From positions 1-64,000 of the forward strand of contig JACRNY010000007.1 in assembly GCA_016214695.1 (NCBI GenBank): a DNA stretch of 64,000 bases, given 5' to 3'. The notes under the pieces are model-generated. The model did no database searches. It saw only the letters and a program-made list of their open reading frames with translations, and was not told where the DNA came from. Source of the stretch: Nitrosomonadales bacterium (GTDB lineage Bacteria; Pseudomonadota; Gammaproteobacteria; Burkholderiales; Gallionellaceae). This document shows, in pieces, positions 1 through 64,000 of this stretch; position 1 is the stretch's first letter; every line of letters begins with the position of its first letter. The position numbers were made by a program, and so were the translations under genes.

Positions 1-141
1 GAGATGGTGATGCCTGGCGACAACGTCAGCATCACGGTGAACCTGATCAACCCGATCGCGATGGAAGAAGGTCTGCGCTTCGCGATCCGCGAAGGCGGTC
101 GTACCGTCGGCGCAGGTGTGGTTGCCAAGATCATCGAGTAA
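1..141 (+). CDS. tuf: Elongation factor Tu, C-terminal fragment
   Basis: The first 46 codons and a TAA stop form the end of EF-Tu, the GTPase that delivers aminoacyl-tRNA to the ribosome. The closing motif [17 protein letters not shown] is the near-invariant tail of EF-Tu domain III. The start lies outside the window. Its place directly before rpsJ is the usual betaproteobacterial order, in which the str operon runs into the S10 operon. Confidence 0.97.
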
Positions 142-229
142 GCATACAATGCGCCCCCTCGCGTGGCTGCGGCCACGCGTTTTCGTTCTTTAAACCAGCG
201 GCTATGCCGCGTAGATGCAAGAGAAGATT

Positions 230-541
230 ATGCAAAGTCAAAAAATTCGCATCCGCCTGAAGGCGTTCGACTATCGTTTGATCGATCAATCCGCGCTGCA
301 AATCGTGGATACGGCCAAGCGCACCGGTGCAGTGGTCAAAGGCCCGGTTCCCTTGCCTACCAAGATCGAGCGTTTTGATGTGCTGCGTTCCCCGCACGTG
401 AATAAGACTTCGCGCGATCAATTCGAGATTCGTACCCACCTGCGCCTGATGGACATCGTCGACCCGACGGACAAGACTGTCGATGCGCTGATGAAGCTGG
501 ACCTGCCGGCTGGTGTGGATGTCGAGATCAAGTTGCAGTAA
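230..541 (+). CDS. rpsJ: 30S ribosomal protein S10 (NusE)
   Basis: Protein of 103 residues, the standard S10 length, beginning [15 protein letters not shown]10 is part of the head of the small subunit and also binds NusB in antitermination complexes. An in-frame ATG 15 bases upstream (215) would add MQEKI; I prefer the start at 230 because it matches family length. It is the first gene of the S10 operon and follows tuf by 88 bases. Confidence 0.97.
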
Positions 542-587
542 CGGTTTTTGCAGTATTTTGTAGTTTAAGCAGCAAGCAGTACGGATC

Positions 588-609
588 GGCTGACCAATTG
601 AAGTCAGCC
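588..609 (+). promoter_or_regulatory. Hairpin in the rpsJ-rplC spacer
   Basis: A 7-bp perfect inverted repeat (GGCTGAC / GTCAGCC, 8-base loop) sits 20 bases before the rplC start. There is no T-run after it, so it is not a typical terminator. It could be an RNA control or processing site in the S10 operon leader; that role is a guess. Confidence 0.35.
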
Positions 610-629
610 CCTTAATAAAAGGAAATAAA

Positions 630-1274
630 ATGAGCTTAGGACTTGTCGGTCGCAAGATTGGCATGACCCGCATCTTTACCGACGACGGTACGTCGTTGCC
701 GGTAACTGTGCTGGACGTGTCCAACAATCGTGTCACCCAGATCAAAACCGCTCCCACGGATGGTTACAGTGCAGTGCAGGTCGCGTACGGTACGCGCCGC
801 GCCAGCCGCGTGACCAAAGCCGCTGCGGGGCATTTCGCCAAAGCCGGCGTCGAAGCCGGCAGCGTGCTGAAAGAATTCACCGCTACGCCTGAACAGCTTG
901 CCAGCCTGACGGTCGGCGGCAAAGTTGGCGTGGATCTGTTCCAGGTCGGCCAGAAGGTCGACGTGACAGGCGTGACGATCGGTAAAGGCTACGCCGGTAC
1001 CATCAAGCGTTATCACTTCAAATCTGGCCGTGCTACGCACGGTAACTCCAAGTCGCACAACGTACCGGGCTCCATTGGTATGGCGCAGGATCCGGGCCGT
1101 GTGTTCCCCGGCAAGCGCATGACCGGTCATCTCGGTGACGTGCAGCGCACTGTGCAGAATCTCAAAATCGTTCGTATCGATGCTGATCGCCAGTTGATCC
1201 TGGTGATGGGCGCTGTACCGGGTGCTCCCGGCGGCGACGTGATCGTGCGTCCGGCAGTGAAAGCGGGGGCATAA
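630..1274 (+). CDS. rplC: 50S ribosomal protein L3
   Basis: Protein of 214 residues starting [16 protein letters not shown], the conserved L3 N-terminus; it also carries the [11 protein letters not shown] and [11 protein letters not shown] segments of the L3 extension that reaches the peptidyl-transferase centre. An AAAGGAAATAAA stretch precedes the ATG. The stop overlaps the start of rplD by one base (TAATG), which suggests translational coupling. Confidence 0.98.
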
Positions 1275-1894
1275 TGGAACTGAAGGTCATTAACGAAAAC
1301 GGCAAGGCCGGTGCAAGCATGAACGCTTCCGACGACCTGTTCGGCCGTGAATACAACGAAACGCTGGTGCATCAACTGGTGACGGCTTATCAAGCCAACG
1401 CCCGTTCTGCCAACAGCAAGCAAAAAGGCCGTAGCGAGATCGCCAAGTCGACACGCAAGCCGTTCGCCCAAAAGGGTACCGGTCGTGCACGTGCCGGTAT
1501 GGCATCCAGCCCTCTGTGGCGTGGCGGCGGCAAGATTTTCCCGAACTCGCCCGATCAGAACTACACCCAGAAGATCAACCGCAAGATGTATCGCGCCGGT
1601 CTGGCTTCCATCTTCTCGCAGCTGGTGCGCGATGGTCGTCTGAGCGTGGTCGACACTCTGTCGGTTGATGCGCCGAAGACCAAGTTGCTGGCGCAGAAGA
1701 TCAAGGGCATGGGCTTGGATCGCGTGCTGATCATCACCGACAGCATGGACGAGAACCTGTATCTGTCGTCGCGCAACCTGCCGAACGTGCTGGTGGTCGA
1801 GGCGCATCAGGCCGACCCGGTCAGCCTGGTGCGTTTCCCGCAAGTGCTGGTGACCAAGGGCGCGATCGCAAAAATCGAGGAGATGCTGGCATGA
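1274..1894 (+). CDS. rplD: 50S ribosomal protein L4
   Basis: Protein of 206 residues with the L4 signature [20 protein letters not shown], the basic loop that lines the exit tunnel. In E. coli L4 also represses its own operon; whether that occurs here cannot be read from the sequence. It overlaps rplC by one base and rplW by four (ATGA). Confidence 0.97.
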
Positions 1895-2208
1895 GCGCAC
1901 AACAATTCAATGAAGAGCGTTTGCTGAACATCCTGTTGGCACCGCAGATCTCCGAAAAAGCGACTTTTGTCGCGGAGAAGAACGAGCAGGTGATCTTCCG
2001 CGTGGCATCCGATGCCACCAAGCCCGAAGTCAAGGCTGCGGTCGAGAAGCTGTTCAACGTCACCGTCGACAGCGTGCAGATCAGCAACGTCAAGGGCAAG
2101 CAAAAGCGTTTCGGCCGTTCCCTCGGCCGCCGTCAGGACTGGAAGAAAGCCTATGTATGCCTGGCTGCCGGTCAGGAAATCAACTTTGCCGCAAGCGAGC
2201 AGGGGTAA
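1891..2208 (+). CDS. rplW: 50S ribosomal protein L23
   Basis: Protein of 105 residues with the L23 segments [11 protein letters not shown] and [22 protein letters not shown]23 sits at the tunnel exit and docks trigger factor and SRP. The start overlaps the rplD stop as ATGA, and rplB follows after three bases. Confidence 0.97.
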
Positions 2209-2211
2209 ACC

Positions 2212-3039
2212 ATGGCACTGATCAAACTCAAACCAACCTCTCCGGGAACTCGCGCCGTCGTGCGCGTGGTCAACAAGGAACTGCACAAGGGCAAGCCCGA
2301 GGCATCCTTGCTGGAAAAAAAGACACGTACCGCCGGTCGTAACCATAACGGCCATATCACCGTTCGTCACATGGGCGGCGGCCACAAGAAGCATTATCGT
2401 ATTGTCGATTTCAAGCGCGACAAGGACGGCATCCCGGCCAAGGTCGAGCGTCTGGAATACGATCCGAACCGTACCGCGCACTTGGCATTGCTGGTGTACG
2501 CGGACGGCGAGCGCCGCTACATCCTGGCACCCAAGGGTATCTCCGCAGGTGCTCAGCTGGTGAGCGGCTCCGAAGCACCGATCAAGGCGGGCAACGCGCT
2601 GCCGCTGCGCAACATCCCGGTCGGTTCCACGATCCACGCGATCGAGATGCTGCCGGGAAAGGGCGCACAACTGGCTCGTTCCGCAGGCGCCTCCGTGCAA
2701 CTGCTGGCCCGCGAAGGCAGCTACGCTCAACTGCGTCTGCGCTCCGGCGAGATCCGCAAGGTGCATATCGACTGCCGCGCGACACTGGGCGAAGTCGGTA
2801 ACGGCGAACACTCCCTGCGTTCCATTGGCAAGGCCGGTGCGAACCGTTGGCGCGGTATCCGCCCGACGGTGCGCGGTGTGGCAATGAACCCGGTCGATCA
2901 CCCGCACGGTGGTGGCGAAGGCAAGACAGCGGCGGGCCGTCATCCGGTCAGCCCATGGGGTGTGCCGGCCAAGGGCTATCGTACACGTAGCAACAAGCGG
3001 ACTAGCGGCATGATCGTGCGCCGTCGCTTTCAGGTTTAA
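2212..3039 (+). CDS. rplB: 50S ribosomal protein L2
   Basis: Protein of 275 residues with the L2 landmarks KPTSPGTR near the N-terminus, GGGHKKHYR in the middle and [15 protein letters not shown] near the C-terminus, where the conserved histidine of the peptidyl-transferase region lies. Length and motifs are standard. It lies 3 bases after rplW and 13 before rpsS in the S10 operon. Confidence 0.98.
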
Positions 3040-3052
3040 GGGGTAACGAGAA

Positions 3053-3334
3053 ATGGCACGTTCAGTTAAAAAAGGTCCGTTCGTCGACTTGCATCTGATG
3101 AAGAAGGTGGAGGCAGTCCGCGCCACCAACGACAAGCGCCCGGTGAAGACATGGTCGCGTCGCTCCACCGTTCTGCCCGAGTTCGTCGGTCTGACGATCG
3201 CGGTGCACAACGGCAAACAGCATGTTCCGGTGTACATCTCCGAAAACATGGTGGGGCACAAGCTTGGCGAGTTCTCTTTGACCCGCACCTTCAAAGGTCA
3301 CGCTGCTGATAAAAAAGCAGTCGCCAAGAAATAA
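3053..3334 (+). CDS. rpsS: 30S ribosomal protein S19
   Basis: Protein of 93 residues opening [19 protein letters not shown], the conserved S19 N-terminus, with the ending [18 protein letters not shown]19 pairs with S13 in the 30S head and touches the A-site tRNA. A GGGGTAACGAGAA stretch provides the upstream ribosome binding site. Confidence 0.98.
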
Positions 3335-3343
3335 GGAGACATG

Positions 3344-3673
3344 ATGAGTACAAAAGCAGTCATCCGTGGTGTTCGCCTGTCGGCACAAAAGGCACGTCTG
3401 GTCGCTGACCAGATCCGTGGTCTGCCGGTCGCGCAAGCGCTGAACATCCTGGCTTTCAGCCCCAAAAAAGGTGGCGGTATCATCAAGAAGGCACTGGATT
3501 CAGCGATCGCCAACGCCGAGCATAACGACGGTGCAGACATCGATGAGTTGAAGGTCACCACCATCTACGTGGACAAGGCAACTTCTCTGAAGCGCATGAT
3601 CCCCCGCGCCAAGGGCCGCGGTACCGGCATCGAGAAGCAAACCTGCCACATTACGATCACCGTCGGGAGCTAA
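3344..3673 (+). CDS. rplV: 50S ribosomal protein L22
   Basis: Protein of 109 residues with the L22 core [16 protein letters not shown] and the beta-hairpin [18 protein letters not shown] that lines the exit tunnel. Two ATGs are adjacent (3341 and 3344); I take the second because it gives a five-base spacing from GGAG, while the first would leave only two. Confidence 0.95.
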
Positions 3674-3676
3674 AGC

Positions 3677-4390
3677 ATGGGTCAGAAAATACATCCGATT
3701 GGATTCCGCCTGAGCGTCCAGAAAAACTGGACATCGAAGTGGTATTCCAACAGCAAGAACTTTGCCGAGCTCCTGCACAAAGACATCGAAGTTCGCGACT
3801 ATCTGAAGAAGAAGCTGGCCGGTGCCGGCGTCTCCAAGATTGTCATCGAGCGTCCCGCCAAGAACGCCAAGATCACCATCTACACGGCACGTCCGGGTGT
3901 GGTGATCGGCAAGAAGGGTGAAGACATCGAGACACTGCGCAATGAACTCAAAAAGCGTATGGGTCTGCCCGATGTCGGTCTGAACATCGAAGAAGTGCGC
4001 AAGCCGGAAGTGGATGCGCAGCTGATCGCCGACTCCATCACTCAGCAGCTCGAAAAACGTATCATGTTCCGCCGTGCCATGAAGCGCGCGATGCAGAACG
4101 CGATGCGCCTGGGAGCGCAAGGCATCAAGATCATGAGCGGTGGTCGCCTCAACGGTATCGAGATCGCCCGTACCGAGTGGTATCGCGAAGGCCGCGTGCC
4201 GTTGCACACTCTGCGTGCCGATATTGACTACGGCTTCTCCGAAGCCAAGACCACCTACGGCATCATCGGCGTCAAGGTGTGGGTCTACAAGGGTGACCAG
4301 ACTGGCCAGCAGGAACTCGCTGCCCCTGTCGTTGCCGAGCCGGAAAAGAAAGTAAGAAAGTCGGGAGCAAAACATGCTACAGCCAGCTAG
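3677..4390 (+). CDS. rpsC: 30S ribosomal protein S3
   Basis: Protein of 237 residues starting [15 protein letters not shown]-type RNA-binding domain is shown by [12 protein letters not shown] (GKKG loop) near residue 80, followed by the S3 C-terminal domain ([20 protein letters not shown]). S3 lines the mRNA entry channel. The 3' end overlaps rplP by 17 bases. Confidence 0.97.
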
Positions 4391-4790
4391 AAGGAAATAC
4401 CGCAAGGAGCAGAAGGGCCGTAACACCGGCGTCGCAACTCGCGGCAACAAGGTCAGTTTCGGCGAGTTCGGCCTCAAGGCCATCGGTCGCGGTCGTCTGA
4501 CAGCGCGCCAGATCGAAGCGGCACGTCGCGCGATGACACGTCACATCAAACGCGGTGGCCGTATCTGGATTCGTATCTTCCCGGATAAGCCGATTTCCAA
4601 GAAGCCTGCCGAAGTCCGTATGGGTAACGGTAAGGGGAGTCCCGAGTACTACGTCGCCGAGATCCAGCCAGGCAAGATGCTGTACGAGATGGATGGTGTG
4701 GATGAGGTGTTGGCGCGCGAGGCGTTCCGCTTGGCTTCTGCCAAGCTGCCTATCGAGACGACATTCGTAGTTAGACAGGTAGGGGCATGA
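4374..4790 (+). CDS. rplP: 50S ribosomal protein L16
   Basis: Protein of 138 residues starting [17 protein letters not shown] and containing the L16 hallmark [17 protein letters not shown]. It helps position A-site tRNA on the large subunit. It overlaps rpsC by 17 bases and rpmC by a few, so these genes are probably translated in a coupled fashion. Confidence 0.97.
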
Positions 4791-4792
4791 TC

Positions 4793-4987
4793 ATGAAGGC
4801 AAATGAACTGAAGGCCAAATCGGTAGCCGATCTGCAACAAGAGCTGTTGTCCCTGAACAAGGAGCAATTCGGCCTGCGTATGCAAGCGGCGACCCAGCAA
4901 TTGAGCAATACCAGCCAGTTGCAAAAGGTGCGTCGCAACATCGCGCGTGTGAAAACCGTATTGACTGAGAAGGGTGTGCAGCAATGA
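4793..4987 (+). CDS. rpmC: 50S ribosomal protein L29
   Basis: Protein of 64 residues, [19 protein letters not shown], the helical hairpin of L29 at the tunnel exit beside L23. ATG codons occur at 4787 and 4793. The second is chosen because it gives the normal family length and a seven-base spacing from AGGGG. The stop overlaps rpsQ as ATGA. Confidence 0.94.
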
Positions 4988-5247
4988 GTGCAACGAATCT
5001 GAAACGCGCGCTGACCGGTACAGTCGTCAGCAACAAGATGGACAAGACCGTCACCGTGTTGGTCGAGCGCAAGGTCAAGCACCCGGTGCTGGGCAAGGTG
5101 GTGCGAGTCTCCAAGAAATACCACGCTCATGATGAGAACAACGAGTTCAATCAAGGTGATGTGGTGACCATCGAAGAGACCCGCCCGCTGTCGAAAACCA
5201 AGACTTGGCGCGTGGCCAAGCTGGTGGAGAAAGCCCAAGAGGCATAA
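4984..5247 (+). CDS. rpsQ: 30S ribosomal protein S17
   Basis: Protein of 87 residues with the S17 OB-fold motifs [19 protein letters not shown] and [15 protein letters not shown]. It is a primary 16S rRNA binder in the small subunit body. It is the last gene of the S10 operon and is followed by a 136-base spacer, the longest internal gap in this ribosomal block. Confidence 0.97.
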
Positions 5248-5262
5248 TTTGTTAATTAAAGC

Positions 5263-5291
5263 TTGTGCATTTTGGCAAGTTTGAATAGAAT
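5263..5291 (+). promoter_or_regulatory. Probable sigma-70 promoter before rplN (spc operon)
   Basis: TTGTGC at 5263-5268 and TAGAAT at 5286-5291 are separated by 17 bases. The -10 box is close to consensus and the -35 box is weak. An independent spc promoter just before rplN is established for E. coli, so position supports the call. Confidence 0.5.
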
Positions 5292-5315
5292 GCGCGGCTT
5301 CGTTTCACCGTCGCT

Positions 5316-5358
5316 TGCGGCGGCCTAACCCGAACGGGTTCCAAAACTAGCCGCCGCA
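5316..5358 (+). promoter_or_regulatory. Structured leader before rplN
   Basis: A 9-bp stem (TGCGGCGGC at 5316-5324 with GCCGCCGCA at 5350-5358) encloses a second hairpin (AACCC GAAC GGGTT, 5327-5340). The structure lies between the candidate promoter and the rplN ribosome binding site. It may be a leader control element or a weak terminator of the S10 unit; there is no T-run. Confidence 0.4.
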
Positions 5359-5383
5359 GGCGGACAAAGTTGGAGATTGAAAA

Positions 5384-5752
5384 ATGATACAAATGCAGTC
5401 TGTTTTGAATGTGGCCGACAATACCGGTGCGCGCTCCGTCATGTGCATCAAGGTGTTGGGTGGTTCCAAGCGTCGTTATGCTGGCGTTGGTGATGTGATC
5501 AAGGTCAGCATCCGCGATGCGGCACCGCGCTCGCGCGTCAAGAAGGGCGAAGTGTATAGCGCCGTGGTGGTGCGTACTGCCAAGGGCGTGCGCCGCTCGG
5601 ACGGATCTCTGATCAAGTTCGATGGCAACGCGGCTGTGTTGCTGAATAACAAGCTGGAGCCGATCGGCACCCGTATCTTCGGACCGGTGACTCGTGAACT
5701 GCGTAACGAGAAGTTCATGAAGATCGTCTCTCTGGCACCGGAAGTGCTGTAA
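5384..5752 (+). CDS. rplN: 50S ribosomal protein L14
   Basis: Protein of 122 residues starting [19 protein letters not shown], with [17 protein letters not shown] and the end [11 protein letters not shown], all typical of L14. L14 forms an intersubunit bridge and is the docking site of RsfS. It begins the spc operon. Confidence 0.98.
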
Positions 5753-5772
5753 GCGGCTGTCGAGGATAAATC

Positions 5773-6084
5773 ATGAACAAGATTAAAAAGAACGACGATG
5801 TGATCGTCATCACTGGCAAGGACAAGGGTAATCGTGGCAACGTGCTGAGCGTTGCTGGCGACTACGTCCTGGTGGGTGGTATCAACAAGGTCAAGAAGCA
5901 CCAGAAGCCGAATCCGGTTAAGGGCACGACTGGCGGTATCGTGGAAATCGAGAAGCCGATCCATATTTCGAACATCGCCATCTACAACGCGACCACCAAG
6001 AAGGCGGATCGCGTCGGCGTCAAGCAGTTGGAGGACGGCAGCAAAGTGCGCGTGTTCAAGTCCAACGGCGAAGTGATTGCGTAA
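5773..6084 (+). CDS. rplX: 50S ribosomal protein L24
   Basis: Protein of 103 residues with the KOW motif region [20 protein letters not shown] and the conserved [12 protein letters not shown]24 starts assembly of the large subunit by binding 23S rRNA. It lies 20 bases after rplN and 11 before rplE. Confidence 0.97.
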
Positions 6085-6095
6085 GGGGTAAGAGC

Positions 6096-6635
6096 ATGGC
6101 TCGTTTATACGACTACTACAAAAAGAATGTGACTGAACAGCTGATGAAGCAGTTTGGCTACAAATCCGTCATGGAAGTGCCGCGCATCGAAAAGATCACC
6201 CTGAACATGGGTGTCGGCGAAGCTGTTGCGGACAAGAAGGTGATGGATCATGCGGTTTCCGACATGCAGAAGATCGCGGGACAAAAGCCTGTGGTCACCA
6301 AGTCCAAAAAGTCCATCGCGGGTTTCAAGATTCGCGAGAACTATCCGGTCGGCTGCAAAGTGACCCTGCGCCGCGAGCGCATGTATGAATTCCTGGATCG
6401 TCTGGTGACGGTTGCGATTCCGCGCATCCGTGACTTCCGTGGTATTTCCGGAAAATCCTTTGATGGCCGTGGTAACTACAACATGGGCGTCAAGGAGCAG
6501 ATTATTTTCCCGGAAATCGAGTACGACAAGATCGACGCGCTGCGTGGCATGAACATCACGATCACGACCACTGCGAAGACAGATGAAGAAGCCAAAGCAT
6601 TGCTGTTGGCGTTCAAATTCCCATTGAAGAACTGA
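6096..6635 (+). CDS. rplE: 50S ribosomal protein L5
   Basis: Protein of 179 residues with the L5 signature [19 protein letters not shown] and the segment [18 protein letters not shown]5 carries 5S rRNA into the central protuberance and contacts the P-site tRNA. Family length and order are standard. Confidence 0.98.
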
Positions 6636-6642
6636 GGGTGAT

Positions 6643-6948
6643 ATGGCTAAGACCGCTGTGATTAACCGCGAGCAAAAGCGCCGTGCGATGGTGGAGAAAT
6701 TCGCTGCCAAGCGCGCCGAGTTGCAAGCGATTGCGACAAACATGTCGCTGAGCGATGAAGAGCGCTTTGCTGCGCGTCAAAAATTGCAAGCGTTGCCGCG
6801 CGATTCCAGCCCGGTACGTCTGCGTAACCGCTGCGCGTTGACCGGTCGTCCTCGTGGCACGTTCCGCAAGTTCGGTTTGGGGCGCACCAAATTGCGTGAA
6901 TACGCGATGCGCGGCGAAATCCCCGGTGTAGTCAAGGCAAGCTGGTAA
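6643..6948 (+). CDS. rpsN: 30S ribosomal protein S14, zinc-free form
   Basis: Protein of 101 residues with [20 protein letters not shown] near the C-terminus. This is the long S14 form that has only one of the cysteines of the zinc-ribbon version, so it should not bind zinc. S14 belongs to the 30S head. It lies between rplE and rpsH as in other proteobacteria. Confidence 0.97.
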
Positions 6949-6958
6949 GGGTGAATCT

Positions 6959-7354
6959 ATGAGCATGAGTGATCCGATCTCCGATATGTTGACGCGTATC
7001 CGTAACGCGCAAATGGCGGAAAAAACAATGGTGGCTATGCCTTCTTCCAAGATCAAGGCGGCGATCGCCAAGGTCCTGCAGGACGAAGGTTATGTGGAAG
7101 GCTTCAAAGTCGTGGCAAACGACGGCAAGCCCACACTCGAAATCGGCCTGAAGTACTACGCTGACCGTCCCGTGATCGAGACGATCCAGCGCGTCAGCCG
7201 CCCTGGCCTGCGTGTATACAAGGGTAGCGAAGATATTCCGCGCGTGATGAACGGCTTGGGTATCGCTATCGTTTCCACCTCCAAAGGTCTGATGACAGAC
7301 CGCAAAGCACGCGCCAACGGTATCGGCGGCGAAGTGCTCTGCATCGTGGCGTAA
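6959..7354 (+). CDS. rpsH: 30S ribosomal protein S8
   Basis: Protein of 131 residues beginning [18 protein letters not shown], with the C-terminal motif [21 protein letters not shown]8 organises the 16S central domain and in E. coli also represses the spc operon post-transcriptionally. The start is the first of two close ATGs and gives the usual length. Confidence 0.97.
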
Positions 7355-7363
7355 GGGGGAGAC

Positions 7364-7897
7364 ATGTCCAGAGTTGCTAAAAATCCTATCGTGGTTCCCG
7401 CCGGTGTTGAAGTGACCGTGGCTGCCGATAAAATCTCCGTCAAGGGCCCGGTTGGCACCCTGACGCAAGTGTTGAACGGCGATGTGAAGGTCGAGCGCGA
7501 AGGCGACAAGCTGTTGTGCAAAGCGACCAACGATTCCGCTCAGGCTGACGCGATGTCGGGTACCCTGCGCGCCTTGGTGGCGAACATGATGGTTGGTGTA
7601 AGCAAGGGCTTTGAGCGCAAGCTGACCCTGGTTGGCGTGGGTTACCGTGCCCAGGCTGCGGGTGACGCACTGAACCTGACGTTGGGCTACTCGCACCCGG
7701 TGGTGCACAAGATGCCGAAGGGCGTGAAGGTTGCAACACCGAGCCAGACCGAAATCGTGTTGACCGGAGCTGACAAGCAGCAAGTCGGTCAAGTCGCTGC
7801 CGAGATTCGTGCTTACCGTGAACCGGAGCCTTACAAGGGCAAGGGTGTGCGTTATGCCGACGAAGTAGTGATCCTGAAAGAAACCAAGAAGAAATAA
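7364..7897 (+). CDS. rplF: 50S ribosomal protein L6
   Basis: Protein of 177 residues starting [17 protein letters not shown], with the L6 C-terminal signature [16 protein letters not shown]6 lies near the GTPase-associated region. It follows rpsH by nine bases and precedes rplR by eleven. Confidence 0.97.
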
Positions 7898-7908
7898 TCG
7901 AGGTTGAT

Positions 7909-8265
7909 ATGTTGAACAAGAATGAAGCGCGTCAGCGCAGAGCACGCAAAACCCGTGCACGCATCGCTGAACAAAAGACTGTGCGTTTGGCGATCCATCG
8001 CACCAACCTGCATATCTATGCTCAGGTGATCTCTGCCGACGGTGGCAAGGTGTTGGCTAGCGCCTCCACACTGGAGGCGGATGTGCGCAAAAGTGTAGGC
8101 AACGGCGGCAATGCGGCAGCTGCCGCAGTGGTCGGCAAGCGTATCGCCGAAAAGGCCAAGAGCGCCGGAATCACCGCAGTCGCATTCGACCGTTCCGGCA
8201 ACAAGTACCATGGTCGCATCAAAGCGCTGGCTGATGCCGCGCGCGAGCATGGCTTGCAGTTCTAA
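7909..8265 (+). CDS. rplR: 50S ribosomal protein L18
   Basis: Protein of 118 residues with a basic N-terminus ([15 protein letters not shown]), [11 protein letters not shown], and the C-terminal [17 protein letters not shown], the L18 pattern. It binds 5S rRNA together with L5. Position between rplF and rpsE is standard. Confidence 0.97.
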
Positions 8266-8278
8266 TCTGGGGTGAACC

Positions 8279-8803
8279 ATGGCACAAGCTAAACAAGGCA
8301 AGAATCAGCAGGTAGAAGACAAGGGCGACGGCCTCATCGAAAAGATGATCCACGTCAACCGCGTGACCAAGGTGGTGAAAGGTGGCCGCATCATGGGCTT
8401 CGCCGCACTGACCGTGGTTGGCGATGGCGATGGCCGCATCGGCATGGGCAAGGGCAAATCCAAGGAAGTGCCGGTTGCTGTGCAGAAGGCAATGGAAGAG
8501 TCCCGCCGCAAGCTGGTCAAAGTGAATCTGAAGGAAGGTACTCTGCACCATGCGGTGATCGGACGTCACGGTGCTGCCAAGGTGTACATGCAGCCGGCTT
8601 CCGAAGGTACCGGAATTATCGCTGGCGGCGCGATGCGCGCCGTGTTCGAAGCGGCTGGCGTGCGTAACGTGCTGGCCAAGTGCATCGGTTCCAGCAATCC
8701 TTACAACGTGGTGCGTGCTACGTTGAACGGCCTGAAGGCGTTGAATTCGCCCTCGGAGATCGCTGCCAAGCGCGGCAAGAGCGTTGAAGAAATCACGGGG
8801 TAA
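8279..8803 (+). CDS. rpsE: 30S ribosomal protein S5
   Basis: Protein of 174 residues. The N-terminal double-stranded-RNA-binding-like domain includes [20 protein letters not shown] and the C-terminal domain includes [20 protein letters not shown]5 contributes to decoding accuracy and mRNA unwinding at the entry channel. Three bases separate it from rpmD. Confidence 0.98.
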
Positions 8804-8806
8804 GCC

Positions 8807-9007
8807 ATGGCAACCAAGAAGGCGCAAGCCAAAAAAACATTGAAGGTGACTCTGGTCAAGAGTCCGATCGGCACCAAGGAATCCCACCGTGCCTCCGTGC
8901 GCGGTCTTGGGCTGCGTCGTATGCACCACACCGTCGAAGTGGAAGACACACCGGCAGTGCGCGGCATGATTAACAAAGTGTATTACCTGGTCAAGTGCGA
9001 GGCGTAA
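8807..9007 (+). CDS. rpmD: 50S ribosomal protein L30
   Basis: Protein of 66 residues. After a lysine-rich start it has [20 protein letters not shown] and the ending [10 protein letters not shown], both typical of L30. The stop codon directly abuts the start of rplO with no gap. Confidence 0.95.
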
Positions 9008-9442
9008 ATGCAACTCAATCAAATTAAACCTGCCGCAGGTTCCAAGCATGCCAAGCGTCGCGTCGGTCGCGGCATCGGTTCCGGTTTGGGCAAGACCGCA
9101 GGTCGCGGTCACAAAGGTCAGAAGTCCCGCTCCGGTGGTTTCCACAAGGTCGGTTTCGAAGGCGGTCAGATGCCTTTGCAGCGTCGTCTGCCCAAGCGCG
9201 GCTTCGTTTCGCTGACTCGCAACGACACTGCGCAAGTGCGTTTGTCAGATCTGGAAAAGATGCCGGTCGATACTATCGATCTGCTCTCGCTGAAGCAAGC
9301 TGGCGTCGTTCATGCCAATGCGCTGACCGCCAAGGTCGTGCTGGCTGGCGAAATCAAGCGCGCAGTCAAGTTGCAAGGTCTGATGTTGACCAAGGGTGCA
9401 CGCGCCGCAGTGGAAGCTGCTGGTGGCAGCATCGCTGAGTAA
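9008..9442 (+). CDS. rplO: 50S ribosomal protein L15
   Basis: Protein of 144 residues with a glycine- and arginine-rich N-terminal half ([35 protein letters not shown]) that threads into 23S rRNA, followed by a globular C-terminus. It sits directly before secY, as in most bacteria. Confidence 0.97.
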
Positions 9443-9447
9443 GGATA

Positions 9448-10764
9448 GTGTCGGTGAGCAACGCGGCAGTGAGCAAGAATAAGTACGGCGATCTGAGCAA
9501 ACGCCTGTGGTTTTTGCTGGGTGCGCTGGTCGTATACCGCATCGGTGCGCATATTCCGGTGCCGGGTATCGACCCGAACGTTCTGGCGGAGCTGTTCAAG
9601 TCACAGCAGGGCGGCATTCTGGGAATGTTCAACATGTTCTCGGGCGGTGCGCTGGAGCGTTTCACCATCCTGGCGCTGGGGATCATGCCGTACATTTCGG
9701 CTTCGATCATCATGCAGCTGGCAGCGATCGCCGTGCCGCACCTGGAGCAGTTGAAGAAGGAAGGTGAAGCAGGCCGCCGCAAGATCACGCAGTACACGCG
9801 TTACGGCACACTGGTGCTGGCGCTGTTCCAGTCGTTCGGTATCGCGGTGATGCTGCAGTCGCAGAAGGATCTGGTGTTGCATCCCGGCATGATGTTCCAG
9901 ATCACCACTGTGATCACCCTGGTGACTGGCACGATGTTCCTGATGTGGCTGGGTGAACAGATCACTGAGCGCGGTCTCGGCAATGGTATTTCGCTGATCA
10001 TCTTTGCAGGTATCGCGGCTGGCTTGCCCAGCGCGATCGGAAACACGCTGGAAATGACGCGTACAGGCGCTTTCTCGATTCCGTTCGTATTGCTGCTGTT
10101 CTTCGGCGCGATCGCTGTGACGGCTCTGGTGGTGTTTGTCGAACGCGGGCAGCGCAAGATTTTGGTGAATTACGCCAAGCGGCAAGTCGGTAACAAGATC
10201 TACGGCGGGCAGAGTTCGCACCTGCCGCTGAAGCTGAACATGGCCGGGGTTATCCCTCCGATCTTCGCATCCAGCATCATCTTGTTCCCGGCGACGCTGG
10301 CAGGATTTTTCGGGTCGGGTGACGGCATGACATGGCTCAAGGATGCAAGCGACATGTTGTCGCCAGGGCAGCCGATCTATGTATTGCTCTATGCTTCGGC
10401 TATCGTGTTCTTCTGCTTCTTCTACACGGCGCTGGTGTTCAGCCCGAAAGAGACGGCAGACAATTTGAAGAAAAGCGGCGCGTTCTTGCCCGGTATCCGT
10501 CCCGGCGAACAGACCGCGAAGTATGTGGAAAAGATCATGTTGCGCCTGACCTTGGTCGGTGCGCTGTACATCACTTTGGTGTGCTTGCTGCCTGAGTTCC
10601 TGGTGGTGTGGAAGAACGTACCATTCTATTTCGGTGGCACTTCGCTGCTGATCCTGGTGGTGGTGACCATGGATTTCATGGCACAGGTGCAGTCGTATTT
10701 GATGACGCACCAGTATGAGAATCTGTTGAAAAAGGCCAACTTCAAGGCCGGGATGTCGCGATAG
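9448..10764 (+). CDS. secY: Protein translocase subunit SecY
   Basis: Polytopic protein of 438 residues forming the channel of the Sec translocon in the inner membrane. It has IPVPGIDPN in the first periplasmic part, the conserved [16 protein letters not shown] cytoplasmic loop and ten predicted hydrophobic segments. It begins with GTG at 9448, five bases after rplO, and its stop touches infA, the usual betaproteobacterial arrangement. Confidence 0.97.
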
Positions 10765-10983
10765 ATGGCAAAAGAAGACGTCATCCAGATGCAGGGTGAG
10801 GTTGAAGAGTCCCTGCCTAATGCGACCTTCAAGGTAAAGCTGGAAAACGGGTTTTCTGTTTTGGGACATATTTCCGGCAAGATGCGCATGCATTACATCC
10901 GCATACTGCCCGGTGACAAGGTGACAGTTGAAGTGTCGCCTTACGATTTAAGCAAGGCGCGTATCGTTTTCCGCGCCAAGTAA
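10765..10983 (+). CDS. infA: Translation initiation factor IF-1
   Basis: Protein of 72 residues, a single S1-type OB fold: [20 protein letters not shown] at the start and [19 protein letters not shown] in the core. IF-1 occupies the A site during initiation. It starts immediately after the secY stop, so it is part of the same operon. Confidence 0.98.
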
Positions 10984-11007
10984 GTTGAGAGAAGCAAGGA
11001 GAAGCAA

Positions 11008-11124
11008 ATGAAAGTGCAAGCATCCGTGAAGAAAGTGTGCCGTAACTGCAAGATCGTGCGGCGCAATCGCGTGGTTCGTGTGATCTGCAGTAGCGATCCG
11101 CGTCACAAACAGCGCCAGGGTTGA
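11008..11124 (+). CDS. rpmJ: 50S ribosomal protein L36
   Basis: Small protein of 38 residues, [20 protein letters not shown] followed by a C-terminal part ending DPRHKQRQG. Cys11, Cys14, Cys27 and His33 form the zinc ribbon of the zinc-binding L36 form. An AAGGAGAAGCAA ribosome binding site precedes it. It closes the spc operon. Confidence 0.97.
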
Positions 11125-11125
11125 T

Positions 11126-11155
11126 TTGAGAAAAATCGCTGCTGGATGGTACAAT
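11126..11155 (+). promoter_or_regulatory. Sigma-70 promoter of the alpha operon
   Basis: TTGAGA (11126-11131) and TACAAT (11150-11155), each one base from consensus, are separated by 18 bases in the gap between rpmJ and rpsM. The expected start of transcription is about 20 bases before the rpsM ATG. Confidence 0.75.
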
Positions 11156-11185
11156 TTACGACTTTTGAATAAATAGGGTAGCTGC

Positions 11186-11551
11186 ATGGCTCGTATTGCC
11201 GGTGTAAACATTCCAAATCATCAACACGCCGTTATCGCGCTGACCGCGATTTACGGTATCGGGCGCACACGCTCGCAGCAGATCTGTGCTGCAGCCGGCG
11301 TTACCACGACCACCAAGATCAAGGACATCAGCGATTCCGATATGGAAAAGCTGCGCGACGAAGTCGCCAAGTTCACGGTGGAAGGTGACCTGCGTCGCGA
11401 AGTGACCATGAACATCAAGCGTTTGATGGATCTGGGTTGCTATCGTGGTCTGCGCCATCGTCGCGGCTTGCCGTGCCGAGGCCAGCGCACACGCACCAAC
11501 GCACGCACCCGCAAAGGTCCGCGTAAATCCATCGCCGGCGCGAAGAAGTAA
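11186..11551 (+). CDS. rpsM: 30S ribosomal protein S13
   Basis: Protein of 121 residues beginning [20 protein letters not shown], with [20 protein letters not shown] near the C-terminus. S13 is in the 30S head and contacts P-site tRNA and L5. It is the first gene of the alpha operon behind a good sigma-70 promoter. Confidence 0.98.
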
Positions 11552-11571
11552 TCAAGTAGAGGAACAGAGAA

Positions 11572-11961
<390 letters not shown>

Positions 11962-11973
11962 GGAGCATAGATC

Positions 11974-12603
11974 TTGGCTAGAAATCTCGATGCAAAGTGC
12001 CGCAAGTGCCGCCGCGAAGGCGAAAAGCTGTTCTTGAAGGCAGAAAAGTGTTTCACCGACAAGTGCGCCGTTGAGCGCCGCGCCTATGCGCCCGGTCAAC
12101 ACGGTCAGAAGAAGAACACCCGTCTGTCCGAGTACGGTGGTCAGCTGCGTGAGAAGCAAAAGCTGCGTCGTATCTACGGCGTGCTGGAGCGTCAGTTCCG
12201 TCTGATCTACAAGAAGGCTGCCGTTTCCAAGGGCATCACCGGCGAAACACTGCTGCAGAATCTGGAATCCCGCCTCGACAACGTCGCCTATCGTATGGGC
12301 TTCGGCGGTTCCCGTGCTGAAGCGCGTCAGACCGTACGTCACAATGGTGTACTGGTCAACGGCAAGCGCGTCAACATCCCGTCCTTCATCGTTCGCCCCG
12401 GCGACGTGGTGGAAGTGGCTGACCGCGCCAAGAACCAGTTGCGTATCAAGTCCGCCCTGCAAGCTGCCGAGCAACGCGGCTTCCCGGAATGGCTCGAAGT
12501 GGATTCCAAGGGACTCAAGGGAACATTCAAAGCCGTTCCTCAGCGTTCTGAGTTGCCAGCCACGATCAACGAGCATCTCGTGGTCGAGTTGTATTCCAAG
12601 TAA
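11974..12603 (+). CDS. rpsD: 30S ribosomal protein S4, zinc-binding form
   Basis: Protein of 209 residues. Cys9, Cys12, Cys26 and Cys31 form the N-terminal zinc site, and an S4-type RNA-binding domain follows ([20 protein letters not shown]). S4 starts assembly of the 5' domain of 16S rRNA and in E. coli represses the alpha operon. Translation starts at a TTG (11974), which fits AAGGAG at 11960-11965. Confidence 0.96.
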
Positions 12604-12620
12604 TCCACGCGGAGTCGAAT

Positions 12621-13592
12621 ATGCCTAACAATAGTCTGTTGAAGCCTCGCATCATCGACGTTCAACGCATCTCCGCCACCCAGGCGAAGGTCGTGATGGA
12701 GCCGTTTGAGCGCGGCTACGGTCACACGCTGGGCAACGCGCTGCGTCGCGTATTGCTGTCTTCGATGCCCGGCTATGCCGTGACTGAAGTCAAGATCGCC
12801 GGCGTGCTGCACGAGTACTCTTCCATCGACGGCGTGCAGGAAGACGTGGTCGAGATCCTGCTGAACCTCAAGGGGCTGGTGCTCAAGCTGCACAATGCAC
12901 GCGAAGTGACCCTGCATCTGCGCAAATCCGGCGCCGGCGTCGTGACTGCTGCCGACATCGAAGTCACAGCCGACACCGAAGTCATCAACCCGACCCATGT
13001 CATCGCCCACCTGACCGCAGGCGGCAAGCTGGACATGGAGATCAAGGTCGAGCAAGGTCGCGGTTACGTTTCCGCCATCTCGCGTATGCAACCCGGCGCG
13101 ACCCGCCCGGTCGGTCATATCGCCCTGGATGCATCGTTCAGCCCGATCTCACGCGTCAGCTATGCAGTCGAGAGCGCCCGCGTCGAGCAGCGCACCGACC
13201 TCGACAAACTGATCATGGACATCGAGACCAACAGCGCCATCGATCCGGAAGAAGCCATTCGCTATTCCGCTCGCGTGCTGATGGACCAACTGTCCGTCTT
13301 CGCCGCACTGGAAGGCACACCGGCTCCGGTCGAGAAGCCTGCTGCACCGAAGGTCGACCCGATGCTGCTGCGTCCGGTCGACGATCTGGAACTGACGCCG
13401 CGCTCTTCCAACTGCCTCAAGGCACAGAGCATCCATTACATCGGCGACCTGATCCAGAACACCGAAGCAGACCTGCTGCGTACCCCGAACCTGGGTCGCA
13501 AGTCGCTCAACGAGATAAAGCAAGTGCTGGCCGAACACGGCCTGTCCCTGGGTATGAAGTTGGAAAACTGGACGGCAATGTCCGAGAAATAA
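12621..13592 (+). CDS. rpoA: RNA polymerase alpha subunit
   Basis: Protein of 323 residues. The N-terminal dimerisation domain (about 1-235) carries [20 protein letters not shown]. The C-terminal domain (about 250-323) carries the DNA-binding [17 protein letters not shown], including the arginine that contacts UP elements. It assembles the RNA polymerase core. It lies between rpsD and rplQ, as expected. Confidence 0.98.
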
Positions 13593-13632
13593 ACTTCTTC
13601 AGCCGTGAGGCTGGAAGTAAGAGAGGAAAATC

Positions 13633-14025
13633 ATGCGTCACCGTTTAGGACTTAGAAAACTCAACCGCACCAGCAGCCACCGTCTGGCGATGTTGCGCAA
13701 CATGACCGTTTCGCTGCTGCGTCACGAAGTCATCAAGACCACCCTGCCGAAGGCCAAGGAACTGCGCCGCGTCGCCGAGCCTATCCTGACTCTGGGCAAG
13801 AACCCCAGCCTGGCAAACAAGCGTTTGGCGTTCGCCCGTCTGCGTGACCGCGAAATCGTCAGCAAGCTGTTCGACGAACTCGGCCCGCGCTACGCAGCCC
13901 GCAACGGCGGCTACTCGCGTATCCTGAAGTTCGGTTTCCGCAAGGGCGACAACGCACCGATGGCGCTGGTCGAATTGCTGGACCGCCCGGCAGAAGCCCA
14001 GCCGGTGGAAGTCGCTGGCGAATAA
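13633..14025 (+). CDS. rplQ: 50S ribosomal protein L17
   Basis: Protein of 130 residues starting [20 protein letters not shown], with [20 protein letters not shown] near the end. It is the last gene of the alpha operon and is followed by the operon terminator. Confidence 0.98.
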
Positions 14026-14050
14026 GCCAGGGCAGCACAAGCAACACCAA

Positions 14051-14083
14051 ACAAAGCCGGACTAGTTCCGGCTTTGTTCTTTT
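14051..14083 (+). terminator. Rho-independent terminator of the alpha operon
   Basis: An 11-bp perfect stem (ACAAAGCCGGA / TCCGGCTTTGT) with a five-base loop is followed by TCTTTT. It ends the ribosomal gene block and may also serve the converging minus-strand gene that stops at 14093. Confidence 0.9.
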
Positions 14084-14092
14084 GCGGCGCGC

Positions 14093-14503
14093 TCAGGAGA
14101 ACCAGCGCAAGAAGGCTGCAGAGGAGATTGCGGTGACCGCCAACACGGAAGACGAGATCCACGCCGTCTCCAGAAGCTGCTCCTTCCAGCGTTCACCCGA
14201 CCACAGGTAGGCAGCCAGCATCAGGATGCCGAGCGTCGCGCACAGCATCTTGATGCCCAGTGCATACGTGGCGATCCCAGAGATATCCGGCAGCGCATGA
14301 TGGAAATAGTAAGTGGTCATCCCGAAGGTTGCGCCGCTGGCTGCCTGCGTAAGCCAACCGACCAGCACCAACTGGGCAAGCTTTCTGCGCATGGAGCGCT
14401 CGCGCAACTTCAGCGCGATCAGCGACCCGCCTACCACGGCTACCGCCCCGAAGTTATGCACGACCTGTATCGCCGCATAACTCAGGTTCTGCAGCTCGCT
14501 CAT
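14093..14503 (-). CDS. Small integral membrane protein of unknown function
   Basis: Protein of 136 residues starting MSELQNLSYAAIQVVHNFGA. Four hydrophobic stretches suggest four membrane helices, with a conserved-looking HNFGAVAVVGG near the first and TYYFHHALP between helices. I do not recognise a specific family. The start at 14503 overlaps the stop of the upstream secreted protein gene (ATGA), so the two form a small operon. An upstream in-frame ATG would merely read through the preceding gene. Confidence 0.7.
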   Translation of the reverse strand: MSELQNLSYAAIQVVHNFGAVAVVGGSLIALKLRERSMRRKLAQLVLVGWLTQAASGATFGMTTYYFHHALPDISGIATYALGIKMLCATLGILMLAAYLWSGERWKEQLLETAWISSSVLAVTAISSAAFLRWFS

Positions 14504-14835
14504 TGCGCGGTCACCTCGACACAAGTCTCCAAGCCGGTAGACATATGCCACTTGGTGTTCTCGGTCAGGCAGATCTTGTGTTTGCCGGGCGCCATCATTT
14601 CAAGCTCGGTGCTGCCGTTCAGCTGGCGCAGCACATCGATGCGCTTGTCATCGACATACAGATGCAGGTGGTCGCCCTTCGGGCCGAGCATGGCCTCATA
14701 GCTGACCGGCACCTTTGCGACTGCACTGACCATGGCGCCGTTGGCGGGGGAATTGATGGTGATCTTGCCGTCTGCTGCCAGAGCCTGGCCATATGCGAGC
14801 GCCAGGGAGAGGGGAATCAATAAGCTGGTTTTCAT
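14500..14835 (-). CDS. Secreted DUF4399-like protein
   Basis: Protein of 111 residues. The first about 20 (MKTSLLIPLSLALAYGQALA) form a Sec signal peptide with a likely AxA cleavage site. The mature part, with FEATURE-like motifs such as INSPANGAMVS and GDHLHLYVDD and a C-terminal CLTENTKWHMS, resembles DUF4399 periplasmic domains. It is probably periplasmic and of unknown role. A GGAGAAC sequence precedes the ATG at 14835. Confidence 0.65.
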   Translation of the reverse strand: MKTSLLIPLSLALAYGQALAADGKITINSPANGAMVSAVAKVPVSYEAMLGPKGDHLHLYVDDKRIDVLRQLNGSTELEMMAPGKHKICLTENTKWHMSTGLETCVEVTAQ

Positions 14836-14957
14836 GATCGTTCTCCTTATAAGAATTGCCAAAGGAAACGCATCACCATCTAACAATAACCAAGCAAGAA
14901 AGTCAAGAATGCATAAGTATCCCGCACTGGCGGGATTGTTTAATAACTTTAATCATA

Positions 14958-17777
14958 TCAATGCACTAATAGCTTGCTCAGGTATGGGCCAGTCACGCTG
15001 TTCTTGTCTGCTGCGATGTCCTTGGGCGAACCCTGCGCCACGATACGACCGCCGCCTTCGCCACCTTCCGGCCCCAGATCGATCACCCAGTCCGCCGTCT
15101 TGATCACGTCCAGGTTGTGCTCGATGACCACCAGCGTGTTGCCCTGGTCGCGCAGGGTGTGGATCACCTTGAGCAGCATGTCGATATCGTGGAAATGCAG
15201 GCCGGTGGTCGGCTCGTCGAGGATGTAGAGCGTGCGCCCGGTGTCGCGCTTGGACAGTTCCAGCGACAGCTTTACGCGTTGTGCCTCGCCACCGGAGAGC
15301 GTGGTCGCGCTCTGGCCCAGGGTGATATAGCCCAGGCCCACGTCGAGCAGCGTCTGCAGCTTGCGCGCGATGATGGGCACAGCCTTGAAGAACTCATGGG
15401 CGTGCTCCACCGTCATGTTCAACACCTGGTGGATGTTCTGCCCCTTGTACAACACCTCCAGCGTCTCGCGGTTGTAACGCTGGCCGTGGCATACGTCGCA
15501 CGGCACATACACGTCCGGCAGAAAGTGCATCTCCACCTTGATCACGCCGTCACCCTGGCATGACTCGCAGCGGCCGCCCTTCACGTTGAAGGAGAAGCGC
15601 CCCGGCCCGTAGCCGCGCTCGCGCGACGTCGGCACGCCGGAGAACAGGTCGCGTATCGGCGTGAACAGCCCCGTGTAGGTCGCCGGGTTGGAACGTGGCG
15701 TGCGCCCGATGGGCGACTGGTCCACACTGATGACTTTATCGAAGAACTCCAGCCCCTCGATCTCGCGATAGGGTGCGGGCTCGGCGGTGCTGCCATACAA
15801 GTGCTGCGCCACCGCGTTGTACAGCGTGTCGTTGATGAGCGTGGACTTGCCCGAACCGGATACGCCCGCCACGCAGGTGAGCAAGCCCACCGGCAGGTCC
15901 AGCGTCACGTCTTTCAGATTGTTGCCGGATGCGCCAAGGATCTTCAGCCTGCGTTCCGGGTCGGGTTTGCGATAGGTCTTGGGCGGCTGGATGGCTTTGC
16001 GGCCCGAGAGATAATCGCCGGTCAGCGAATGCGGGTTGGCGACCACTTCCTTCGGCGTGCCCTGTGCCACCACCATGCCGCCGTGCTCGCCCGCGCCCGG
16101 CCCCATGTCCACCACATAATCGGCGGTGCGTATCGCATCCTCGTCGTGCTCCACCACGATCACGCTGTTGCCCATGTCGCGCAGGCGCTTCAATGTATCG
16201 AGCAGGCGGTCGTTGTCGCGCTGGTGCAGGCCGATGGAAGGCTCGTCCAGCACATACATCACGCCGGTCAGGCCGGAGCCGATCTGCGACGCCAGGCGGA
16301 TGCGTTGCGCCTCTCCGCCGGAGAGCGTCTCCGCCGAGCGTTCCAGCGACAGGTAATCCAGTCCCACGTTGTTGAGGAAGGTGAGGCGGCTGGCGATCTC
16401 CTGCACGATCTTCTCGGCGATGGCCTGCTTGTTGCCGGGCAGCGAAACGCCCTGGAAGAAAGTCAGCGCCTGCTTCAGCGGCAGCGCGCTCAATTCGTAG
16501 ATGGTCTTCTCGGCCACGCGCACATGGCGCGCCTCTTCGCGCAGGCGTGTGCCTTTGCAGTCCGGGCAGGAACAGGAGTTCAGGTACTTCGCCAGCTCCT
16601 CGCGCACCGTCGGCGATTCCGTCTCGTTGTAGCGCCGCTCCAGATTGTTCACGATGCCCTCGAAGGCATGCTCGCGCAGCATCTTCTTGCCGCGCTCGTT
16701 CAGGTAGGTGAAAGCGATCTCCTCGCGTCCGCTGCCGTACAGCACCACCTGCTGCATCTTCTGCGGCAAGCTCTCGAAAGGCCGCTCCAGATCGAAGTCG
16801 TAATGCTTCGCCAGGCTGTCCAGCATCTGGTAATAGAACTGGTTGCGCCTGTCCCAGCCCTTGATCGCGCCGCCGGAGAGCGACAGGTTGGGGAAGGCCA
16901 CGATGCGCGCCGGATCGAAGAAGGAGATCACGCCCAGACCGTCGCACTTCGGGCAGGCCCCCATCGGACTGTTGAACGAGAACAGGCGCGGCTCCAGTTC
17001 CTGCAGCGAATAGTTGCATATGGGGCAGGCGAACTTGGCCGAGAACAGATGCTCCTTGCCCGTATCCATCTCCACCGCCAGCGCGCGGCCATCGGCATGG
17101 CGCAAGGCCGTCTCGAACGACTCCGCCAGACGTTGCTTGATATCGGGAGAAACCTTGAGTCGGTCCACCACGATCTCGATGGTGTGCTTTGAATTCTTCG
17201 CCAGCTTGGGCAGTGCATCCATCTCGCACACCTTGCCGTTCACGCGCAGGCGCACGAAACCCTGCGCACGCAGTTCGTCGAACAGTTCCAGCTGCTCGCC
17301 CTTGCGCTCCACCACGATGGGCGACAGGATCATCACCTTGGTGCCTTCCGGCAGCGCCAGCACCGTATCCACCATCTGCCCAACCGACTGCGCCTGCAAC
17401 ACGATGTCATGCTGCGGACAATGCGGATCGCCCGCGCGCGCGAACAGCAGGCGCAGGTAATCGTGGATCTCGGTGACGGTACCCACGGTGGAACGCGGGT
17501 TATGCGAAGTGGCCTTCTGCTCGATGGCGATGGCGGGGGAGAGTCCCTCGATCAGATCGACATCCGGCTTCTCCATCAATTGCAGGAACTGCCGCGCGTA
17601 AGCCGAAAGCGACTCCACATAACGCCGCTGCCCCTCGGCATACAAGGTATCGAACGCGAGCGAGGACTTGCCCGAACCGGAAAGCCCGGTGATCACCACC
17701 AGCTGGTTGCGCGGGATATCGAGGTTGATATTCTTGAGATTGTGGGTGCGAGCACCGCGGATTTTGATGTATTCCAT
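14958..17777 (-). CDS. uvrA: Excinuclease ABC subunit A
   Basis: Protein of 939 residues, the damage-recognition ATPase of nucleotide excision repair. It has two ABC ATPase modules: Walker [13 protein letters not shown] near residue 31 and [12 protein letters not shown] in the second half, with signature motifs [13 protein letters not shown] and [13 protein letters not shown]. Two zinc-finger cysteine sets (CPIC...CPKC and CESC...CDVC) are present. I start it at [15 protein letters not shown] (17777); the frame stays open upstream but those residues are not UvrA-like. Confidence 0.97.
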
Positions 17778-17967
17778 GCCAGGCAGCGAGGTAGAAAAAC
17801 GACCTGACAATATACGCGAAAACGGAAGCTTTCCCAACTTGCATAGAGGTGTTTGGAGACGGGGAAGCCCTTCCTTTGGAAGCACTCGCTACAGAGAAGG
17901 AGTGCTAACTTGCATATGGTCAGACCTGCTAAGATACGCCCCTTCAAAAAACACCGCCCGCAGCTTA

Positions 17968-19356
17968 ATGTCCGCATCAGATTCATCCATGACCCCCTTC
18001 GAACGCCGTGCCAGCATCGGCTTGGCGAGCATCTACGGCCTGCGCATGCTGGGCCTGTTCATCATCCTGCCGATCTTTGCCTTGTATGCCGAGCATCTGC
18101 CGGGCGGGGAAAGCCATTTCCTCATCGGGGTCGCGTTGGGGGCTTACGGGCTGACTCAGGCGATCTTGCAGATCCCGGCGGGGTGGTTGTCGGATCGTTA
18201 CGGACGCAAGCCCGTCATCATCGTCGGGCTGCTGCTGTTCGCGGCGGGCAGTTTCATCGCGGCGTCGGCGGATGACATCTACTGGATCATCGCGGGACGA
18301 GTGATTCAGGGCGCTGGGGCGATCAATGCGGCGGTGATGGCGCTGACGGCGGACCTGACGCGCGAAGAGCATCGCACCAAGGCGATGGCGATGATTGGCA
18401 TCACCATCGGCATCACGTTCTCGATCTCGATGGTGTTGTCGCCCATCCTGTACAGATACATCGGCATGTCCGGCATCTTCGAGCTGATCGGCGTGCTGGC
18501 TTTTGTTTCCATCGCGGTGGTGCTGTGGTTCATTCCCACGCCGCGCATCACGCGCTTCCACTCCGATACCCAGGCCAACACCAGCAAGCTGAAAGAAGTG
18601 CTGCGCAATGCGGATCTGCTGCGCATGGATTTCGGCGTGTTCACGCTGCACGCGATATTGATGTCGGTGTTCATGCAGGTGCCGTTCATCCTGCGCGACC
18701 TCGGGCTGGATGCGCAGCACCAGTGGCAGGTGTATCTGCCGGTGATGCTGATCGCCTTCGTGCTGATGGTGCCGCCCATCATCGTCGCGGAGAAGAAGGC
18801 CAAGCTGAAGCCGGTGTTCATGCTCGCCATCGCTCTTGCTGCCGTGGCACAACTGGGCATACTGTTTTTCCAGCATAACGTGTGGGGCGTGGCAGCGTCG
18901 CTGCTGGTGTTCTTCACCGCGTTCAACGTGCTGGAGGCGACGCAGCCTTCCATCGTCAGCAAGATCGCGCCGCTGGCGGCCAAGGGCACGGCGATGGGTG
19001 TGTTCAGCAGCGTGCAGTTCCTGGGGGCGTTCTTCGGTTCGGCCATGGGCGGTCTGCTGATGCAGGTGTATGGCGGCGATGCTGTGTTGCTGTTCGCGGT
19101 GTTCATGCTGTTGCTGTGGCTGGCGGTGGCTACCAACATGCGTGCGCCGAAGGCGCTGATGACCCGCATGTACCATCTTCCGGAACTGGGGGAAGAAGCG
19201 GCGAGCGCGTTGCGGCAGTCTCTGGCACAATTACGCGGTGTGAGTGAGGTCTTGGTGGTCGCCAGCGAGCAGATCGCCTGCCTCAAGGTGGAAATGAGCG
19301 GTTTCGACGAAGAAGCGGTTGAACAATTACTTAAAGGGGACATGAGATGTCAGTGA
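17968..19356 (+). CDS. YajR-like MFS transporter with C-terminal YAM domain
   Basis: Protein of 462 residues with 12 predicted membrane helices. The MFS motif A reads [11 protein letters not shown] between helices 2 and 3. After the last helix comes a soluble tail of about 65 residues containing [19 protein letters not shown], the ferredoxin-like YAM domain known from E. coli YajR. The substrate is unknown; a proton-driven efflux role is inferred from the family. It is divergent from uvrA, and its last 10 bases overlap ssb, so the two are cotranscribed. Confidence 0.85.
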
Positions 19357-19808
19357 ACAAGGTGATCCTGGTGGGGCGTCTGGGCAAAGACCCGGAGACC
19401 CGTTACATGACCAATGGCGAAGCAGTGACCAACGCCACGCTGGCGACTTCCGAGAACTACAAGGACAAGAGCGGCGAGAAGCAGGAACGCACCGAATGGC
19501 ACAACCTGGTGTTCTATCGCCGCCTGGCCGAGATCGCCGGCGAATACCTGAAGAAAGGTTCGCAGGTCTATGTCGAAGGCCGCATCCAGACGCGCAAGTG
19601 GCAGGACAAGGAAGGCAAGGACCGCTACACCACCGAGATCATCGTCAACGAGATGAAGATGCTGGGCAGCAAGTCTTCCGGTGGCGGCAGCTTCGAAGTG
19701 GAGGATGAACGCTCTGCACCGGCGCCGCGCAGCGCACCAGCCGCCAAGCCTGCAGCGCCGGCGGCCAAGGGCAATTTCGATAATTTCGACGACGATATTC
19801 CGTTCTAG
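19347..19808 (+). CDS. ssb: Single-stranded DNA-binding protein
   Basis: Protein of 153 residues. The OB fold spans about residues 1-110 ([38 protein letters not shown]). An Ala/Pro-rich linker then leads to the acidic tip DDDIPF that binds partner repair and replication proteins. The start overlaps the end of the MFS gene by 10 bases. Pairing of uvrA and ssb is common in proteobacteria. Confidence 0.97.
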
Positions 19809-19830
19809 CAGCTTCCGTGCTGTAAATCTG

Positions 19831-19862
19831 AACCCCTGTGCCATGCTGGTACAGGGGTTTTT
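19831..19862 (+). terminator. Rho-independent terminator after ssb
   Basis: A 9-bp stem (AACCCCTGT / ACAGGGGTT) with an 11-base loop runs into TTTTT. It separates ssb from the nif operon that follows. Confidence 0.85.
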
Positions 19863-19869
19863 CATTTCA

Positions 19870-19885
19870 TGTCGTAAACCCTACA
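19870..19885 (+). promoter_or_regulatory. NifA upstream activator site of the iscA-nifU operon
   Basis: TGT, ten bases, ACA (TGT CGTAAACCCT ACA) is an exact match to the NifA-binding consensus. It lies 94 bases upstream of a consensus sigma-54 promoter, the normal distance for NifA acting through DNA looping. Confidence 0.75.
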
Positions 19886-19979
19886 ACACCCCATCCCCGT
19901 CTTGTTCCACACACGCGAGTTGAGCGTGGCCGACAGGCAATATCCATTCTAAACAGCATGTTGAGCTGATCACTGGTGC

Positions 19980-19995
19980 TGGCACACAGCTTGCA
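19980..19995 (+). promoter_or_regulatory. Sigma-54 promoter of the iscA-nifUSV operon
   Basis: TGGCAC ACAGC TTGCA matches the -24/-12 consensus exactly, with GG and GC ten bases apart. Transcription would start near 20006, leaving a leader of about 28 bases that contains the GGAG ribosome binding site of the first gene. Confidence 0.9.
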
Positions 19996-20033
19996 CTTGA
20001 TAGGGCGTAACCAACCCGCTCAAGGAGCCAGAC

Positions 20034-20357
20034 ATGATCACCATGACACCCAACGCCCTCTCCGCCGTGGAGAGATTCATCAAGGGCGCAGCCACGCCCG
20101 TAGCCGGACTGCGCATCGCCATCGCCGGCGGTGGCTGCTCCGGCTTCCAGTACGGCATGTCGCTGGAAGAGGCGAAGCAGGAAGACGACACCGTGCTGGA
20201 GTACGGCGCGGTCACCCTGCTGGTCGATCCGCTCTCCGCGCCCCTGCTTGAGGGCGTGACAGTCGATTTTGTCGACAGCCTCAGCGGCAGCGGCTTCAAA
20301 TTCGAAAACCCGAACGCCAGCTCCAGCTGCGCGTGCGGTTCCTCTTTCTCTGCTTAA
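20034..20357 (+). CDS. iscA: nif-specific IscA/HesB-type Fe-S assembly protein
   Basis: Protein of 107 residues of the A-type carrier family. [11 protein letters not shown] holds the first conserved cysteine (Cys35) and SSCACGSS near the C-terminus holds the Cys-x-Cys pair (Cys99, Cys101) that binds iron or Fe-S clusters. Placement directly before nifU under a NifA/sigma-54 promoter matches the IscA(nif) gene of Azotobacter. It should help build clusters for nitrogenase. The nifU start is 11 bases further on. Confidence 0.92.
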
Positions 20358-20368
20358 GGAGCATCGTC

Positions 20369-21259
20369 ATGTGGGATTACTCGGACAAGGTCAAAGAACA
20401 CTTCTTCCAACCGCGCAACGCCGGAGTGCTGGCCGATGCCAATGGGGTGGGCGATGTCGGCTCGATCTCCTGCGGCGATGCGCTGCGCCTGATGCTCAAG
20501 GTGGAGCCGGAGACCGACATCATCCTCGATGCGCATTTTCAGACCTTCGGCTGCGGCTCGGCCATCGCGTCGTCTTCCGCGCTCACCGAGATGATCAAAG
20601 GCAAGACGTTGGATGAGGCACTCAAGGTGAGCAATCAGGACATCGCCGATTACCTCGACGGCCTGCCGCCCGAGAAGATGCACTGCTCGGTGATGGGGCG
20701 CGAAGCGCTGCAGGCTGCCGTGGCCAACTATCGCGGCGAAGTGTGGAGCGACGACCATGAAGAGGGCGCGCTGGTATGCAAGTGCTTCGCCATCGACGCG
20801 GTGCTGATCGAAGAGACCATCCGCGCCAACGACCTCACCTCGGTACAGGACGTGACCAACTACACCAAGGCGGGCGGTGGCTGCTCGTCTTGCCACGAAG
20901 GCATCGAAGAGATCCTGGTGAAGGTGATGAGCGAGCGCGGCGAGGCATTCAAGCCCGGTACTCCGGCCAAGGAAGAAGCCAAGCCTGCGGGCATGACCAA
21001 CCTGCAACGCATCCGCAAGATCGAAGCCGTGCTGGAAATGGTGCGCCCGCAACTGAAGCGCGACGGCGGTGATATCGAGCTGGTGGATGTGGACGGCAAG
21101 ACCATCTACGTCAACATGACCGGTGCCTGCGCGGGCTGCCAGATGGAAGCGCTCACGCTGCAGGGCATCCAGCAGAAGCTGATGGAAGAGCTGAAAGAGT
21201 TCATCAAGATCGTGCCCACCAAGGCGGGTGCGTTGAGCAGGGCGACTTGCCATCCGTAA
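20369..21259 (+). CDS. nifU: NifU, modular Fe-S cluster scaffold
   Basis: Protein of 296 residues with all three NifU modules. The IscU-like N-domain has Cys35, Cys62 and the cysteine in MHCSVMG. The central permanent [2Fe-2S] domain has CKC and GGGCSSCH. The C-terminal Nfu domain has GACAGCQM. It assembles [4Fe-4S] clusters with sulfur from NifS for the nitrogenase Fe protein and NifB. The start at 20369 is preceded by AAGGAG and gives the family length. Confidence 0.97.
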
Positions 21260-21265
21260 GAATAT

Positions 21266-21348
21266 GTAGGGTGGGCACGTTTTTGTGCCCACGCGGTTGC
21301 AGCAAATGATTCCGTAACGCGTGGGCACAAAGAACGTGCCCACCCTAC
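21266..21348. repeat. Palindromic repeat, family A copy 1 (nifU-nifS)
   Basis: The ends GTAGGGTGGGCACG and CGTGCCCACCCTAC are exact reverse complements, with a second inner pair (GTGCCCACGCG / CGCGTGGGCAC), so the transcript would fold into a long hairpin. Related copies lie at 49757-49835 and 54703-54838. No open reading frame of note is inside. Confidence 0.9.
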
Positions 21349-21368
21349 GCCAGATTAAGGAGCAGAAA

Positions 21369-22568
21369 ATGGAAGGCATCTATTTCGACAACAACGCAAC
21401 CACACGGGTGGATGAGGCCGTGGTGGAAGCCATGCTGCCGTATTTCACCGAGCAGTTCGGTAACCCCTCGTCGATGCACAGCTTCGGCAACAAGGTCGGC
21501 CTCGCCATCAAGAAGGCACGCATGCAGGTGCAGGAGCTGCTCGGCGCGGAACACGACTCCGAGATCATCTTCACCTCCTGCGGCACCGAGTCGGATTCCA
21601 CCGCGATCCTTTCCGCACTGAAGGCGCAGCCCGAGCGCAAGGAGATCATCACCACCACCGTCGAGCATCCGGCCATCCTCACGCTGTGCGCGTATCTGGA
21701 AAAAGAAGGCTACAAGGTGCATTACCTCAAGGTGGATAGCAAAGGCCGCCTCGACCTGGACGAATACAGGAAGCTGCTGACCGACCAGGTCGCGGTCGTG
21801 TCGGTGATGTGGGCGAACAACGAGACCGGTACCTTCTTCCCGGTGGTGGAGATGGCCGAGCTGGCCAATGCCGCCGGTGCCATGTTCCACACCGATGCAG
21901 TACAAGCGGTGGGCAAGGTGCCGCTGAATCTCAAAGATACCAAGATCGACATGCTCTCCGTGTCCGGTCACAAACTGCATGCGCCCAAGGGCATCGGCGT
22001 CCTGTACCTGAAACGCGGTACACGCTTCCGTCCGCTGCTGCGCGGCGGTCATCAGGAACGCGGGCGTCGTGCCGGTACCGAGAACACCACCTCCATCGTC
22101 GGTCTCGGCAAGGCCGCCGAGATGGCGCTGGAAGCGATGACCTTCGAGAACACCGAAGTCGCGCGTCTGCGCGACAAACTGGAAGCCGCCATCCTCGCCA
22201 AGGTGCCGCGCTCCTTCGTCACCGGCAACCCGGACAACCGCCTGCCCAACACCAGCAACATCGCGTTCGAGTTTATCGAGGGCGAAGCCATTCTGCTGCT
22301 GCTCAACAAGTTCGGCATCGCTGCATCGAGCGGCTCCGCCTGCACCTCCGGTTCGCTGGAGCCGTCGCACGTGATGCGCGCGATGGGTATCCCCTACACC
22401 GCCGCGCACGGCACGGTGCGCTTCTCGCTGTCGCGTTACAGCACAGAGGCTGAAGTGGACCGCGTCATCGCCGTGGTGCCGGAGATCATCGCGCAACTGC
22501 GCAAACTGTCGCCGTACTGGGAAGGCGACGGCCCGAAAGAGGAGGCGTTCGCGCCTACTTATGCATGA
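21369..22568 (+). CDS. nifS: NifS cysteine desulfurase
   Basis: Protein of 399 residues, the PLP enzyme that takes sulfur from cysteine for NifU. The PLP lysine is in SVSGHKLHAPKGIG and the catalytic cysteine in SSGSACTSGSLEPSH; substrate-site residues in NNETGTFFP and FHTDAVQAVGK are also present. The ATG at 21369 follows TAAGGAGCAGAAA. The repeat upstream separates it from nifU but the operon arrangement is otherwise intact. Confidence 0.97.
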   Translation: MEGIYFDNNATTRVDEAVVEAMLPYFTEQFGNPSSMHSFGNKVGLAIKKARMQVQELLGAEHDSEIIFTSCGTESDSTAILSALKAQPERKEIITTTVEHPAILTLCAYLEKEGYKVHYLKVDSKGRLDLDEYRKLLTDQVAVVSVMWANNETGTFFPVVEMAELANAAGAMFHTDAVQAVGKVPLNLKDTKIDMLSVSGHKLHAPKGIGVLYLKRGTRFRPLLRGGHQERGRRAGTENTTSIVGLGKAAEMALEAMTFENTEVARLRDKLEAAILAKVPRSFVTGNPDNRLPNTSNIAFEFIEGEAILLLLNKFGIAASSGSACTSGSLEPSHVMRAMGIPYTAAHGTVRFSLSRYSTEAEVDRVIAVVPEIIAQLRKLSPYWEGDGPKEEAFAPTYA

Positions 22569-22573
22569 AAAGC

Positions 22574-22743
22574 AAAACCATTTTTGCCACAGAGAACACA
22601 GAGGTCACAGAGATAGTCATGCAGGATTTGACAGTGATCTCTGCGATTGTGAAGGAGTAACAACCATGAGCTTCGGAGCGCATACAGAACGATACATGCC
22701 AAACATCTCTGTGCCCTCTGTGTGCTCTGTGGCTAATGGGTTT
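22574..22743. repeat. Palindromic repeat, family B copy 1 (nifS-nifV)
   Basis: The arms GCCACAGAGAACACAGAG and CTCTGTGTGCTCTGTGGC are nearly perfect inverted repeats bracketing about 100 bases of unique sequence, with AAACCATT-like and AATGGGTTT-like outer ends. Related copies are at 38575-38713 and 53251-53393. Confidence 0.9.
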
Positions 22744-22755
22744 AAGGATTAAAAA

Positions 22756-23901
22756 ATGTCCCGCACCATCATCATCGACGACACCACCCTGCGCGACGGC
22801 GAACAGACCGCCGGGGTGGCGTTCACGCTGGAGGAGAAACTGGACATCGCGTGCCAACTCGACGCGCTCGGCGTGCCGGAACTGGAAGTCGGCATCCCGG
22901 CGATGGGCGAGGAAGAGCGCGACAGCATCAACGCCGTCGCCGCACTCGGCCTGAATGCGAAATTGATCGCCTGGTGCCGCATGTGCAAGGCAGACATCCT
23001 CGCGGCGGAGCTGGTCGATGTGCACATGCTCGACATCTCGATACCGGTCTCGGATATCCATATCAGGAAAAAACTGGGCAAGGACCGCGACTGGGTATTG
23101 GAGACCATCTACGATCTGGTGCCCTTCGCCAGCGAACAGGGCATGGGCGTCATCGTCGGCTGCGAGGATGCCTCGCGTGCCGATCCCGAATTCATGCTGC
23201 AGATCGCCGAGGCCGCGCAGGCTGCCGGCGCGCAGCGCATCCGTTACGCCGACACGCTGGGCGTGATGGAACCGTTCGGCGTGCACAAGGCCATCTCGGC
23301 ATTGCGCGCGGCCTGCGACCTCGAGATCGAGATGCACGCGCACGACGACCTCGGCCTTGCCACCGCCAACAGCCTCGCTGCCGCGCTGGCCGGGGCGACG
23401 CACATCAACACCACGGTGAACGGTCTGGGCGAACGCGCGGGCAATGCGCCGCTGGAAGAAGTCGCGCTCGGCCTGAAGAAACTCTACGGCATGGAGACCG
23501 GCATCGACCTCAGCCATTTCACCGACCTGTCGAAACTGGTCGCCGCCGCTTCGGGCCGTCCGGTGCACTGGCAGAAGAGCGTGGTGGGCGAGGGTGTGTT
23601 CACGCACGAGGCGGGCATCCATGTCGACGGCCTGCTCAAGGATCCGGACACCTATCAGGGCTTCGACCCCATCGAAGTTGGTCGCCAGCACAAGCTCGTG
23701 GTCGGCAAGCATTCCGGCGCGCACGGCATCATCGCCGCTTACGCCACCATGGGTCTCAACCTGAGCCAGGCCGAAGCGCGTGCCTTGCTGCCCGACATCC
23801 GCAGCTTTGCCGAACGCGCCAAGCGTTCGCCCGCCGATCAGGAACTGCTGTTCCTTTATCAACGCTACATCGGGCGCACCCAGCCCGGTGCGGCGCACTA
23901 G
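22756..23901 (+). CDS. nifV: NifV homocitrate synthase
   Basis: Protein of 381 residues of the isopropylmalate/homocitrate synthase TIM-barrel family. [14 protein letters not shown] carries the catalytic Arg-Asp pair, and [17 protein letters not shown] carries the metal-binding histidines. Homocitrate is the organic ligand of FeMo-cofactor. The gene lies between nifS and cysE. AAGGA lies a few bases upstream of the ATG. Confidence 0.95.
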
Positions 23902-23947
23902 GAGCTTTAACAATCATGATACTCAATGATTCAGCCGTGATGATTAG

Positions 23948-24055
23948 CTCCCTTCCCCCGCAAGCGGGGGAAGGGCTGGGGATGAGGGGTGTTCGGCCTA
24001 TGCGACATGTGGCTGTGGCTCACCGACCCTCACCCCAACCCCTCTCCCGCCAAAC
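23948..24055. repeat. Palindromic repeat, family C copy 1 (nifV-cysE)
   Basis: The arm CTCCCTTCCCCCGCAAGCGG with GGGCTGGGGATGAGGGG is mirrored by ACCCTCACCCCAACCCCTCT plus CCCGC. Family C has the general form of a CCCGC-GCGGG hairpin flanked by (G)AGGG(N)TGGGG(N)GAGGGG, and occurs seven times in this window as full pairs or single arms. Confidence 0.9.
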
Positions 24056-24088
24056 AGGAATGCGTGTTGAAAATGTTGGGAGATCGTC

Positions 24089-24871
24089 ATGGAAGACGTG
24101 ATGACTGCCGAAGCCGTGATCAGCAAGCCGGTGCAACCCGGACTGTTGCGCCTGCTGCGCGAAGACGTGAGCTGCGTGTTCCAGCGCGACCCCGCCGCGC
24201 GCTCGCGCTTCGAAGTGCTCACCACCTATCCCGGCGTGCACGCCATCCTGATGCAGCGCATCGCGCACCGGCTGTGGAAGTTCGGCCTGCGCTTTCCGGC
24301 ACGCTTCCTGTCGTGGTTCGCGCGCTTTGTCACCAATATCGACATCCATCCCGGTGCCACCATCGGCCGCCGCTTCTTCATCGATCACGGTGCGGGCGTG
24401 GTGATCGGCGAGACCGCCGAGATCGGCGACGACGTGACGCTGTATCACGGCGTCACCCTGGGCGGTACCACCTGGAACAAGGGCAAGCGCCACCCCACGC
24501 TGGGCGACGGCGTGGTGGTCGGTGCGGGTGCGAAGATACTCGGTGCGATCACGCTGGGGGCGCAGGTGCGCGTCGGCGCCAACTCGGTGGTGGTGAAGGA
24601 CGTGCCCGCACACCGCACCGTGGTCGGCATCCCCGCCAAGGTCGTGCTGCGTACCGAAGAGGCGGGCGCGGACAACATCTATGGCATCAACCTCGACCAT
24701 CACCTGATCCCCGACCCGGTCGGCCGCGCCATCGCCTGCCTGATGGAGCGCATCGAAGTGCTGGAAGGACAGCTGCGCAAACAGGGCGAGCCGGTGGACG
24801 GGCAATGCCGCAGTTGCGAGGCGGATGATCTGTGCGGCACCGAAGTGGCGCGCGTCATCAGGAAGGAGTGA
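24089..24871 (+). CDS. cysE: Serine O-acetyltransferase in the nif operon
   Basis: Protein of 260 residues. A helical N-terminal part is followed by left-handed beta-helix hexapeptide repeats ([54 protein letters not shown]) that form the acetyl-CoA and serine sites. It makes O-acetylserine, the cysteine precursor, and in a nif operon should support the extra cysteine demand of NifS. The C-terminal tail carries [10 protein letters not shown], a cysteine-rich end. An ATG at 24101 is an alternative start. Confidence 0.92.
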
Positions 24872-24874
24872 AGC

Positions 24875-25393
24875 ATGGACCTGCTCGATTTTGAAAACGC
24901 TGAACTGTATTTCGACGAACCGCTGGCGCAGGATGTCGCGCGCCTGCTCATGGCGGCGGCGGACAAGTACGGCAGCGAAGAGTCCGAGAGCCTGCTGTTG
25001 CGCGCCAGCCTGATGGCGCCGCAGCACCTGATGGTGCTGGTCGCGCTGTACCGTTATTACTTCTACCAGCACCGTCTCGAAGACGCGTTGCTGGTGGCCG
25101 AGAGCACGCTGGCCGTGGTCGGGCGGCGGCTGGATTTCCCCGAGACCTGGGTGTATCTGCGCGAGGCCAATGTCGGCGCTGGCGTGATGCGCTCGATGGG
25201 GCTGGTGCGTTTCTATCTGATGGTGCTCAAGGCGGCAGGCTATATCAACCTGCGCCTGGGCCATCAGCAGACCGGACAGGCGATGCTGGAAAAACTGGTG
25301 GAACTGGACAGCCACGACCGCATGGGCGGCAAGGCGCTGCTGGAAGTTTTGCACCAGGCGATGAACGAAGACGATTTGCAAAGGAGAGCATGA
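24875..25393 (+). CDS. TPR-like protein of the nif operon, function unknown
   Basis: Protein of 172 residues, predicted all alpha-helical. The segment SLMAPQHLMVLVALYRYYFY with HRLEDALLVAES following it resembles a tetratricopeptide repeat, and a second weaker helical pair follows (INLRLGHQQTGQAMLEKLVE). The acidic N-terminus (MDLLDFENAELYFDEP) is distinctive. It starts three bases after cysE and overlaps nifW by four, so it must be expressed with nitrogenase genes. Azotobacter has an unnamed ORF at this position. A role as a binding or chaperone module is inferred only. Confidence 0.75.
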   Translation: MDLLDFENAELYFDEPLAQDVARLLMAAADKYGSEESESLLLRASLMAPQHLMVLVALYRYYFYQHRLEDALLVAESTLAVVGRRLDFPETWVYLREANVGAGVMRSMGLVRFYLMVLKAAGYINLRLGHQQTGQAMLEKLVELDSHDRMGGKALLEVLHQAMNEDDLQRRA

Positions 25394-25725
25394 TGGACGA
25401 ACTGACTTTGGACGAGGCGATGGAAGAGCTGGTCTCCGCCGAGGATTTTTTGAACTACTTCGGCATCGAATACGACGCCTCGGTGGTGCAGGTGAACCGT
25501 CTGCATATCCTGCAGCGTTTCCATAACTATCTGGCCAAGGCGACCTTGTCGGAAGACGAGGCAGGGCGGCGCGTGGTCTACACCACGCTGCTGACGCAGG
25601 CGTACCAGGATTTTGTGAAATCCGACGCGCTCACCGAAAAGGTGTTCAAGGTGTTCCATATGCACGAACCGCAGGTGAAGTTCGTGCCGATCAGTTCGAT
25701 CACGGTGAACAAGGCGGGGGCGTGA
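25390..25725 (+). CDS. nifW: NifW nitrogenase-protective protein
   Basis: Protein of 111 residues with the NifW pattern: EELVSAEDFLNYFGIEYD at the N-terminus, VNRLHILQRFHNYL in the middle and HEPQVKFVPISSI near the end. NifW associates with the MoFe protein and aids its maturation or oxygen protection. The start overlaps the TPR-like gene (ATGATG with its TGA). Confidence 0.95.
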   Translation: MMDELTLDEAMEELVSAEDFLNYFGIEYDASVVQVNRLHILQRFHNYLAKATLSEDEAGRRVVYTTLLTQAYQDFVKSDALTEKVFKVFHMHEPQVKFVPISSITVNKAGA

Positions 25726-25735
25726 TGACGTTTTA

Positions 25736-25851
25736 CTCCCTTCTCCCGTAGGCGGGAGAAGGGCTGGGGATGAGGGGCCGTGCGTGCCGGATAGTTTGAA
25801 TACGACTCAACAACCCTCACCCTAACCCTCTCCCGCCTGCGGGAGAGGGGA
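25736..25851. repeat. Palindromic repeat, family C copy 2 (nifW-nifZ)
   Basis: The left arm CTCCCTTCTCCCGTAGGCGG plus GAGAAGGGCTGGGGATGAGG is mirrored by CCCTCACCCTAACCCTCTCC plus CGCCTGCGGGAGAGGGG, giving a long foldable hairpin pair. It sits immediately before the nifZ leader. Confidence 0.9.
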
Positions 25852-25872
25852 CTGGAAACAGGAGTTTCACAA

Positions 25873-25911
25873 ATGAATACGCGCAACACTGAAAAATCAA
25901 ATGCTGCCTAA
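25873..25911 (+). CDS. 12-codon leader ORF overlapping the nifZ start
   Basis: ATG at 25873 follows a good AGGAG site and encodes MNTRNTEKSNAA before TAA at 25909-25911. nifZ starts at 25901 inside this frame and has no Shine-Dalgarno sequence of its own (AAAAATCAA precedes its ATG). Translation of nifZ may therefore depend on ribosomes that end on this leader. Confidence 0.5.
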   Translation: MNTRNTEKSNAA

Positions 25912-26368
25912 ATACGAATTCGGCGACGAAGTCCGCATCATTCGCAACGTGCGCAATGACGGCACCTATCCGGGCATGCCCATCGGGGAATTGCTCATCC
26001 GGCGCGGTAGCACCGGCTTCGTCATCAACGTCGGTACCTTCCTGCAGGACCAGTTGATCTACACCGTCAACTTCCTCGACCAGGACAAGATCGTCGGTTT
26101 CCGCGAAGAAGAACTCATCAGCATCAACGAACCCTGGGTGCCCAGCAAGTTCGAGAGCCGCGAGAAGGTGCGCAGCAAGGTCACGCTGGCCGTGCGCGGC
26201 GAAGTGCGCGCTGCTCCCGGCACGGAAGGCGAAGTGTTGAAGGTGCTGCGCGACGAATCGGGCGGCGTGCAGTATCAGGTCATCTTCCACGACCATGTGC
26301 TGCAGGTGCCGGAGTCGGCGCTGGAGGCGGTGCATGTCTACAACGACGGGGAGAAGGCCCATGCCTGA
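25901..26368 (+). CDS. nifZ: NifZ, nitrogenase P-cluster maturation protein
   Basis: Protein of 155 residues. The NifZ core is MLPKYEFGDEVRIIRNVRND with PGMPIGELLIRRGSTGFVI, followed by DKIVGFREEELI; a second related beta-rich half follows (SREKVRSKVTLAVRGEVRAA). NifZ takes part in forming the second P-cluster of the MoFe protein. It overlaps nifM by eight bases and the upstream leader ORF by eleven. Confidence 0.93.
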   Translation: MLPKYEFGDEVRIIRNVRNDGTYPGMPIGELLIRRGSTGFVINVGTFLQDQLIYTVNFLDQDKIVGFREEELISINEPWVPSKFESREKVRSKVTLAVRGEVRAAPGTEGEVLKVLRDESGGVQYQVIFHDHVLQVPESALEAVHVYNDGEKAHA

Positions 26369-27230
26369 AGTGATCGACAGCGGTGTCGCCTACCTCGCGC
26401 TCAAGGCCGCGCAGAAACTCTACGGCAAGGCGCCCGCCGCCCTGCAGGTTGATGAATTCGAACGTGTGCAAACCATGGCGCAGAAGCAGTACCAGCTGGA
26501 GACGCGCGTGCTCGCCACACCCGAGGCGCGCGATGCCATGGTGCCGCCTTCCACGGTACAGGCCGCGATGCAGGAGATACGCGGGCGTTATCCGAACGAG
26601 GACGATTTCGCCGGCGACCTGGCGCAGAACGGCATGGATGAAACCAGTTTCGCTGCCGCGCTGGAACGCGAGATGAAGGTCGAAGCCATCCTGGAGAAGG
26701 TCGGCACGCGCGCCGAGAGCGTCAGCGATACCGATGTCGATCTGTACTACCAGTACCACCCCGAGCAGTTCCGCCGTCCCGAGACGCGGCTGGCGCGCCA
26801 CATCCTCATCACCATCAACGAGAGCATGGCCGAGAACACGCGCGAGGCTGCGCACCAGCGCATCAGCGAGATCGCGGCCAGACTGGCGAAGGAACCGCAG
26901 CGCTTCGAAGAGCAGGCGCTCAAGCATTCCGAATGTCCCACCGCGCTGGACGGCGGCAAACTGGGCGACCTGCCGCGCGGCAAGCTCTTTCCGCAACTGG
27001 ACAAGGCACTGTTCGAACTGGAGGCGGGCGAGGTGAGCGGGGTGCTGGAATCCGAACTCGGTTTCCATGTACTGCGTTGCGACTGCATCACAGAAGCCGG
27101 CGTGCTCGGTTTCGTCCAGGCCAAGCCGCACATCCGCAAGGTGCTGGAGCAGAAACGCAAGCGCGCCTTTCAGCAGGCCTGGGTGAAGCAGCTGGTAGAG
27201 GACAAGTCAGGACAGGCGCCTAGACCCTGA
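26361..27230 (+). CDS. nifM: NifM, peptidyl-prolyl isomerase for the Fe protein
   Basis: Protein of 289 residues. A helical N-terminal part ([19 protein letters not shown]) precedes a parvulin/PpiC-type rotamase domain ([44 protein letters not shown]). NifM is needed to mature NifH. The start at 26361 overlaps the nifZ stop. It is the last gene of the operon; its final 11 bases overlap the end of the converging chemoreceptor gene. Confidence 0.92.
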
Positions 27231-28845
27231 AATGGCTGACGCTGTCCTTCAGCGAATGTGAAAGTTCGACCAGGACTCCCGAGCGGCGGCTGGATTCCGC
27301 CGAGGCGGCATGCGTATGCTCGATGCCCTGGGCGATCGATTCGATGCGCTGCGCGATATCGTTGCTGGCCGCAGTCTGCTCGCGCAATGCATTGACGATA
27401 TACGAGACCGCCTTGCCGACTTCCAGCGAGGACTGGTCCATCAGTTGCACGGCCTTGTGCACTTCGTCGGTCTGGCTCGCGCCATCCATGGCAAGTTCCT
27501 TGACGCGTTGCATCGCACCCACCGCGGCATCGGTGGTCTGGCCGATGCCTTCGACGATCTTGGAGATCTCCTGTGTCGATTTGGTGGTGAGCTCCGCCAG
27601 TTTGCGCACCTCGTCGGCCACCACGGCGAAGCCGCGTCCCTGTTCGCCCGCGCGCGCAGCCTCGATGGCGGCGTTGAGCGCCAGCAGGTTGGTCTGATCC
27701 GCGATGTCGCGGATGGTCTGCACGATGCTGCTCACGCTGTTCACCTTCTTCGCCAGCTCCTCCATCGTGGCCGAAGCTTCGGTCATGCGGCCGGCGACAT
27801 TCTTGATCGTGCCGGTGGTGGCGGAGACGAGGCTGAGTCCCTCGTTGGCCTGCTTCTCGGAGATCGACGAGAGTTTTCCTGCCTCGTCGGCGTTCTCCGA
27901 CATCACGTTGATGCTGACCGTCATCTCTTCCACTGCCGCCGCGATGGCGGTAACGGAGTTGCTCTGGTCTTCCGCTGATTTCGACAGACTGGCGGCGTCG
28001 CTCAGGATGCCTTCGCTCTCGCGCACAACCGATTCCGCGCTCGACACGGATTTGCCGATCAACTCATGGATCTGCGACTGCATATCCCGCAATGCGGCAA
28101 TGATGCTGGTGTTGTCGCCGGGGCGAACGGCGATCTGCTGTGTCAGGTCGCCGCTGGCGATACGCTGCAGTGTGGTGGCGGCGTAGGCCGGCTCTCCGCC
28201 CACCAGCTTGAAGATCCCGCGTGCCACGAACAAGGTGGTCACGCTGACCAGCAGGAAGCTCAGCAGGCCGACTGCGATGGAGAGATTGCGCGAGCTGTCG
28301 AGGCTGCCGACCAGTTCGATGCGGCTGCTGGCGGCGCCTTCTTCGGAGGTCTTCACCACACCCAGTAGATCATCCTTGACTGCGCGCCATGCGGGCGTTT
28401 CCTTGCTGACGAGCAGACTCATGGCCTCGCCGTTCTTCTTGTCATTGACCAGCTCAAGGATCTGGTTCTGCAGCGGCAGCCACTGTTCGATATTGTGTTT
28501 CAAGCGGCTGGTGATCTCGGCATTGCCGGGATTCTTTCCGATCATCGATGCCAGCTTGTCGGTCTCCTGGCTGAAGGATTTGCTCGCTGCGGCCAGGTTG
28601 TCGTAGGCCTTCCTGTTGGCCGGGTCGAGCAGGATGTTGCGCAGCGCCTGGCCCATCTGCAGGCCGTGGGCATAGGATGTGGTGGCCGAGCGGTTCAGGG
28701 CGATCTTCTCATCGACGAAACTGAGCAACACTGCCTTGCTTTGGTAGGCGTGCCAGACCGACGAAATGGCCAGTACCGCGATGCCCGCTGCGCCGACGAG
28801 CGCAAGCAGCCACAGACGGGATTTAAGTGAAAGTTTGCTCAACAT
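27220..28845 (-). CDS. Methyl-accepting chemotaxis protein
   Basis: Protein of 541 residues. A membrane helix (about 11-31) is followed by a periplasmic four-helix-bundle sensor domain, a second membrane helix (about 189-212), a HAMP domain and a signalling domain whose hairpin tip reads [20 protein letters not shown]. The ligand is not deducible. The end has no CheR-tethering pentapeptide. It converges on nifM with an 11-base overlap, so the two could interfere by transcription; I see no terminator between them. Confidence 0.93.
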
Positions 28846-28973
28846 GGTTGTATTCTCTTTCTTGGGATGAATGAAGAGATCGACGCCCCCGCTTCCCCGG
28901 GCTAATTATCTAGCGGCAGTTGTGGGGATTACTTTAGGCCCCGGAGGGGGGCAACGTTTCCGTGGCGTTCGCC

Positions 28974-29729
28974 TTATGCCGCCATCCAGTCCCTGACCTG
29001 CTGCGCCACCCACTCGCCATCGTCCAGCGGGATATCGTGGCCCGCCGTCGGATGCAGGCGGATGGGGCAGCCCCAGCGTTGTGCCAGCGTGAGCGAGCAT
29101 TTCGCATTCACCAGATTGTCCTGCGGGCCGGAAAGCAGCAACACCGGAACAACAGGCGGCGTTGCGGCGGCGCGGAAGGAAGCGGCGGCACGCAGCTGGC
29201 GCAGGATGTTGGTCCGGCTGACCGGACATGTGCGCGCGTACGATTCCCACTGATCGAGCAAGGTCTGGCGTTGCTGCACGGTGCGCTCCCGGTTGCTGGT
29301 GATGCGCAGCACCGACCTTTCGCGTGCCGGAATGGAGTTGAAGACAAGGAAGCGCATCAGGCCGGGATAGTTGCGCGGGCGCATGCGCTGGTAGAACGGG
29401 TTGTATGGCGCCAGGCTGGTGTTGATCAGCACCATGCGTGCGAGTTCCTGCGGATAGCGTTCGCTCCAGGCCACCGCCACCATCGCACCCAGCGATAAGG
29501 CCAGCACGTTGTAGGGCGGTCTGTATCCAAGTCGTTCCAACTGCGTGCGGCAGGACTCCGCCATCTCCGCCACGCTGTCCCGGCTGGCCTGCGCGTGCAG
29601 GCTGCCGTTGCCGGGGAAGTCCAGCGTCACCACCTTTTGTGCGCCGGTGATCTTTTGCAACTGCGCGGGGAAATCGCCCCAGTGGCGCGCTTCGCGCATC
29701 AGGCCGCGCAACAATATCCAGGTGCTCAT
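28974..29729 (-). CDS. Alpha/beta-hydrolase family protein
   Basis: Protein of 251 residues starting MSTWILLRGLMREARHWGDF. The oxyanion/HG-like region is LLRGL, the nucleophile elbow NVLALSLGAMV (Ser in xSxG), and the late catalytic histidine TAGHDIPLDDG. No signal peptide, so it should be cytoplasmic. Substrate unknown. The start overlaps the stop of the M14-type peptidase gene upstream (ATGA), so the two are coexpressed. Confidence 0.8.
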   Translation of the reverse strand: MSTWILLRGLMREARHWGDFPAQLQKITGAQKVVTLDFPGNGSLHAQASRDSVAEMAESCRTQLERLGYRPPYNVLALSLGAMVAVAWSERYPQELARMVLINTSLAPYNPFYQRMRPRNYPGLMRFLVFNSIPARERSVLRITSNRERTVQQRQTLLDQWESYARTCPVSRTNILRQLRAAASFRAAATPPVVPVLLLSGPQDNLVNAKCSLTLAQRWGCPIRLHPTAGHDIPLDDGEWVAQQVRDWMAA

Positions 29730-30736
29730 GGCCGGTACCAGCGCGCGACCGCACGCTCCTGCATACGCAGACGGGTGGGGCCTGTCGCCAGCCATTTATC
29801 GTGGCCGCTGGCGGCGCGCATCAGGAAATCCAGCCACACCGCATGCCGGCGCAGCACGCGGTGCAGGCGATGCTCGACCGAGGGATTGAACATGCCGTGA
29901 CGCGAGAACAACTGGCGCGGATTCTTCCTCACCCACAGCCAGGAACCCATCTCCAGCGTCAGCGGCAGGAAGGTCTTGCCCTTGTCCTGCCGCGCCTGCA
30001 GATAAAGATAGTCCCATACGTCGCCGTGGGTGCGGTAGTGCAGGCTCTGCGGCTCGAACAGATAACGGTTGTTGGGCCAGGTCTGGTGGAACAGCTCTTC
30101 CAGCGTGAGGATGTCGGCGAGATGGGCGATGGGTTCGCCGCTGTGCGCGTGCGGGAACCAGATGCGGTCGCGCGAACCGAAACCGGAATGGCAGTCCACC
30201 GCGATGCTGAACTGCCGCGACAGCAACTCCTCGCGCACGACACGGCACAATGCCTGGTTCTCGGTCTCCATCCCGGCGTCGGCCGAACCGCGATACCAGG
30301 GCAGCAGCGGACTGATGCGGTGCCCGCCGAGCAGGAAGGGCACCTTGCCGGTGGCATCGATGGGCGCGTTGCGCATCAGGTCGACGCCGTTCGGGTTGCT
30401 GCGCGTCGATTGCCACATGCCGCCGGGATTGATCAGCGGCATGAACACCAGCCGCACATCCTGCAGCAGGTGATGCAGGCTGTTGTCCCACTCCAGGCGC
30501 GTGAGCAGGCTGCGCAGGAAATACAGCAGCACCTGCGTGCCGATGCGTTCGAGACCGTGGATGCCGCCGAAGAATCCGATCGAGGGTAACTTTGGATCCG
30601 GGTTGCCCAATGTCAGCTGATATACCGGGAAGTCCTTGCCGTCCGCGCTGACCCGGCAGGCGACGCTGGACTGCAGATGATGCTTGCCCAGTTCGAGCAG
30701 GCGTTCGAGTTCTCTCAGTTCGGGCAGGGTGGACAT
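29726..30736 (-). CDS. M14-family zinc carboxypeptidase-like protein
   Basis: Protein of 336 residues. The zinc motif HxxE occurs in FFGGIHGLERIG (His60, Glu63), the third zinc ligand in AVDCHSGFGS, and the catalytic glutamate in PLTLEMGSW. This is the pattern of M14/AstE-type metallopeptidases. It lacks a signal peptide. An upstream in-frame ATG at 30781 would add 15 residues. It overlaps the downstream hydrolase gene by four bases; a joint role in processing a peptide or amide is possible but unproven. Confidence 0.78.
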   Translation of the reverse strand: MSTLPELRELERLLELGKHHLQSSVACRVSADGKDFPVYQLTLGNPDPKLPSIGFFGGIHGLERIGTQVLLYFLRSLLTRLEWDNSLHHLLQDVRLVFMPLINPGGMWQSTRSNPNGVDLMRNAPIDATGKVPFLLGGHRISPLLPWYRGSADAGMETENQALCRVVREELLSRQFSIAVDCHSGFGSRDRIWFPHAHSGEPIAHLADILTLEELFHQTWPNNRYLFEPQSLHYRTHGDVWDYLYLQARQDKGKTFLPLTLEMGSWLWVRKNPRQLFSRHGMFNPSVEHRLHRVLRRHAVWLDFLMRAASGHDKWLATGPTRLRMQERAVARWYRP

Positions 30737-30862
30737 GTGCGTGCGGATCGTCTGGGTTGTGCTCGACGAGGGATTCTGCACTTCTTCGGACGGCTTGTCT
30801 GTTGTAATACTTCTCCTGCGACGGGGGCGGCGTCACGGCTGCCGCGAATCCCTCACTGCGTG

Positions 30863-32254
30863 TTACAGCACGCCGTCGTCCATCTGCTTGTACGCATGCA
30901 TCGCGCCATTGGTGTGCGGGCTGTGGATCTCGCTGATGGAGAACACGACCTTGCTGCCGTATGCCTTGACGGCGTCCTTGTTTCCCTTCAGGTGCACACC
31001 GGCCAGATCGAGGCGGCTGTATTTTGCATGGATGGCGGTGTCGCCCGAGATATCGCCGTTGGTGACGGTGAGGTCGGCATATTCCGCATACACGCCTTCT
31101 TCCTTGCCGAGGATGTCGGTGTCGGTCAGCGTCGCCCTGGAGTTGTACACGTGCAGGTGGCCGATGCGCGCGTTGCGGATGGTGACGTTGCTGCAGTCGC
31201 GCAGATCGATGCTGCGATAGTCGCCTTCGAATGTCATGCCGGAGTCGTTCTTGCAGATGCCCTCGCGTTTGCTGGTCATGGCAGGCTTGGCCGGCAGCGG
31301 CTGGAATTGTTCCGTCAGCGAATGCTCGCCGGTCAGCAGGTGTTTCCTGACCAGCGTATTCGTTTGTTCGATTTGATCCTGCATGGGTTCATGCCCGGCA
31401 TCGGCGATGATCTCCAGACGCGCGTAAGGCATGCGCGCAGCCAACACCTTGCCGGTGCGCAGCGGCACGGTCAGGTCGCTGTCGCCCCACAGGATGAGCG
31501 TGGGTTCGTTGACCGAGGTGACGGCGTAGCTGAAATCCTCTCCCGCCAGTTCGAGTGCAGCGATCTTCTCGGGGCCGCCCTGCAGCACCTGATCGCGCCC
31601 GAGTGCAGAGTTGGCGATGTCGATGGGCGAGATCGGCAGCTTGTCCACCTGCTCCAGCAGTTTGCCGGACAGGCGCTCGGCGAAGCCGCGCGTCTGCTTC
31701 ACACCGCTGGTGCGTTCCAGCATGGAGCCGGCCTGGAACTTGGAGATCACCTGCGGGTGCAGGATGCCGGCGGCATCGATCAGCACCAGACGCTGGAAAC
31801 GCAGGGGACGCTGTGCGGCGAAGCGCAGCGCGATGGCGCCGCCCATCGAATGGCCGACGATGTGATAGTCCTTGTTCGGGAAATAGCGGTCGGCGAGGAA
31901 ATGCGCCAGGCGCGCATAGCGTGTCGGCGAATATTCCTGGCTGCCCTTGTCGGACTTGCCGAAGCCGGGCAGGTCGAAAGCGAGCACATGGAAATCCTTC
32001 GCCAGCGCGGGGATGGTGTTCTTCCAGTCGTCGGTGGAGCCGCCGAGACCGTGGATGAGGATCACGCCGACCCTGGCATCGCGGTTCGCCTGCACGGTGC
32101 AGACCTTGCCTTCGAAGATGGGCTCATGGAAGCACTCTTCGTAGGTACCGGGGATGGGTTCCGGCGGCACCGCGGAGGCGGCCTGTTCCTGTGCCGCCAA
32201 CGCGGTGGCGTAGGCAAGCAGGAATGCGACGAGGATGCGCACGGCGACGTTCAT
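30863..32254 (-). CDS. Secreted alpha/beta-hydrolase fused to a beta-helix-like tail
   Basis: Protein of 463 residues. A signal peptide (about 1-21, ending AQE after ALAA) leads into an alpha/beta-hydrolase domain (about 55-310): oxyanion region ILIHGLGGSTDDW, nucleophile GHSMGG, acid LILWGDSD and histidine ADAGHEPMQ. After about residue 345 comes a region of short repeats (IDLRDCSNVTIRNARIGHLH, TNGDISGDTAIHAKYSRLDL) that looks like a right-handed beta-helix. The domain pairing is unusual. It is probably periplasmic; substrate unknown. Confidence 0.75.
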   Translation of the reverse strand: MNVAVRILVAFLLAYATALAAQEQAASAVPPEPIPGTYEECFHEPIFEGKVCTVQANRDARVGVILIHGLGGSTDDWKNTIPALAKDFHVLAFDLPGFGKSDKGSQEYSPTRYARLAHFLADRYFPNKDYHIVGHSMGGAIALRFAAQRPLRFQRLVLIDAAGILHPQVISKFQAGSMLERTSGVKQTRGFAERLSGKLLEQVDKLPISPIDIANSALGRDQVLQGGPEKIAALELAGEDFSYAVTSVNEPTLILWGDSDLTVPLRTGKVLAARMPYARLEIIADAGHEPMQDQIEQTNTLVRKHLLTGEHSLTEQFQPLPAKPAMTSKREGICKNDSGMTFEGDYRSIDLRDCSNVTIRNARIGHLHVYNSRATLTDTDILGKEEGVYAEYADLTVTNGDISGDTAIHAKYSRLDLAGVHLKGNKDAVKAYGSKVVFSISEIHSPHTNGAMHAYKQMDDGVL

Positions 32255-32318
32255 TTCATGGATACCTTGTGTATTGGAGAGGGTGCGCGCATGAGTTTAC
32301 ACGGGAGCGCGCGGCAGG

Positions 32319-33146
32319 TCAGCCTGCGATCAGTCCCTCTGTCTGCAGCAGTTCGTCGAGGTCGTCGAGCAGGCGGTCGACGCACCTGGGCAGATCCCCG
32401 TGCGCGGCAGGGGCGGCAGCCTGCAACAGTGCATCCACCTGCAGCCGGATATCCTGCGGACGTTTCGGGCAGCGCTCCAGTGCATGGGCGAGCAGGCGCT
32501 TTTCGCCCGGATGCGGCAGCCGGTTCAGCGCGAACAGGATGTCGAAGTAGCTTGCCAGCAAGGCGGTGACGCGGTGATTGACGCTGACATGGTCGTCGCG
32601 TGCCAGCGCCAGCATGATCTGGTGGCGGTAGGACGAGAGCATGCCGCGCAGGACGGGATGGTTCTTGGCGACGACGGCGCGGCGCAGTCCCTCGGGATAG
32701 GGCTGCGCCGCACGCGCCTGCTGCACGGCATACCAGCCGTCCGGGTCGTACAAGGCCTGTGAGTGCAGCACATTGTGCACGAAACAGGTGCTGTAGCCGA
32801 CCGCGGCCTGGTGCCGGATCAGCACACGGTCGAGCTGCTCGCGCAACCATGCCGGCGAGCGGTACATGATGTCGACCACTGTGCCGGTCTGCTTCGCCAC
32901 CCATTCGTCGCCGGTCTCCCAGAAGCGGTTGCCGATGCTGATCTGCTCGCCCAGTCTTTGCGCCAGTTCGAAGCGCCACACCTCCGCCGGTTCACTGTCG
33001 GCATAGACGTACAGGTCGAGGTCGGAGCGTTCGTCCGCGAATTGGCTGCCTTGCGATCCGGCCAGCACGACCGCGCGCACTTCCGGCAAGGCGGCGAATC
33101 CCGCGGCGATGTCTCTCAGCAGTTCCTGGGTGGCGGCATCGTTCAT
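32319..33146 (-). CDS. Nucleotidyltransferase-fold protein (DUF4037-like)
   Basis: Protein of 275 residues. The N-terminal polymerase-beta-type nucleotidyltransferase motif is VVLAGSQGSQFADERSDLDL (GS then DxD), and a third acidic residue lies in TGTVVDIMYRS, so the metal site is complete. A helical C-terminal half follows (KNHPVLRGMLSSYRHQI). It starts within four bases of the end of the neighbouring nucleotidyltransferase gene (ATGA). The substrate is unknown; candidates include small molecules such as antibiotics. Confidence 0.72.
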   Translation of the reverse strand: MNDAATQELLRDIAAGFAALPEVRAVVLAGSQGSQFADERSDLDLYVYADSEPAEVWRFELAQRLGEQISIGNRFWETGDEWVAKQTGTVVDIMYRSPAWLREQLDRVLIRHQAAVGYSTCFVHNVLHSQALYDPDGWYAVQQARAAQPYPEGLRRAVVAKNHPVLRGMLSSYRHQIMLALARDDHVSVNHRVTALLASYFDILFALNRLPHPGEKRLLAHALERCPKRPQDIRLQVDALLQAAAPAAHGDLPRCVDRLLDDLDELLQTEGLIAG

Positions 33147-33931
33147 CGTGATCTCCCCTCGCTTGCCGTGCGTCCGCACAGTCCCGCTATGGCCTCTCTC
33201 ATCGCCGGGTTCAGTTCGAAGTGCCGGTCGAGAAAGGCCAGGATGGCCTGTGCGGATTCGATGTTGCGTTCATACCCTTGCGCGTATTGCGCCAGCGCCT
33301 GTGCGCCGGCCGGGTAGCGCTGCTCATAGCGGCGCTCGAAGGCGAAGATGTCGCGCGCGGCAGAAGCCGCCGGCTCGATGGACGCGGCGAGTTCGAGGAC
33401 GCGGTCGAGCGCCTGGACCTGGATGGCGCGCATGGCGGCGAGCTTCTCGCCGCGCGCATGACGGCTCAGGCCGACATAGAGATTGCTGAGTGCTTCGCCG
33501 AGGAGCCATGCGCTGGAGCGCTCTTCAACCTGCCTGGGTGCCGGCTGCAGTTGTGCCTCCTCGACATCGGCCTGCTTCCAGACGATGCGGCCGGGGGAGA
33601 ACGGGATATGGCGCAGCTCGGGCATCTCGAACACCGCGAACTCGCAGAACACGCCGTCTTCGAACAGGACCTTGTGGCCGTCGCGGGTGTTGCGATATGA
33701 GAAGACGACAGGACGGATGCGGGAGAGCCAGGCAAGGTCATCGATGAATTCGCCCTTGCAACCGCTCGCGACGATGGCGAAGAAGTCCAGGTCGGAATAG
33801 GCGTCCAGCCGCTCCGGCTCGCTGCCGGCCGAGCCCAGCCCGATCAGGGCCAGCGCCTTGCCGGATCGCGCCAGCGCTGCACCGATCTCGTCCAGTCTTG
33901 CCAGCAACAACTTCCGTTTGTCTGTGGACAT
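33143..33931 (-). CDS. Lincosamide-nucleotidyltransferase-like protein
   Basis: Protein of 262 residues. LIGLGSAGSEPERLDAYSDL with DFF gives the GS and DxD metal-binding pattern, and the following AWLSRIRPVVFSYRNTRDGH plus KVLFEDGVFCEF aligns by eye with lincosamide nucleotidyltransferases of the LnuB/LnuF type. I place it in that superfamily without claiming resistance activity. It is coupled to the second nucleotidyltransferase gene and follows an aldo/keto reductase gene on the same strand. Confidence 0.65.
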   Translation of the reverse strand: MSTDKRKLLLARLDEIGAALARSGKALALIGLGSAGSEPERLDAYSDLDFFAIVASGCKGEFIDDLAWLSRIRPVVFSYRNTRDGHKVLFEDGVFCEFAVFEMPELRHIPFSPGRIVWKQADVEEAQLQPAPRQVEERSSAWLLGEALSNLYVGLSRHARGEKLAAMRAIQVQALDRVLELAASIEPAASAARDIFAFERRYEQRYPAGAQALAQYAQGYERNIESAQAILAFLDRHFELNPAMREAIAGLCGRTASEGRSR

Positions 33932-33958
33932 GGTTCCCGCACCCTCCGTGTGCCCCGG

Positions 33959-34837
33959 CTAGACCTGGCCGATCCAGTTGTCGTCGTGATTGCGGAAAGC
34001 CTGCCTGAGCGATTCGAAAAGTTGCGGCGGCAAGGGGCCGCGTTCGACATGGCGCTTGTCCTGCTGCAGGTGTTCCAGCGATGCGGTGCCGACGATGGCG
34101 CAGCTGACCGCGGGGGCATGCGCGGCGAAGCGCAGCGCCAGTTCCGGCCAGTCCATGTCGTGCGCCGCGATGCCCATCGCCTGCCAGCGCAGCCAGTACT
34201 CCTCGCAATAATCGCCGATCGGCTGCCCGGCAAAGCGCCAGGGCGAGTTGGCCAGCGGCCGCTTGGCGATCACACCGATGCCGCGCGCCTGCGCCTGGGG
34301 CAAGACATGTTCGAGGCTGCGCTGGTCGAACAGGTTGACCGAGCATTCGACGCCGCCGAATTGACCACTCGCGATCGCCCACTGCAATTCGGCGTTCTCG
34401 CCGGAATAGGCCGCCACGCGCAACTTGCCCTGGGTGCGTGCATCGTGCAGCGCGCGGATGACGTTGCCGCGCTGCAGGATCTCCAGCGGGCAGGAATGCA
34501 GGTGCACGATATCGAGATGGTCGGTGCGCAGGCGCTTGAGTGCGGCATCGATGCCGGCCGCCACACTGCCGTAGCTCCAGTCATCATGCCCCGTGATGCC
34601 GTAACCGACCTTGGTGGAGAGTATGCAGTCCGCGCGCCGGTGCGCCAGATGCCGGCCGATGCGTTCTTCCGACAGGCCGTAGCTCGGCGCGGTATCGATG
34701 AGCGTGACGCCCATGTCCAGCGCCTGACCGAGCAGCGTGCCGACCTGCGCTTCGTTCAGCGCGGGGGAGCCGATATGTCCCGCACCCAGACCCAGTGCCG
34801 GGACCGGAAAACCTTGTGTGCCGAATGCGCGTTGCAT
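33959..34837 (-). CDS. Aldo/keto reductase
   Basis: Protein of 292 residues, a TIM-barrel NADPH oxidoreductase. It has the family pattern ALGLGAGHIG at the start, the catalytic Asp and Tyr in LIDTAPSYGLSEERIG, the lysine in ILSTKVGYG and the histidine in IVHLHSCP. The cofactor-binding end includes CAIVGTASLEHL. It starts at MQRAFGTQG (34837). Probably the first gene of a unit with the two nucleotidyltransferase-fold genes. Confidence 0.85.
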   Translation of the reverse strand: MQRAFGTQGFPVPALGLGAGHIGSPALNEAQVGTLLGQALDMGVTLIDTAPSYGLSEERIGRHLAHRRADCILSTKVGYGITGHDDWSYGSVAAGIDAALKRLRTDHLDIVHLHSCPLEILQRGNVIRALHDARTQGKLRVAAYSGENAELQWAIASGQFGGVECSVNLFDQRSLEHVLPQAQARGIGVIAKRPLANSPWRFAGQPIGDYCEEYWLRWQAMGIAAHDMDWPELALRFAAHAPAVSCAIVGTASLEHLQQDKRHVERGPLPPQLFESLRQAFRNHDDNWIGQV

Positions 34838-34952
34838 GCAACCTCCGTCAGCAGTGATGCGAAAAGAGTGCGGACATGATGATAAACTGAAAACAGGATT
34901 GCAGACTCCGTGTCTGTGCCGCAATCGATTTCATCCGGGACAACAGGCGATC

Positions 34953-35579
34953 ATGGAAAAAGACATCGAAACCGACGAGGAAGCTCCGGCAGCACCGTCC
35001 AGGATGGGCGGGATACTCAAGCTCGCCCTTCATTACACGATACTGGGTTTTGCTCCGGTGGTGGCTGTGGCGGCGCTGATCATCGCCGTGGTCGCGGTCA
35101 ACCGCGCTCCCGCCGTGCCGGCGCAGACGGTCGAGGCGACTGCCCGCATCGAGAGCTTGAGCGCAAGCCTGCTGGAAACGAGGAACGAACTGGAAAGCAT
35201 CAAGTTGACACTGGCGCGCGAAAGGTCGGCGCGCGCGGAGGAACACAGGAAGGCAGAAGAGCGCGAGGCGATGATCGTCCGGCATGTGACCCAGCTGCAG
35301 GCCAGACTGAAAGTCAGCCCCGTACTGGAAGAGCAATTGAAGGAAGCAGCCGACATCCCCGCACCGGCTCACGGTGCACCGGCCGCCGCTGCCGAACACA
35401 ATGCGCCGGCGCCTTCCGCACCCGCTGCCACCGACAAGAGCCATTCCGCGGCACCCGCCGCTCCCGCAAAGAAGCCGGCACCGGCTGCTCCCGCTCCGCA
35501 CGCGGAAAGCGAGAAGTCGCCCGCGCCAGTCAAGGCGCTGAAGGAAGCGATCGAGAAGTTCAACGACAAGAAAAAATAG
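34953..35579 (+). CDS. Single-pass membrane protein with coiled coil and Ala/Pro-rich tail
   Basis: Protein of 208 residues. An acidic N-terminus is followed by one strong membrane helix (about 30-50, TILGFAPVVAVAALIIAVVA), a coiled coil (about 58-120, rich in Glu/Arg heptads) and a low-complexity Ala/Pro-rich region ending in a basic helix (ALKEAIEKFNDKKK). No family recognised. It runs opposite to its neighbours and its stop lies five bases from that of draG. Confidence 0.65.
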   Translation: MEKDIETDEEAPAAPSRMGGILKLALHYTILGFAPVVAVAALIIAVVAVNRAPAVPAQTVEATARIESLSASLLETRNELESIKLTLARERSARAEEHRKAEEREAMIVRHVTQLQARLKVSPVLEEQLKEAADIPAPAHGAPAAAAEHNAPAPSAPAATDKSHSAAPAAPAKKPAPAAPAPHAESEKSPAPVKALKEAIEKFNDKKK

Positions 35580-35584
35580 CAGGC

Positions 35585-36472
35585 TTAGTTTTTGCTGCTG
35601 ATGCCGAGCAATGAGTGCGCCTGCATGGCACAGGCACTGCCGGTCTCCGTATCCAGTTTTTTCAGCCAGTCTTCCGGTATCTCTTCCATCCCGTACAAGG
35701 CCCCCGCCAGCATGCCGGCGATGGCGCCGGTGGTGTCGGCATCGCCGCCGCGGTTCACCACATCGACCAGGCAACCCTGGAAATCATCGGTATCGAAGAA
35801 ACTCTGGAACACCGCCTGCAAGGTGTCTGCGACATAGCCGCTGGGGTTGCGCGCGGGTTTCACCGCACGGAACTTGAAAGCCGGGAAGCGCGCGGCGAGC
35901 GGATGGGCATGGTCGTGCAGCAGATCGTTCTTGCCCGCGCCGCGCAGCGCGTCATGCACCATGGATACCAGGCATTCGCAGGCGGCATCGGAGAGCGCGC
36001 AGTGGTGGGTGACGTGCGCCTGCGCGCGGCTGGCGGCGCGTACCGTGTCCTCATCCTGGCCGAAGGTGGCGAGCGCCACCGGCAGCACGCGCATCGCCGC
36101 ACCGTTGCCGGCATCGTGGTCGGAGTAGGGCGCCTCGGGAGAGCCGGTCTTGCGGAACTGCAGCAGGTTGCGGCGCACGGTGTTGCCGATGTCCACCGGC
36201 TTGGCGCGCATCCACGCGTCGAACGCCTGCGCCGCGGCGAGCGCATCCACTTTGCCCTGTGCGAGGATGGCGTTGCCGAGCGCGAGCGACATGGTGGTGT
36301 CGTCGGTGACCTGCCCCGGTTTCAGGTGCAGCCAGCCGCCGCCGATGAGCTTGTCGTGGGTGCCATACTTCGCCGCGATCTCGCGCGGCGTCATGAATTC
36401 CACTGTCGAACCCAGCGCGTCGCCGATGGCGAGGCCGAGATAGGCGGCGCTGGCACGGTCGCTGACGAACAT
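35585..36472 (-). CDS. draG: DraG-like ADP-ribosylglycohydrolase
   Basis: Protein of 295 residues. The two-metal centre is built from AYLGLAIGDALGSTVEFM, TDDTTMSLALGNAI and NRGGDADTTGAIAGM, as in DraG, which removes ADP-ribose from the nitrogenase Fe protein to reactivate it. It is the last gene of the nifB operon, seven bases after nifQ. No draT (the transferase partner) is in this window. The start MFVSDRASA (36472) is chosen over an upstream one. Confidence 0.85.
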   Translation of the reverse strand: MFVSDRASAAYLGLAIGDALGSTVEFMTPREIAAKYGTHDKLIGGGWLHLKPGQVTDDTTMSLALGNAILAQGKVDALAAAQAFDAWMRAKPVDIGNTVRRNLLQFRKTGSPEAPYSDHDAGNGAAMRVLPVALATFGQDEDTVRAASRAQAHVTHHCALSDAACECLVSMVHDALRGAGKNDLLHDHAHPLAARFPAFKFRAVKPARNPSGYVADTLQAVFQSFFDTDDFQGCLVDVVNRGGDADTTGAIAGMLAGALYGMEEIPEDWLKKLDTETGSACAMQAHSLLGISSKN

Positions 36473-36479
36473 GGGCAGA

Positions 36480-37037
36480 TTATTCTTCGGGTCCGAAACA
36501 CTTCTGGTAATCGGCGCACACCTCGCAACTCGGCGCACGGCAGATGCGTATCTCCTCTTTCTCGCACAGCTGCTTGTAGAGGAACTTCTTCCACTTCATG
36601 TCCTTGCTGTTCTTCGCCGCGAGGGCGGGGAAGTTCTGTGTCATCAACTGACTCAGATATTTGCGCGACCACAGGCCGAGGTCCTGCCACAGATGGTCGT
36701 TGGCCATGCAGGCGGCGGTGACGATCTCCGCCATCCAGCTTTCCGATTCGTCGCGGCCGGCGCGATGCTCCAGCAGCAGTGCGAGCACGTCGTCACGTTC
36801 CGGCGCGCGTCCGTCGTCGCTGTCGCGCTGTCCGCGCACCACGATCTGCATGCGGGGAAAGTGGCGCGTCAGCAGGGCGGCGAAATCCGCCTCTTCCAGG
36901 CCAAGGCAGGGCGGCAGCGCGCAGGCACCGCCCACCTGGCTGCAGATCATCTGTGCGAACAGTTCGTCGTTGGGCAACCCGGTCGCGCGTTCCATCAGCT
37001 GCGTGTACAAGCCAGAGATTTGAAGATTGCCTTTCAC
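36480..37037 (-). CDS. nifQ: NifQ, molybdenum donor for FeMo-cofactor
   Basis: Protein of 185 residues. The NifQ signature C-x4-C-x2-C-x5-C appears at the C-terminus in CRAPSCEVCADYQKC and binds the Fe-S/Mo cluster. I start it at GTG (37037), which has AAAGGACGAAC just upstream. An ATG at 37115 would add 26 residues encoded by a family C repeat, so it is less likely to be original. It lies between a ferredoxin gene and draG. Confidence 0.88.
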   Translation of the reverse strand: MKGNLQISGLYTQLMERATGLPNDELFAQMICSQVGGACALPPCLGLEEADFAALLTRHFPRMQIVVRGQRDSDDGRAPERDDVLALLLEHRAGRDESESWMAEIVTAACMANDHLWQDLGLWSRKYLSQLMTQNFPALAAKNSKDMKWKKFLYKQLCEKEEIRICRAPSCEVCADYQKCFGPEE

Positions 37038-37044
37038 GTTCGTC

Positions 37045-37082
37045 CTTTCTCCCGCTTGCGGGAGAGAGTTAGAGAGAGGGGT
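37045..37082. repeat. Palindromic repeat, family C copy 3 (single arm before nifQ)
   Basis: TTCTCCCGCTTGCGGGAGAG followed by AGTTAGAGAGAGGGG is one arm of family C with its own CTCCCGC-GCGGGAG hairpin. It lies directly upstream of the nifQ ribosome binding site. Confidence 0.85.
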
Positions 37083-37124
37083 CTCTTGTTGTCCCAGGTC
37101 GACGCCGGTTCGCATGATGTCCGC

Positions 37125-37484
37125 CTATTTGCTCGGATATTCGATCAGCAGGTCTTCGTCGCGCAGCACCATCTGGCATGCCAGACGCCACTCGGTGGTG
37201 ACCACATCGTTGACCTTCATGGCATCGATCTGCGCTGCAGTGATCTTGCCGGAGCCCTTGAGTACAGTGATCTCGCGGTCGGTGAGCGGACCGGCCATCG
37301 GCCCCTTGTTGGTCAGGTTGGTCACCTTCACCAGGCAGGTCGAGCACTCGCCGTTGGCACAGCCGAAGTCGATGGGGATATGGTTCTCTTTGGCCAGTTC
37401 CAGCACGGTCATCTTGTGGCTGCCCGCGACGGCGTAAACAGTTTTATCCTTGTGCAGCGGGCTGGAAAATGTGATGTTGGGCAT
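37125..37484 (-). CDS. [2Fe-2S] ferredoxin
   Basis: Protein of 119 residues. The plant-type [2Fe-2S] ligands are in GCANGECSTCLVKV, with the fourth in EWRLACQM. It differs from the neighbouring ferredoxin by a longer middle part (NLTNKGPMAGPLTDREITVL). In this operon it should carry electrons to nitrogenase or to FeMo-cofactor assembly enzymes such as NifB. The gene lies 28 bases after the first [2Fe-2S] ferredoxin gene. Confidence 0.9.
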   Translation of the reverse strand: MPNITFSSPLHKDKTVYAVAGSHKMTVLELAKENHIPIDFGCANGECSTCLVKVTNLTNKGPMAGPLTDREITVLKGSGKITAAQIDAMKVNDVVTTEWRLACQMVLRDEDLLIEYPSK

Positions 37485-37512
37485 TGCTGTAGCTCCTGAA
37501 GTAAAGTGAAAA

Positions 37513-37797
37513 TCAAGCCTTGATGATGATGTTCCCGCCGAGTACCTGTGCCTGGCAGGCCAGCCGCTGGTCGCTCGCGGCCATGTTTTCCTGCAGCACC
37601 TTGTCTTCCAGCACCGAGCGTTCGCTCATGTGTTGCATGCCGGAAACCACCTTTACCGCGCAGGTACAACACTCGCCCTCGCGGCAACCGTAGGTGATGC
37701 CGGCGCCGATCTTTTCGGAGATCTCGATCAGGCGCGTGCCCGCGGGAACGCTGACGGTGACGCCGAGTTTTTCGAAAGTGACGTTGGCCTTAGGCAT
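37513..37797 (-). CDS. [2Fe-2S] ferredoxin
   Basis: Protein of 94 residues. The cluster ligands lie in YGCREGECCTCAVKV, with a supernumerary cysteine directly after the second ligand, and in DQRLACQAQV. It is compact and acidic like other nif-linked [2Fe-2S] ferredoxins. Two different [2Fe-2S] ferredoxins and one [4Fe-4S] ferredoxin in one operon suggest different electron partners. Confidence 0.9.
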   Translation of the reverse strand: MPKANVTFEKLGVTVSVPAGTRLIEISEKIGAGITYGCREGECCTCAVKVVSGMQHMSERSVLEDKVLQENMAASDQRLACQAQVLGGNIIIKA

Positions 37798-37812
37798 GGC
37801 TGGAATCCAGAG

Positions 37813-38298
37813 TTAAAAAAGGTTGTTCTCGATTGTCTCCTCTCCCTTTGGGAGAGGATTGAGGTGAGGGGATTTCGGGGTCGGGCAGGGCTTGGCGTGA
37901 TGCCCATTCGGGCAAGCCTCGATATCGCCTGCCGGTTTTGCGTTGTTGAGTCCTATCCATCCGTTCACGGCCTCGGCGTCGAAGCCAACGCGCAACTCGC
38001 CATCCACATCCATCAGCGGACGACGGATCAGCAGCGGGTCGATCAGCATCATGCTCAGCGCCTCTTCCTCGCCACAGTCAGCGGGAATCACTTCGCCCGA
38101 CTTCACGCGCGGTGCGGCCGGATTGAACCATTGGCCGACAGGCAGTTCGCCGAAGAAGGGGCGCAGGCGATCGGCGGTCCACTTCTCGGTGAGCAGGTTC
38201 TTCGCCAGAACGGTATGCCCCGACGCGGCCAGCCACACCTTCTGTTTGGTGTTGTTGCCGCAGCCGGGCTTCTCGTAAAAGACGACGGTGGCCATCAT
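37813..38298 (-). CDS. nifO: NifO, ArsC-like nitrogenase-associated protein
   Basis: Protein of 161 residues of the arsenate-reductase-like thioredoxin fold family. VVFYEKPGCGNNTKQKVWL holds the N-terminal cysteine, followed by FFGELPVGQWFNPAAP and PLLIRRPLMDV, which are typical ArsC-fold elements. In Azotobacter nifO lies near nifB and nifQ and affects molybdenum use. The last about 20 residues (from PHLNPLPKGEET) are encoded by a family C repeat. The start ATGATG overlaps the fdxN stop. Confidence 0.82.
   Translation of the reverse strand: MMATVVFYEKPGCGNNTKQKVWLAASGHTVLAKNLLTEKWTADRLRPFFGELPVGQWFNPAAPRVKSGEVIPADCGEEEALSMMLIDPLLIRRPLMDVDGELRVGFDAEAVNGWIGLNNAKPAGDIEACPNGHHAKPCPTPKSPHLNPLPKGEETIENNLF
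37840..37873. repeat. Palindromic repeat, family C copy 4 (inside the nifO 3' end)
   Basis: TCTCCCTTTGGGAGAGGATT with GAGGTGAGGGGATT is a family C arm with a degenerate hairpin loop. It is read in frame as the C-terminus of NifO. Confidence 0.8.
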
Positions 38299-38549
38299 GC
38301 TGCCAGCTTCTGCAGCGGGATATTGGTGAGCGAACCGGGCGGGTTCATCGGCTCGCCGTCCGCGTTCAATATCGCCCCCTCGATCGGGCAGATACTGGCG
38401 CATTGCGAATCCTCGAAGTCGCCGGAACACTCGTTGCACTTGTCCGGGTCGATCAGAAAATGCGGCTTCGCCTCGTAGATCGCCTTGCTCGGGCACAGCG
38501 GTTGGCAGGCCCAGCAGTTGGTGCAGAGTTCGATGATTTCGAGTGCCAT
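38295..38549 (-). CDS. fdxN: FdxN-type 2[4Fe-4S] ferredoxin
   Basis: Protein of 84 residues. The first cluster motif is CTNCWACQPLCP and the second CNECSGDFEDSQCASICP, where the spacing insertion is typical of nif-linked ferredoxins of the FdxN class. FdxN donates electrons to NifB during NifB-cofactor synthesis in Azotobacter. It is the gene next to nifB, separated by a family B repeat. Confidence 0.93.
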   Translation of the reverse strand: MALEIIELCTNCWACQPLCPSKAIYEAKPHFLIDPDKCNECSGDFEDSQCASICPIEGAILNADGEPMNPPGSLTNIPLQKLAA

Positions 38550-38574
38550 GGTCGTATTCCTTTGTTAGAGGTCA

Positions 38575-38713
38575 AAACCTTTGTTAGCCACAGAGAACAC
38601 AGAGATCACAGAGAAGTGGTTTAAGCAGGGATGAGCGTTTTTTTGCCCAACTCGCAAAAACAAACCGCCAAACTCTCTGTGTACTCTGTGGTCTCTGTGG
38701 CAAATGGGTTTTA
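38575..38713. repeat. Palindromic repeat, family B copy 2 (nifB-fdxN)
   Basis: The arm GCCACAGAGAACACAGAGAT is mirrored by TCTGTGTACTCTGTGG and GTCTCTGTGGC, with outer AAAACCT-like and ATGGGTTTT-like ends. It separates the nifB stop from the fdxN start. Confidence 0.9.
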
Positions 38714-38717
38714 AGCC

Positions 38718-40307
38718 TTAAGCCACCTTCTGTTGTTCGTCTGCCTTCGCTTCCAGCTTGCCCGCAACCCGCATCTCTTCGTACACCTTGAGCACGGCGT
38801 CCTCGATCGGCTCCATCGCGTGTTCGCCGTTGGGCTGGATGCCCGCCGCTTCCAGCGGACCCCAGGGTTCGTAGCCGACCTTGCTGCACAGCACGGCTTC
38901 GCAACCGGCCAGTACTTTCAGCGTCTTGTCCAGCACGCTCTCGCCGTCGCCGCAGCTGATGTCGCCTTCGCAGTAGGGCGTGGTCTTGCGGTGGCCGATG
39001 AAGCGCACACCATCGGATGATGCTTCGTAGATCAGGAACTCGCCGGCATGGCCGAAGTGTTCGTTGATCACGCCGCCGCCCTTGGTGGCGACCGCCATCA
39101 GTACCGGGCGTGTCGTTTCCTTCTTCTGCAGTCCCTGGATGCTGACCAGTTGCACCTTGGATTCCTTGGCGAGGCGTTTGCTCTCCAATTCTTCGTTGAT
39201 GGCGGCATGCACTTCGGCACGCATCTTCATCGCTTCGGGATAGTTGATCTCCATCTGCTCGACCTTGTCCATGGTGAACTCGGAGCCTCTATCCTCGCCC
39301 AGCAGACCGACCGCATCGGCGCGGCACTGGCGGCAATGGCGCATCATGTTCATGTCGCCCTCACACGCGTCCTGAAGCGCTTGCAATTCCTCGTTGGTCG
39401 GGCCGCGCTGGCCGGTGAGGCCGTAGAAGGTGCCGTGCTCGGCTTCCGAGATCAGCGGCATCACGTTGTGCAGGAATGCGCCTTTGGCCTTCACGATCTT
39501 CGACACTTCTTCCAGATGCTTGTCGTTCACGCCGGGGATCATCACCGAGTTCACTTTCACCAGGATGCCCTTGGCGACCAGCATCTCCAGCCCCTTCTGT
39601 TGTTGCGCGATGAGGATCTCGGCCGCTTCGCGACCCTTGATGCGCTTGTTCTTCCAGAAGATCCACGGATAGATCTGCGCGCCCACGTCGGGATCGACGC
39701 AGTTGATGGTGATGGTCACATGGTCGATGTTGTACTGCGACAGTTGCTCCACCTGCTCGGGCAGCGACAGACCGTTGGTCGACACGCACAGCTTGATGTC
39801 CGGGGCCTGCTCGGACAGCATGCGGAACGTCTCGAAGGTGCGCTCCGGATTGGCCAAGGGATCACCGGGACCGGCGATGCCCAGCACCGTCATCTGCGGG
39901 ATGGTGGCCGCGACGGCCAATACTTTTTTCACCGCCTGCACCGGATGGTGTAACTCGGACACCACGCCGGGGCGCGACTCGTTGGCGCAGTCGTATTTGC
40001 GGTTGCAGTAATTACATTGAATATTGCAGGCCGGAGCCACCGCTACATGCATACGTGCAAAGTAATGGTGTGCTTCTTCCGAATAGCAGGGGTGGTTGAA
40101 CACCTTCTGGCGGATATGCTCAGGCAGGTGGTTCATCTGGTCGTCGGTCGAACCGCACGATCCGGCGGAACAGCCGCTGGATTTGGAAGTTGCCCGCAGC
40201 GCTTCGTTCGCTCCCTCGCCCGCAAGCGGGAGAGGGTTGGGGAGAGGGGAGCAGGCTTGCCTGCTGGGCGCTTCACTTGCTGCGTTATTCAAGACTGGTA
40301 GTTGCAC
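38718..40307 (-). CDS. nifB: NifB, FeMo-cofactor radical SAM enzyme
   Basis: Protein of 529 residues that fuses two [4Fe-4S] clusters with a carbide to make NifB-co. HPCYSEEAHHYFARMHVAV precedes the radical SAM motif CNIQCNYC, and a NifX-like domain covers the last about 120 residues (MAVATKGGGVINEHFGHAGE). Residues about 20-32 ([14 protein letters not shown]) come from a family C repeat; NifB proteins normally pass from the short start straight to the GCSAGSCGS region. The start is GTG at 40307 with GGAGGA upstream, behind a sigma-54 promoter. Confidence 0.95.
   Translation of the reverse strand: MQLPVLNNAASEAPSRQACSPLPNPLPLAGEGANEALRATSKSSGCSAGSCGSTDDQMNHLPEHIRQKVFNHPCYSEEAHHYFARMHVAVAPACNIQCNYCNRKYDCANESRPGVVSELHHPVQAVKKVLAVAATIPQMTVLGIAGPGDPLANPERTFETFRMLSEQAPDIKLCVSTNGLSLPEQVEQLSQYNIDHVTITINCVDPDVGAQIYPWIFWKNKRIKGREAAEILIAQQQKGLEMLVAKGILVKVNSVMIPGVNDKHLEEVSKIVKAKGAFLHNVMPLISEAEHGTFYGLTGQRGPTNEELQALQDACEGDMNMMRHCRQCRADAVGLLGEDRGSEFTMDKVEQMEINYPEAMKMRAEVHAAINEELESKRLAKESKVQLVSIQGLQKKETTRPVLMAVATKGGGVINEHFGHAGEFLIYEASSDGVRFIGHRKTTPYCEGDISCGDGESVLDKTLKVLAGCEAVLCSKVGYEPWGPLEAAGIQPNGEHAMEPIEDAVLKVYEEMRVAGKLEAKADEQQKVA
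40211..40249. repeat. Palindromic repeat, family C copy 5 (inside nifB)
   Basis: CTCCCTCGCCCGCAAGCGGG with AGAGGGTTGGGGAGAGGGG is a family C arm read in frame as part of the NifB N-terminus. Confidence 0.88.
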
Positions 40308-40340
40308 GATCTGTCCTCCGCTAAGGTTCGGCTGAGTATG

Positions 40341-40356
40341 AGCAAACAGCGTGCCC
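40341..40356 (-). promoter_or_regulatory. Sigma-54 promoter of the nifB operon
   Basis: Read on the minus strand: GGGCACG CTGT TTGCT, one base from TGGCACG-N4-TTGCW, with GG and GC ten bases apart. Transcription would begin near 40330, giving a leader of about 23 bases with the GGAGGA site of nifB. Confidence 0.85.
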
Positions 40357-40450
40357 GCTTCTGAATCTCGCTTAACTCATTGTTTTATATTGATCGTATG
40401 TGCGCGGCGTGCACCGCTGTTGCAAATGGCACATGACAGGCGCCCGGGCT

Positions 40451-40466
40451 TGTGGCGAAGGTGACA
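40451..40466. promoter_or_regulatory. NifA upstream activator site (nifB / Fe-S oxidoreductase)
   Basis: TGT GGCGAAGGTG ACA matches the TGT-N10-ACA consensus exactly. It is 94 bases from the nifB promoter, the same gap as at the iscA-nifU operon, and 195 bases from the rightward promoter. Confidence 0.75.
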
Positions 40467-40532
40467 AATTCACCGCGCGGGGTGTTTCGGGAGGGGGATG
40501 TTGGGCGATTCAGCCGATCGCTGGCACATCTT

Positions 40533-40624
40533 CCGTTCGTGGTGAGCTTGTCGAACCATGAGCGGAGGATGCAATAAATCAATGCATTGATACTCTGGCC
40601 CTTCGACAGGCTCAGGGCGAACGG
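40533..40624. repeat. Palindromic repeat, family E copy 1
   Basis: CCGTTCGTGGTGAGCTTGTC with GAACCATGA is mirrored by CCTTCGACAGGCTCAGGGCG with AACGG, bracketing about 35 bases. A related copy is at 45403-45490. It lies between the NifA site and the rightward sigma-54 promoter. Confidence 0.88.
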
Positions 40625-40661
40625 ATTTGCTCATGACTTTCTTTGCTTCCCGATTCAGTCT

Positions 40662-40677
40662 TGGCACTGTAATTGCC
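40662..40677 (+). promoter_or_regulatory. Sigma-54 promoter of the Fe-S oxidoreductase gene
   Basis: TGGCACT GTAA TTGCC has the consensus TGGCAC and TTGC boxes with GG-N10-GC spacing. The predicted transcription start (about 40688) is only about three bases before the ATG at 40691, which would make the message almost leaderless. Confidence 0.75.
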
Positions 40678-40690
40678 TCTCCGATCCGAT

Positions 40691-42133
40691 ATGAAAAAAC
40701 ATCATCTCGACTGGTCTTCTTATGAAACGGCGGGGCAGGGCGACGCCTATGCGGGCATCCCCGCCACGGGCGGCGACTTCGCCAAAGCGGTGGCGGTCTG
40801 CATCGGCGACAAGCAATGCCAACGCAAACCCAAAGGCGTGATGTGCCCCAGCTTCCGCGCCACCGACGATCCGGCGCATTCACCGGGCGGGCGCGTGAAG
40901 GTGCTCAAGGCCGCCTTGAATGGCGAACTCGGCGACGACCCCTTCGCCGGACAAGCATTGGCCGATGCCATGGAACTCTGCGTCGGCTGCAAAGGCTGCA
41001 AGCGCGAATGCGCCAACCAGGTCGACATGGCCGCCATCAAGATCGAATATCAGGCGCAGCGCAATGAACGCATTGGCATATCGCGGCGCGACCGGCTGGT
41101 GGCGGCGATGCCGCGATGGTTGCGACATCGCCGTATCTTGCGCGGCCTGATCCGCCTGCGTAACCGCATGCCGTGGCTGGCGCAGCTGGGCGAAAGATTC
41201 TTCGGCATCTCCGCCCAACGACAATTACCGGAACCCGTTACTGCTCCGTTCGTGCTGCACCCGCAAGGGGTAGGCCGTGGCTGTAAGGGGCTGAAGCCCC
41301 AACAGCACACGCACAGTAGCGTAGCGTATCGAAGCATGAATGGAGTAGACACCTCGAATCAGTGCAGCGAAAAAGACGTCATCCTCTTCGTCGACACCTT
41401 CGCCCTGCACTTTGAACCCGAGATCGCCGCCGCCGCGCAGCAGGTGCTGACTGCCGCAGGCTACAACGTCATCACCCTGCAAGCGCAGCCGGATGACGAA
41501 CCCGACCGCGCTCTATGTTGCGGCCGCACCTATCTTTCATTGGGGCAGGTCGAGGAGGCACGCCACGAAGCGCGCCGTCTGCATTCCGCCTTGCGCCCGG
41601 CATTGGCGGCGGGCATTCCCGTCGTCGGATTGGAACCCTCGTGTATCCTGTCCCTGCGAGACGATCATCTGAAGCTCGGCCTGGGCGAAGATGCGGTGGC
41701 ATTATCAAAACAGGTCTACCTGCTGGAAGAGTTCATCGCGCGCGAACACGACCGCAAACGCTTCACCCTGGAATTCAAACCGCTGCCGCGCGGCAGGACG
41801 CTGGTGCACGGGCACTGCCACCAGAAAGCCGTCGGTGCGATGAAGTCGCTGCGCAAAGTGCTGCGCCTGATCCCGGAGTTCGAGTTCGAATTCATCGAAG
41901 CCAGCTGCTGCGGCATGGCGGGCAGTTTCGGGCTGGAAGCGGAACACGCCGACATCTCCATGCAGATGGCCGAGATCGACCTGCTGCCCGCATTGCGCGC
42001 CGCACCCGATGCCGCCATCCTCGCCAACGGCTTCTCCTGCCGTCACCAGATACGCGAAGGCGCGGATCGCCAGCCGGTGCATGTGGCCTTGCTGCTGCGC
42101 GACGCGCTTATCACGGGAGAGCAAACATGCTGA
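40691..42133 (+). CDS. Fe-S oxidoreductase (GlpC/CCG-domain type) in the nif regulon
   Basis: Protein of 480 residues. The first part has two [4Fe-4S] motifs (CIGDKQCQRKPKGVMCP and CVGCKGCKRECANQVDM); the second has two CCG-type cysteine domains (ALCCGRTYLS and SCCGMAGSFG, with GHCHQKA). This matches the electron-transfer half of FAD-linked dehydrogenases and GlpC/HdrD-type proteins; the flavin half is missing. About residues 190-225 appear to come from an inserted hairpin sequence. No ribosome binding site precedes the ATG. Sigma-54 control and position next to nifB suggest a nitrogen-fixation role; partner unknown. Confidence 0.8.
   Translation: MKKHHLDWSSYETAGQGDAYAGIPATGGDFAKAVAVCIGDKQCQRKPKGVMCPSFRATDDPAHSPGGRVKVLKAALNGELGDDPFAGQALADAMELCVGCKGCKRECANQVDMAAIKIEYQAQRNERIGISRRDRLVAAMPRWLRHRRILRGLIRLRNRMPWLAQLGERFFGISAQRQLPEPVTAPFVLHPQGVGRGCKGLKPQQHTHSSVAYRSMNGVDTSNQCSEKDVILFVDTFALHFEPEIAAAAQQVLTAAGYNVITLQAQPDDEPDRALCCGRTYLSLGQVEEARHEARRLHSALRPALAAGIPVVGLEPSCILSLRDDHLKLGLGEDAVALSKQVYLLEEFIAREHDRKRFTLEFKPLPRGRTLVHGHCHQKAVGAMKSLRKVLRLIPEFEFEFIEASCCGMAGSFGLEAEHADISMQMAEIDLLPALRAAPDAAILANGFSCRHQIREGADRQPVHVALLLRDALITGEQTC
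41280..41306. repeat. Intragenic hairpin in the Fe-S oxidoreductase gene
   Basis: GCTGTAAGGGGCT and AGCCCCAACAGC form a stem of 11 base pairs with small bulges around a two-base loop. It lies in the linker between the ferredoxin-like and CCG domains and is read in frame (GCKGLKPQQ). The encoded segment has no resemblance to the neighbouring domains. Confidence 0.6.
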
Positions 42134-42477
42134 GCGGCGCCATGCTGGGACTGATGGAACGCATCGCCCTCGACATCATGGTGTTGACCGACGAGATCAG
42201 CGAGGAGGATTTCTTCAGCAGCCGCCTGACCCGGAACCAGACCTTGCAGTTGCTGGCCAGTCTCGCGCGCACCGCTGCCGACCTGCCCGCCGCCACGCGC
42301 GAACGCATGCACGAGATCGACTGGGCGGCCTGGGCCGCGTTGCAGGTCGCCCTCGCCAGACCCGCTCAGCATCCCCTGCAGATCTGGATCGCCATCAAGG
42401 AACTCACCCCGCTGACGGTGCAGCGACTGCACGACTACAAGCGCAAGCAGCCGCAATTGTTTTCGATGGTGTTGTAA
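42127..42477 (+). CDS. HepT-like (DUF86) small protein
   Basis: Protein of 116 residues, all helical. MERIALDIMVLTDEISEEDF with FSSRLTRNQTLQLLASLART resembles the DUF86/HepT fold. The RxxxxH motif of active HepT toxins is not present (LQVALARPAQHPLQIWIAI occupies that region), and no MntA-type nucleotidyltransferase gene is next to it. It overlaps the Fe-S oxidoreductase gene by seven bases, so it should be made together with it under sigma-54 control. A structural or partner role is inferred. Confidence 0.6.
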   Translation: MLSGAMLGLMERIALDIMVLTDEISEEDFFSSRLTRNQTLQLLASLARTAADLPAATRERMHEIDWAAWAALQVALARPAQHPLQIWIAIKELTPLTVQRLHDYKRKQPQLFSMVL

Positions 42478-42529
42478 AGCTTTTTACATTATTTTGCATT
42501 ATGTGAGCAAATAATGTAAAAATATAGCC

Positions 42530-43993
42530 ATGTCATTGACCCAATACCAATTTCTGGATGCATACAACCCGTGGTGGAACGGCGGCGAGGCGGCTTTTGC
42601 CGGTTTGCCGGAGTTCCATCGCGACGTATTCGACGACCTTTACGCCGACATTCAACGCCTGCCACAAATGATCTCGGTCACCGGGCCGCGTCGCGTGGGT
42701 AAAAGCACCTTGCTCAGGCAGTGCATCCGCAAACTGATCCAGGAACACGGCAAAGAACAGGCTCAGCGCATCGTCTACTTCACCATGGACGATCCGGCGC
42801 TGCTGCTGCCGCATGTCGATATGGATCGCTTTTTCGAAGATCTGGTGGCCGAGTTCGCCACGCGCGCGAAGGATGGCACGGTGTACCTGTTCCTTGACGA
42901 GATACAGAAATTTCCGCGCTGGGAACTATACCTCAAGAAACATTACGACCTGAAAACGCCGGTGCGCTTTGTGGTGTCGGGCTCGGCATCCGCGCCGATA
43001 TTTCGCAAGTCGCGCGAGAGTTTGCTCGGACGGATACATGACTATTCGGTGTTGCCGTTTAGCTTTCGGGAGTTTTATTGCTTTACGTTCTTACCAAGCG
43101 CCGATCACAATGCTTCTAGAGAAATGCTTTCTTTAGGAAATGAAATTCGAAAGAATCGAACGCCGAAGGAGGTTGTGACTTCATTGTCTCGTATTGTTGC
43201 GGCCCCCAAAAATATTGATGGAGAACGTTTGGTCGGAGAGATATTGAATCTCTTCTTCTTTGAAGGAGGCTTTCCGGAGGTCTGGAAACTCCCCGACATC
43301 CTTGCCAAGCAGGAATACCTCTACCAGAACCAGATCGAGCGCGTGATTTTCGAAGACTTGCTGGTGGCCGCCGAATTTCGCAAACCGGAAATGCTGCGCC
43401 GCTTCTATCTTGGGTTGCTGGCCGAGCCGGGGCGGGAAACCAATATAACCAAACTAGCAAAAGATATCGCCATTGCCCCGGGCACTATTACGACCTATTT
43501 CCCTTTATTAGAAGCGACCGATCTGGTGTGGCGTCTGCACAAATACACCGGTAGCAAGGCCACGGCGAAAGCAGGTAATTTCAAGAGTTATCTGGTCGAT
43601 CTGGCTGTGCGCAATGCGGTGATGAAACTCACGCCGGAACGGCTGCTGGCCGATGAGCCGGTGTTGGGCTTGTATGCGGAGAACATCGTCGCCAATCACC
43701 TGAGCCGCTGGCCGGGGCTGGTGGAGCTTGCCTATTATCGTGAGCGCAACAACGAGCTGGATTTCATCGTCGATCTGGGCGCGACGCGCATCGGCATCGA
43801 GGTTAAATATCGCGCCACGTTGAACGAGAATGAACTGAACAAGAGCCGCGCCATCGCCGAGACGCTGGGTTGCGAGGCATTTGTCGTGGTGTGCAAGAAG
43901 CGACCGGACGAGTCGCTGGAAAAACGCTTGCAGGAAAAATCAAAGATCCCGTTGGCGGTTGTTCCATTGGCGGACTTCCTGCTGTTGTTCTGA
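42530..43993 (+). CDS. AAA ATPase with DUF4143 domain
   Basis: Protein of 487 residues. Walker A is SVTGPRRVGKSTLLRQCIRK, Walker B VYLFLDEIQKFPRW, and RFVVSGSASAPI is the sensor-1 region. The C-terminal DUF4143 domain has a winged-helix-like part (NITKLAKDIAIAPGTITTYF) and an endonuclease-like core (ELDFIVDLGATRIGIEVKYR). Such genes are common, mobile and poorly understood. The segment 43080-43270 is clearly more AT-rich than the rest, which suggests a mosaic gene. Confidence 0.85.
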   Translation: MSLTQYQFLDAYNPWWNGGEAAFAGLPEFHRDVFDDLYADIQRLPQMISVTGPRRVGKSTLLRQCIRKLIQEHGKEQAQRIVYFTMDDPALLLPHVDMDRFFEDLVAEFATRAKDGTVYLFLDEIQKFPRWELYLKKHYDLKTPVRFVVSGSASAPIFRKSRESLLGRIHDYSVLPFSFREFYCFTFLPSADHNASREMLSLGNEIRKNRTPKEVVTSLSRIVAAPKNIDGERLVGEILNLFFFEGGFPEVWKLPDILAKQEYLYQNQIERVIFEDLLVAAEFRKPEMLRRFYLGLLAEPGRETNITKLAKDIAIAPGTITTYFPLLEATDLVWRLHKYTGSKATAKAGNFKSYLVDLAVRNAVMKLTPERLLADEPVLGLYAENIVANHLSRWPGLVELAYYRERNNELDFIVDLGATRIGIEVKYRATLNENELNKSRAIAETLGCEAFVVVCKKRPDESLEKRLQEKSKIPLAVVPLADFLLLF

Positions 43994-44106
43994 CCCATAT
44001 TCCGCGCGTATCCGCTTTGTAACCAAAGGTGCCGGAGTCGAATTGTTTGCCATTTTCGGGGCCAGCATCGCAATTGTTGTGAGCCAACATCAACGACCGG
44101 CCTTGT

Positions 44107-44850
44107 TCATCTGGAAGAAAGCCGGTACACCTTGTACTCGGCTCGTTTGGCGGGGAGTCCTGCCGATTCCGGATCGGGTTCGAATACGCTTTCGACATAG
44201 GCCAGATCGATCTCGAATCCCTCCGTGTACAGTGTCCTGATCTCTTCATCCACGCCATGGGCCTGATTCATCGTCGCATTCTCCGCGGCGTCTTCAATGG
44301 TCAGCAAGAACACCATGGCCGTATCTGACACGAGCCGTTTCAGTTGCGCGACATAAAGGCCGCGTATGTTCTCCGGCAAGGCGGTCAGTGCGGCGCGATC
44401 ATAGACCGTGTCGAAATGCCCGATATCGGAGCGGGTCAGGGCGAAATAATCCCCGCACAGGATGCTGAGCTTGCCATCGTTCCACAGGGTGAACGCTCCC
44501 ATCTGCGTCCTTACCGGATGCAGCTTGTTCTCCCGGAAGAAATCCTCCACAGCGACAGGACTCAGTTCGACGCCGAATACCTCATGGCCTTGTTGTGCAA
44601 GCCAGAGCATGTCCAGGCTTTTGCCGCAGAGCGGGATGAACACGCGGCTGCCGTGAGCCAATCCGAGTCCGGGCCAGAATCTGCTCAGCAGCGGGTTGAC
44701 GGCGGACTGATGGAAATCGGTGCGCTGATCGCGCCAGAATTCCAGCCAAAGGTGATTGTCCTGATCGGTGTGTACAGGCTCGATAGCGGCGACTGACTCG
44801 GGGCTTTCGGGATTACTGGGGGCGCGTGTTGTGCGCTTATGATGGGTCAA
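44107..44850 (-). CDS. tpm: Thiopurine S-methyltransferase family protein
   Basis: Protein of 247 residues. WLEFWRDQRTDFHQSAVNP and VFIPLCGKSLDMLWLAQQGH are the TPMT hallmarks; DTVYDRAALTALPE and the SAM-binding VFGVELSPVAVEDFF follow. Bacterial TPMTs methylate thiols, selenium or tellurium compounds. The first about 28 residues are a non-conserved extension. It is the last of three minus-strand genes joined by ATGA overlaps. Confidence 0.88.
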   Translation of the reverse strand: MTHHKRTTRAPSNPESPESVAAIEPVHTDQDNHLWLEFWRDQRTDFHQSAVNPLLSRFWPGLGLAHGSRVFIPLCGKSLDMLWLAQQGHEVFGVELSPVAVEDFFRENKLHPVRTQMGAFTLWNDGKLSILCGDYFALTRSDIGHFDTVYDRAALTALPENIRGLYVAQLKRLVSDTAMVFLLTIEDAAENATMNQAHGVDEEIRTLYTEGFEIDLAYVESVFEPDPESAGLPAKRAEYKVYRLSSR

Positions 44851-45092
44851 GTGTCAGAAGAATTTTCCGACATCGCATCGAGCCGATGTCTGACCTTCTT
44901 CTCCACCTTGTCCGCCACATATGCGGCGAATTCGCCGACATTGTCATACTGCTGCGCGATGGCAAACTCTGCCAGGGCATCGATCATGCTCCTGGTCTGT
45001 TCGATCTCGGTGAAGCTGCGTCCGCAGGTCACGCATCTTTCACCATCATCGCGGCATGCCGTCTTGCCTTTGCAGGGCGTGAAGCTGCTCAT
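44847..45092 (-). CDS. Small cysteine-rich protein (DUF1289-like N-terminus)
   Basis: Protein of 81 residues. TPCKGKTACRDDGERC with VTCGRSFTEIE recalls the DUF1289 cysteine motif and may bind zinc or iron (Cys7, Cys13, Cys20, Cys23). The C-terminal part (FAAYVADKVEKKVRHRLDAM) is helical. It overlaps both neighbours by four bases. Function unknown. Confidence 0.7.
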   Translation of the reverse strand: MSSFTPCKGKTACRDDGERCVTCGRSFTEIEQTRSMIDALAEFAIAQQYDNVGEFAAYVADKVEKKVRHRLDAMSENSSDT

Positions 45093-45382
45093 GCGGGACT
45101 GCCTTCCATATCGAATACCAGCATCGTCACCTCGCCGTCGATATCGGTGATTTCGGCGGCGCTCAGTTTGCCGTTGGCGTGATAGCTGTAGCGGTGCTGC
45201 AGTTCGATGTCGCCGTAGGCGAGTTTGTCGAATCCACTCAGGCGCCCGCTCGCGTTGAAGTATCCCTTGAAGAAGGTGTTGCGGTTCTGCACCTCGTGTT
45301 CCTGCAGTTCGGTGACGAGGTTGAAGGGCAGCTTTACGCCGGAGTAGGTGACGAAGTAGCGGGTGGTTTGTTTGTTGTTCAT
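45089..45382 (-). CDS. Conserved small protein of unknown function
   Basis: Protein of 97 residues, predicted mostly beta-strand: RYFVTYSGVKLPFNLVTELQ, FFKGYFNASGRLSGFDKLAY and AEITDIDGEVTMLVFDM. I recall similar proteins near nif genes but cannot place it surely in a family. It is the first gene of a three-gene unit with the cysteine-rich protein and the methyltransferase, just downstream of nifA on the same strand. Confidence 0.7.
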   Translation of the reverse strand: MNNKQTTRYFVTYSGVKLPFNLVTELQEHEVQNRNTFFKGYFNASGRLSGFDKLAYGDIELQHRYSYHANGKLSAAEITDIDGEVTMLVFDMEGSPA

Positions 45383-45402
45383 TTATTGCTCTGAAAAATT
45401 AT

Positions 45403-45490
45403 CCGTTCGTGCTGAGCTAGTCGAAGCATGAATGCCATTCGACAGGTTTCTCAAAGGACGTTCATACTTCGACTAGCTCAGTACGAACGG
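45403..45490. repeat. Palindromic repeat, family E copy 2 (after nifA)
   Basis: CCGTTCGTGCTGAGCTAGTC with GAAGCATGAA is mirrored by TTCATACTTCGACTAGCTCA with GTACGAACGG. The long stem could act as a terminator or stabiliser of nifLA mRNA, although it lacks a T-run. Confidence 0.88.
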
Positions 45491-45504
45491 ATTCTTTTGA
45501 TTCT

Positions 45505-47040
45505 TTATATTTGCTTCACCTTGATGTTCAACGTCTGGATGCGATACGCGATCTGTCTTGGCGTCATGTCGAGCAGCCTTGCCGCCTTGGCCTGTACCCA
45601 GCCCGCCTGTTCCAGCGCGGCGATGACCTTCTCGCGCTCGTCGAGGTTGGGGTCGTCGAGGTCCAGTTCCTGTATCGCGCCGCGGCTGCTCGATATCTTT
45701 TCGTCGATGCCGGTGAGCAGGATGGCGTCGCGGTCTATGGTGCTGCCCTCAGTCATCACCGAGGCGCGTTCCAGGCAGTTCTCCAGTTCGCGCACGTTGC
45801 CGGGCCAGTCGTGGTGCATGAGGATGCGCAGTGCGGCATCGGTGAGGCTGAGCGTGCGGCCCTGTTGCGTGCTGATCTTCTCCACCAGGAAGCGCGCGAT
45901 CTCGGGGATGTCTTCCATGCGCTCGCGCAGCGGCGGCAGGTATAGCGGCATCACGTTGAGGCGGTAATACAAGTCTTCACGGAAGCGTCCTTTTTCGACT
46001 TCCAGCTCCAGGTCGCGGTGCGTGGCGGCGACCACGCGCACGTCGACCTTGACTGTCTTGCTGCCGCCGACGCGCTCCAGCTCGCCTTCCTGCAGCACGC
46101 GCAGCAGCTTGGCCTGGAACGAGGCGGAGATCTCGCCGATCTCGTCGAGGAACACGGTGCCGCCTTCGGCCTGCTCGAAGCGGCCCTTGCGTTGTGCCAC
46201 CGCGCCGGTGAAGGCGCCTTTTTCGTGGCCGAACAATTCGGATTCCAGCAGGGTCTCCGGCAGGGCCGCGCAGTTGAGTTTGACGAAGCTGCCGCGCGCC
46301 CTGGGCGAGTTGTAGTGGATGGCGTTGGCGATGAGTTCCTTGCCGGTGCCGGTCTCGCCGCGGATCAATACCGTGGTGTTCCATTTCGCCACCAGCCGCA
46401 CCTGCTCGAAGATGCGCCGCATCGGCTGGGTGTGACCGATGATGTTGTCGAAGCCGTATTGCCCGCGCACGGTGCGCCGCAGCACGTCGCGCTCCTCGGC
46501 CAGCTCGTTCTTCTCCTGCGCCACTTCCTGCGACAGGCGCACGCTCTGGCCGATCAGGTTGGCCACCATCTCGAGGAAGCGCTGGTATTCGCTCAGCGAT
46601 TTTTTGATCGCCGGGGCGGGTTGCGCCGCCAGCACGCCGACCACCTTCTGGCCGATGCGGATGGGCACGCCGACGAAGGCGCCCTGCGGGTTGTAGATGC
46701 CGAGGCGCGAGAGGAAGCGCGGTTCGTCCATGATGCACTGGACCACGATGCTCTGGCCGGTCTTGAGGATGGTGCCGACCACGCCCTCGCCGGGCAGGTA
46801 GCTCACTTCTTCGGTGACGGTGTCGGAGACGCCGTAGACCAGCGATACCTGCAGCTCGCCGCTGGCAGCATCGATCAGGCTCACCATGCCGCGTTCCAGC
46901 GCCATGCCTTCGTGCAGCGCGTTCAGCACGCCGTCCAGCGTCTGCTTGAAATTGAGCGAGTGCGACAGCACGCGGCTCACCTGGTAGAGCGTCTCCAGTT
47001 CGGAGTGCAGCAGGTCGAGTTCGGTACGGGGATCAAGCAT
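45505..47040 (-). CDS. nifA: NifA, sigma-54 activator of nif genes
   Basis: Protein of 511 residues. A GAF domain (about 20-165) precedes the AAA+ domain with Walker A GETGTGKE, the sigma-54 contact loop GAFTGA and Walker [12 protein letters not shown], and a Fis-type helix-turn-helix at the end ([20 protein letters not shown]). The linker before the helix-turn-helix has no cysteines, so it lacks the oxygen-sensing motif of alphaproteobacterial NifA; control by NifL is expected. The start at 47040 is the second copy of a duplicated nifL-nifA junction. Confidence 0.96.
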
Positions 47041-47233
47041 GTTCGCCTCCCGAAAAATAAGCACGCAAGCCTGAATCGTTTTCCGCAACAACTCCCCCCT
47101 TTGTTGAAAGGGGGGTGGGGGGGGATTTGAGGAATGGAGGAATTGCGCCGACCCTAAAATCCCCCTTAGTCCCCCTTTGATAAAGGGGGAAACGAACGGC
47201 ATCGCTGCCACGTACTGTGCGCGGATCAAGCAT
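47033..47233 (-). CDS. 66-codon ORF joining nifL and nifA
   Basis: This frame starts at the ancestral nifA start codon (MLDPRT), overlapping the nifL stop in ATGCTTGA, with GGGAGGCGAAC as ribosome binding site. It crosses the family D insertion without a stop and ends GGEHA-stop in the second copy of the same ATGCTTGA overlap, where the present nifA begins. Its start copies the NifA N-terminus and its end copies the NifL C-terminus. It may serve only to carry ribosomes from nifL to nifA. Confidence 0.55.
47093..47191. repeat. Palindromic repeat, family D copy 1 (nifL-nifA)
   Basis: CTCCCCCCTTTGTTGAAAGG plus GGGGTGGGGGGGGATTTGA is mirrored by TAAAATCCCCCTTAGTCCCC plus CTTTGATAAAGGGGG. Related copies are at 50433-50528 and 52071-52161. 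Confidence 0.9.
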
Positions 47234-48773
47234 GTTCGCCTCCCGCTGCATAGGGCAGCTGCACGCGCACGCGGCAGCCGTTGCGGAATGCCGGGTCGAT
47301 GTCGATGATGCCGCCGTGGCGGTTCACCACTTCCTGTGCCATCGCCAGGCCGAGCCCGAGGTGTTGCCGCGCCGCACCCTTGGTGGTGAAGAAGGGCTGG
47401 AACACCTTGTAGCGCAGTTCGTCGGCGATGCCGGGGCCGCTGTCCTCGACGGCGATCTCGATATGGTCGGCGCGGGTCGTGCAGCTCAGGCGCAGTTCGC
47501 GCGTGCCGCCGCGGCGTTCGTTCATCGCTTCGATGGCGTTGGTGACCAGCTGTTTGAACAGGTTGGTCAGTTGCGCCGGGTGGCCGTTGATGGTCGCGGC
47601 CCCGTTCGACGGCTGCCATTCCACCACCACGCCGGTCGCGAGCAGACTGGCGGTGGTGAGCTTGAGTACATCCACCAGCACCTCGTTGAGGTCGACCGGC
47701 TGCATCGCCTCGCTGCCTTGCACCGGGATGCAGGAGCGCAAGGTCTCCAGCGCCTCGCGGCTCTTCTGCATCGCTTCCTCCAGCGCGCTGGCGGCGGGCA
47801 GGTCGGCGCCGTTGTCGCGGCGGCGCTCCATCATGTTGGCCACGGCGCTCAGCATGTTGAGCGGCCCTTCGAGTTGATAGACCGCGCCGGCCAGCGTCTC
47901 GCGCAGGCCCTGGATGCGTTCCTGTTCCGACAGCAAGGCGCGCAGGCTGTTGATGCGCAGCGCTTCCTGCTGACGCTTGAGTTCGCTGATGTCCTGGATG
48001 GTGAGCAAGAGATAGTGGCGGCGCAGCGGTTCGTAGAAGGCGTCCGCACCGACATCGTGTTCCTCGAACCACGAGATCGCGCAGGAGAACCAGCGGTGGC
48101 TGTGGTTGGGCAGTTCGATGGATATCTCGCGCGCGGCGATGTTGCGGTGCATGTCGTAGGCCTTGGTGAAGGCATCGCCCATCTGTTCGCGCAGGGCGGC
48201 CAGCAGTTTCAGCGCCGGTTCCTTGCCCAGGTCGCCGATGAGTTTCTTGTATTCCTGGTTGTCCAGAACCACGCGCTCCTTGTCGTCGAGCAGCACGATG
48301 GCGACCTGTGCCGCATCCACCACCGATTCGATCAGCGTCTTCTGGTTCTGCACCTGACGTTCCAGGCGGTGCACCTCGGTCACGTCGCGGTGCATGCCGA
48401 GGTAATGCGTGGTGTCGCCGTCTTCGCTCACCACCGGGGTGATGGTGACGTCGGCGAGATAGCGGCTGCCGTCCTTGCGCTTGTTCACCAGCAGGCCGTT
48501 CCACGGACGCTGGCGCTGGATCTGCGCCCACAGCGTCTCGTACACCAGCTTGGGGGTGACGCGGTAGGAGAGGATGGATTCGTTGTGGCCGACGATCTCG
48601 TCCTGGCCGTAGCCGGTGATGCGCTGGAAAGCGCCGTTGGCATACAGGATGTTGGCGTGCGCATCGGTGATCGAGATGGCCAGCGCGGCTTGCTCCACCG
48701 CCTTGCGGAAGAGATGCATCGGCACTTCGCCAGCAGCTGCGGGCGCGGTCGGTGCGGCGGGTTGCTTGGACAT
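47226..48773 (-). CDS. nifL: NifL, redox and nitrogen sensor that inhibits NifA
   Basis: Protein of 515 residues. PAS1 (about 20-130; [20 protein letters not shown]) is the FAD-binding redox domain of NifL; PAS2 (about 145-270) follows. The kinase-like end has N-box [17 protein letters not shown]1 [11 protein letters not shown] and G2 [11 protein letters not shown]. The place where a kinase has its phospho-histidine reads [11 protein letters not shown], with no histidine, in line with NifL acting by direct binding of NifA rather than phosphotransfer. Confidence 0.94.
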
Positions 48774-48807
48774 GGAAGCTCCAGTTGATAGATGACACAG
48801 CTAGTTC

Positions 48808-48823
48808 AGCAATAAGCATGCCT
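48808..48823 (-). promoter_or_regulatory. Candidate sigma-54 promoter of nifLA
   Basis: On the minus strand AGGCATG CTTA TTGCT has GG and GC at the right spacing and two mismatches to TGGCACG-N4-TTGCW. Transcription would start near 48797, 24 bases before the nifL ATG, which has a GGAG site. No TGT-N10-ACA site was found within reach on this side. Confidence 0.45.
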
Positions 48824-48835
48824 GTGGAACAACTA

Positions 48836-48874
48836 CTCCCTCTCCCGCAAGCGGGAGAGGGCTGGGGTGAGGGG
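48836..48874. repeat. Palindromic repeat, family C copy 6
   Basis: CTCCCTCTCCCGCAAGCGGG with AGAGGGCTGGGGTGAGGGG is a near-perfect family C arm. It faces copy 7 as an inverted pair. Confidence 0.88.
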
Positions 48875-48911
48875 TGTGGATGCTCAGCAAATCGGTCATT
48901 GCTAACCATCG

Positions 48912-49009
48912 TCCCTCATCCCCGACCCTTTCACCCGCAAGAGGTACGCCGGTGGGTTCCCCGCTGCTTCGCAGCGACCCATCCGCAGTCCCGCAAGCGG
49001 GCGAAGGGA
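48912..49009. repeat. Palindromic repeat, family C copy 7, with a nested hairpin
   Basis: CCCTCATCCCCGACCCTTTC starts the arm in reverse orientation to copy 6, and CCCGCAAGCGGGCGAAGGGA ends it. The middle (48946-48983) holds an unrelated nested hairpin, GGTGGGT and GCTGC with GCAGC and ACCCATCC, as if another element had entered the repeat. Confidence 0.75.
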
Positions 49010-49013
49010 GACT

Positions 49014-49029
49014 TGTCGCGTTTGCTACA
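49014..49029 (+). promoter_or_regulatory. NifA upstream activator site of the rnf operon
   Basis: TGT CGCGTTTGCT ACA matches TGT-N10-ACA exactly and lies 106 bases before the rnfA sigma-54 promoter. Confidence 0.7.
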
Positions 49030-49073
49030 TCGGTGCATCGCGCACCCCGACAACGACAAAGGTTTTTTGCACC

Positions 49074-49095
49074 TGTCTGGTGCACGCACCAGACA
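49074..49095. promoter_or_regulatory. 22-base inverted repeat upstream of rnfA
   Basis: TGTCTGGTGC and GCACCAGACA are perfect 10-base inverted repeats around a central AC. It lies between the NifA site and the sigma-54 promoter, about 40 bases before the -24 box. It may be an operator for an unknown regulator. Confidence 0.5.
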
Positions 49096-49135
49096 AACGC
49101 CTGATTCCGTGCGTTCCGTTGCGGTGCGCAAGTGT

Positions 49136-49151
49136 TGGCACGGCGCTTGCA
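49136..49151 (+). promoter_or_regulatory. Sigma-54 promoter of the rnf operon
   Basis: TGGCACG GCGC TTGCA is an exact match to the extended -24/-12 consensus. Transcription should start near 49162, just before the GGAG ribosome binding site of rnfA. Confidence 0.92.
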
Positions 49152-49177
49152 AACGAGAGGGCAGGAGATCGTTATAT

Positions 49178-49753
49178 ATGAGTGAGTATCTGTTACTGCT
49201 GCTGGGCACCGCGCTGGTCAACAACGTGGTGCTGGTGAAGTTCCTCGGGCTGTGTCCCTTCATGGGCGTGTCCAAGAAGATGGACGGCGCGCTCGGCATG
49301 GGCATGGCTACCACCTTCGTACTGACGCTGGCGACCGCCGCGACCTGGATGCTGGAGCACTGGCTGCTGATGCCGCTGGGTATCCAGTACCTGCGCATCC
49401 TTGCTTTCATCCTCACCATCGCCGCGGTGGTGCAGTTCACCGAGATGCTCATCCGCAAGTTCAGCCCGGCGCTGTACCAGGTGCTGGGCATCTACCTGCC
49501 GCTCATCACCACCAACTGTGCGGTGCTCGGCATCGCATTGCTCAACGTGCAGGAGAAAAGCGATTTCGTGCACAGCCTGATGTACGGCTTCGGTTCCGCA
49601 GTCGGCTTCACGCTGGTGATGCTGCTGTTCACCGGGCTGCGCGTGCGCCTGGCGCTGGCGCAGGTGCCCAGCTCCTTCAGCGGCGCGCCCATCGGCTTCA
49701 TCACTGCCAGCTTGCTGGCGCTGGCGTTCATGGGGTTTGCAGGTTTGGCTTAA
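49178..49753 (+). CDS. rnfA: Electron transport complex subunit RnfA
   Basis: Protein of 191 residues with six predicted membrane helices. [20 protein letters not shown] with [14 protein letters not shown] is the RnfA/NqrE N-terminus, and [14 protein letters not shown] is the mid-membrane motif with the cysteine that helps hold the intramembrane [2Fe-2S] cluster with RnfE. The start at 49178 follows GGAGATCG. First gene of the rnf operon. Confidence 0.97.
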
Positions 49754-49756
49754 CTC

Positions 49757-49835
49757 GTAGGGTGGGCACGCTTTTTGTGCCCACGCGGTATGCACATTCG
49801 CCCCACGCGTGGGCACAAAAACGTGCCCACCCTAC
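49757..49835. repeat. Palindromic repeat, family A copy 2 (rnfA-rnfB)
   Basis: GTAGGGTGGGCACG and CGTGCCCACCCTAC form perfect outer arms; GTGCCCACGCGG and CCACGCGTGGGCAC form inner ones. It fills the gap between rnfA and rnfB. Confidence 0.92.
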
Positions 49836-49859
49836 ATTGGATTTTGAAAGGGATTTGAC

Positions 49860-50393
49860 ATGCTGTTCGCCGTCGTCAGTCTGACATTGTTGGGAACCGT
49901 CTTCGGGTTGTTGCTCGGCGTCGCCGCGCGCTATCTGAAAGTGGAGGGCAACCCGCTGGTTGCCGAACTTGAACAATTGCTGCCCGGTTCGCAATGCGGG
50001 CAATGCGGCTTCCCCGGCTGCACGGGTGCCGCGCAGGCGCTGGCCGACGGCAGTGCGCCGCTCACGCTGTGTCCGCCCGGCGGTCGTGCGGTGGTGCAGG
50101 CGCTGGCCGCCAAGCTCGGTGTCGAGGCCGACCTTTCCGGTGTGGAAGAGAAAGGGCCGATGATCGCCGAGATCAAGGAAGAGATCTGCATCGGCTGCAC
50201 GCGCTGCTTCAAGGTCTGTCCCACCGACGCCATCATGGGTGCGGCACAGCAGATCCATGTGGTGTTCCGCGAAGCCTGCACCGCCTGCGGCAAATGCGAA
50301 GAAGTGTGCCCGACCGAATCGGCGAAGCTGCAACCCGTGCCCGTGACATTGCAATCGTGGTACTGGAACAAACCACAGGGGGCGGCATCGTGA
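49860..50393 (+). CDS. rnfB: Electron transport complex subunit RnfB
   Basis: Protein of 177 residues. An N-terminal membrane anchor is followed by the four-cysteine motif GSQCGQCGFPGCTGAAQA and two ferredoxin-type [4Fe-4S] motifs, CIGCTRCFKVCPTDAI and CTACGKCEEVCP. RnfB passes electrons between the complex and soluble ferredoxins. The ATG at 49860 follows AAAGGGATTTGAC. Confidence 0.95.
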   Translation: MLFAVVSLTLLGTVFGLLLGVAARYLKVEGNPLVAELEQLLPGSQCGQCGFPGCTGAAQALADGSAPLTLCPPGGRAVVQALAAKLGVEADLSGVEEKGPMIAEIKEEICIGCTRCFKVCPTDAIMGAAQQIHVVFREACTACGKCEEVCPTESAKLQPVPVTLQSWYWNKPQGAAS

Positions 50394-50432
50394 ATTTGAT
50401 GATTCTTCTCTATCGACATTGCGTAGCTGGTC

Positions 50433-50528
50433 ACCCCCCTTTATCAAAGGGGGGCAGGGGGGATTTGAATTCGCACGCAGCAGCTCCTTCCTTTAAATCC
50501 CCCTCAGTCCCCCTTTGTCAAAGGGGGA
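50433..50528. repeat. Palindromic repeat, family D copy 2 (rnfB-rnfC)
   Basis: ACCCCCCTTTATCAAAGGGG plus GGCAGGGGGGATTTGAA is mirrored by AAATCCCCCTCAGTCCCCCT plus TTGTCAAAGGGGG. It fills the gap between rnfB and rnfC. Confidence 0.9.
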
Positions 50529-50559
50529 AGCGATCGGTGAATATTCATAGGGTGGCTTC

Positions 50560-52038
50560 ATGAAATTATTTGACCTGCGCGGCGGCGTGCATCCCGAGGG
50601 CAGGAAAGACCTGTCGGCGGAGCGCCATATCCGTATCCTGCCTTTGCCGAAAAAACTGTACGTGCCCCTGCAGCAGCACATCGGCGCGCCCGCCATCCCG
50701 GTGGTGAACGTCGGCGACAAGGTGCTCAAGGGCCAGCTCATCGCCACCGCACAGGGCGCGGTCTCCGCACCGGTGCATGCGCCCACCTCCGGCACCATCG
50801 TTGCCCTCGGCGACCATGTCGCGCCGCATCCTTCCGGCCTGCCGGTGCCGACCATCACGCTGGGGAGCGACGGTGAAGACAAGTGGGTCCCGACCGAGAC
50901 AGTGGAAGCGCCGTTCGCGCTGAGAGCGGAAGAGGTCGCGGCGCGCGTTGCGGCCGCGGGCATCGTCGGTCTCGGCGGCGCGACTTTCCCCTCGGCATTG
51001 AAACTCAATCTCAGCCGCAACAGCGGCGTGCAGACGCTGATCATGAACGGCGGCGAGTGCGAACCCTATCTCACCTGCGACGACCGCATCATGCGCGAAC
51101 GCGCCGTCGGGATCGTCGAGGGCATACGCCTGATCGCGCATGCCGTGGATGCCAAAGAGATACTGGTCGGCATCGAAGACAACAAGCCGGAAGCCATCGC
51201 CGCCATGCAAGCCGCGGCAGGCAACAGCGAAGTCAAAGTGGTGGCCATGCCCAGCATGTACCCCATGGGTTCGGAGAAACAGATCATCCAGGTGCTCACC
51301 GGCATGGAGATACCCGCCGGCGGACGTCCCGCCGACATCGGCGTGCTGGTGCACAACGTCGCCACCGCTTATGCCGTGCAGCAGGCCATCCGCTACGGCA
51401 AGCCGCTGATCTCGCGCATCGTCACCCTCAGCGGTGGCGCGATCAGGACCGCATGCAATGTCGAAGCGTTGATCGGCACGCCGGTGCAGGAACTCATCGC
51501 CTTCGCCGACGGTTATGCGCAGCCAGCCGCGCGGCTGGTGCTGGGCGGCCCGATGATGGGGCAACAGTTCACCAATACCAATGTGCCGGTGGTGAAGGGC
51601 ACCAGCGGCGTGCTCGCATTGATGGCGAGCGAGATCGGCCAGGCCGAAGCATCGCCGTGCATCCGCTGCTCGACCTGCGTGCGCGCGTGCCCGGTCGGCC
51701 TGCTGCCGCTGGAGATGGCCGCACATATCCGCTCCGCCGACCTGACTGGTGCGGTCGGGCTGGGCCTCAAGGATTGCATCGCCTGCGGTTCCTGTTCGTA
51801 TGTATGCCCGGCGCATATCCCTCTGGTGCATTACTTCAACTACGCCAAGGGCGACCTCGCCGCGCAGGAGCGCAGCAAGCTCAAGCAGGAAGCCACCAAG
51901 AAACTGGCCGATGCGCGCAACGAGCGTCTGGCGCGCATCGAACGCGAGCGCGCGGAAGCAGCGGCGAAGCGCAAGGCCGCGCGTGAAGCGAAGGAACGTG
52001 CCGCCAAGGAAGCGGCGGAGAAGGCGGAGGCGGTATGA
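50560..52038 (+). CDS. rnfC: Electron transport complex subunit RnfC
   Basis: Protein of 492 residues. The N-terminal part (GGVHPEGRKD, VSAPVHAPTSGTIVALGDH) and the FMN/NADH-binding region (GIVGLGGATFPSALKL, MNGGECEPYLTCDDR) match the NuoF-like fold. Two [4Fe-4S] motifs follow (CIRCSTCVRACP, CIACGSCSYVCP). The last about 50 residues are a Lys/Glu/Ala-rich helical tail. RnfC is the NADH-oxidising peripheral subunit. Confidence 0.96.
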   Translation: MKLFDLRGGVHPEGRKDLSAERHIRILPLPKKLYVPLQQHIGAPAIPVVNVGDKVLKGQLIATAQGAVSAPVHAPTSGTIVALGDHVAPHPSGLPVPTITLGSDGEDKWVPTETVEAPFALRAEEVAARVAAAGIVGLGGATFPSALKLNLSRNSGVQTLIMNGGECEPYLTCDDRIMRERAVGIVEGIRLIAHAVDAKEILVGIEDNKPEAIAAMQAAAGNSEVKVVAMPSMYPMGSEKQIIQVLTGMEIPAGGRPADIGVLVHNVATAYAVQQAIRYGKPLISRIVTLSGGAIRTACNVEALIGTPVQELIAFADGYAQPAARLVLGGPMMGQQFTNTNVPVVKGTSGVLALMASEIGQAEASPCIRCSTCVRACPVGLLPLEMAAHIRSADLTGAVGLGLKDCIACGSCSYVCPAHIPLVHYFNYAKGDLAAQERSKLKQEATKKLADARNERLARIERERAEAAAKRKAAREAKERAAKEAAEKAEAV

Positions 52039-52070
52039 ACTCAATTTGCTCATTGAGAATCCGGACCGCT

Positions 52071-52161
52071 TCCCCCTTTGAAAAAGGGGGGCTGAGGGGG
52101 ATTTGCTTTTATCTTTCAGACATTCAAATCCCCCTAACCCCCCCTTTTCTAAAGGGGGGGA
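52071..52161. repeat. Palindromic repeat, family D copy 3 (rnfC-rnfD)
   Basis: TCCCCCTTTGAAAAAGGGGG plus GCTGAGGGGGATTTG is mirrored by CAAATCCCCCTAACCCCCCC plus TTTTCTAAAGGGGGGG. It fills most of the gap between rnfC and rnfD. Confidence 0.9.
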
Positions 52162-52192
52162 TTCAGCTATCGCTCGTGCAAAGGAATAGAAC

Positions 52193-53242
52193 ATGAACCC
52201 CATCGCCCATTCCCCCCACGCCCACGCCCCCGTCTCCATCGGCAAAGTGATGGCCACCGTGCTGCTCGCACTTACGCCCGCCACTCTGTTCGGTTTCTGG
52301 TTGTACGGCTGGCCTGCGGTCAACCTGTGGGCGGTGGCGCTGATCGCGGCCATCGTCGGCGAAGCCTTGGTCGTGCACCTGCAAGGACGCAAGGTGCGCC
52401 CGGTCATCATGGACGGTTCCGGCATCCTCACCGCATGGCTGCTGGCCCTGTCGCTGCCGCCGTATGCACCCTGGTGGATCGCGGTGCTGGGCAGCCTGTT
52501 CGCGGTCGTCATCGGCAAGCAGGTGTTCGGCGGACTGGGTCAGAACGTGTTCAACCCGGCGATGGCCGCGCGCGTGATGCTGCTGATCTCCTTCCCGCTG
52601 GAGATGACCACCTGGGTCGCACCCTCGCAGGCGCCCGGTCTGCTGGAAAGTCTGCGCATCACTTTCTTCAGCCAACCCATCGACGGCATGGCCAGCGCTT
52701 CGCTGCTCGGCCACGTGAAGACCGAGTTCACGCGCGGCATCGGCCTCGATCAGGCGCTTACCGGTTATTACGCACCGATGGACATGTTGTGGGGCAGCCG
52801 CGCGGGCAGCCTCGGCGAAACGGCAGCGGTGCTGTTGCTGATCGGCGGCCTGTTCCTCATCGCGCGCCGCATCATCACCTGGCATGCGCCGTTCGCCATG
52901 CTGCTCGGCGTGGCCGTGCCCGCGCTGTTGTTCAACGCCATCGACGCCAACCACTACGCCGGGCCGATGGTGCATCTGCTCTCGGGCGGGCTGATGCTGG
53001 GCGCGTTCTTCATCGTCACCGATCCGGTGACGTCACCCAACACGGCGCTGGGTCAGTTCATCTTCGGTCTGTCCTGCGGTCTGCTCACCTGGATCATCCG
53101 CACCTGGGGCGGCTATCCGGAAGGTGTGGCCTTCGCAGTGCTGCTGATGAACGCGGCCACGCCGATCATCGACCAGTACGTAAAACCGCGCATCTATGGT
53201 CGCGACCGCAAGGGTGTGGCGTTGCCGGCGAACAAGGGATAA
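52193..53242 (+). CDS. rnfD: Electron transport complex subunit RnfD
   Basis: Protein of 349 residues with eight or more hydrophobic segments. MLGAFFIVTDPVTSPNT holds the threonine that carries covalent FMN, and GGLGQNVFNPAMAARVMLL is the conserved RnfD/NqrB membrane motif. It forms part of the ion-translocating membrane core. AAAGGA precedes the ATG. Confidence 0.95.
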   Translation: MNPIAHSPHAHAPVSIGKVMATVLLALTPATLFGFWLYGWPAVNLWAVALIAAIVGEALVVHLQGRKVRPVIMDGSGILTAWLLALSLPPYAPWWIAVLGSLFAVVIGKQVFGGLGQNVFNPAMAARVMLLISFPLEMTTWVAPSQAPGLLESLRITFFSQPIDGMASASLLGHVKTEFTRGIGLDQALTGYYAPMDMLWGSRAGSLGETAAVLLLIGGLFLIARRIITWHAPFAMLLGVAVPALLFNAIDANHYAGPMVHLLSGGLMLGAFFIVTDPVTSPNTALGQFIFGLSCGLLTWIIRTWGGYPEGVAFAVLLMNAATPIIDQYVKPRIYGRDRKGVALPANKG

Positions 53243-53250
53243 AGCGAAAT

Positions 53251-53393
53251 GCAAAACCTATTTGCCACAGAGGACACAGAGCACACAGAGATATTTGTGG
53301 AGCCTCAACAATTTGTTGGGTTACCCGCAAAGTATCAATTCCCAGCGGTTTTCTCTGTGCACTCTGTGTTCTCTGTGGCTAAAAGTTTTTAAG
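53251..53393. repeat. Palindromic repeat, family B copy 3 (rnfD-rnfG)
   Basis: TTTGCCACAGAGGACACAGA plus GCACACAGAGA is mirrored by TCTCTGTGCACTCTGTGTTC plus TCTGTGGC, with outer AAAACCTA and TAAAAGTTTTT-like ends. It fills the rnfD-rnfG gap. Confidence 0.9.
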
Positions 53394-53405
53394 AGGTTTA
53401 ACTAA

Positions 53406-54026
53406 ATGAAACTCGAAGAACTGCGCGGCAAACTGAGTTACCAGGGAATATTGCTTGGTGGGGTAGCGCTGCTCACCAGCGCAGCGCTGGCCTTCGCCTC
53501 GCGCGCCACCGAAGCGGACATCAAGGCGGCGGAAGCGGCCGACCTCAAGCAGTCGCTGGCGCAGGTATTGCCGGGCGAATATGAGAACGACATGTTGCAG
53601 GACACTGTCACGCTGCCCGGCAAGAATGGCGATGTACTGGTCTACCGCGGCCGCCGTGCGGGCAAGGTGGAGGCGGTGGTGTATCGCGTGATCGGCCACG
53701 GCTACGCTGGCAATATCGTGTGCGTGATGGGTGTGTCGCGCGAAGGCAAGATCCTGGGGGTACGTGTCGTCGCCCACAAAGAAACGCCGGGGCTGGGCGA
53801 CAAGATCGAGCCCGCCAAAGCAAAATGGATATTCGATTTTGACGGTAAATCTTTGGGTGATCCTGTCGCGGAGAAATGGGCCGTGAAAAAAGACGGCGGC
53901 GTGTTCGACCAGTTCGCCGGCGCCACCATCACCCCGCGCGGCGTGGTGAATGCGGTGAAGGGCGGGCTTGAATTCTTTGAGGGCAACAAGACTCAGTTGC
54001 TCGACGAAGCCGGAGGTGTGAAATGA
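53406..54026 (+). CDS. rnfG: Electron transport complex subunit RnfG
   Basis: Protein of 206 residues. One N-terminal membrane helix (about 15-31) is followed by a periplasmic FMN-binding domain ([31 protein letters not shown]), with the covalent FMN threonine in [11 protein letters not shown]. The stop overlaps rnfE (ATGA). Confidence 0.95.
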
Positions 54027-54697
54027 ACGAGAAATACGCGCGCATCACGCGCGAAGGCCTGTGGGACAACAACGTCGTGTTCGCGCAGATGCTGGCGCTG
54101 TGCCCGACACTGGCGGTGACCAGCAGCGCCACCAACGGCCTCGGTATGGGGCTGGCGAGCACGGCGGTGCTGCTGCTCTCCAACATCATCATCTCCAGCG
54201 TGCGCCAGTTCGTCAGCGCCGAAGTGCGCATCCCGGTGTACATCGTGCTCATCGCCACGCTGGTGACGTTGGTCGATATGAGCCTCAATGCCTGGGCGCA
54301 TGAACTATATAAAGTGCTGGGCCTGTTCATCGCCTTGATCGTCGTCAACTGCGCCATCCTCGGCCGCGCCGAAGCGTTCGCGTCGAAGAACAGCGTGTTC
54401 GACGCGGCGCTGGACGGGCTGATGATGGGCATCGGTTTCACGCTGTCGCTGGTGGTGATCGGCGGGGTGCGCGAGGTGTTCGGCAGCGGCACGCTGTTTG
54501 CCAACGCCCATCTGTTGCTCGGCCCGGCGTTCTCCTTCCTGGAGATGACCATTGTGCCGGAATACAAGGGCTTCCTGCTGATGATCCTGCCGCCGGGCGG
54601 GTTCATGGTGGTGGGTTTGCTGCTGGCCGCGAAGCGCGTGCTGGACCAGCGCCGCGCGGCGAAAGCGGCGGCCATGCCGGAAGCAGCAACTGTGTAG
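54023..54697 (+). CDS. rnfE: Electron transport complex subunit RnfE
   Basis: Protein of 224 residues with six predicted membrane helices. [20 protein letters not shown] is the RnfE N-terminus with a conserved cysteine, and [18 protein letters not shown] is the second cysteine-bearing motif that pairs with RnfA around the membrane [2Fe-2S] cluster. It overlaps rnfG by four bases, the only junction between consecutive rnf genes without a repeat. Confidence 0.95.
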
Positions 54698-54702
54698 CTA
54701 GC

Positions 54703-54838
54703 GTAGGGTGGGCACGTTTTGTGTGCCCACGCGGTTGCCGCAAATTGTTTATGCGTGGGCAGTGCGAACGGGTAACGGCACAGCCGTTGGGACCCGTCGG
54801 CCTACCCCTAGCGGGCACACAAAACGTGCCCACCCTAC
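54703..54838. repeat. Palindromic repeat, family A copy 3, with a nested insert (rnfE-rnfH)
   Basis: The family A arms GTAGGGTGGGCACG and CGTGCCCACCCTAC are intact, but the element is 136 bases instead of about 80. About 50 extra bases near 54761-54810 contain an unrelated nested hairpin (CGGGT, ACGGC with GCCGT, ACCCG). Confidence 0.88.
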
Positions 54839-54862
54839 ATGAGTATTATTGGAGTGATAAAC

Positions 54863-55144
54863 ATGCAGATCGGCGTCGCCTATTCAGAACCCGCACAGCA
54901 ACTCTGGCTGCGCATCGAAGTGCCGGACGAGACCACGGTGCAGCAGGCCATCGAGGAATCCGGCATCCTGAAGAAATTCCCGCACATCGACTTTGAGCAA
55001 TACAAGGTCGGCATCTTCGGCAAGACGGCTGAGCTGGATGCGCTGCTCAAACCCGGCGACCGCGTGGAGATCTACCGCGCCATCACCGCCGACCCTGCCA
55101 CCGTGCCGCGTCGCGTCATCGCCGGCGAGGACGACGAGGATTAA
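54863..55144 (+). CDS. rnfH: RnfH, RnfH/UPF0125-type ubiquitin-fold protein
   Basis: Protein of 93 residues. MQIGVAYSEPAQQLWLRIEV starts a beta-grasp fold, and VGIFGKTAELDALLKPGDRV with EIYRAITADP is the family signature; the tail is acidic (EDDED). RnfH is found at the end of rnf operons in Azotobacter and is needed for full nitrogenase activity there. The start at 54863 follows GGAGTGATAAAC; an ATG at 54839 would start within the repeat. Confidence 0.92.
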   Translation: MQIGVAYSEPAQQLWLRIEVPDETTVQQAIEESGILKKFPHIDFEQYKVGIFGKTAELDALLKPGDRVEIYRAITADPATVPRRVIAGEDDED

Positions 55145-55282
55145 TAGGCATTATTAAAAAAGGCCGGCCTCACTCCGATTCCCTCCTTGCGGCAAGGATT
55201 CTTTGCTAGCATGCGCGCTGCATGTGGCACGTAAGGGTTACCCGTAGCCGCGGAAGTCACTCAACTATTGGACAAGAACGCA

Positions 55283-56518
55283 ATGGAATCATCAGCCTCT
55301 CTGGAAATCGCAAAACACACCCTCCTGGTATTCGGCATCATCCTCGGCATCGGCACCTTCTCCGGCTTGCTGGCGCGCCTGGCGCGCGTGCCGGACGTGG
55401 TGGTGTTCCTGCTGATCGGCATGCTGATCGGCCCCGGCATGCTGGGCTTCGTCGACATCAAGGCGGATTCCACCATCAACCAGCTCATCCTGATCTTCGG
55501 TTCCAGCTACATCCTGTTCGACGGCGGCGCCTCGATCAAGCTCAAAGTGCTGAAACAGGTGTGGATCACGCTCGTGATCATCGCCACTATCGGCGTGCTG
55601 ATCACCGCCTTCATCACCGGTGTGGCGGCTTATTATTTCCTCGGCCTGCCGTTCATCGTCGCGCTGCTGCTGGGCACGGTGGTCGCCTCTACCGACCCCG
55701 CGACGCTGGTACCCGTGTTCAAGCAGATCAAGATCAAGGATCGCGTGGCGCAGACGGTAATGAGCGAATCCGCCTTCAACGACGCGATGGGCGCGATCCT
55801 GACTTTTGTCGTGCTCGGCGTCGCGATGGGTTCGGGCGAGTTCTCCCTTGGTGATGCCGTGCTCGAACTGTTCAAGGAGTCCATCATCGGTATCCTGATC
55901 GGCGGTATCCTCGGCTATCTTGCCGCCGTGCTGATATCGCATGAGAAATTCGGCTTCCTGCTCGAATATGCACCTGTCGTCACATTGATGGCTGTCATCG
56001 GCGCCTACATGGGCGCGGACGGCGCGCATGCCAGCGGTTTCATGGCGGTGTTCGTGTTCGGCGTCATGCTGGGCAACGCCGAGTCGCTGGGTTTCAAGCG
56101 CACCAGGGAAGAGAATCACGAGCTGGAAGATTTCATCCTGACCACCGCGCTCATCATGCGCATGTTCATCTTCATCCTGCTCGGCACCCAGGTCGATTTC
56201 GCACTGATGAACCAGTATCTGTGGGCGGGCGTCGCTGTGGTGGTCGTGTTCATGCTGGTGGCGCGTCCGGTCACCGTGTTCCTGTGCGCACTGCCGGACC
56301 GCCGCGCCAAGTGGTCATTCAAGGAGATGCTGTTCATGTGCTGGACGCGCGAGACCGGCGTCATCCCCGGCGCGCTGGCCGGCATGCTGGTGGGGATGAA
56401 AGCGCCGGGTGCGGAGATCATCGCCTCGGTCACTTTCATCGCCATCCTGATGACCATCCTCATCCAGGCCACCACCACCAAGTGGCTGGCGAAGAAGCTA
56501 GACCTGCTGGTCGAGTAG
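55283..56518 (+). CDS. CPA1-type sodium/proton antiporter
   Basis: Protein of 411 residues with about 12 membrane helices. LLGTVVASTDPATLVPVFKQ and MSESAFNDAMGAILTFVVLG carry the acidic ion-binding residues of the NhaP-type CPA1 family (TDPA and ND motifs). The C-terminus is short. A TTG 15 bases upstream is an alternative start. It lies after rnfH on the same strand, 138 bases on, and has its own terminator. Confidence 0.85.
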   Translation: MESSASLEIAKHTLLVFGIILGIGTFSGLLARLARVPDVVVFLLIGMLIGPGMLGFVDIKADSTINQLILIFGSSYILFDGGASIKLKVLKQVWITLVIIATIGVLITAFITGVAAYYFLGLPFIVALLLGTVVASTDPATLVPVFKQIKIKDRVAQTVMSESAFNDAMGAILTFVVLGVAMGSGEFSLGDAVLELFKESIIGILIGGILGYLAAVLISHEKFGFLLEYAPVVTLMAVIGAYMGADGAHASGFMAVFVFGVMLGNAESLGFKRTREENHELEDFILTTALIMRMFIFILLGTQVDFALMNQYLWAGVAVVVVFMLVARPVTVFLCALPDRRAKWSFKEMLFMCWTRETGVIPGALAGMLVGMKAPGAEIIASVTFIAILMTILIQATTTKWLAKKLDLLVE

Positions 56519-56548
56519 CGACAGCGATCTTCGCAGGCTTTCACGGAG

Positions 56549-56580
56549 AACAGCGGTGCATGCGCACCGCTGTTTTTTTT
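56549..56580 (+). terminator. Rho-independent terminator after the CPA1 antiporter
   Basis: An 11-bp perfect stem (AACAGCGGTGC / GCACCGCTGTT) with the loop ATGC is followed by eight T residues. Confidence 0.93.
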
Positions 56581-56583
56581 GGC

Positions 56584-58092
56584 TCAGAACAATGTCCATC
56601 CCGCGACCAGCGTGGTGACGATCGCATAGGGCAGTGCCATCCACAGCATGCGCCCGTAGCCGAGCCGGACCAGCGGTGCGATCTGCGAGGTCAGCAGGTA
56701 CAGGAACGCAGCCTGGCCGTTGGGAGTGGACATGCTGGGGATGCCCGTGCCCATGACCACAGCGACCGATTGCGCGTCGAACAGCTCGCGGCTGGTGAGT
56801 CCGGCGTCGAATGCGGCTTTGAGCTCTTTCATGTAGATGGCGGCGACGAACACGTTGTCGCTGATCGCGGAGAGTGCGCCGTTGGTGACGAAGATCATGA
56901 ACACCTGCATCTTGTCCTCCAGCGTCAGCACCCACTGGATGACCGGAGCGAACATGTTCAGGCTGCCGATCATCGCGACGATGACGTAGAACACGACCAG
57001 CAGCGAGGCGAACGGCAGCCCCGGCATGAAGGCCTCGGCGACATGGTGCTCGTCGGTGACGCCGGAGATGGACGATACGACGACGATGACGGCAAGCCCG
57101 ATCAGGCCGATCTCGGCGATGTGGAAGGCCAGCGCCAGCACCATGAGGATCGCGACGATGCCCTGCGCGACCAGCATCATGCGGTCGCGTGCAGTGTGGT
57201 TGGCGCGCAGGCGGCGGTCCTCGTCGATGAGTACCTGGCGCACGCCGGCTGGCAGTTCGGCGCCGTAGCCGAACCATTTGTTGCGTTCGATCACCCAGCA
57301 CACCGCGAAGCCGGCGAACAGCGTCGGCAGGCTGGATGGCGCCACCTGCCGGAAGAATTCCATGAAGTTCCAGCCGGCCTCGGTGCCGATGACGATGTTC
57401 TCGGGTTCGCCGACCAGCGTGCAGACCCCGCCGATCGCGGTGCCGATGGCGCCGTGCATCAGCATGCTGCGCAGCACGGCGCGGAACTGCTCCAGATCTG
57501 CACGGTGGAGCTCGTCCACATAGTCATCCGTCAGGTCGGGATCCTCGTGATAACCCTTGCTGGAAACGACGCGGTGATAGACCTCGTAGAAGCCGAGCGA
57601 CACGGCGACCAGCACGGCGAGGATGGTGAGCGCGTCGAGGAAGGCGGAGAACACCGAGACCACGACGATGATGACCATGTTCAGCGTCACCCGCGAGCGG
57701 ATGCCGAGCAGGATATGGCTGATCATGCGGTACAGCATGCCGCGCAGAAAATGCACGCCGGCGACCATGAAGATCACCAGCAGCAGCACCGGCAGGCCGT
57801 GCTCCACCTCGTGGTAGATCGCATGGGTGTCGGTCAGCCCGAGCGCGACCGCCTGCAGCGCCAGCAGGCCGCCGGGTTGCAGCGGGAAACACTTCAGCGC
57901 CATCGCCAGCGTGAAAATGAATTCGGCGAGGATCAGCCATCCGGTCAGCAGCGGCCCCAGCACGAAGTAGGCGACGACGTTGAGCAACAGACTGGCGACG
58001 ATGGCCTGTTTGTACCAGACGGGCGTGTGTCCGAGGAAGCTGTTCGCGAGGGTACGGAGTATTCCGTCATGGGTGGTGGTGGTCATGGTCAT
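56584..58092 (-). CDS. nhaB: NhaB sodium/proton antiporter
   Basis: Protein of 502 residues with 11-12 membrane helices. FLGHTPVWYKQAIVASLLLN at the start, VFSAFLDALTILAVLVAVSL, GAIGTAIGGVCTLVGEPENI and SAISDNVFVAAIYMKELKAA are characteristic of NhaB. It exports sodium at the cost of protons. It converges on the CPA1 antiporter gene with the terminator in between. Confidence 0.95.
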   Translation of the reverse strand: MTMTTTTHDGILRTLANSFLGHTPVWYKQAIVASLLLNVVAYFVLGPLLTGWLILAEFIFTLAMALKCFPLQPGGLLALQAVALGLTDTHAIYHEVEHGLPVLLLVIFMVAGVHFLRGMLYRMISHILLGIRSRVTLNMVIIVVVSVFSAFLDALTILAVLVAVSLGFYEVYHRVVSSKGYHEDPDLTDDYVDELHRADLEQFRAVLRSMLMHGAIGTAIGGVCTLVGEPENIVIGTEAGWNFMEFFRQVAPSSLPTLFAGFAVCWVIERNKWFGYGAELPAGVRQVLIDEDRRLRANHTARDRMMLVAQGIVAILMVLALAFHIAEIGLIGLAVIVVVSSISGVTDEHHVAEAFMPGLPFASLLVVFYVIVAMIGSLNMFAPVIQWVLTLEDKMQVFMIFVTNGALSAISDNVFVAAIYMKELKAAFDAGLTSRELFDAQSVAVVMGTGIPSMSTPNGQAAFLYLLTSQIAPLVRLGYGRMLWMALPYAIVTTLVAGWTLF

Positions 58093-58125
58093 GTCTTGTT
58101 CGGTTCGATATGTGAAGAGGTGTAT

Positions 58126-58773
58126 TCAGTTGCAGGCGCCGACAGAAGCCGGCTTGCAGATCCGGCCGTCCAGCCAGACGGTTCCGCTGAGTTTGGCGCC
58201 GAGGAAACGCGCGCGTCTTGCGGAAGCGTCGCTCAGGTCGGCCTGCTTCAGGTTGGCGTAATTGAGGTAGGCGCCATCCAGTCTGGCGCCATGCAGGATG
58301 GCCTGTTGCATGTCCGAATTGACGAGATCGGCGCGGGTGAGGTCGGCGCCGCTCAACACGGCCTGCGCGAGGTCGGCCTCTTCCAGGTCGGCCTTGGACA
58401 GCTGCGCACCGGCCAGACGTGCGCGCACCAGTGTCGAACGCTCCAGGTTGGCCCAGCGCAGATCGGCCCCTTCGAGGTTGGCGCCGCTGAGGTCGCTTTG
58501 CTGCAGTTGCGCGAATTGCAGGTTTGCACCGCGCAGGTCAGCCCCTTTTAGATTCGAACCGCTCAGGTTGGCGTGCTGCAGATCCGCGTTGCGGAAATCG
58601 CCGCCGTGCAGGTCGGCCTTGCGCCAGTCTGCCCGGTCGATTTTCATGCCCGCGCATTTCGCGTCGGCCTGCGGCATGCAGGCGGCCCGTGCCTGTCCGA
58701 CCGTGAGCGCGAAGACGAAGCAGGCAGTGACGAAGATCGGTATGCGTACGACCGGGGTGTGAAGTGGTTCCAT
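58126..58773 (-). CDS. Secreted pentapeptide-repeat protein
   Basis: Protein of 215 residues. A signal peptide (about 1-30, VTACFVFALTVGQARA) is followed by about 25 consecutive A(D/N)Lxx pentapeptide repeats (for example ADLHGGDFRNADLQHANLSG), which form a right-handed quadrilateral beta-helix. Cysteines lie near each end (CMPQADAKC, RICKPASVGAC). Probably periplasmic; function unknown. It is divergent from the histidine kinase gene. Confidence 0.85.
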   Translation of the reverse strand: MEPLHTPVVRIPIFVTACFVFALTVGQARAACMPQADAKCAGMKIDRADWRKADLHGGDFRNADLQHANLSGSNLKGADLRGANLQFAQLQQSDLSGANLEGADLRWANLERSTLVRARLAGAQLSKADLEEADLAQAVLSGADLTRADLVNSDMQQAILHGARLDGAYLNYANLKQADLSDASARRARFLGAKLSGTVWLDGRICKPASVGACN

Positions 58774-58933
58774 GGCATGCCTCGACTCTGTCTGATTGAT
58801 GTAGGCGGCAATGTAAAAGACTTCCCTGTCCGGGAAAATTCGGGCATACCGCTACGTGCAACACTTAGGGTCAGGCGGGTAAGGGTGTCCCTTACGTGCG
58901 CTGCGGATGCGCCATAGCGGGAAAACAGAGAGA

Positions 58934-60529
58934 ATGTCAGCCAGTGTAAAGAACAACGAAGCCATGCGATCGACACCGTCATCCCTGTTCGGCGGCCTTG
59001 CTTTCGTCGCCGTGTATGTCCTGCTCGACTGGGCCAGCTACCTGCACCCGATGTACGGGCTGAACATCACGCCGTGGAACCCGTCGCTCGCGCTCGGCCT
59101 GGTGGTGTGGTCCCGCGTCGGCAGGCTGGTGGCGATCCCGTGGTTCGCCGCCATCCTCATCGGCGAGGTGGTGGTGCGCGGTCTGCCAGCAACGCTGACG
59201 GTGACGCTGCTGCTGAGTGCGGTGCTGACCATCGGTTACGGCATCATGGCCGAGATACTGCGGCGCCGTTCCGGCGGCAGGTTGCTGCATGACCGCTTCC
59301 GCCTGCTGGCATGGCTGGCGGTCGTGGTCGCCGGGACGCTGGTGACCAGCACCGTCTACATCTCGTTGCTGTATGCCGTCGGACTCATTCCCGTCGGCGA
59401 CTGGGGGGTGGCGCTGGTGCGATTCTGGGTGGGGGACTGCGTCGGCATCGTCGTCACCATGCCGTTCTTCTGGTTGCTGCTGCACGACCGCAACGCACTC
59501 GGCAGGTTGTTCATGCGCAAGGAAACGGCGGCGTACATCGTGCTCGCGGTCGCGGCGCTGTGGTTGTCGTTCGGATTGGGCGGGGAAGGCGAGTTCCAGT
59601 ATTTCTACCTGCTGTTCCCGCCCATCGTATGGGCGGCGGCAAGGCAAGGGGTGCATGGTGCGGCCATCGCCGCCTTCATCCTGCAGGCGGGCATCATCGT
59701 TGCGGTGCAGTGGCAGAACCTGGTCGCGGTCACCGTATTCGAGCTGCAGATGCTGGGGGCGGTGCTCGCCTTCGTCGGTTTCTTCATCGGGGCGGTGGTG
59801 GACGAGAAGCAGCGCGTGAGCAAGGAACTGAGCCAGACACTGCGGCTGGCGGCGGCCGGCGAGATGGCGGCGGCGCTGGCGCACGAACTCAACCAGCCGC
59901 TCACGGCTTTGTCGGCCTACGGTTCCGCCTGCCGCAAGCTGCTCAGTTCCGGTGGCGACGATGAACGGCTGCGCGATACGATAGAACGCATGGTCGGCGA
60001 ATCGCACCGTGCCGCCGAGGTGGTGCGGCGCCTGCGCGATTTCTTCCGCACCGGCGCCACCCGGCTCGAAGCGATCAGACTGCCGGAACTGGTCGGCACG
60101 GTGGTACTGCAATTCGCCGACAAGGCGGCAATGCAAGGCATCGAACTGACGGCAGCGTCACTGCCGGAGTGCAAGTTGTTCGCCGACCGCTTGCAGATCG
60201 AGGTGGTGCTGCGCAACCTGATCGCCAATGCCGTCGATGCCGTGCTTGAACGTCCGGCCGGCCAGCGGCGCATCGTCGTCACGGCCGACGTCGCCGGCAG
60301 ACGGTTGCGCATCACGGTGAAGGACAGCGGTGCGGGTCTTACCGCAGAGCAGATATTGCGGGTGTTCGAGGCTTTCCAGTCGACCAAATCGAGCGGACTG
60401 GGGCTGGGACTGGCGGTCAGCCGTGCCATCGCGCAGGCGCACGGCGGTGATCTGGTGGCGGCGTCCGGGGAGGGCGGGGAATTCGTGCTTACATTGCCAT
60501 TGGGCGGAGAGGTGGAAGATGTCTCCTAG
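58934..60529 (+). CDS. MASE1-domain sensor histidine kinase
   Basis: Protein of 531 residues. The N-terminal about 290 residues form a MASE1-type membrane sensor with eight helices (WASYLHPMYGLNITPWNPSL, FWVGDCVGIVVTMPFF). The kinase part has the H-box AAALAHELNQPLTALSAYGS, N-box LRNLIANAVDAVLE, G1 VKDSGAGLTAE and G2 SGLGLGLAVSRAIA. Its last 11 bases overlap the response regulator gene. Signal unknown. Confidence 0.93.
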   Translation: MSASVKNNEAMRSTPSSLFGGLAFVAVYVLLDWASYLHPMYGLNITPWNPSLALGLVVWSRVGRLVAIPWFAAILIGEVVVRGLPATLTVTLLLSAVLTIGYGIMAEILRRRSGGRLLHDRFRLLAWLAVVVAGTLVTSTVYISLLYAVGLIPVGDWGVALVRFWVGDCVGIVVTMPFFWLLLHDRNALGRLFMRKETAAYIVLAVAALWLSFGLGGEGEFQYFYLLFPPIVWAAARQGVHGAAIAAFILQAGIIVAVQWQNLVAVTVFELQMLGAVLAFVGFFIGAVVDEKQRVSKELSQTLRLAAAGEMAAALAHELNQPLTALSAYGSACRKLLSSGGDDERLRDTIERMVGESHRAAEVVRRLRDFFRTGATRLEAIRLPELVGTVVLQFADKAAMQGIELTAASLPECKLFADRLQIEVVLRNLIANAVDAVLERPAGQRRIVVTADVAGRRLRITVKDSGAGLTAEQILRVFEAFQSTKSSGLGLGLAVSRAIAQAHGGDLVAASGEGGEFVLTLPLGGEVEDVS

Positions 60530-61139
60530 AGGTTATACCGTATACATGGTCGAAGACGACGCGCCGGTGCGCGATGCGCTCGGCCTGCTGCTGGGCCTGC
60601 AGGGATATCCCGTGGCCATGTTCGGGGATGCCGAGAGTTTCCTGTCCGCGCTCAAACCGGATTGGCGCGGGTGCGCGCTGATCGACATCCGCATGCCCGG
60701 CATGGACGGGCTGTCCCTGCAGAAACACCTGCGAGAAACAGGCTGCGACCTGCCGGTGATCGTGATGACCGCGCATGGCGATGTGGATTCGGCGCGCGAT
60801 GCGTTCCGTTCGCAGGCGGTGGACTTCCTGGAGAAGCCCGTCGAGCAGAACAGGCTGTTCGCCGCGATCGAGGAAGCGTTCGCGCGACAGGCTGCGACAC
60901 ATCAGGCAGAGCTCCAGCAAGGCGAGTTCGCACGCCTGCTGGCGACACTGACACCGCGCGAGAAAGAGGTGATGGAGATGGTGGTGGCCGGGCGGCACAA
61001 CCGCGAGATCGCGGAACTGCTCGGCATCAGCCCGCGTACCGTGGAAGTGCACAAGGCGCGCATGATGGCCAAGTTGCAGGTCTCCTGCGTGCCGGATCTG
61101 GTGCGACTGAACCTTGCGGGGCCGCGCGACCAGACATGA
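60519..61139 (+). CDS. FixJ/NarL-type response regulator
   Basis: Protein of 206 residues. The receiver domain has the acidic pocket VEDD, the phospho-acceptor aspartate in CALIDIRMPGMDGLSLQ, and the lysine in DFLEKPVEQ. The output domain is a LuxR/FixJ helix-turn-helix (LTPREKEVMEMVVAGRHNRE, LGISPRTVEVHKARMMAKL). The start at 60519 follows GGAGAGG and lies within the kinase gene, which implies coupled translation. Confidence 0.94.
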   Translation: MSPRGYTVYMVEDDAPVRDALGLLLGLQGYPVAMFGDAESFLSALKPDWRGCALIDIRMPGMDGLSLQKHLRETGCDLPVIVMTAHGDVDSARDAFRSQAVDFLEKPVEQNRLFAAIEEAFARQAATHQAELQQGEFARLLATLTPREKEVMEMVVAGRHNREIAELLGISPRTVEVHKARMMAKLQVSCVPDLVRLNLAGPRDQT

Positions 61140-61200
61140 CAAGCACCGCGCGACGAGTGGCGCGCGGTGAAGCGGGGCAGTAGAGAGCAGAGCGTTGGGG

Positions 61201-61246
61201 GGGGGAGACAGGTTGTGATACAACCTCGATCGCCCCCGTTTTTTCC
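61201..61246 (+). terminator. Probable terminator after the response regulator
   Basis: A 7-bp hairpin (AGGTTGT GAT ACAACCT) lies inside an outer GGGGG / CCCCC pair and is followed by GTTTTTT. Confidence 0.65.
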
Positions 61247-61333
61247 GCATTACACTGCTGAGATGTGACGGTTTGGCCGGTGTGTGGCGGACCGTTGAAG
61301 CGGACAAGCGATGACCCAGGGAGGAGTGGACGA

Positions 61334-62515
61334 ATGCCGGAGTCCTTGTTGTTGAATTCGGAGCTGATCTGGCCGCTGGTGCTGGCGCTCGCCTGGATGG
61401 CAGGCGAGTTCGGCCACCGCTGGACGGGTTTGCCGCGTATCAGCATCTATGGTCTGGTCGGTTTCGTGCTGGCCAACGGCCAGGCCGGCCTGTTGCCGGA
61501 GTCGGCCAGCATCACGCTGCTGGCGAACATCGCATTCGGTCTGATCCTGTTCGAACTGGGCTACCGCATCAACCTGCGCTGGCTGCGCAACAATCCCTGG
61601 CTGGGGGTGACCAGCCTGACGGAGGCGGTCGCCACCTTCGTCGCGGTGTTCCATGTCGCGCAGGCGTTCGCCATGCCGTTCATCCCTTCGCTGCTGCTGG
61701 CATCCCTCGCCATGGCGACCTCGCCGGCTGCCGTGCTGCGCGTGGTGAACGAGTTGCGCAGTTCCGGTCAGGTCACCGAACGCATATTGCATCTGTCCGC
61801 TTTCAATTGCGTGCTGGCCGTGTTCACTTTCAAGGTCATCGTCGGCCTGTGGGTATTCCAGAGCACCGGGGATGTCCTGCATGCGTTGTGGAACAGCCTG
61901 ATCGTACTGATGGTGTCAGCCGCGCTCGGCGGCCTCTTCGGCGTTGCAGTGCCCGCGCTGCTGTCCCGCCTCGGCAAGTCGGAACGCGATGCGACCGTCG
62001 CTTTCGCCATCGCGGTGATCATCCTGGTCGCGCTGACGCATGCGCTCAAATTCTCCCCGGTGCCGGCGGCACTCGCCTTCGGTCTGATGGCGCGCCACCG
62101 CCGCGTCGCCCTGAGCCAGGCCGAGCGGAACTTCGGCGTGCTGGGCAATCTGCTGACCGTGCTGCTGTTCGTGTTCATGGCGAGCACGCTGGAATGGCGG
62201 ATGGTGCTGGCCGGCGCAGGTCTTGCGCTGGTGTTGCTTCTCGTGCGTTTCGCGGTGAAGACGCTGTGCGTCGCCGCGTTCTCCCATCTGGGCGGCATCA
62301 CCTGGCGCAAGGGTGTGCTGACCGGAGTGGCGTTGACGCCGCTGTCGGCCTTCGTCATCCTGCTGCTGGAGCAGACCCGCCATCTCGGTATCGGCCTGAT
62401 CGATGAACTGAATGCGCTGGCGGCCATCACCCTGATGCTGGAGGTGATCGGCCCCGTCGTCACACACTGGGCGCTGGTCTTGGCCAAAGAAGTTCCGGAT
62501 ACGGACAGGAGCTGA
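61334..62515 (+). CDS. Kef/CPA2-type cation/proton antiporter
   Basis: Protein of 393 residues with about 12 membrane helices. FGLILFELGYRINLRWL and LASLAMATSPAAVLRVVNE match the CPA2 family, but the polar TSPA replaces the usual TDPA-like acidic motif region, so its ion selectivity is uncertain. No RCK/TrkA domain. It begins at MPESLLLNSELIW after GGAGGAGTGGACGA. It ends two bases before ybdK. Confidence 0.82.
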   Translation: MPESLLLNSELIWPLVLALAWMAGEFGHRWTGLPRISIYGLVGFVLANGQAGLLPESASITLLANIAFGLILFELGYRINLRWLRNNPWLGVTSLTEAVATFVAVFHVAQAFAMPFIPSLLLASLAMATSPAAVLRVVNELRSSGQVTERILHLSAFNCVLAVFTFKVIVGLWVFQSTGDVLHALWNSLIVLMVSAALGGLFGVAVPALLSRLGKSERDATVAFAIAVIILVALTHALKFSPVPAALAFGLMARHRRVALSQAERNFGVLGNLLTVLLFVFMASTLEWRMVLAGAGLALVLLLVRFAVKTLCVAAFSHLGGITWRKGVLTGVALTPLSAFVILLLEQTRHLGIGLIDELNALAAITLMLEVIGPVVTHWALVLAKEVPDTDRS

Positions 62516-62517
62516 CC

Positions 62518-63651
62518 ATGCCGCTCGAACCGTTCAAGACCTCGGCGTCGCTCACCTTCGGGGTGGAGCTGGAGCTGCAGCTCGTCAACCTCAGCGACTT
62601 CGATCTCACCGCCGCCAGCCCGGATATGCTGCATCTGCTGCGCCGGGAGAAGTTTCCCGGCAACGTCACGCCGGAGGTGACCGAGAGCATGATCGAGATC
62701 AACACCGACGTGCATACCAATTATCCCGAACTGCGGGGGCAGCTGCAGCTTATCCGCGACACGCTGGTGCGTGCAGGCGACCAGCTGAACATCGGGGTCT
62801 GCGGCGGGGGAACCCATCCCTTCCAGCAATGGCACGAGCGCAAGATATTCTCCAAGCCGCGTTTCCGGGAAGTGTCGGCCATCTACGGTTACCTTATCAA
62901 GCAGTTCACCGTGTTCGGCCAGCACATCCACATCGGCTGCACGTCCGGGGATGAAGCGCTGTTTCTGCTGCATGCATTGAACCGCTATGTGCCGCACTTC
63001 ATCGCACTGTCTGCCTCGTCGCCGTATTTCCAGGGCGTGGACACTCAGTTCAATTCCGCACGCCTGAATTCGGTGTTCGCCTTCCCGCTCAGCGGGCGCG
63101 CACCTTTCCTGCTACGCTGGGAAGAGTTCGAGCGCGGCTATTACGCCAAGATGGAAGACACCGGCATCGTCAAGAGCATGAAGGATTTCTACTGGGACAT
63201 CCGCCCCAAGCCAGAATACGGCACCATCGAATTGCGCGTGTGCGACACGCCGCTGACGGTGGAGAGGGCGGCGGTGCTGTCCGCCTACCTGCAGGCGCTG
63301 TGCCGGCACCTGCTGGAGCGCAACGAGCCGGAACCGGCCGAGGACGATTACCTGGTGTACAACTACAACCGTTTCCAGGCTTGCCGTTTCGGTCTGGACG
63401 GCACACTGGTGCACCCGAAGACGCACGCGTCCCTGTCGCTGCGCGAAGACATCCTCACCACATTGCGCCTGATCGAACCGCATGCGGCAGCGCTCGGCAG
63501 CCTGGATGCGCTGGAGCATCTGTATCCGCTCATGTATGAAGGGAATGATTCCGCTTACCTGCGTACACAGTTCTCCGAGGGCGGTAGTCTGGAAGGCATG
63601 GTTGATGCGGCCATCGATCGTTTTCGCACCAGTTCTGCAGGAGGTGCATGA
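62518..63651 (+). CDS. ybdK: YbdK-type carboxylate-amine ligase (GCS2 family)
   Basis: Protein of 377 residues. LTFGVELELQLVNLSDFDLT carries the metal-binding glutamates of the glutamate-cysteine ligase type 2 fold, with VTESMIEINTDVH, FGQHIHIGC and FYWDIRPKPEYGTIELRVCD as other active-site segments. E. coli YbdK has weak gamma-glutamylcysteine synthetase activity; the true substrate here is unknown. It lies between two antiporter genes on the same strand. Confidence 0.9.
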   Translation: MPLEPFKTSASLTFGVELELQLVNLSDFDLTAASPDMLHLLRREKFPGNVTPEVTESMIEINTDVHTNYPELRGQLQLIRDTLVRAGDQLNIGVCGGGTHPFQQWHERKIFSKPRFREVSAIYGYLIKQFTVFGQHIHIGCTSGDEALFLLHALNRYVPHFIALSASSPYFQGVDTQFNSARLNSVFAFPLSGRAPFLLRWEEFERGYYAKMEDTGIVKSMKDFYWDIRPKPEYGTIELRVCDTPLTVERAAVLSAYLQALCRHLLERNEPEPAEDDYLVYNYNRFQACRFGLDGTLVHPKTHASLSLREDILTTLRLIEPHAAALGSLDALEHLYPLMYEGNDSAYLRTQFSEGGSLEGMVDAAIDRFRTSSAGGA

Positions 63652-63652
63652 T

Positions 63653-64000
63653 ATGGAGTTGCACCAGTTCTTCCTCTTCCTCGCCATCATCCTGATCGCC
63701 GCGCGCCTGCTGTCGGAGACGGCGGCGCGTTTCGGCATTCCGCCGGTGATCGGCGAACTGGTGGCCGGTCTGCTGATCGGCCCTTCGCTGCTGGGCTGGG
63801 TGTCGCCCGACACCACCATGAAGTTGCTGGCCGAGATCGGCATCATCCTGCTGTTGTTCGAAGTGGGCATGGATACCGACCTGTCGCGCCTCGCGCGTTC
63901 CGGCGCCAAGCCCTATGTCGTCGCGCTGGTCGGTTTCGCCCTGCCGTTCGGGTTGGGCTACCTGGTCAGTTCGCAGGTGTTCGGCATGCCGGACCTGATG
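63653..64000 (+). CDS. Kef-type cation/proton antiporter, N-terminal fragment
   Basis: The first 116 codons of a CPA2 antiporter: MELHQFFLFLAIILIAARLL, FGIPPVIGELVAGLLIGPSL and GIILLLFEVGMDTDLSRL are the usual Kef-type helices. The frame is still open at the window edge. It starts one base after the ybdK stop and has GGAGGTGCATGAT upstream. Confidence 0.9.
   Translation, partial: MELHQFFLFLAIILIAARLLSETAARFGIPPVIGELVAGLLIGPSLLGWVSPDTTMKLLAEIGIILLLFEVGMDTDLSRLARSGAKPYVVALVGFALPFGLGYLVSSQVFGMPDLM

Follow-up and report, generated by a model that had tools for sequence, protein, structure and literature searches.

An exported-type alpha/beta-hydrolase with a predicted beta-helix tail co-occurs with aryl-polyene pigment genes in Pseudomonadota

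The gene on the reverse strand at 30863..32254 of the 64,000-nucleotide stretch of a Nitrosomonadales genome analysed here (the window) belongs to a discrete family in which an alpha/beta-hydrolase domain is followed, in constant order, by a C-terminal tail. Every distinct carrier genome tested (21 of 21) also encodes PF13723, the short ketosynthase of aryl-polyene clusters, which we used as a marker; this link with the pigments has good support as an association but does not prove function. The genomes direct attention to the aryl-polyene pigments of the outer membrane, which include esters, and we give about even odds to the proposal that the protein works outside the cytoplasm as a serine hydrolase, with an ester-linked aryl-polyene pigment or the pigment's outer-membrane lipid anchor as its substrate.

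Hydrolase domain, export signal and beta-helix tail

The gene is one uninterrupted reading frame with an ATG start, coding for 463 amino acids plus a stop codon. A sequence-only reading of this DNA had claimed a complete set of Ser-Asp-His hydrolase motifs, and these were borne out. The hydrolase domain spans residues 45-306 (31337..32122, reverse strand, as are all features below), and Abhydrolase_1 of Pfam matched residues 64-290 with E 1.4e-33 and 117.1 bits, against a cut-off of 25.8. The nucleophile S136 in the motif GHSMGG (31847..31849), the catalytic acid D260 (31475..31477) and the catalytic H288 (31391..31393) did not vary among the 20 diverse members of the family that were aligned, nor did R266 and T267. 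On the strength of the Pfam match above cut-off and the Ser-acid-His triad, the window protein can be assigned to the alpha/beta-hydrolase superfamily.

The same reading had predicted a signal peptide, in agreement with what we observed at the N-terminus. Residues 1-22 (32189..32254) form a hydrophobic stretch, its extent judged by eye, that is the putative export signal. Seven orthologues align over their full length with the window protein at 67-89% identity, and in six of the seven the hydrophobic segment, as read by eye, closes with AWA, AWS, AWG or VWG; such short stretches resemble a signal-peptidase-I site. By the same kind of inspection, the N-termini of the family resemble cleavable signals and some carry lipoboxes, with a lipobox-like motif in 4 of the 20 aligned members (L020, L021, L026 and L050), a count that leaves out two further pattern matches, L012 and L044. 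Since the N-termini are signal-like and some carry these motifs, we infer that the enzyme is exported and located outside the cytoplasm, where it would be periplasmic or, in some species, a lipoprotein.

The C-terminal part, residues 330-463 (30866..31267), is a predicted right-handed beta-helix domain with rungs in register at residues 372, 393, 413 and 434, according to models, alignment and self-comparison. When modelled in isolation (residues 326-463, from six sequences) the tail consisted of strands only, with a mean pLDDT of 81.4 and a pTM of 0.76, residues 447-455 being the sole poor part. The model of the full protein had a mean pLDDT of 64.7, with the tail residues 331-430 at 71-83 and the lid residues 166-239 below 50. 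The structure prediction and fold search proposed from the sequence, when run, gave a tail that is neither disordered nor a normal hydrolase lid; the usual lid is instead found within the hydrolase domain, at about residues 166-240, where the model has low confidence. Realignment of the Foldseek candidates with VIA-align 2 gave Z scores of 9.2-11.5 over 115-136 residues among the 50 matches listed, which included phage tail proteins, pertactin, pectate lyases, NosD and the C-terminal domain of CAP. Foldseek itself found nothing in the PDB at E <0.001, the best value being 0.015, and pentapeptide-repeat and CAP proteins topped its list. Since the Z scores are of this size but no Foldseek match falls below 0.001, the support for the tail extends to its fold but not to homology, and the models agree with the beta-helix first proposed in that they place it in the right-handed parallel beta-helix fold.

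Sequence searches with the tail gave little. For the window protein, the Pfam families Beta_helix (PF13229; E 0.021, 14.9 versus 25.9 bits) and NosD (PF05048; 12.5 versus 23.6 bits) stayed below cut-off, and neither was among the best 25 of 26 Pfam families in a scan of 20 members at E 0.01. There was no tail model among the best 25 of the 43 NCBIfam matches of the window protein, three tails searched alone against NCBIfam gave chance matches only (E 0.016 or worse), PHROGs gave none for the tail, and a tail profile run against solved sequences returned four matches, none significant (best E 0.44). The tail therefore has its fold in common with pectate lyases, NosD, tailspikes and the C-terminal domain of CAP, but no significant sequence match to known beta-helix proteins, and here a short helix is fused to a hydrolase.

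The short repeats that had been noticed in the tail are real in the window protein and weak in half of the family. When the window tail was compared with itself, the best match came at an offset of 41 residues, or two rungs of 20-21, and 0 of 300 shuffles equalled it; the tails of two longer relatives peaked at 21 (0 of 300 each). Of 18 tails, nine scored clearly above their shuffles (equalled by no more than 5 of 300), seven of them at offsets of 21, 22 or 41 and two at 27 and 32, while the other nine did not (11 to 217 of 300 as good). Four rungs can be read directly from the alignment and about six by eye. The tails of L026 and L050 hold an insertion of about two extra rungs; variation in rung number is typical of solenoids. 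These two proteins are second copies, in genomes G417 and G200 respectively, both with lipoprotein-like N-termini, and in both the otherwise constant D416 is replaced.

Invariant positions also occur in the tail. C334 (31253..31255) and C354 (31193..31195), at the N-terminal end of the helix, are probable disulfide partners and, like S439 and H453 near the C-terminus (30896..30898), are conserved in 20 of 20 aligned members. Overall the tail evolves faster than the hydrolase, with a mean identity among aligned members of 31% versus 41%.

Extent of the family

As counted here the whole family comprises 24 genes in 22 Pseudomonadota genomes, and in all 24 hydrolase and tail occur together. Three candidates, one secretin-like (L025) and two with weak beta-helix matches (L046 and L047), were dropped before counting. 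A tail profile found 13 of the 369 genomes sampled from the class, own genome included; the match in one of them, G433, was secretin-like and false, leaving 12 class carriers with 13 genes, every one with the hydrolase. The second copy in G200 surfaced when the hydrolase was the query. With a wider tail profile, 7 of 398 genomes of the phylum sample matched, namely the own genome, G013, three new members (G633, G658 and G717) and two with weak matches to large proteins, and seven of 100 sampled relatives, own genome included, were carriers. Full-length relatives were found on five named contigs, labelled Sideroxyarcus, Gallionellaceae, Nitrosomonadales (two) and Gammaproteobacteria, and by these labels the own genome seems to be related to Gallionellaceae. 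Among plasmid records there were two matches, both from Rhodococcus and to the hydrolase part only.

The tailed hydrolases also stand apart from other hydrolases of the same genomes. A hydrolase-domain search of 14 carrier genomes recovered 15 tail-bearing genes at E 5.6e-42 or better and 19 others from 5e-19, and the tail was absent from the 15 of these 19 that were examined. In a tree of 20 tailed and 15 tail-less rows, all tailed rows fell on one side of a branch with support of 85/87, present in 83% of bootstrap trees; given the long branches we regard this support as moderate. Distances between hydrolase domains and between tails were correlated (r 0.86 over 190 pairs). The alignment of 20 rows leaves out the near-copies L001-L003 and L018.

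The sequence-only reading had been unable to place this architecture in a named family, and we likewise found none for the combination of hydrolase and beta-helix in Pfam, NCBIfam or PHROGs, nor any title on such a fusion in a literature search.

Association with aryl-polyene genes

The co-occurrence with PF13723 was scored in the same genome samples as the carrier counts; the own genome is counted in two of the samples behind the 21 of 21, and the genome of L004 was left out. In the class sample the marker was present in 12 of 12 carriers versus 87 of 369 genomes (hypergeometric P 1.6e-8), among the relatives in 7 of 7 versus 28 of 100 (P 7e-5), within the genus in 7 of 7 versus 11 of 34 (P 6e-5), and in all three of the further carriers G633, G658 and G717. 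Carriers share ancestry and the genomes are not independent, so that these P values overstate the significance; with families as the unit, the eight that include carriers, all of them positive, give a P of about 1e-5 to 2e-5. The single control, the unrelated envelope family FadL (PF03349), had no association in the same 369 genomes (9 of 12 carriers versus 242 of 369, P 0.36). Distances between enzymes and between ketosynthases agreed across 11 carriers (r 0.74, 0 of 2000 permutations), which may reflect shared species history; carriers whose ketosynthase was absent, weak or near-identical in the stretches, or for which there was no stretch, were omitted.

Of the 87 marker-positive class genomes, 75 lack the gene, which is hence not a conserved core gene of all aryl-polyene clusters but accessory to them, and would serve an optional step.

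Physical linkage was examined in 15 carriers, the own genome (G000) and 14 outside its genus. In five of them (G224, G434, G460, G658 and G717) about 2-11 kb separate the gene from PF13723, and it is situated within or beside an aryl-polyene, xanthomonadin or arcuflavin cluster; in G633 and G387 the two share a contig at about 56 and 100 kb, and in the other eight they are on different contigs, some of them short. For a target of 24 kb in a 3-Mb genome, five of 15 corresponds to P of about 1e-7, a rough figure since the target was set after seeing the data. The linked stretches of the five genomes encode homologues of an acyl carrier protein (ACP), an AMP ligase, an LpxL-type acyltransferase, a GT2 protein, an MMPL exporter, a ketosynthase (KS) and a KR. 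Around the gene in G224, G434 and G460 we found KR, GT2, LpxL-like acyltransferase, AMP-binding and DUF218 genes in various combinations, and their wider stretches hold ketosynthases, MMPL exporters, a LolA-like protein, an ACP and a FabA-like protein, with a chorismatase as well in G460. Compared with the ape table of PMC8253772 and the arc table of PMC3949708, this gene content, as judged from sequence similarity, is that of aryl-polyene and xanthomonadin clusters. In G460 (L080, L081) a xanthomonadin-like cluster with an FkbO/Hyg5-type chorismatase flanks the hydrolase gene on both sides. No neighbourhood is conserved overall across the family. In G005 (L096) a cytochrome c7-type gene at 10260-12644 (reverse strand), with an MtrC/MtrF-like match just below cut-off, adjoins polyene ketosynthase genes.

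Two of the linked carriers, G717 and G658, belong to another class, around which the family is rare: in a sample of 100 relatives of G717, only G717 itself carries the gene. This suggests that the gene can move along with the cluster.

In the own genome the enzyme gene and PF13723 are on different contigs, and none of 18 aryl-polyene-cluster proteins sought in the window had a homologue there. The gene set of aryl-polyene type occurs in two other places. The end of contig C5 encodes homologues of an AMP ligase, a dehydratase-like protein, an LpxL-type acyltransferase, LolA-like and MMPL proteins, a chorismatase, GT2 and a methyltransferase; contig C9 encodes KS, PF13723, a dehydratase-like ORF, KR, ACP, a second KS, a KAS III-like and a BtrH-like protein. 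Taken together these genes resemble, by their homologies, the arc and dar genes of arcuflavin, a hybrid of xanthomonadin and dialkylresorcinol for which a polyene-dialkylresorcinol ester is predicted; the authors of that work also placed arc/dar-type clusters in Sideroxydans lithotrophicus ES-1 (PMC3949708).

The immediate neighbourhood in the window was considered as an operon clue and dropped. It comprises an M14 peptidase, a second hydrolase, nucleotidyltransferases and an aldo/keto reductase, of which the M14 and second hydrolase genes recur only in the close relatives L001-L003. After the hydrolase gene, at 28974-30781 (reverse strand), come an M14 zinc-carboxypeptidase-like gene and a second, tail-less alpha/beta-hydrolase gene, with homologues of both downstream in L001-L003 too. 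On the other side, two genes at 32319-33931 (reverse strand) have weak, below-cut-off similarity to nucleotidyltransferases (MntA-like and lincosamide-nucleotidyltransferase-like), and an ADP-ribosylglycohydrolase gene (PF03747, E 3.6e-63) lies at 35585-36538 (reverse strand). A PADLOC scan for defence systems gave no match for the enzyme, for three neighbouring proteins or for the nucleotidyltransferase-like genes.

Candidate functions

Since the family was found, among the genomes checked, only alongside the marker, the enzyme probably acts on outer-membrane polyene pigments. After export, the polyene carboxylate, or else an acyl chain of the anchor, would be taken over by S136, D260 and H288 as an acyl-enzyme. 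The acyl group might then be passed to water, in release, turnover or editing, or alternatively to another hydroxyl, as a final attachment; alpha/beta-hydrolases are capable of both hydrolysis and transfer. The beta-helix, stapled by the putative disulfide, could serve as a rigid support for the long pigment-lipid or as a dock that fixes the enzyme to the envelope. A more specific version, which we put forward with somewhat less confidence than the general proposal, is a dedicated post-export enzyme that installs, exchanges or removes the ester between the polyene and either its anchor in the outer membrane or its resorcinol partner, with the beta-helix holding the rigid pigment-lipid.

The closest solved protein is PlaF (6i8w), which matches the hydrolase best both by profile (E 4e-41) and in its fold; as a phospholipase that works at a membrane surface, it fits a lipid-like substrate. 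PlaF is a membrane phospholipase A of Pseudomonas aeruginosa, anchored by a transmembrane helix, with the triad S137/D258/H286 and a lid (PMC9132575). The window protein shares with it an alpha/beta-hydrolase fold with a lid (poorly modelled in our protein), nearly equal triad and lid positions, and an ID-AG motif. It is on this ground that the enzyme might instead resemble PlaF in being an extracytoplasmic phospholipase, or a lipase, that acts on envelope lipids, co-occurring with the clusters through outer-membrane remodelling and leaving the pigment untouched, and in G387 a FadL-type porin gene adjoins the family gene. We consider this unlikely, at roughly one chance in four. The identity to PlaF is low (21% in the structural alignment), and PlaF has neither a beta-helix nor the PLRTG motif that follows the catalytic acid here. 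Moreover, a generic lipase leaves the constant co-occurrence with PF13723 unexplained, and FadL itself shows no association.

Still less probable is the idea first raised from the sequence, an esterase acting on acetylated or acylated polysaccharide or on polyester and held on the polymer by its beta-helix. The tail does align with pectate lyases and phage tailspike-type proteins (Z 9-11 among the 50 listed), but a shared beta-helix is no sign of function and the tail is short; nor did the flanking ORFs scanned hold a recurring set of polysaccharide-degrading genes. Two solved enzymes, the poly(3-hydroxybutyrate) depolymerase PhaZ (8ynv), second-best by profile, and the Acinetobacter lipase Lip1 (4opm), are close by profile and fold, both over the hydrolase part only, but the NCBIfam model for intracellular scl-PHA depolymerase (NF050089) was far from being reached by the window protein (82.5 of 300 bits). 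Since aryl polyenes are considered components of some larger lipid or glycolipid (PMC8253772), this idea and the pigment proposal are not exclusive.

Least probable, at the bottom of our ranking, is that the beta-helix is merely a stabilising or dimerising appendage of a small-molecule esterase of unrelated function: the tail's faster evolution and variable rung number would fit, but its union with the hydrolase in every gene of the family and its four invariant residues argue against it, and the co-occurrence with PF13723 would again go unexplained.

The preferred reading, an enzyme acting on the ester-linked pigment or its anchor, has no counterpart in the pathways compared: the ape gene table of Escherichia coli in PMC8253772 names no alpha/beta-hydrolase, nor does the arc/dar table of PMC3949708, in which several genes are unannotated; the supplementary tables of that paper, one of them for Sideroxydans, may list the gene. 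If true, the more specific version would add a post-export ester step that is absent from the pathway models compared here. The work also defines a recurrent two-domain architecture, the second domain of which has no match above cut-off in Pfam or NCBIfam and none in PHROGs. A compact hydrolase with a putative export signal that tracks these clusters is a directly testable candidate for a step that would take place outside the cytoplasm.

Follow-up and report, generated by a model that had tools for sequence, protein, structure and literature searches.

A stand-alone CCG-domain iron-sulfur protein and a HepT-fold companion behind a predicted NifA/sigma-54 promoter in the nif region of a Gallionellaceae bacterium

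Divergent from nifB in the nitrogen fixation region of a Gallionellaceae genome lie two overlapping genes, here called P0001 and P0002, which encode an iron-sulfur protein of 480 aa and a small protein of 116 aa and raise the question of what such a pair might contribute to a diazotroph. No description of a P0001-type gene was found in the open literature, including papers on Azoarcus BH72, Pseudomonas stutzeri A1501 and Azotobacter, and the record for Methylococcus sp. EFPC2 names its copy a '4Fe-4S dicluster domain-containing protein' and nothing more. The reading favoured here, to which we give about an even chance, is that the two genes encode an auxiliary redox pair of the nif regulon, with P0001 acting as a flavoprotein-coupled Fe-S wire and P0002 as its binding subunit. 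Electron delivery to nitrogenase and protection of the enzyme from O2 are limiting and incompletely known, and both are targets in the transfer of nif genes to new hosts; a conserved, sigma-54-controlled and diazotroph-restricted Fe-S protein with a homologue in the model organism Azotobacter vinelandii would be a candidate missing component that is open to experiment.

The locus and its promoter

The window (the whole 64-kb stretch of DNA analysed) covers part of a full nif region, which on the contig runs in the order nifUSV-cysE-nifZM, draG-nifQ-ferredoxins-nifO-fdxN-nifB, the P0001-P0002 pair, nifA-nifL and rnf, with draT, nifHDKT and nifENX on the same contig past rnf, beyond the window. 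Gene calls on the contig were made by script, and names were assigned by comparison and in part with Pfam. The features of the locus are as follows.

38718..40136, minus strand: nifB, the divergent neighbour of P0001
40342..40356, minus strand: nifB-side sigma-54-like promoter, GGGCACGCTGTTTGC, conserved in relatives
40418..40433, plus strand: distal NifA-type upstream site, TGT-N10-ACA, 33 bp from the proximal site, spacing conserved
40451..40466, plus strand: proximal NifA-type upstream site, TGT-N10-ACA
40498..40645 (approximate), no strand: REP-like insertion of about 130 bp between the pair of upstream sites and the promoter
40662..40676, plus strand: sigma-54 promoter of P0001, TGGCACTGTAATTGC, exact match to TGGCAC-N5-TTGC
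40691..42133, plus strand: P0001, stand-alone Fe-S protein of 480 aa
41246..41316, plus strand: dispersed repeat, in frame, in the P0001 linker between the Fer4 and CCG domains
42127..42477, plus strand: P0002, HEPN/HepT-fold small protein of 116 aa without an RX4-6H motif

A first-pass annotation of this DNA had described a consensus sigma-54 promoter ahead of a 480 aa gene that overlaps a 116 aa gene and diverges from nifB, and all of this was confirmed, the promoter as an exact match and the overlap as 7 nt at the end of the P0001 reading frame. Exact copies of TGGCAC-N5-TTGC occur three times in the window, at 19980, 40662 and 49136, ahead of iscA-nifUSV, P0001-P0002 and rnfABCDGEH, respectively, and each has TGT-N10-ACA upstream (at 19870, at 40418 and 40451, and at 49014). 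In approximately 18 genomes of the same family, a sigma-54 site lies 27-30 nt before the ATG of the P0001-type gene, usually with two upstream sites 33 bp apart, and this retention of promoter and upstream sites argues that the P0001 promoter did not arise by chance. A few genomes, G014 among them, have the pair downstream of a coding sequence instead, and there the divergent operon is headed by a NafY/NifX-like gene. A sigma-54-like site was present within 100 bp upstream of 12 of 21 stand-alone genes, compared with none of 50 genes for the fused relatives described below and 17 of 864 other genes (2%), and the stand-alone copies with such a site include those of Azoarcus indigens and Methylobacter, which have no recognised nif gene within 10 kb. 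The combination of a -24/-12 promoter with a NifA-type site, conserved in relatives, places P0001 in the nif regulon by promoter, and the gene is predicted to be transcribed together with P0002 from this NifA/sigma-54 promoter.

If the -12 element is set at the C of GC, +1 of the P0001 promoter is predicted at 40688, 3 nt before the ATG. Start sites predicted in this way lie 1-4 nt ahead of the ATG, which would leave the P0001 mRNA nearly leaderless; a conserved leaderless sigma-54 mRNA at 40662-40693 is possible. Leaders of 28 and 16 nt are predicted for the two remaining exact promoters, and the short predicted leader is conserved across the family and fits Zoogloea and Rhodocyclus too.

The REP-like insertion between the upstream sites and the promoter is found in this genome and is missing from the nearest relatives. 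The dispersed repeat in the P0001 linker has five other strong copies in the genome and leaves the reading frame unbroken, and the part of the protein that it encodes (residues 193-219) is a low-confidence loop in the AlphaFold2 model. P0002 has P0001 on one side and an AAA/DUF4143 gene on the other; the latter was set aside as a part of the system, as none of the relatives examined was seen to have it next to the pair. Neither P0001 nor P0002 was matched by PADLOC, which searches for anti-phage defence genes.

Family and fold of the two proteins

P0001 consists of an N-terminal LDWSxY segment, a dicluster ferredoxin domain (residues ~36-112) and two CCG domains (residues ~228-475). Two [4Fe-4S] motifs had been proposed in the first-pass annotation; the second is standard (C97/100/103/107), but the first is atypical (C37-x5-C43-x8-C52). 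Both of the proposed CCG domains held, one being recognised by Pfam alongside Fer4_8 and the other being clear from motifs and the model. All 14 cysteines, three of them in one CCG domain and four in the other, are conserved in nearly all homologues; the loss of the three CCG-1 cysteines in the Neiella marina homologue counts against the favoured reading.

The best NCBIfam matches of P0001 are GlpC, YdiJ, LdhH and GlcF, all far under cut-off. GlpC, the Fe-S subunit of anaerobic glycerol-3-phosphate dehydrogenase, is a stand-alone protein with Fer4 and two CCG domains, as is P0001, but with 151 bits against a cut-off of 278, and for GlcF 47.6 bits against 333, P0001 falls outside both families. 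No GlpAB or GlcDE partner flavoprotein is encoded in the nif region of the contig, and none was recognised beside the homologues examined. Outside the stand-alone family, the closest relatives are proteins of ~1000 aa with FAD_binding_4, FAD-oxidase_C, Fer4 and CCG domains. The C-terminal half of these fused YdiJ-type D-2-hydroxyglutarate/D-lactate dehydrogenases matches nearly all of P0001 at ~42-50% identity, with the same domain order and, in the sequences sampled, all 14 cysteines in common. However, P0001 lacks both FAD domains (each present in the fused homologue L136), and it differs further from the YdiJ type in its own LDWSxY segment, its sigma-54 sites, its co-occurrence with nifH and its position in a separate clade. 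In a tree of 39 stand-alone and 20 fused proteins, the two groups are split by a 100/100 branch, and the stand-alone clade divides into a nifB/Azotobacter type and a type often found beside a GST gene near nifH. P0001 is a member of a separate stand-alone family that corresponds to the C-terminal Fe-S half of the YdiJ type without the FAD half, and it is probably either a descendant or a sister of that half of the FAD/Fe-S dehydrogenases.

The AlphaFold2 model of P0001 (mean pLDDT 89.7) matches LutA with a Z score of 25.1, Mycobacterium smegmatis EtfD with 22.1 over 373 residues, i.e. nearly the whole length of P0001, and heterodisulfide reductase HdrB with ~18. The two CCG domains in an HdrB-like arrangement, at Z 18-25, place the protein in the CCG/HdrB superfamily; by sequence profile, no solved chain was found at E <= 0.001, and just short ferredoxin matches at values up to 0.1. 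HdrB and LutA have the CCG-pair fold in common with P0001, but HdrB carries full five-cysteine sets, compared with the three and four cysteines of the P0001 domains, which may bind noncubane or linear clusters. EtfD, the match along the whole length of P0001, receives electrons from a flavoprotein. The mycobacterial protein carries a linear [3Fe-4S] and a noncubane [4Fe-4S] cluster and is thought to move electrons from the flavoprotein to menaquinone by way of its CCG-bound clusters and two cubanes (PMC13083937). However, EtfD also has five membrane helices, a heme b and a menaquinone site, to none of which P0001 has a counterpart, and several of its CCG ligands appear from the motifs to differ from those of P0001.

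For P0002, the proposed likeness to HepT, the HEPN toxin of MNT-HEPN pairs, is weak by sequence, with PF01934 matching 6 of 19 family members (best E 4.7e-4), but clear by structure. The top 11 structural matches to its model (pLDDT 93.6) are all MNT-partnered HEPN toxins, with Z scores of 8.9-10.8 and rmsd values of 2.5-3.1 over 104-109 residues, so that P0002 has the HEPN/HepT fold. The first-pass annotation was also right that P0002 lacks an RxxxxH motif and a toxin partner: the RX4-6H RNase motif is absent across the P0002 family and no MNT nucleotidyltransferase gene lies beside P0002, whereas a genuine HepT (L204), alignable with the family, carries RNRMAHGYF, including the motif RNRMAH, and adjoins an MNT gene. 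Unlike HepT, the family lacks RX4HXY; it has W66, W87, P95 and Y104 as conserved residues of its own and is found near CCG, nif or hyp genes. A part in a toxin-antitoxin system was rejected on the absence of both the motif and an MNT gene, and a match of P0002 to Rop was under its cut-off and finds no support in the fold.

Distribution and gene neighbourhoods

With nifH presence used as a marker, not a proof, of N2 fixation, the pair is present in 25 of the 90 genomes of its own family, 23 of which have nifH whole or in part and two of which are incomplete assemblies (Fisher p 4e-9; relatedness makes the genomes non-independent, and this and the other p values for nifH are guides). In a class-wide sample drawn evenly, the least biased of the data sets, the stand-alone gene occurred in 6 of 369 genomes, all six among the 31 with nifH, compared with 0 of 13 genomes with fused relatives only (p 2e-7). 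Among named genomes, nifH was found in 19 of 24 with a stand-alone gene and, over its cut-off, in 0 of 26 with fused relatives. Three of the five named exceptions have nif genes in the fetched locus; no nif gene was seen for the last two, which are a Rhodocyclaceae and a Hyphomicrobiaceae MAG. Across these data sets (own family, class sample and named genomes), the stand-alone CCG family goes with nitrogen fixation and is nearly confined to diazotrophs. This is the opposite of occurrence mainly in non-diazotrophs, which the first-pass annotation had named as the outcome that would speak against its proposal of a nif-regulon redox protein, and the association with nifH extends the support for that proposal beyond this genome. 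No stand-alone CCG gene was found in 14 of the 39 nifH-bearing genomes of the family, so N2 fixation does not generally require it.

The stand-alone CCG gene lies near nifB in Gallionellaceae and Zoogloea, and elsewhere at nifENX (Pseudothauera), at nifM (Halothiobacillus), at nifH-draT-GST (the paralogue) or on a nif plasmid (Methylococcus sp. EFPC2), with nifA also among its neighbours. The Azotobacter vinelandii copy, which counts against the favoured reading, is outside the nif cluster and without a good sigma-54 site. Flavoprotein genes recur beside the CCG gene: a flavodoxin gene is directly upstream in two Chromatiaceae, Lamprobacter and Thiohalocapsa, fprA overlaps it in G437, and a gene for an amine-oxidase-type FAD protein adjoins it in Azohydromonas and is one gene away in G135. 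That this flavin neighbour varies by lineage is a further point against the favoured reading. The flavodoxin gene of the present genome is elsewhere on the contig (93744-94286), and no FprA match was found in this genome. Members of its own family that were examined carry fprA in the nifB operon, and the site at 37797-37813 here is without the flavodiiron gene that lies between nifO and a 2Fe-2S ferredoxin gene in relatives examined.

Relatives of P0002 occur in few genomes (3 of the 369 in the class sample) and, in the other families of the order, were found at E < 1e-10 only in genomes with nifH (4 of 7, compared with 0 of 52 without; p 8e-5). The pair has a narrower distribution than the CCG gene: Gallionellaceae and Azoarcus indigens were the only places where a P0002-type gene was seen to adjoin it. 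Two arrangements are found there, one with the P0002-type gene after a nifB-type CCG gene (Gallionellaceae and A. indigens) and one with it before a GST-type CCG gene (A. indigens, with a 3-nt gap and its own sigma-54-like site); the HEPN-CCG pairing arose twice. In Pseudothauera lacus, a P0002 relative lies between hypD and hypE, and the sequence around the relative in G500 reads likewise by eye. P0002-like genes of loci L199 and L211, from two nifH-bearing genomes, are those between these hydrogenase maturation genes. Across nif and hyp clusters, the P0002 family would represent a toxin fold that lost its motif and was recruited among the genes of metal enzymes.

A possible redox role and its alternatives

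As a soluble chain of Fe-S clusters without a fused FAD domain, P0001 would trade electrons with a separate flavoprotein, the route running between the flavin partner, the CCG-bound clusters, the two ferredoxin-type clusters and a nif ferredoxin or flavodoxin, in either direction. The best clue to such a partner is gene order elsewhere, namely the flavodoxin-CCG, flavodiiron-CCG and FAD-amine-oxidase-like-CCG neighbours, which would make FMN proteins, of either flavodoxin or FprA (flavodiiron) type, the likeliest partners. The missing flavin subunit suggested by the first-pass annotation accords with these flavodoxin and flavodiiron neighbours and with the FAD half of the nearest relatives. 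A quinone pool, the other link to the three operon ferredoxins suggested there, finds no direct support, as P0001 has no equivalent of the membrane part by which EtfD reaches menaquinone. P0002, whose HepT fold no longer carries the RNase motif, would be the subunit that binds or docks P0001; its fold, the motif loss and the repeated pairing with CCG genes back the earlier view of a non-toxin binding module. Extended to proteobacterial diazotrophs at large, the proposal would be that a NifA-controlled HdrB/EtfD-like Fe-S protein couples flavodoxin or flavodiiron proteins to the electron supply of nitrogenase and is docked by a dead HepT in one lineage, a generalisation that we put forward tentatively and hold at somewhat less than an even chance.

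The gene neighbours are also compatible with a role in O2 or redox protection, in which P0001 would feed FprA or another oxidase near nitrogenase, or repair oxidised thiols or clusters, without donating electrons to nitrogenase. The fprA genes of relatives, in the operon divergent from the pair or overlapping the CCG gene, point in this direction, as do GST and protoglobin neighbours and the HdrB-like fold, but the pair is present here in a genome without an FprA match and the flavodoxin-CCG neighbours suggest low-potential transfer instead, and we regard this explanation as less likely than the favoured one. A split 2-hydroxyacid dehydrogenase, with P0001 as the Fe-S subunit for D-lactate or D-2-hydroxyglutarate and an FAD subunit encoded elsewhere, would feed carbon-derived electrons or clear a by-product during N2 fixation. 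The fused architecture of the nearest relatives and an unlinked GlcD-like protein of 475 aa in the genome fit this idea; however, a GlcD-type gene was recognised beside none of the stand-alone CCG genes examined and the fused relatives have no link to nif, making it improbable.

Assistance in cofactor assembly, with P0001 supplying, for example, sulfur, iron or electrons to NifB, would accord with the divergence from nifB in Gallionellaceae and Zoogloea and with the NafY/NifX-like gene heading the G014 operon. The proximity to nifB is, however, confined to some lineages, the gene otherwise being at nifH, nifENX or nifM or outside the cluster, and this too has a low probability. That the pair is simply carried on nif islands with no part in N2 fixation seems very improbable: presence among diazotrophs is patchy, as a hitchhiker's would be, but the sigma-54-like sites are kept outside nif clusters too, the gene occupies several distinct nif locations and its cysteines are kept across classes.

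Other genes also recur in these neighbourhoods. A GST gene (L102:8276-8890) and a gene for a 565-aa AAA+ protein (L132:8280-9974) are found repeatedly next to homologues of the CCG gene where a genome has nif genes, and a SIR2-like protein encoded beyond the window (contig 68083-68943; L095:8086-8943) is another repeated member of nif clusters, in the vicinity of draT and nifH.
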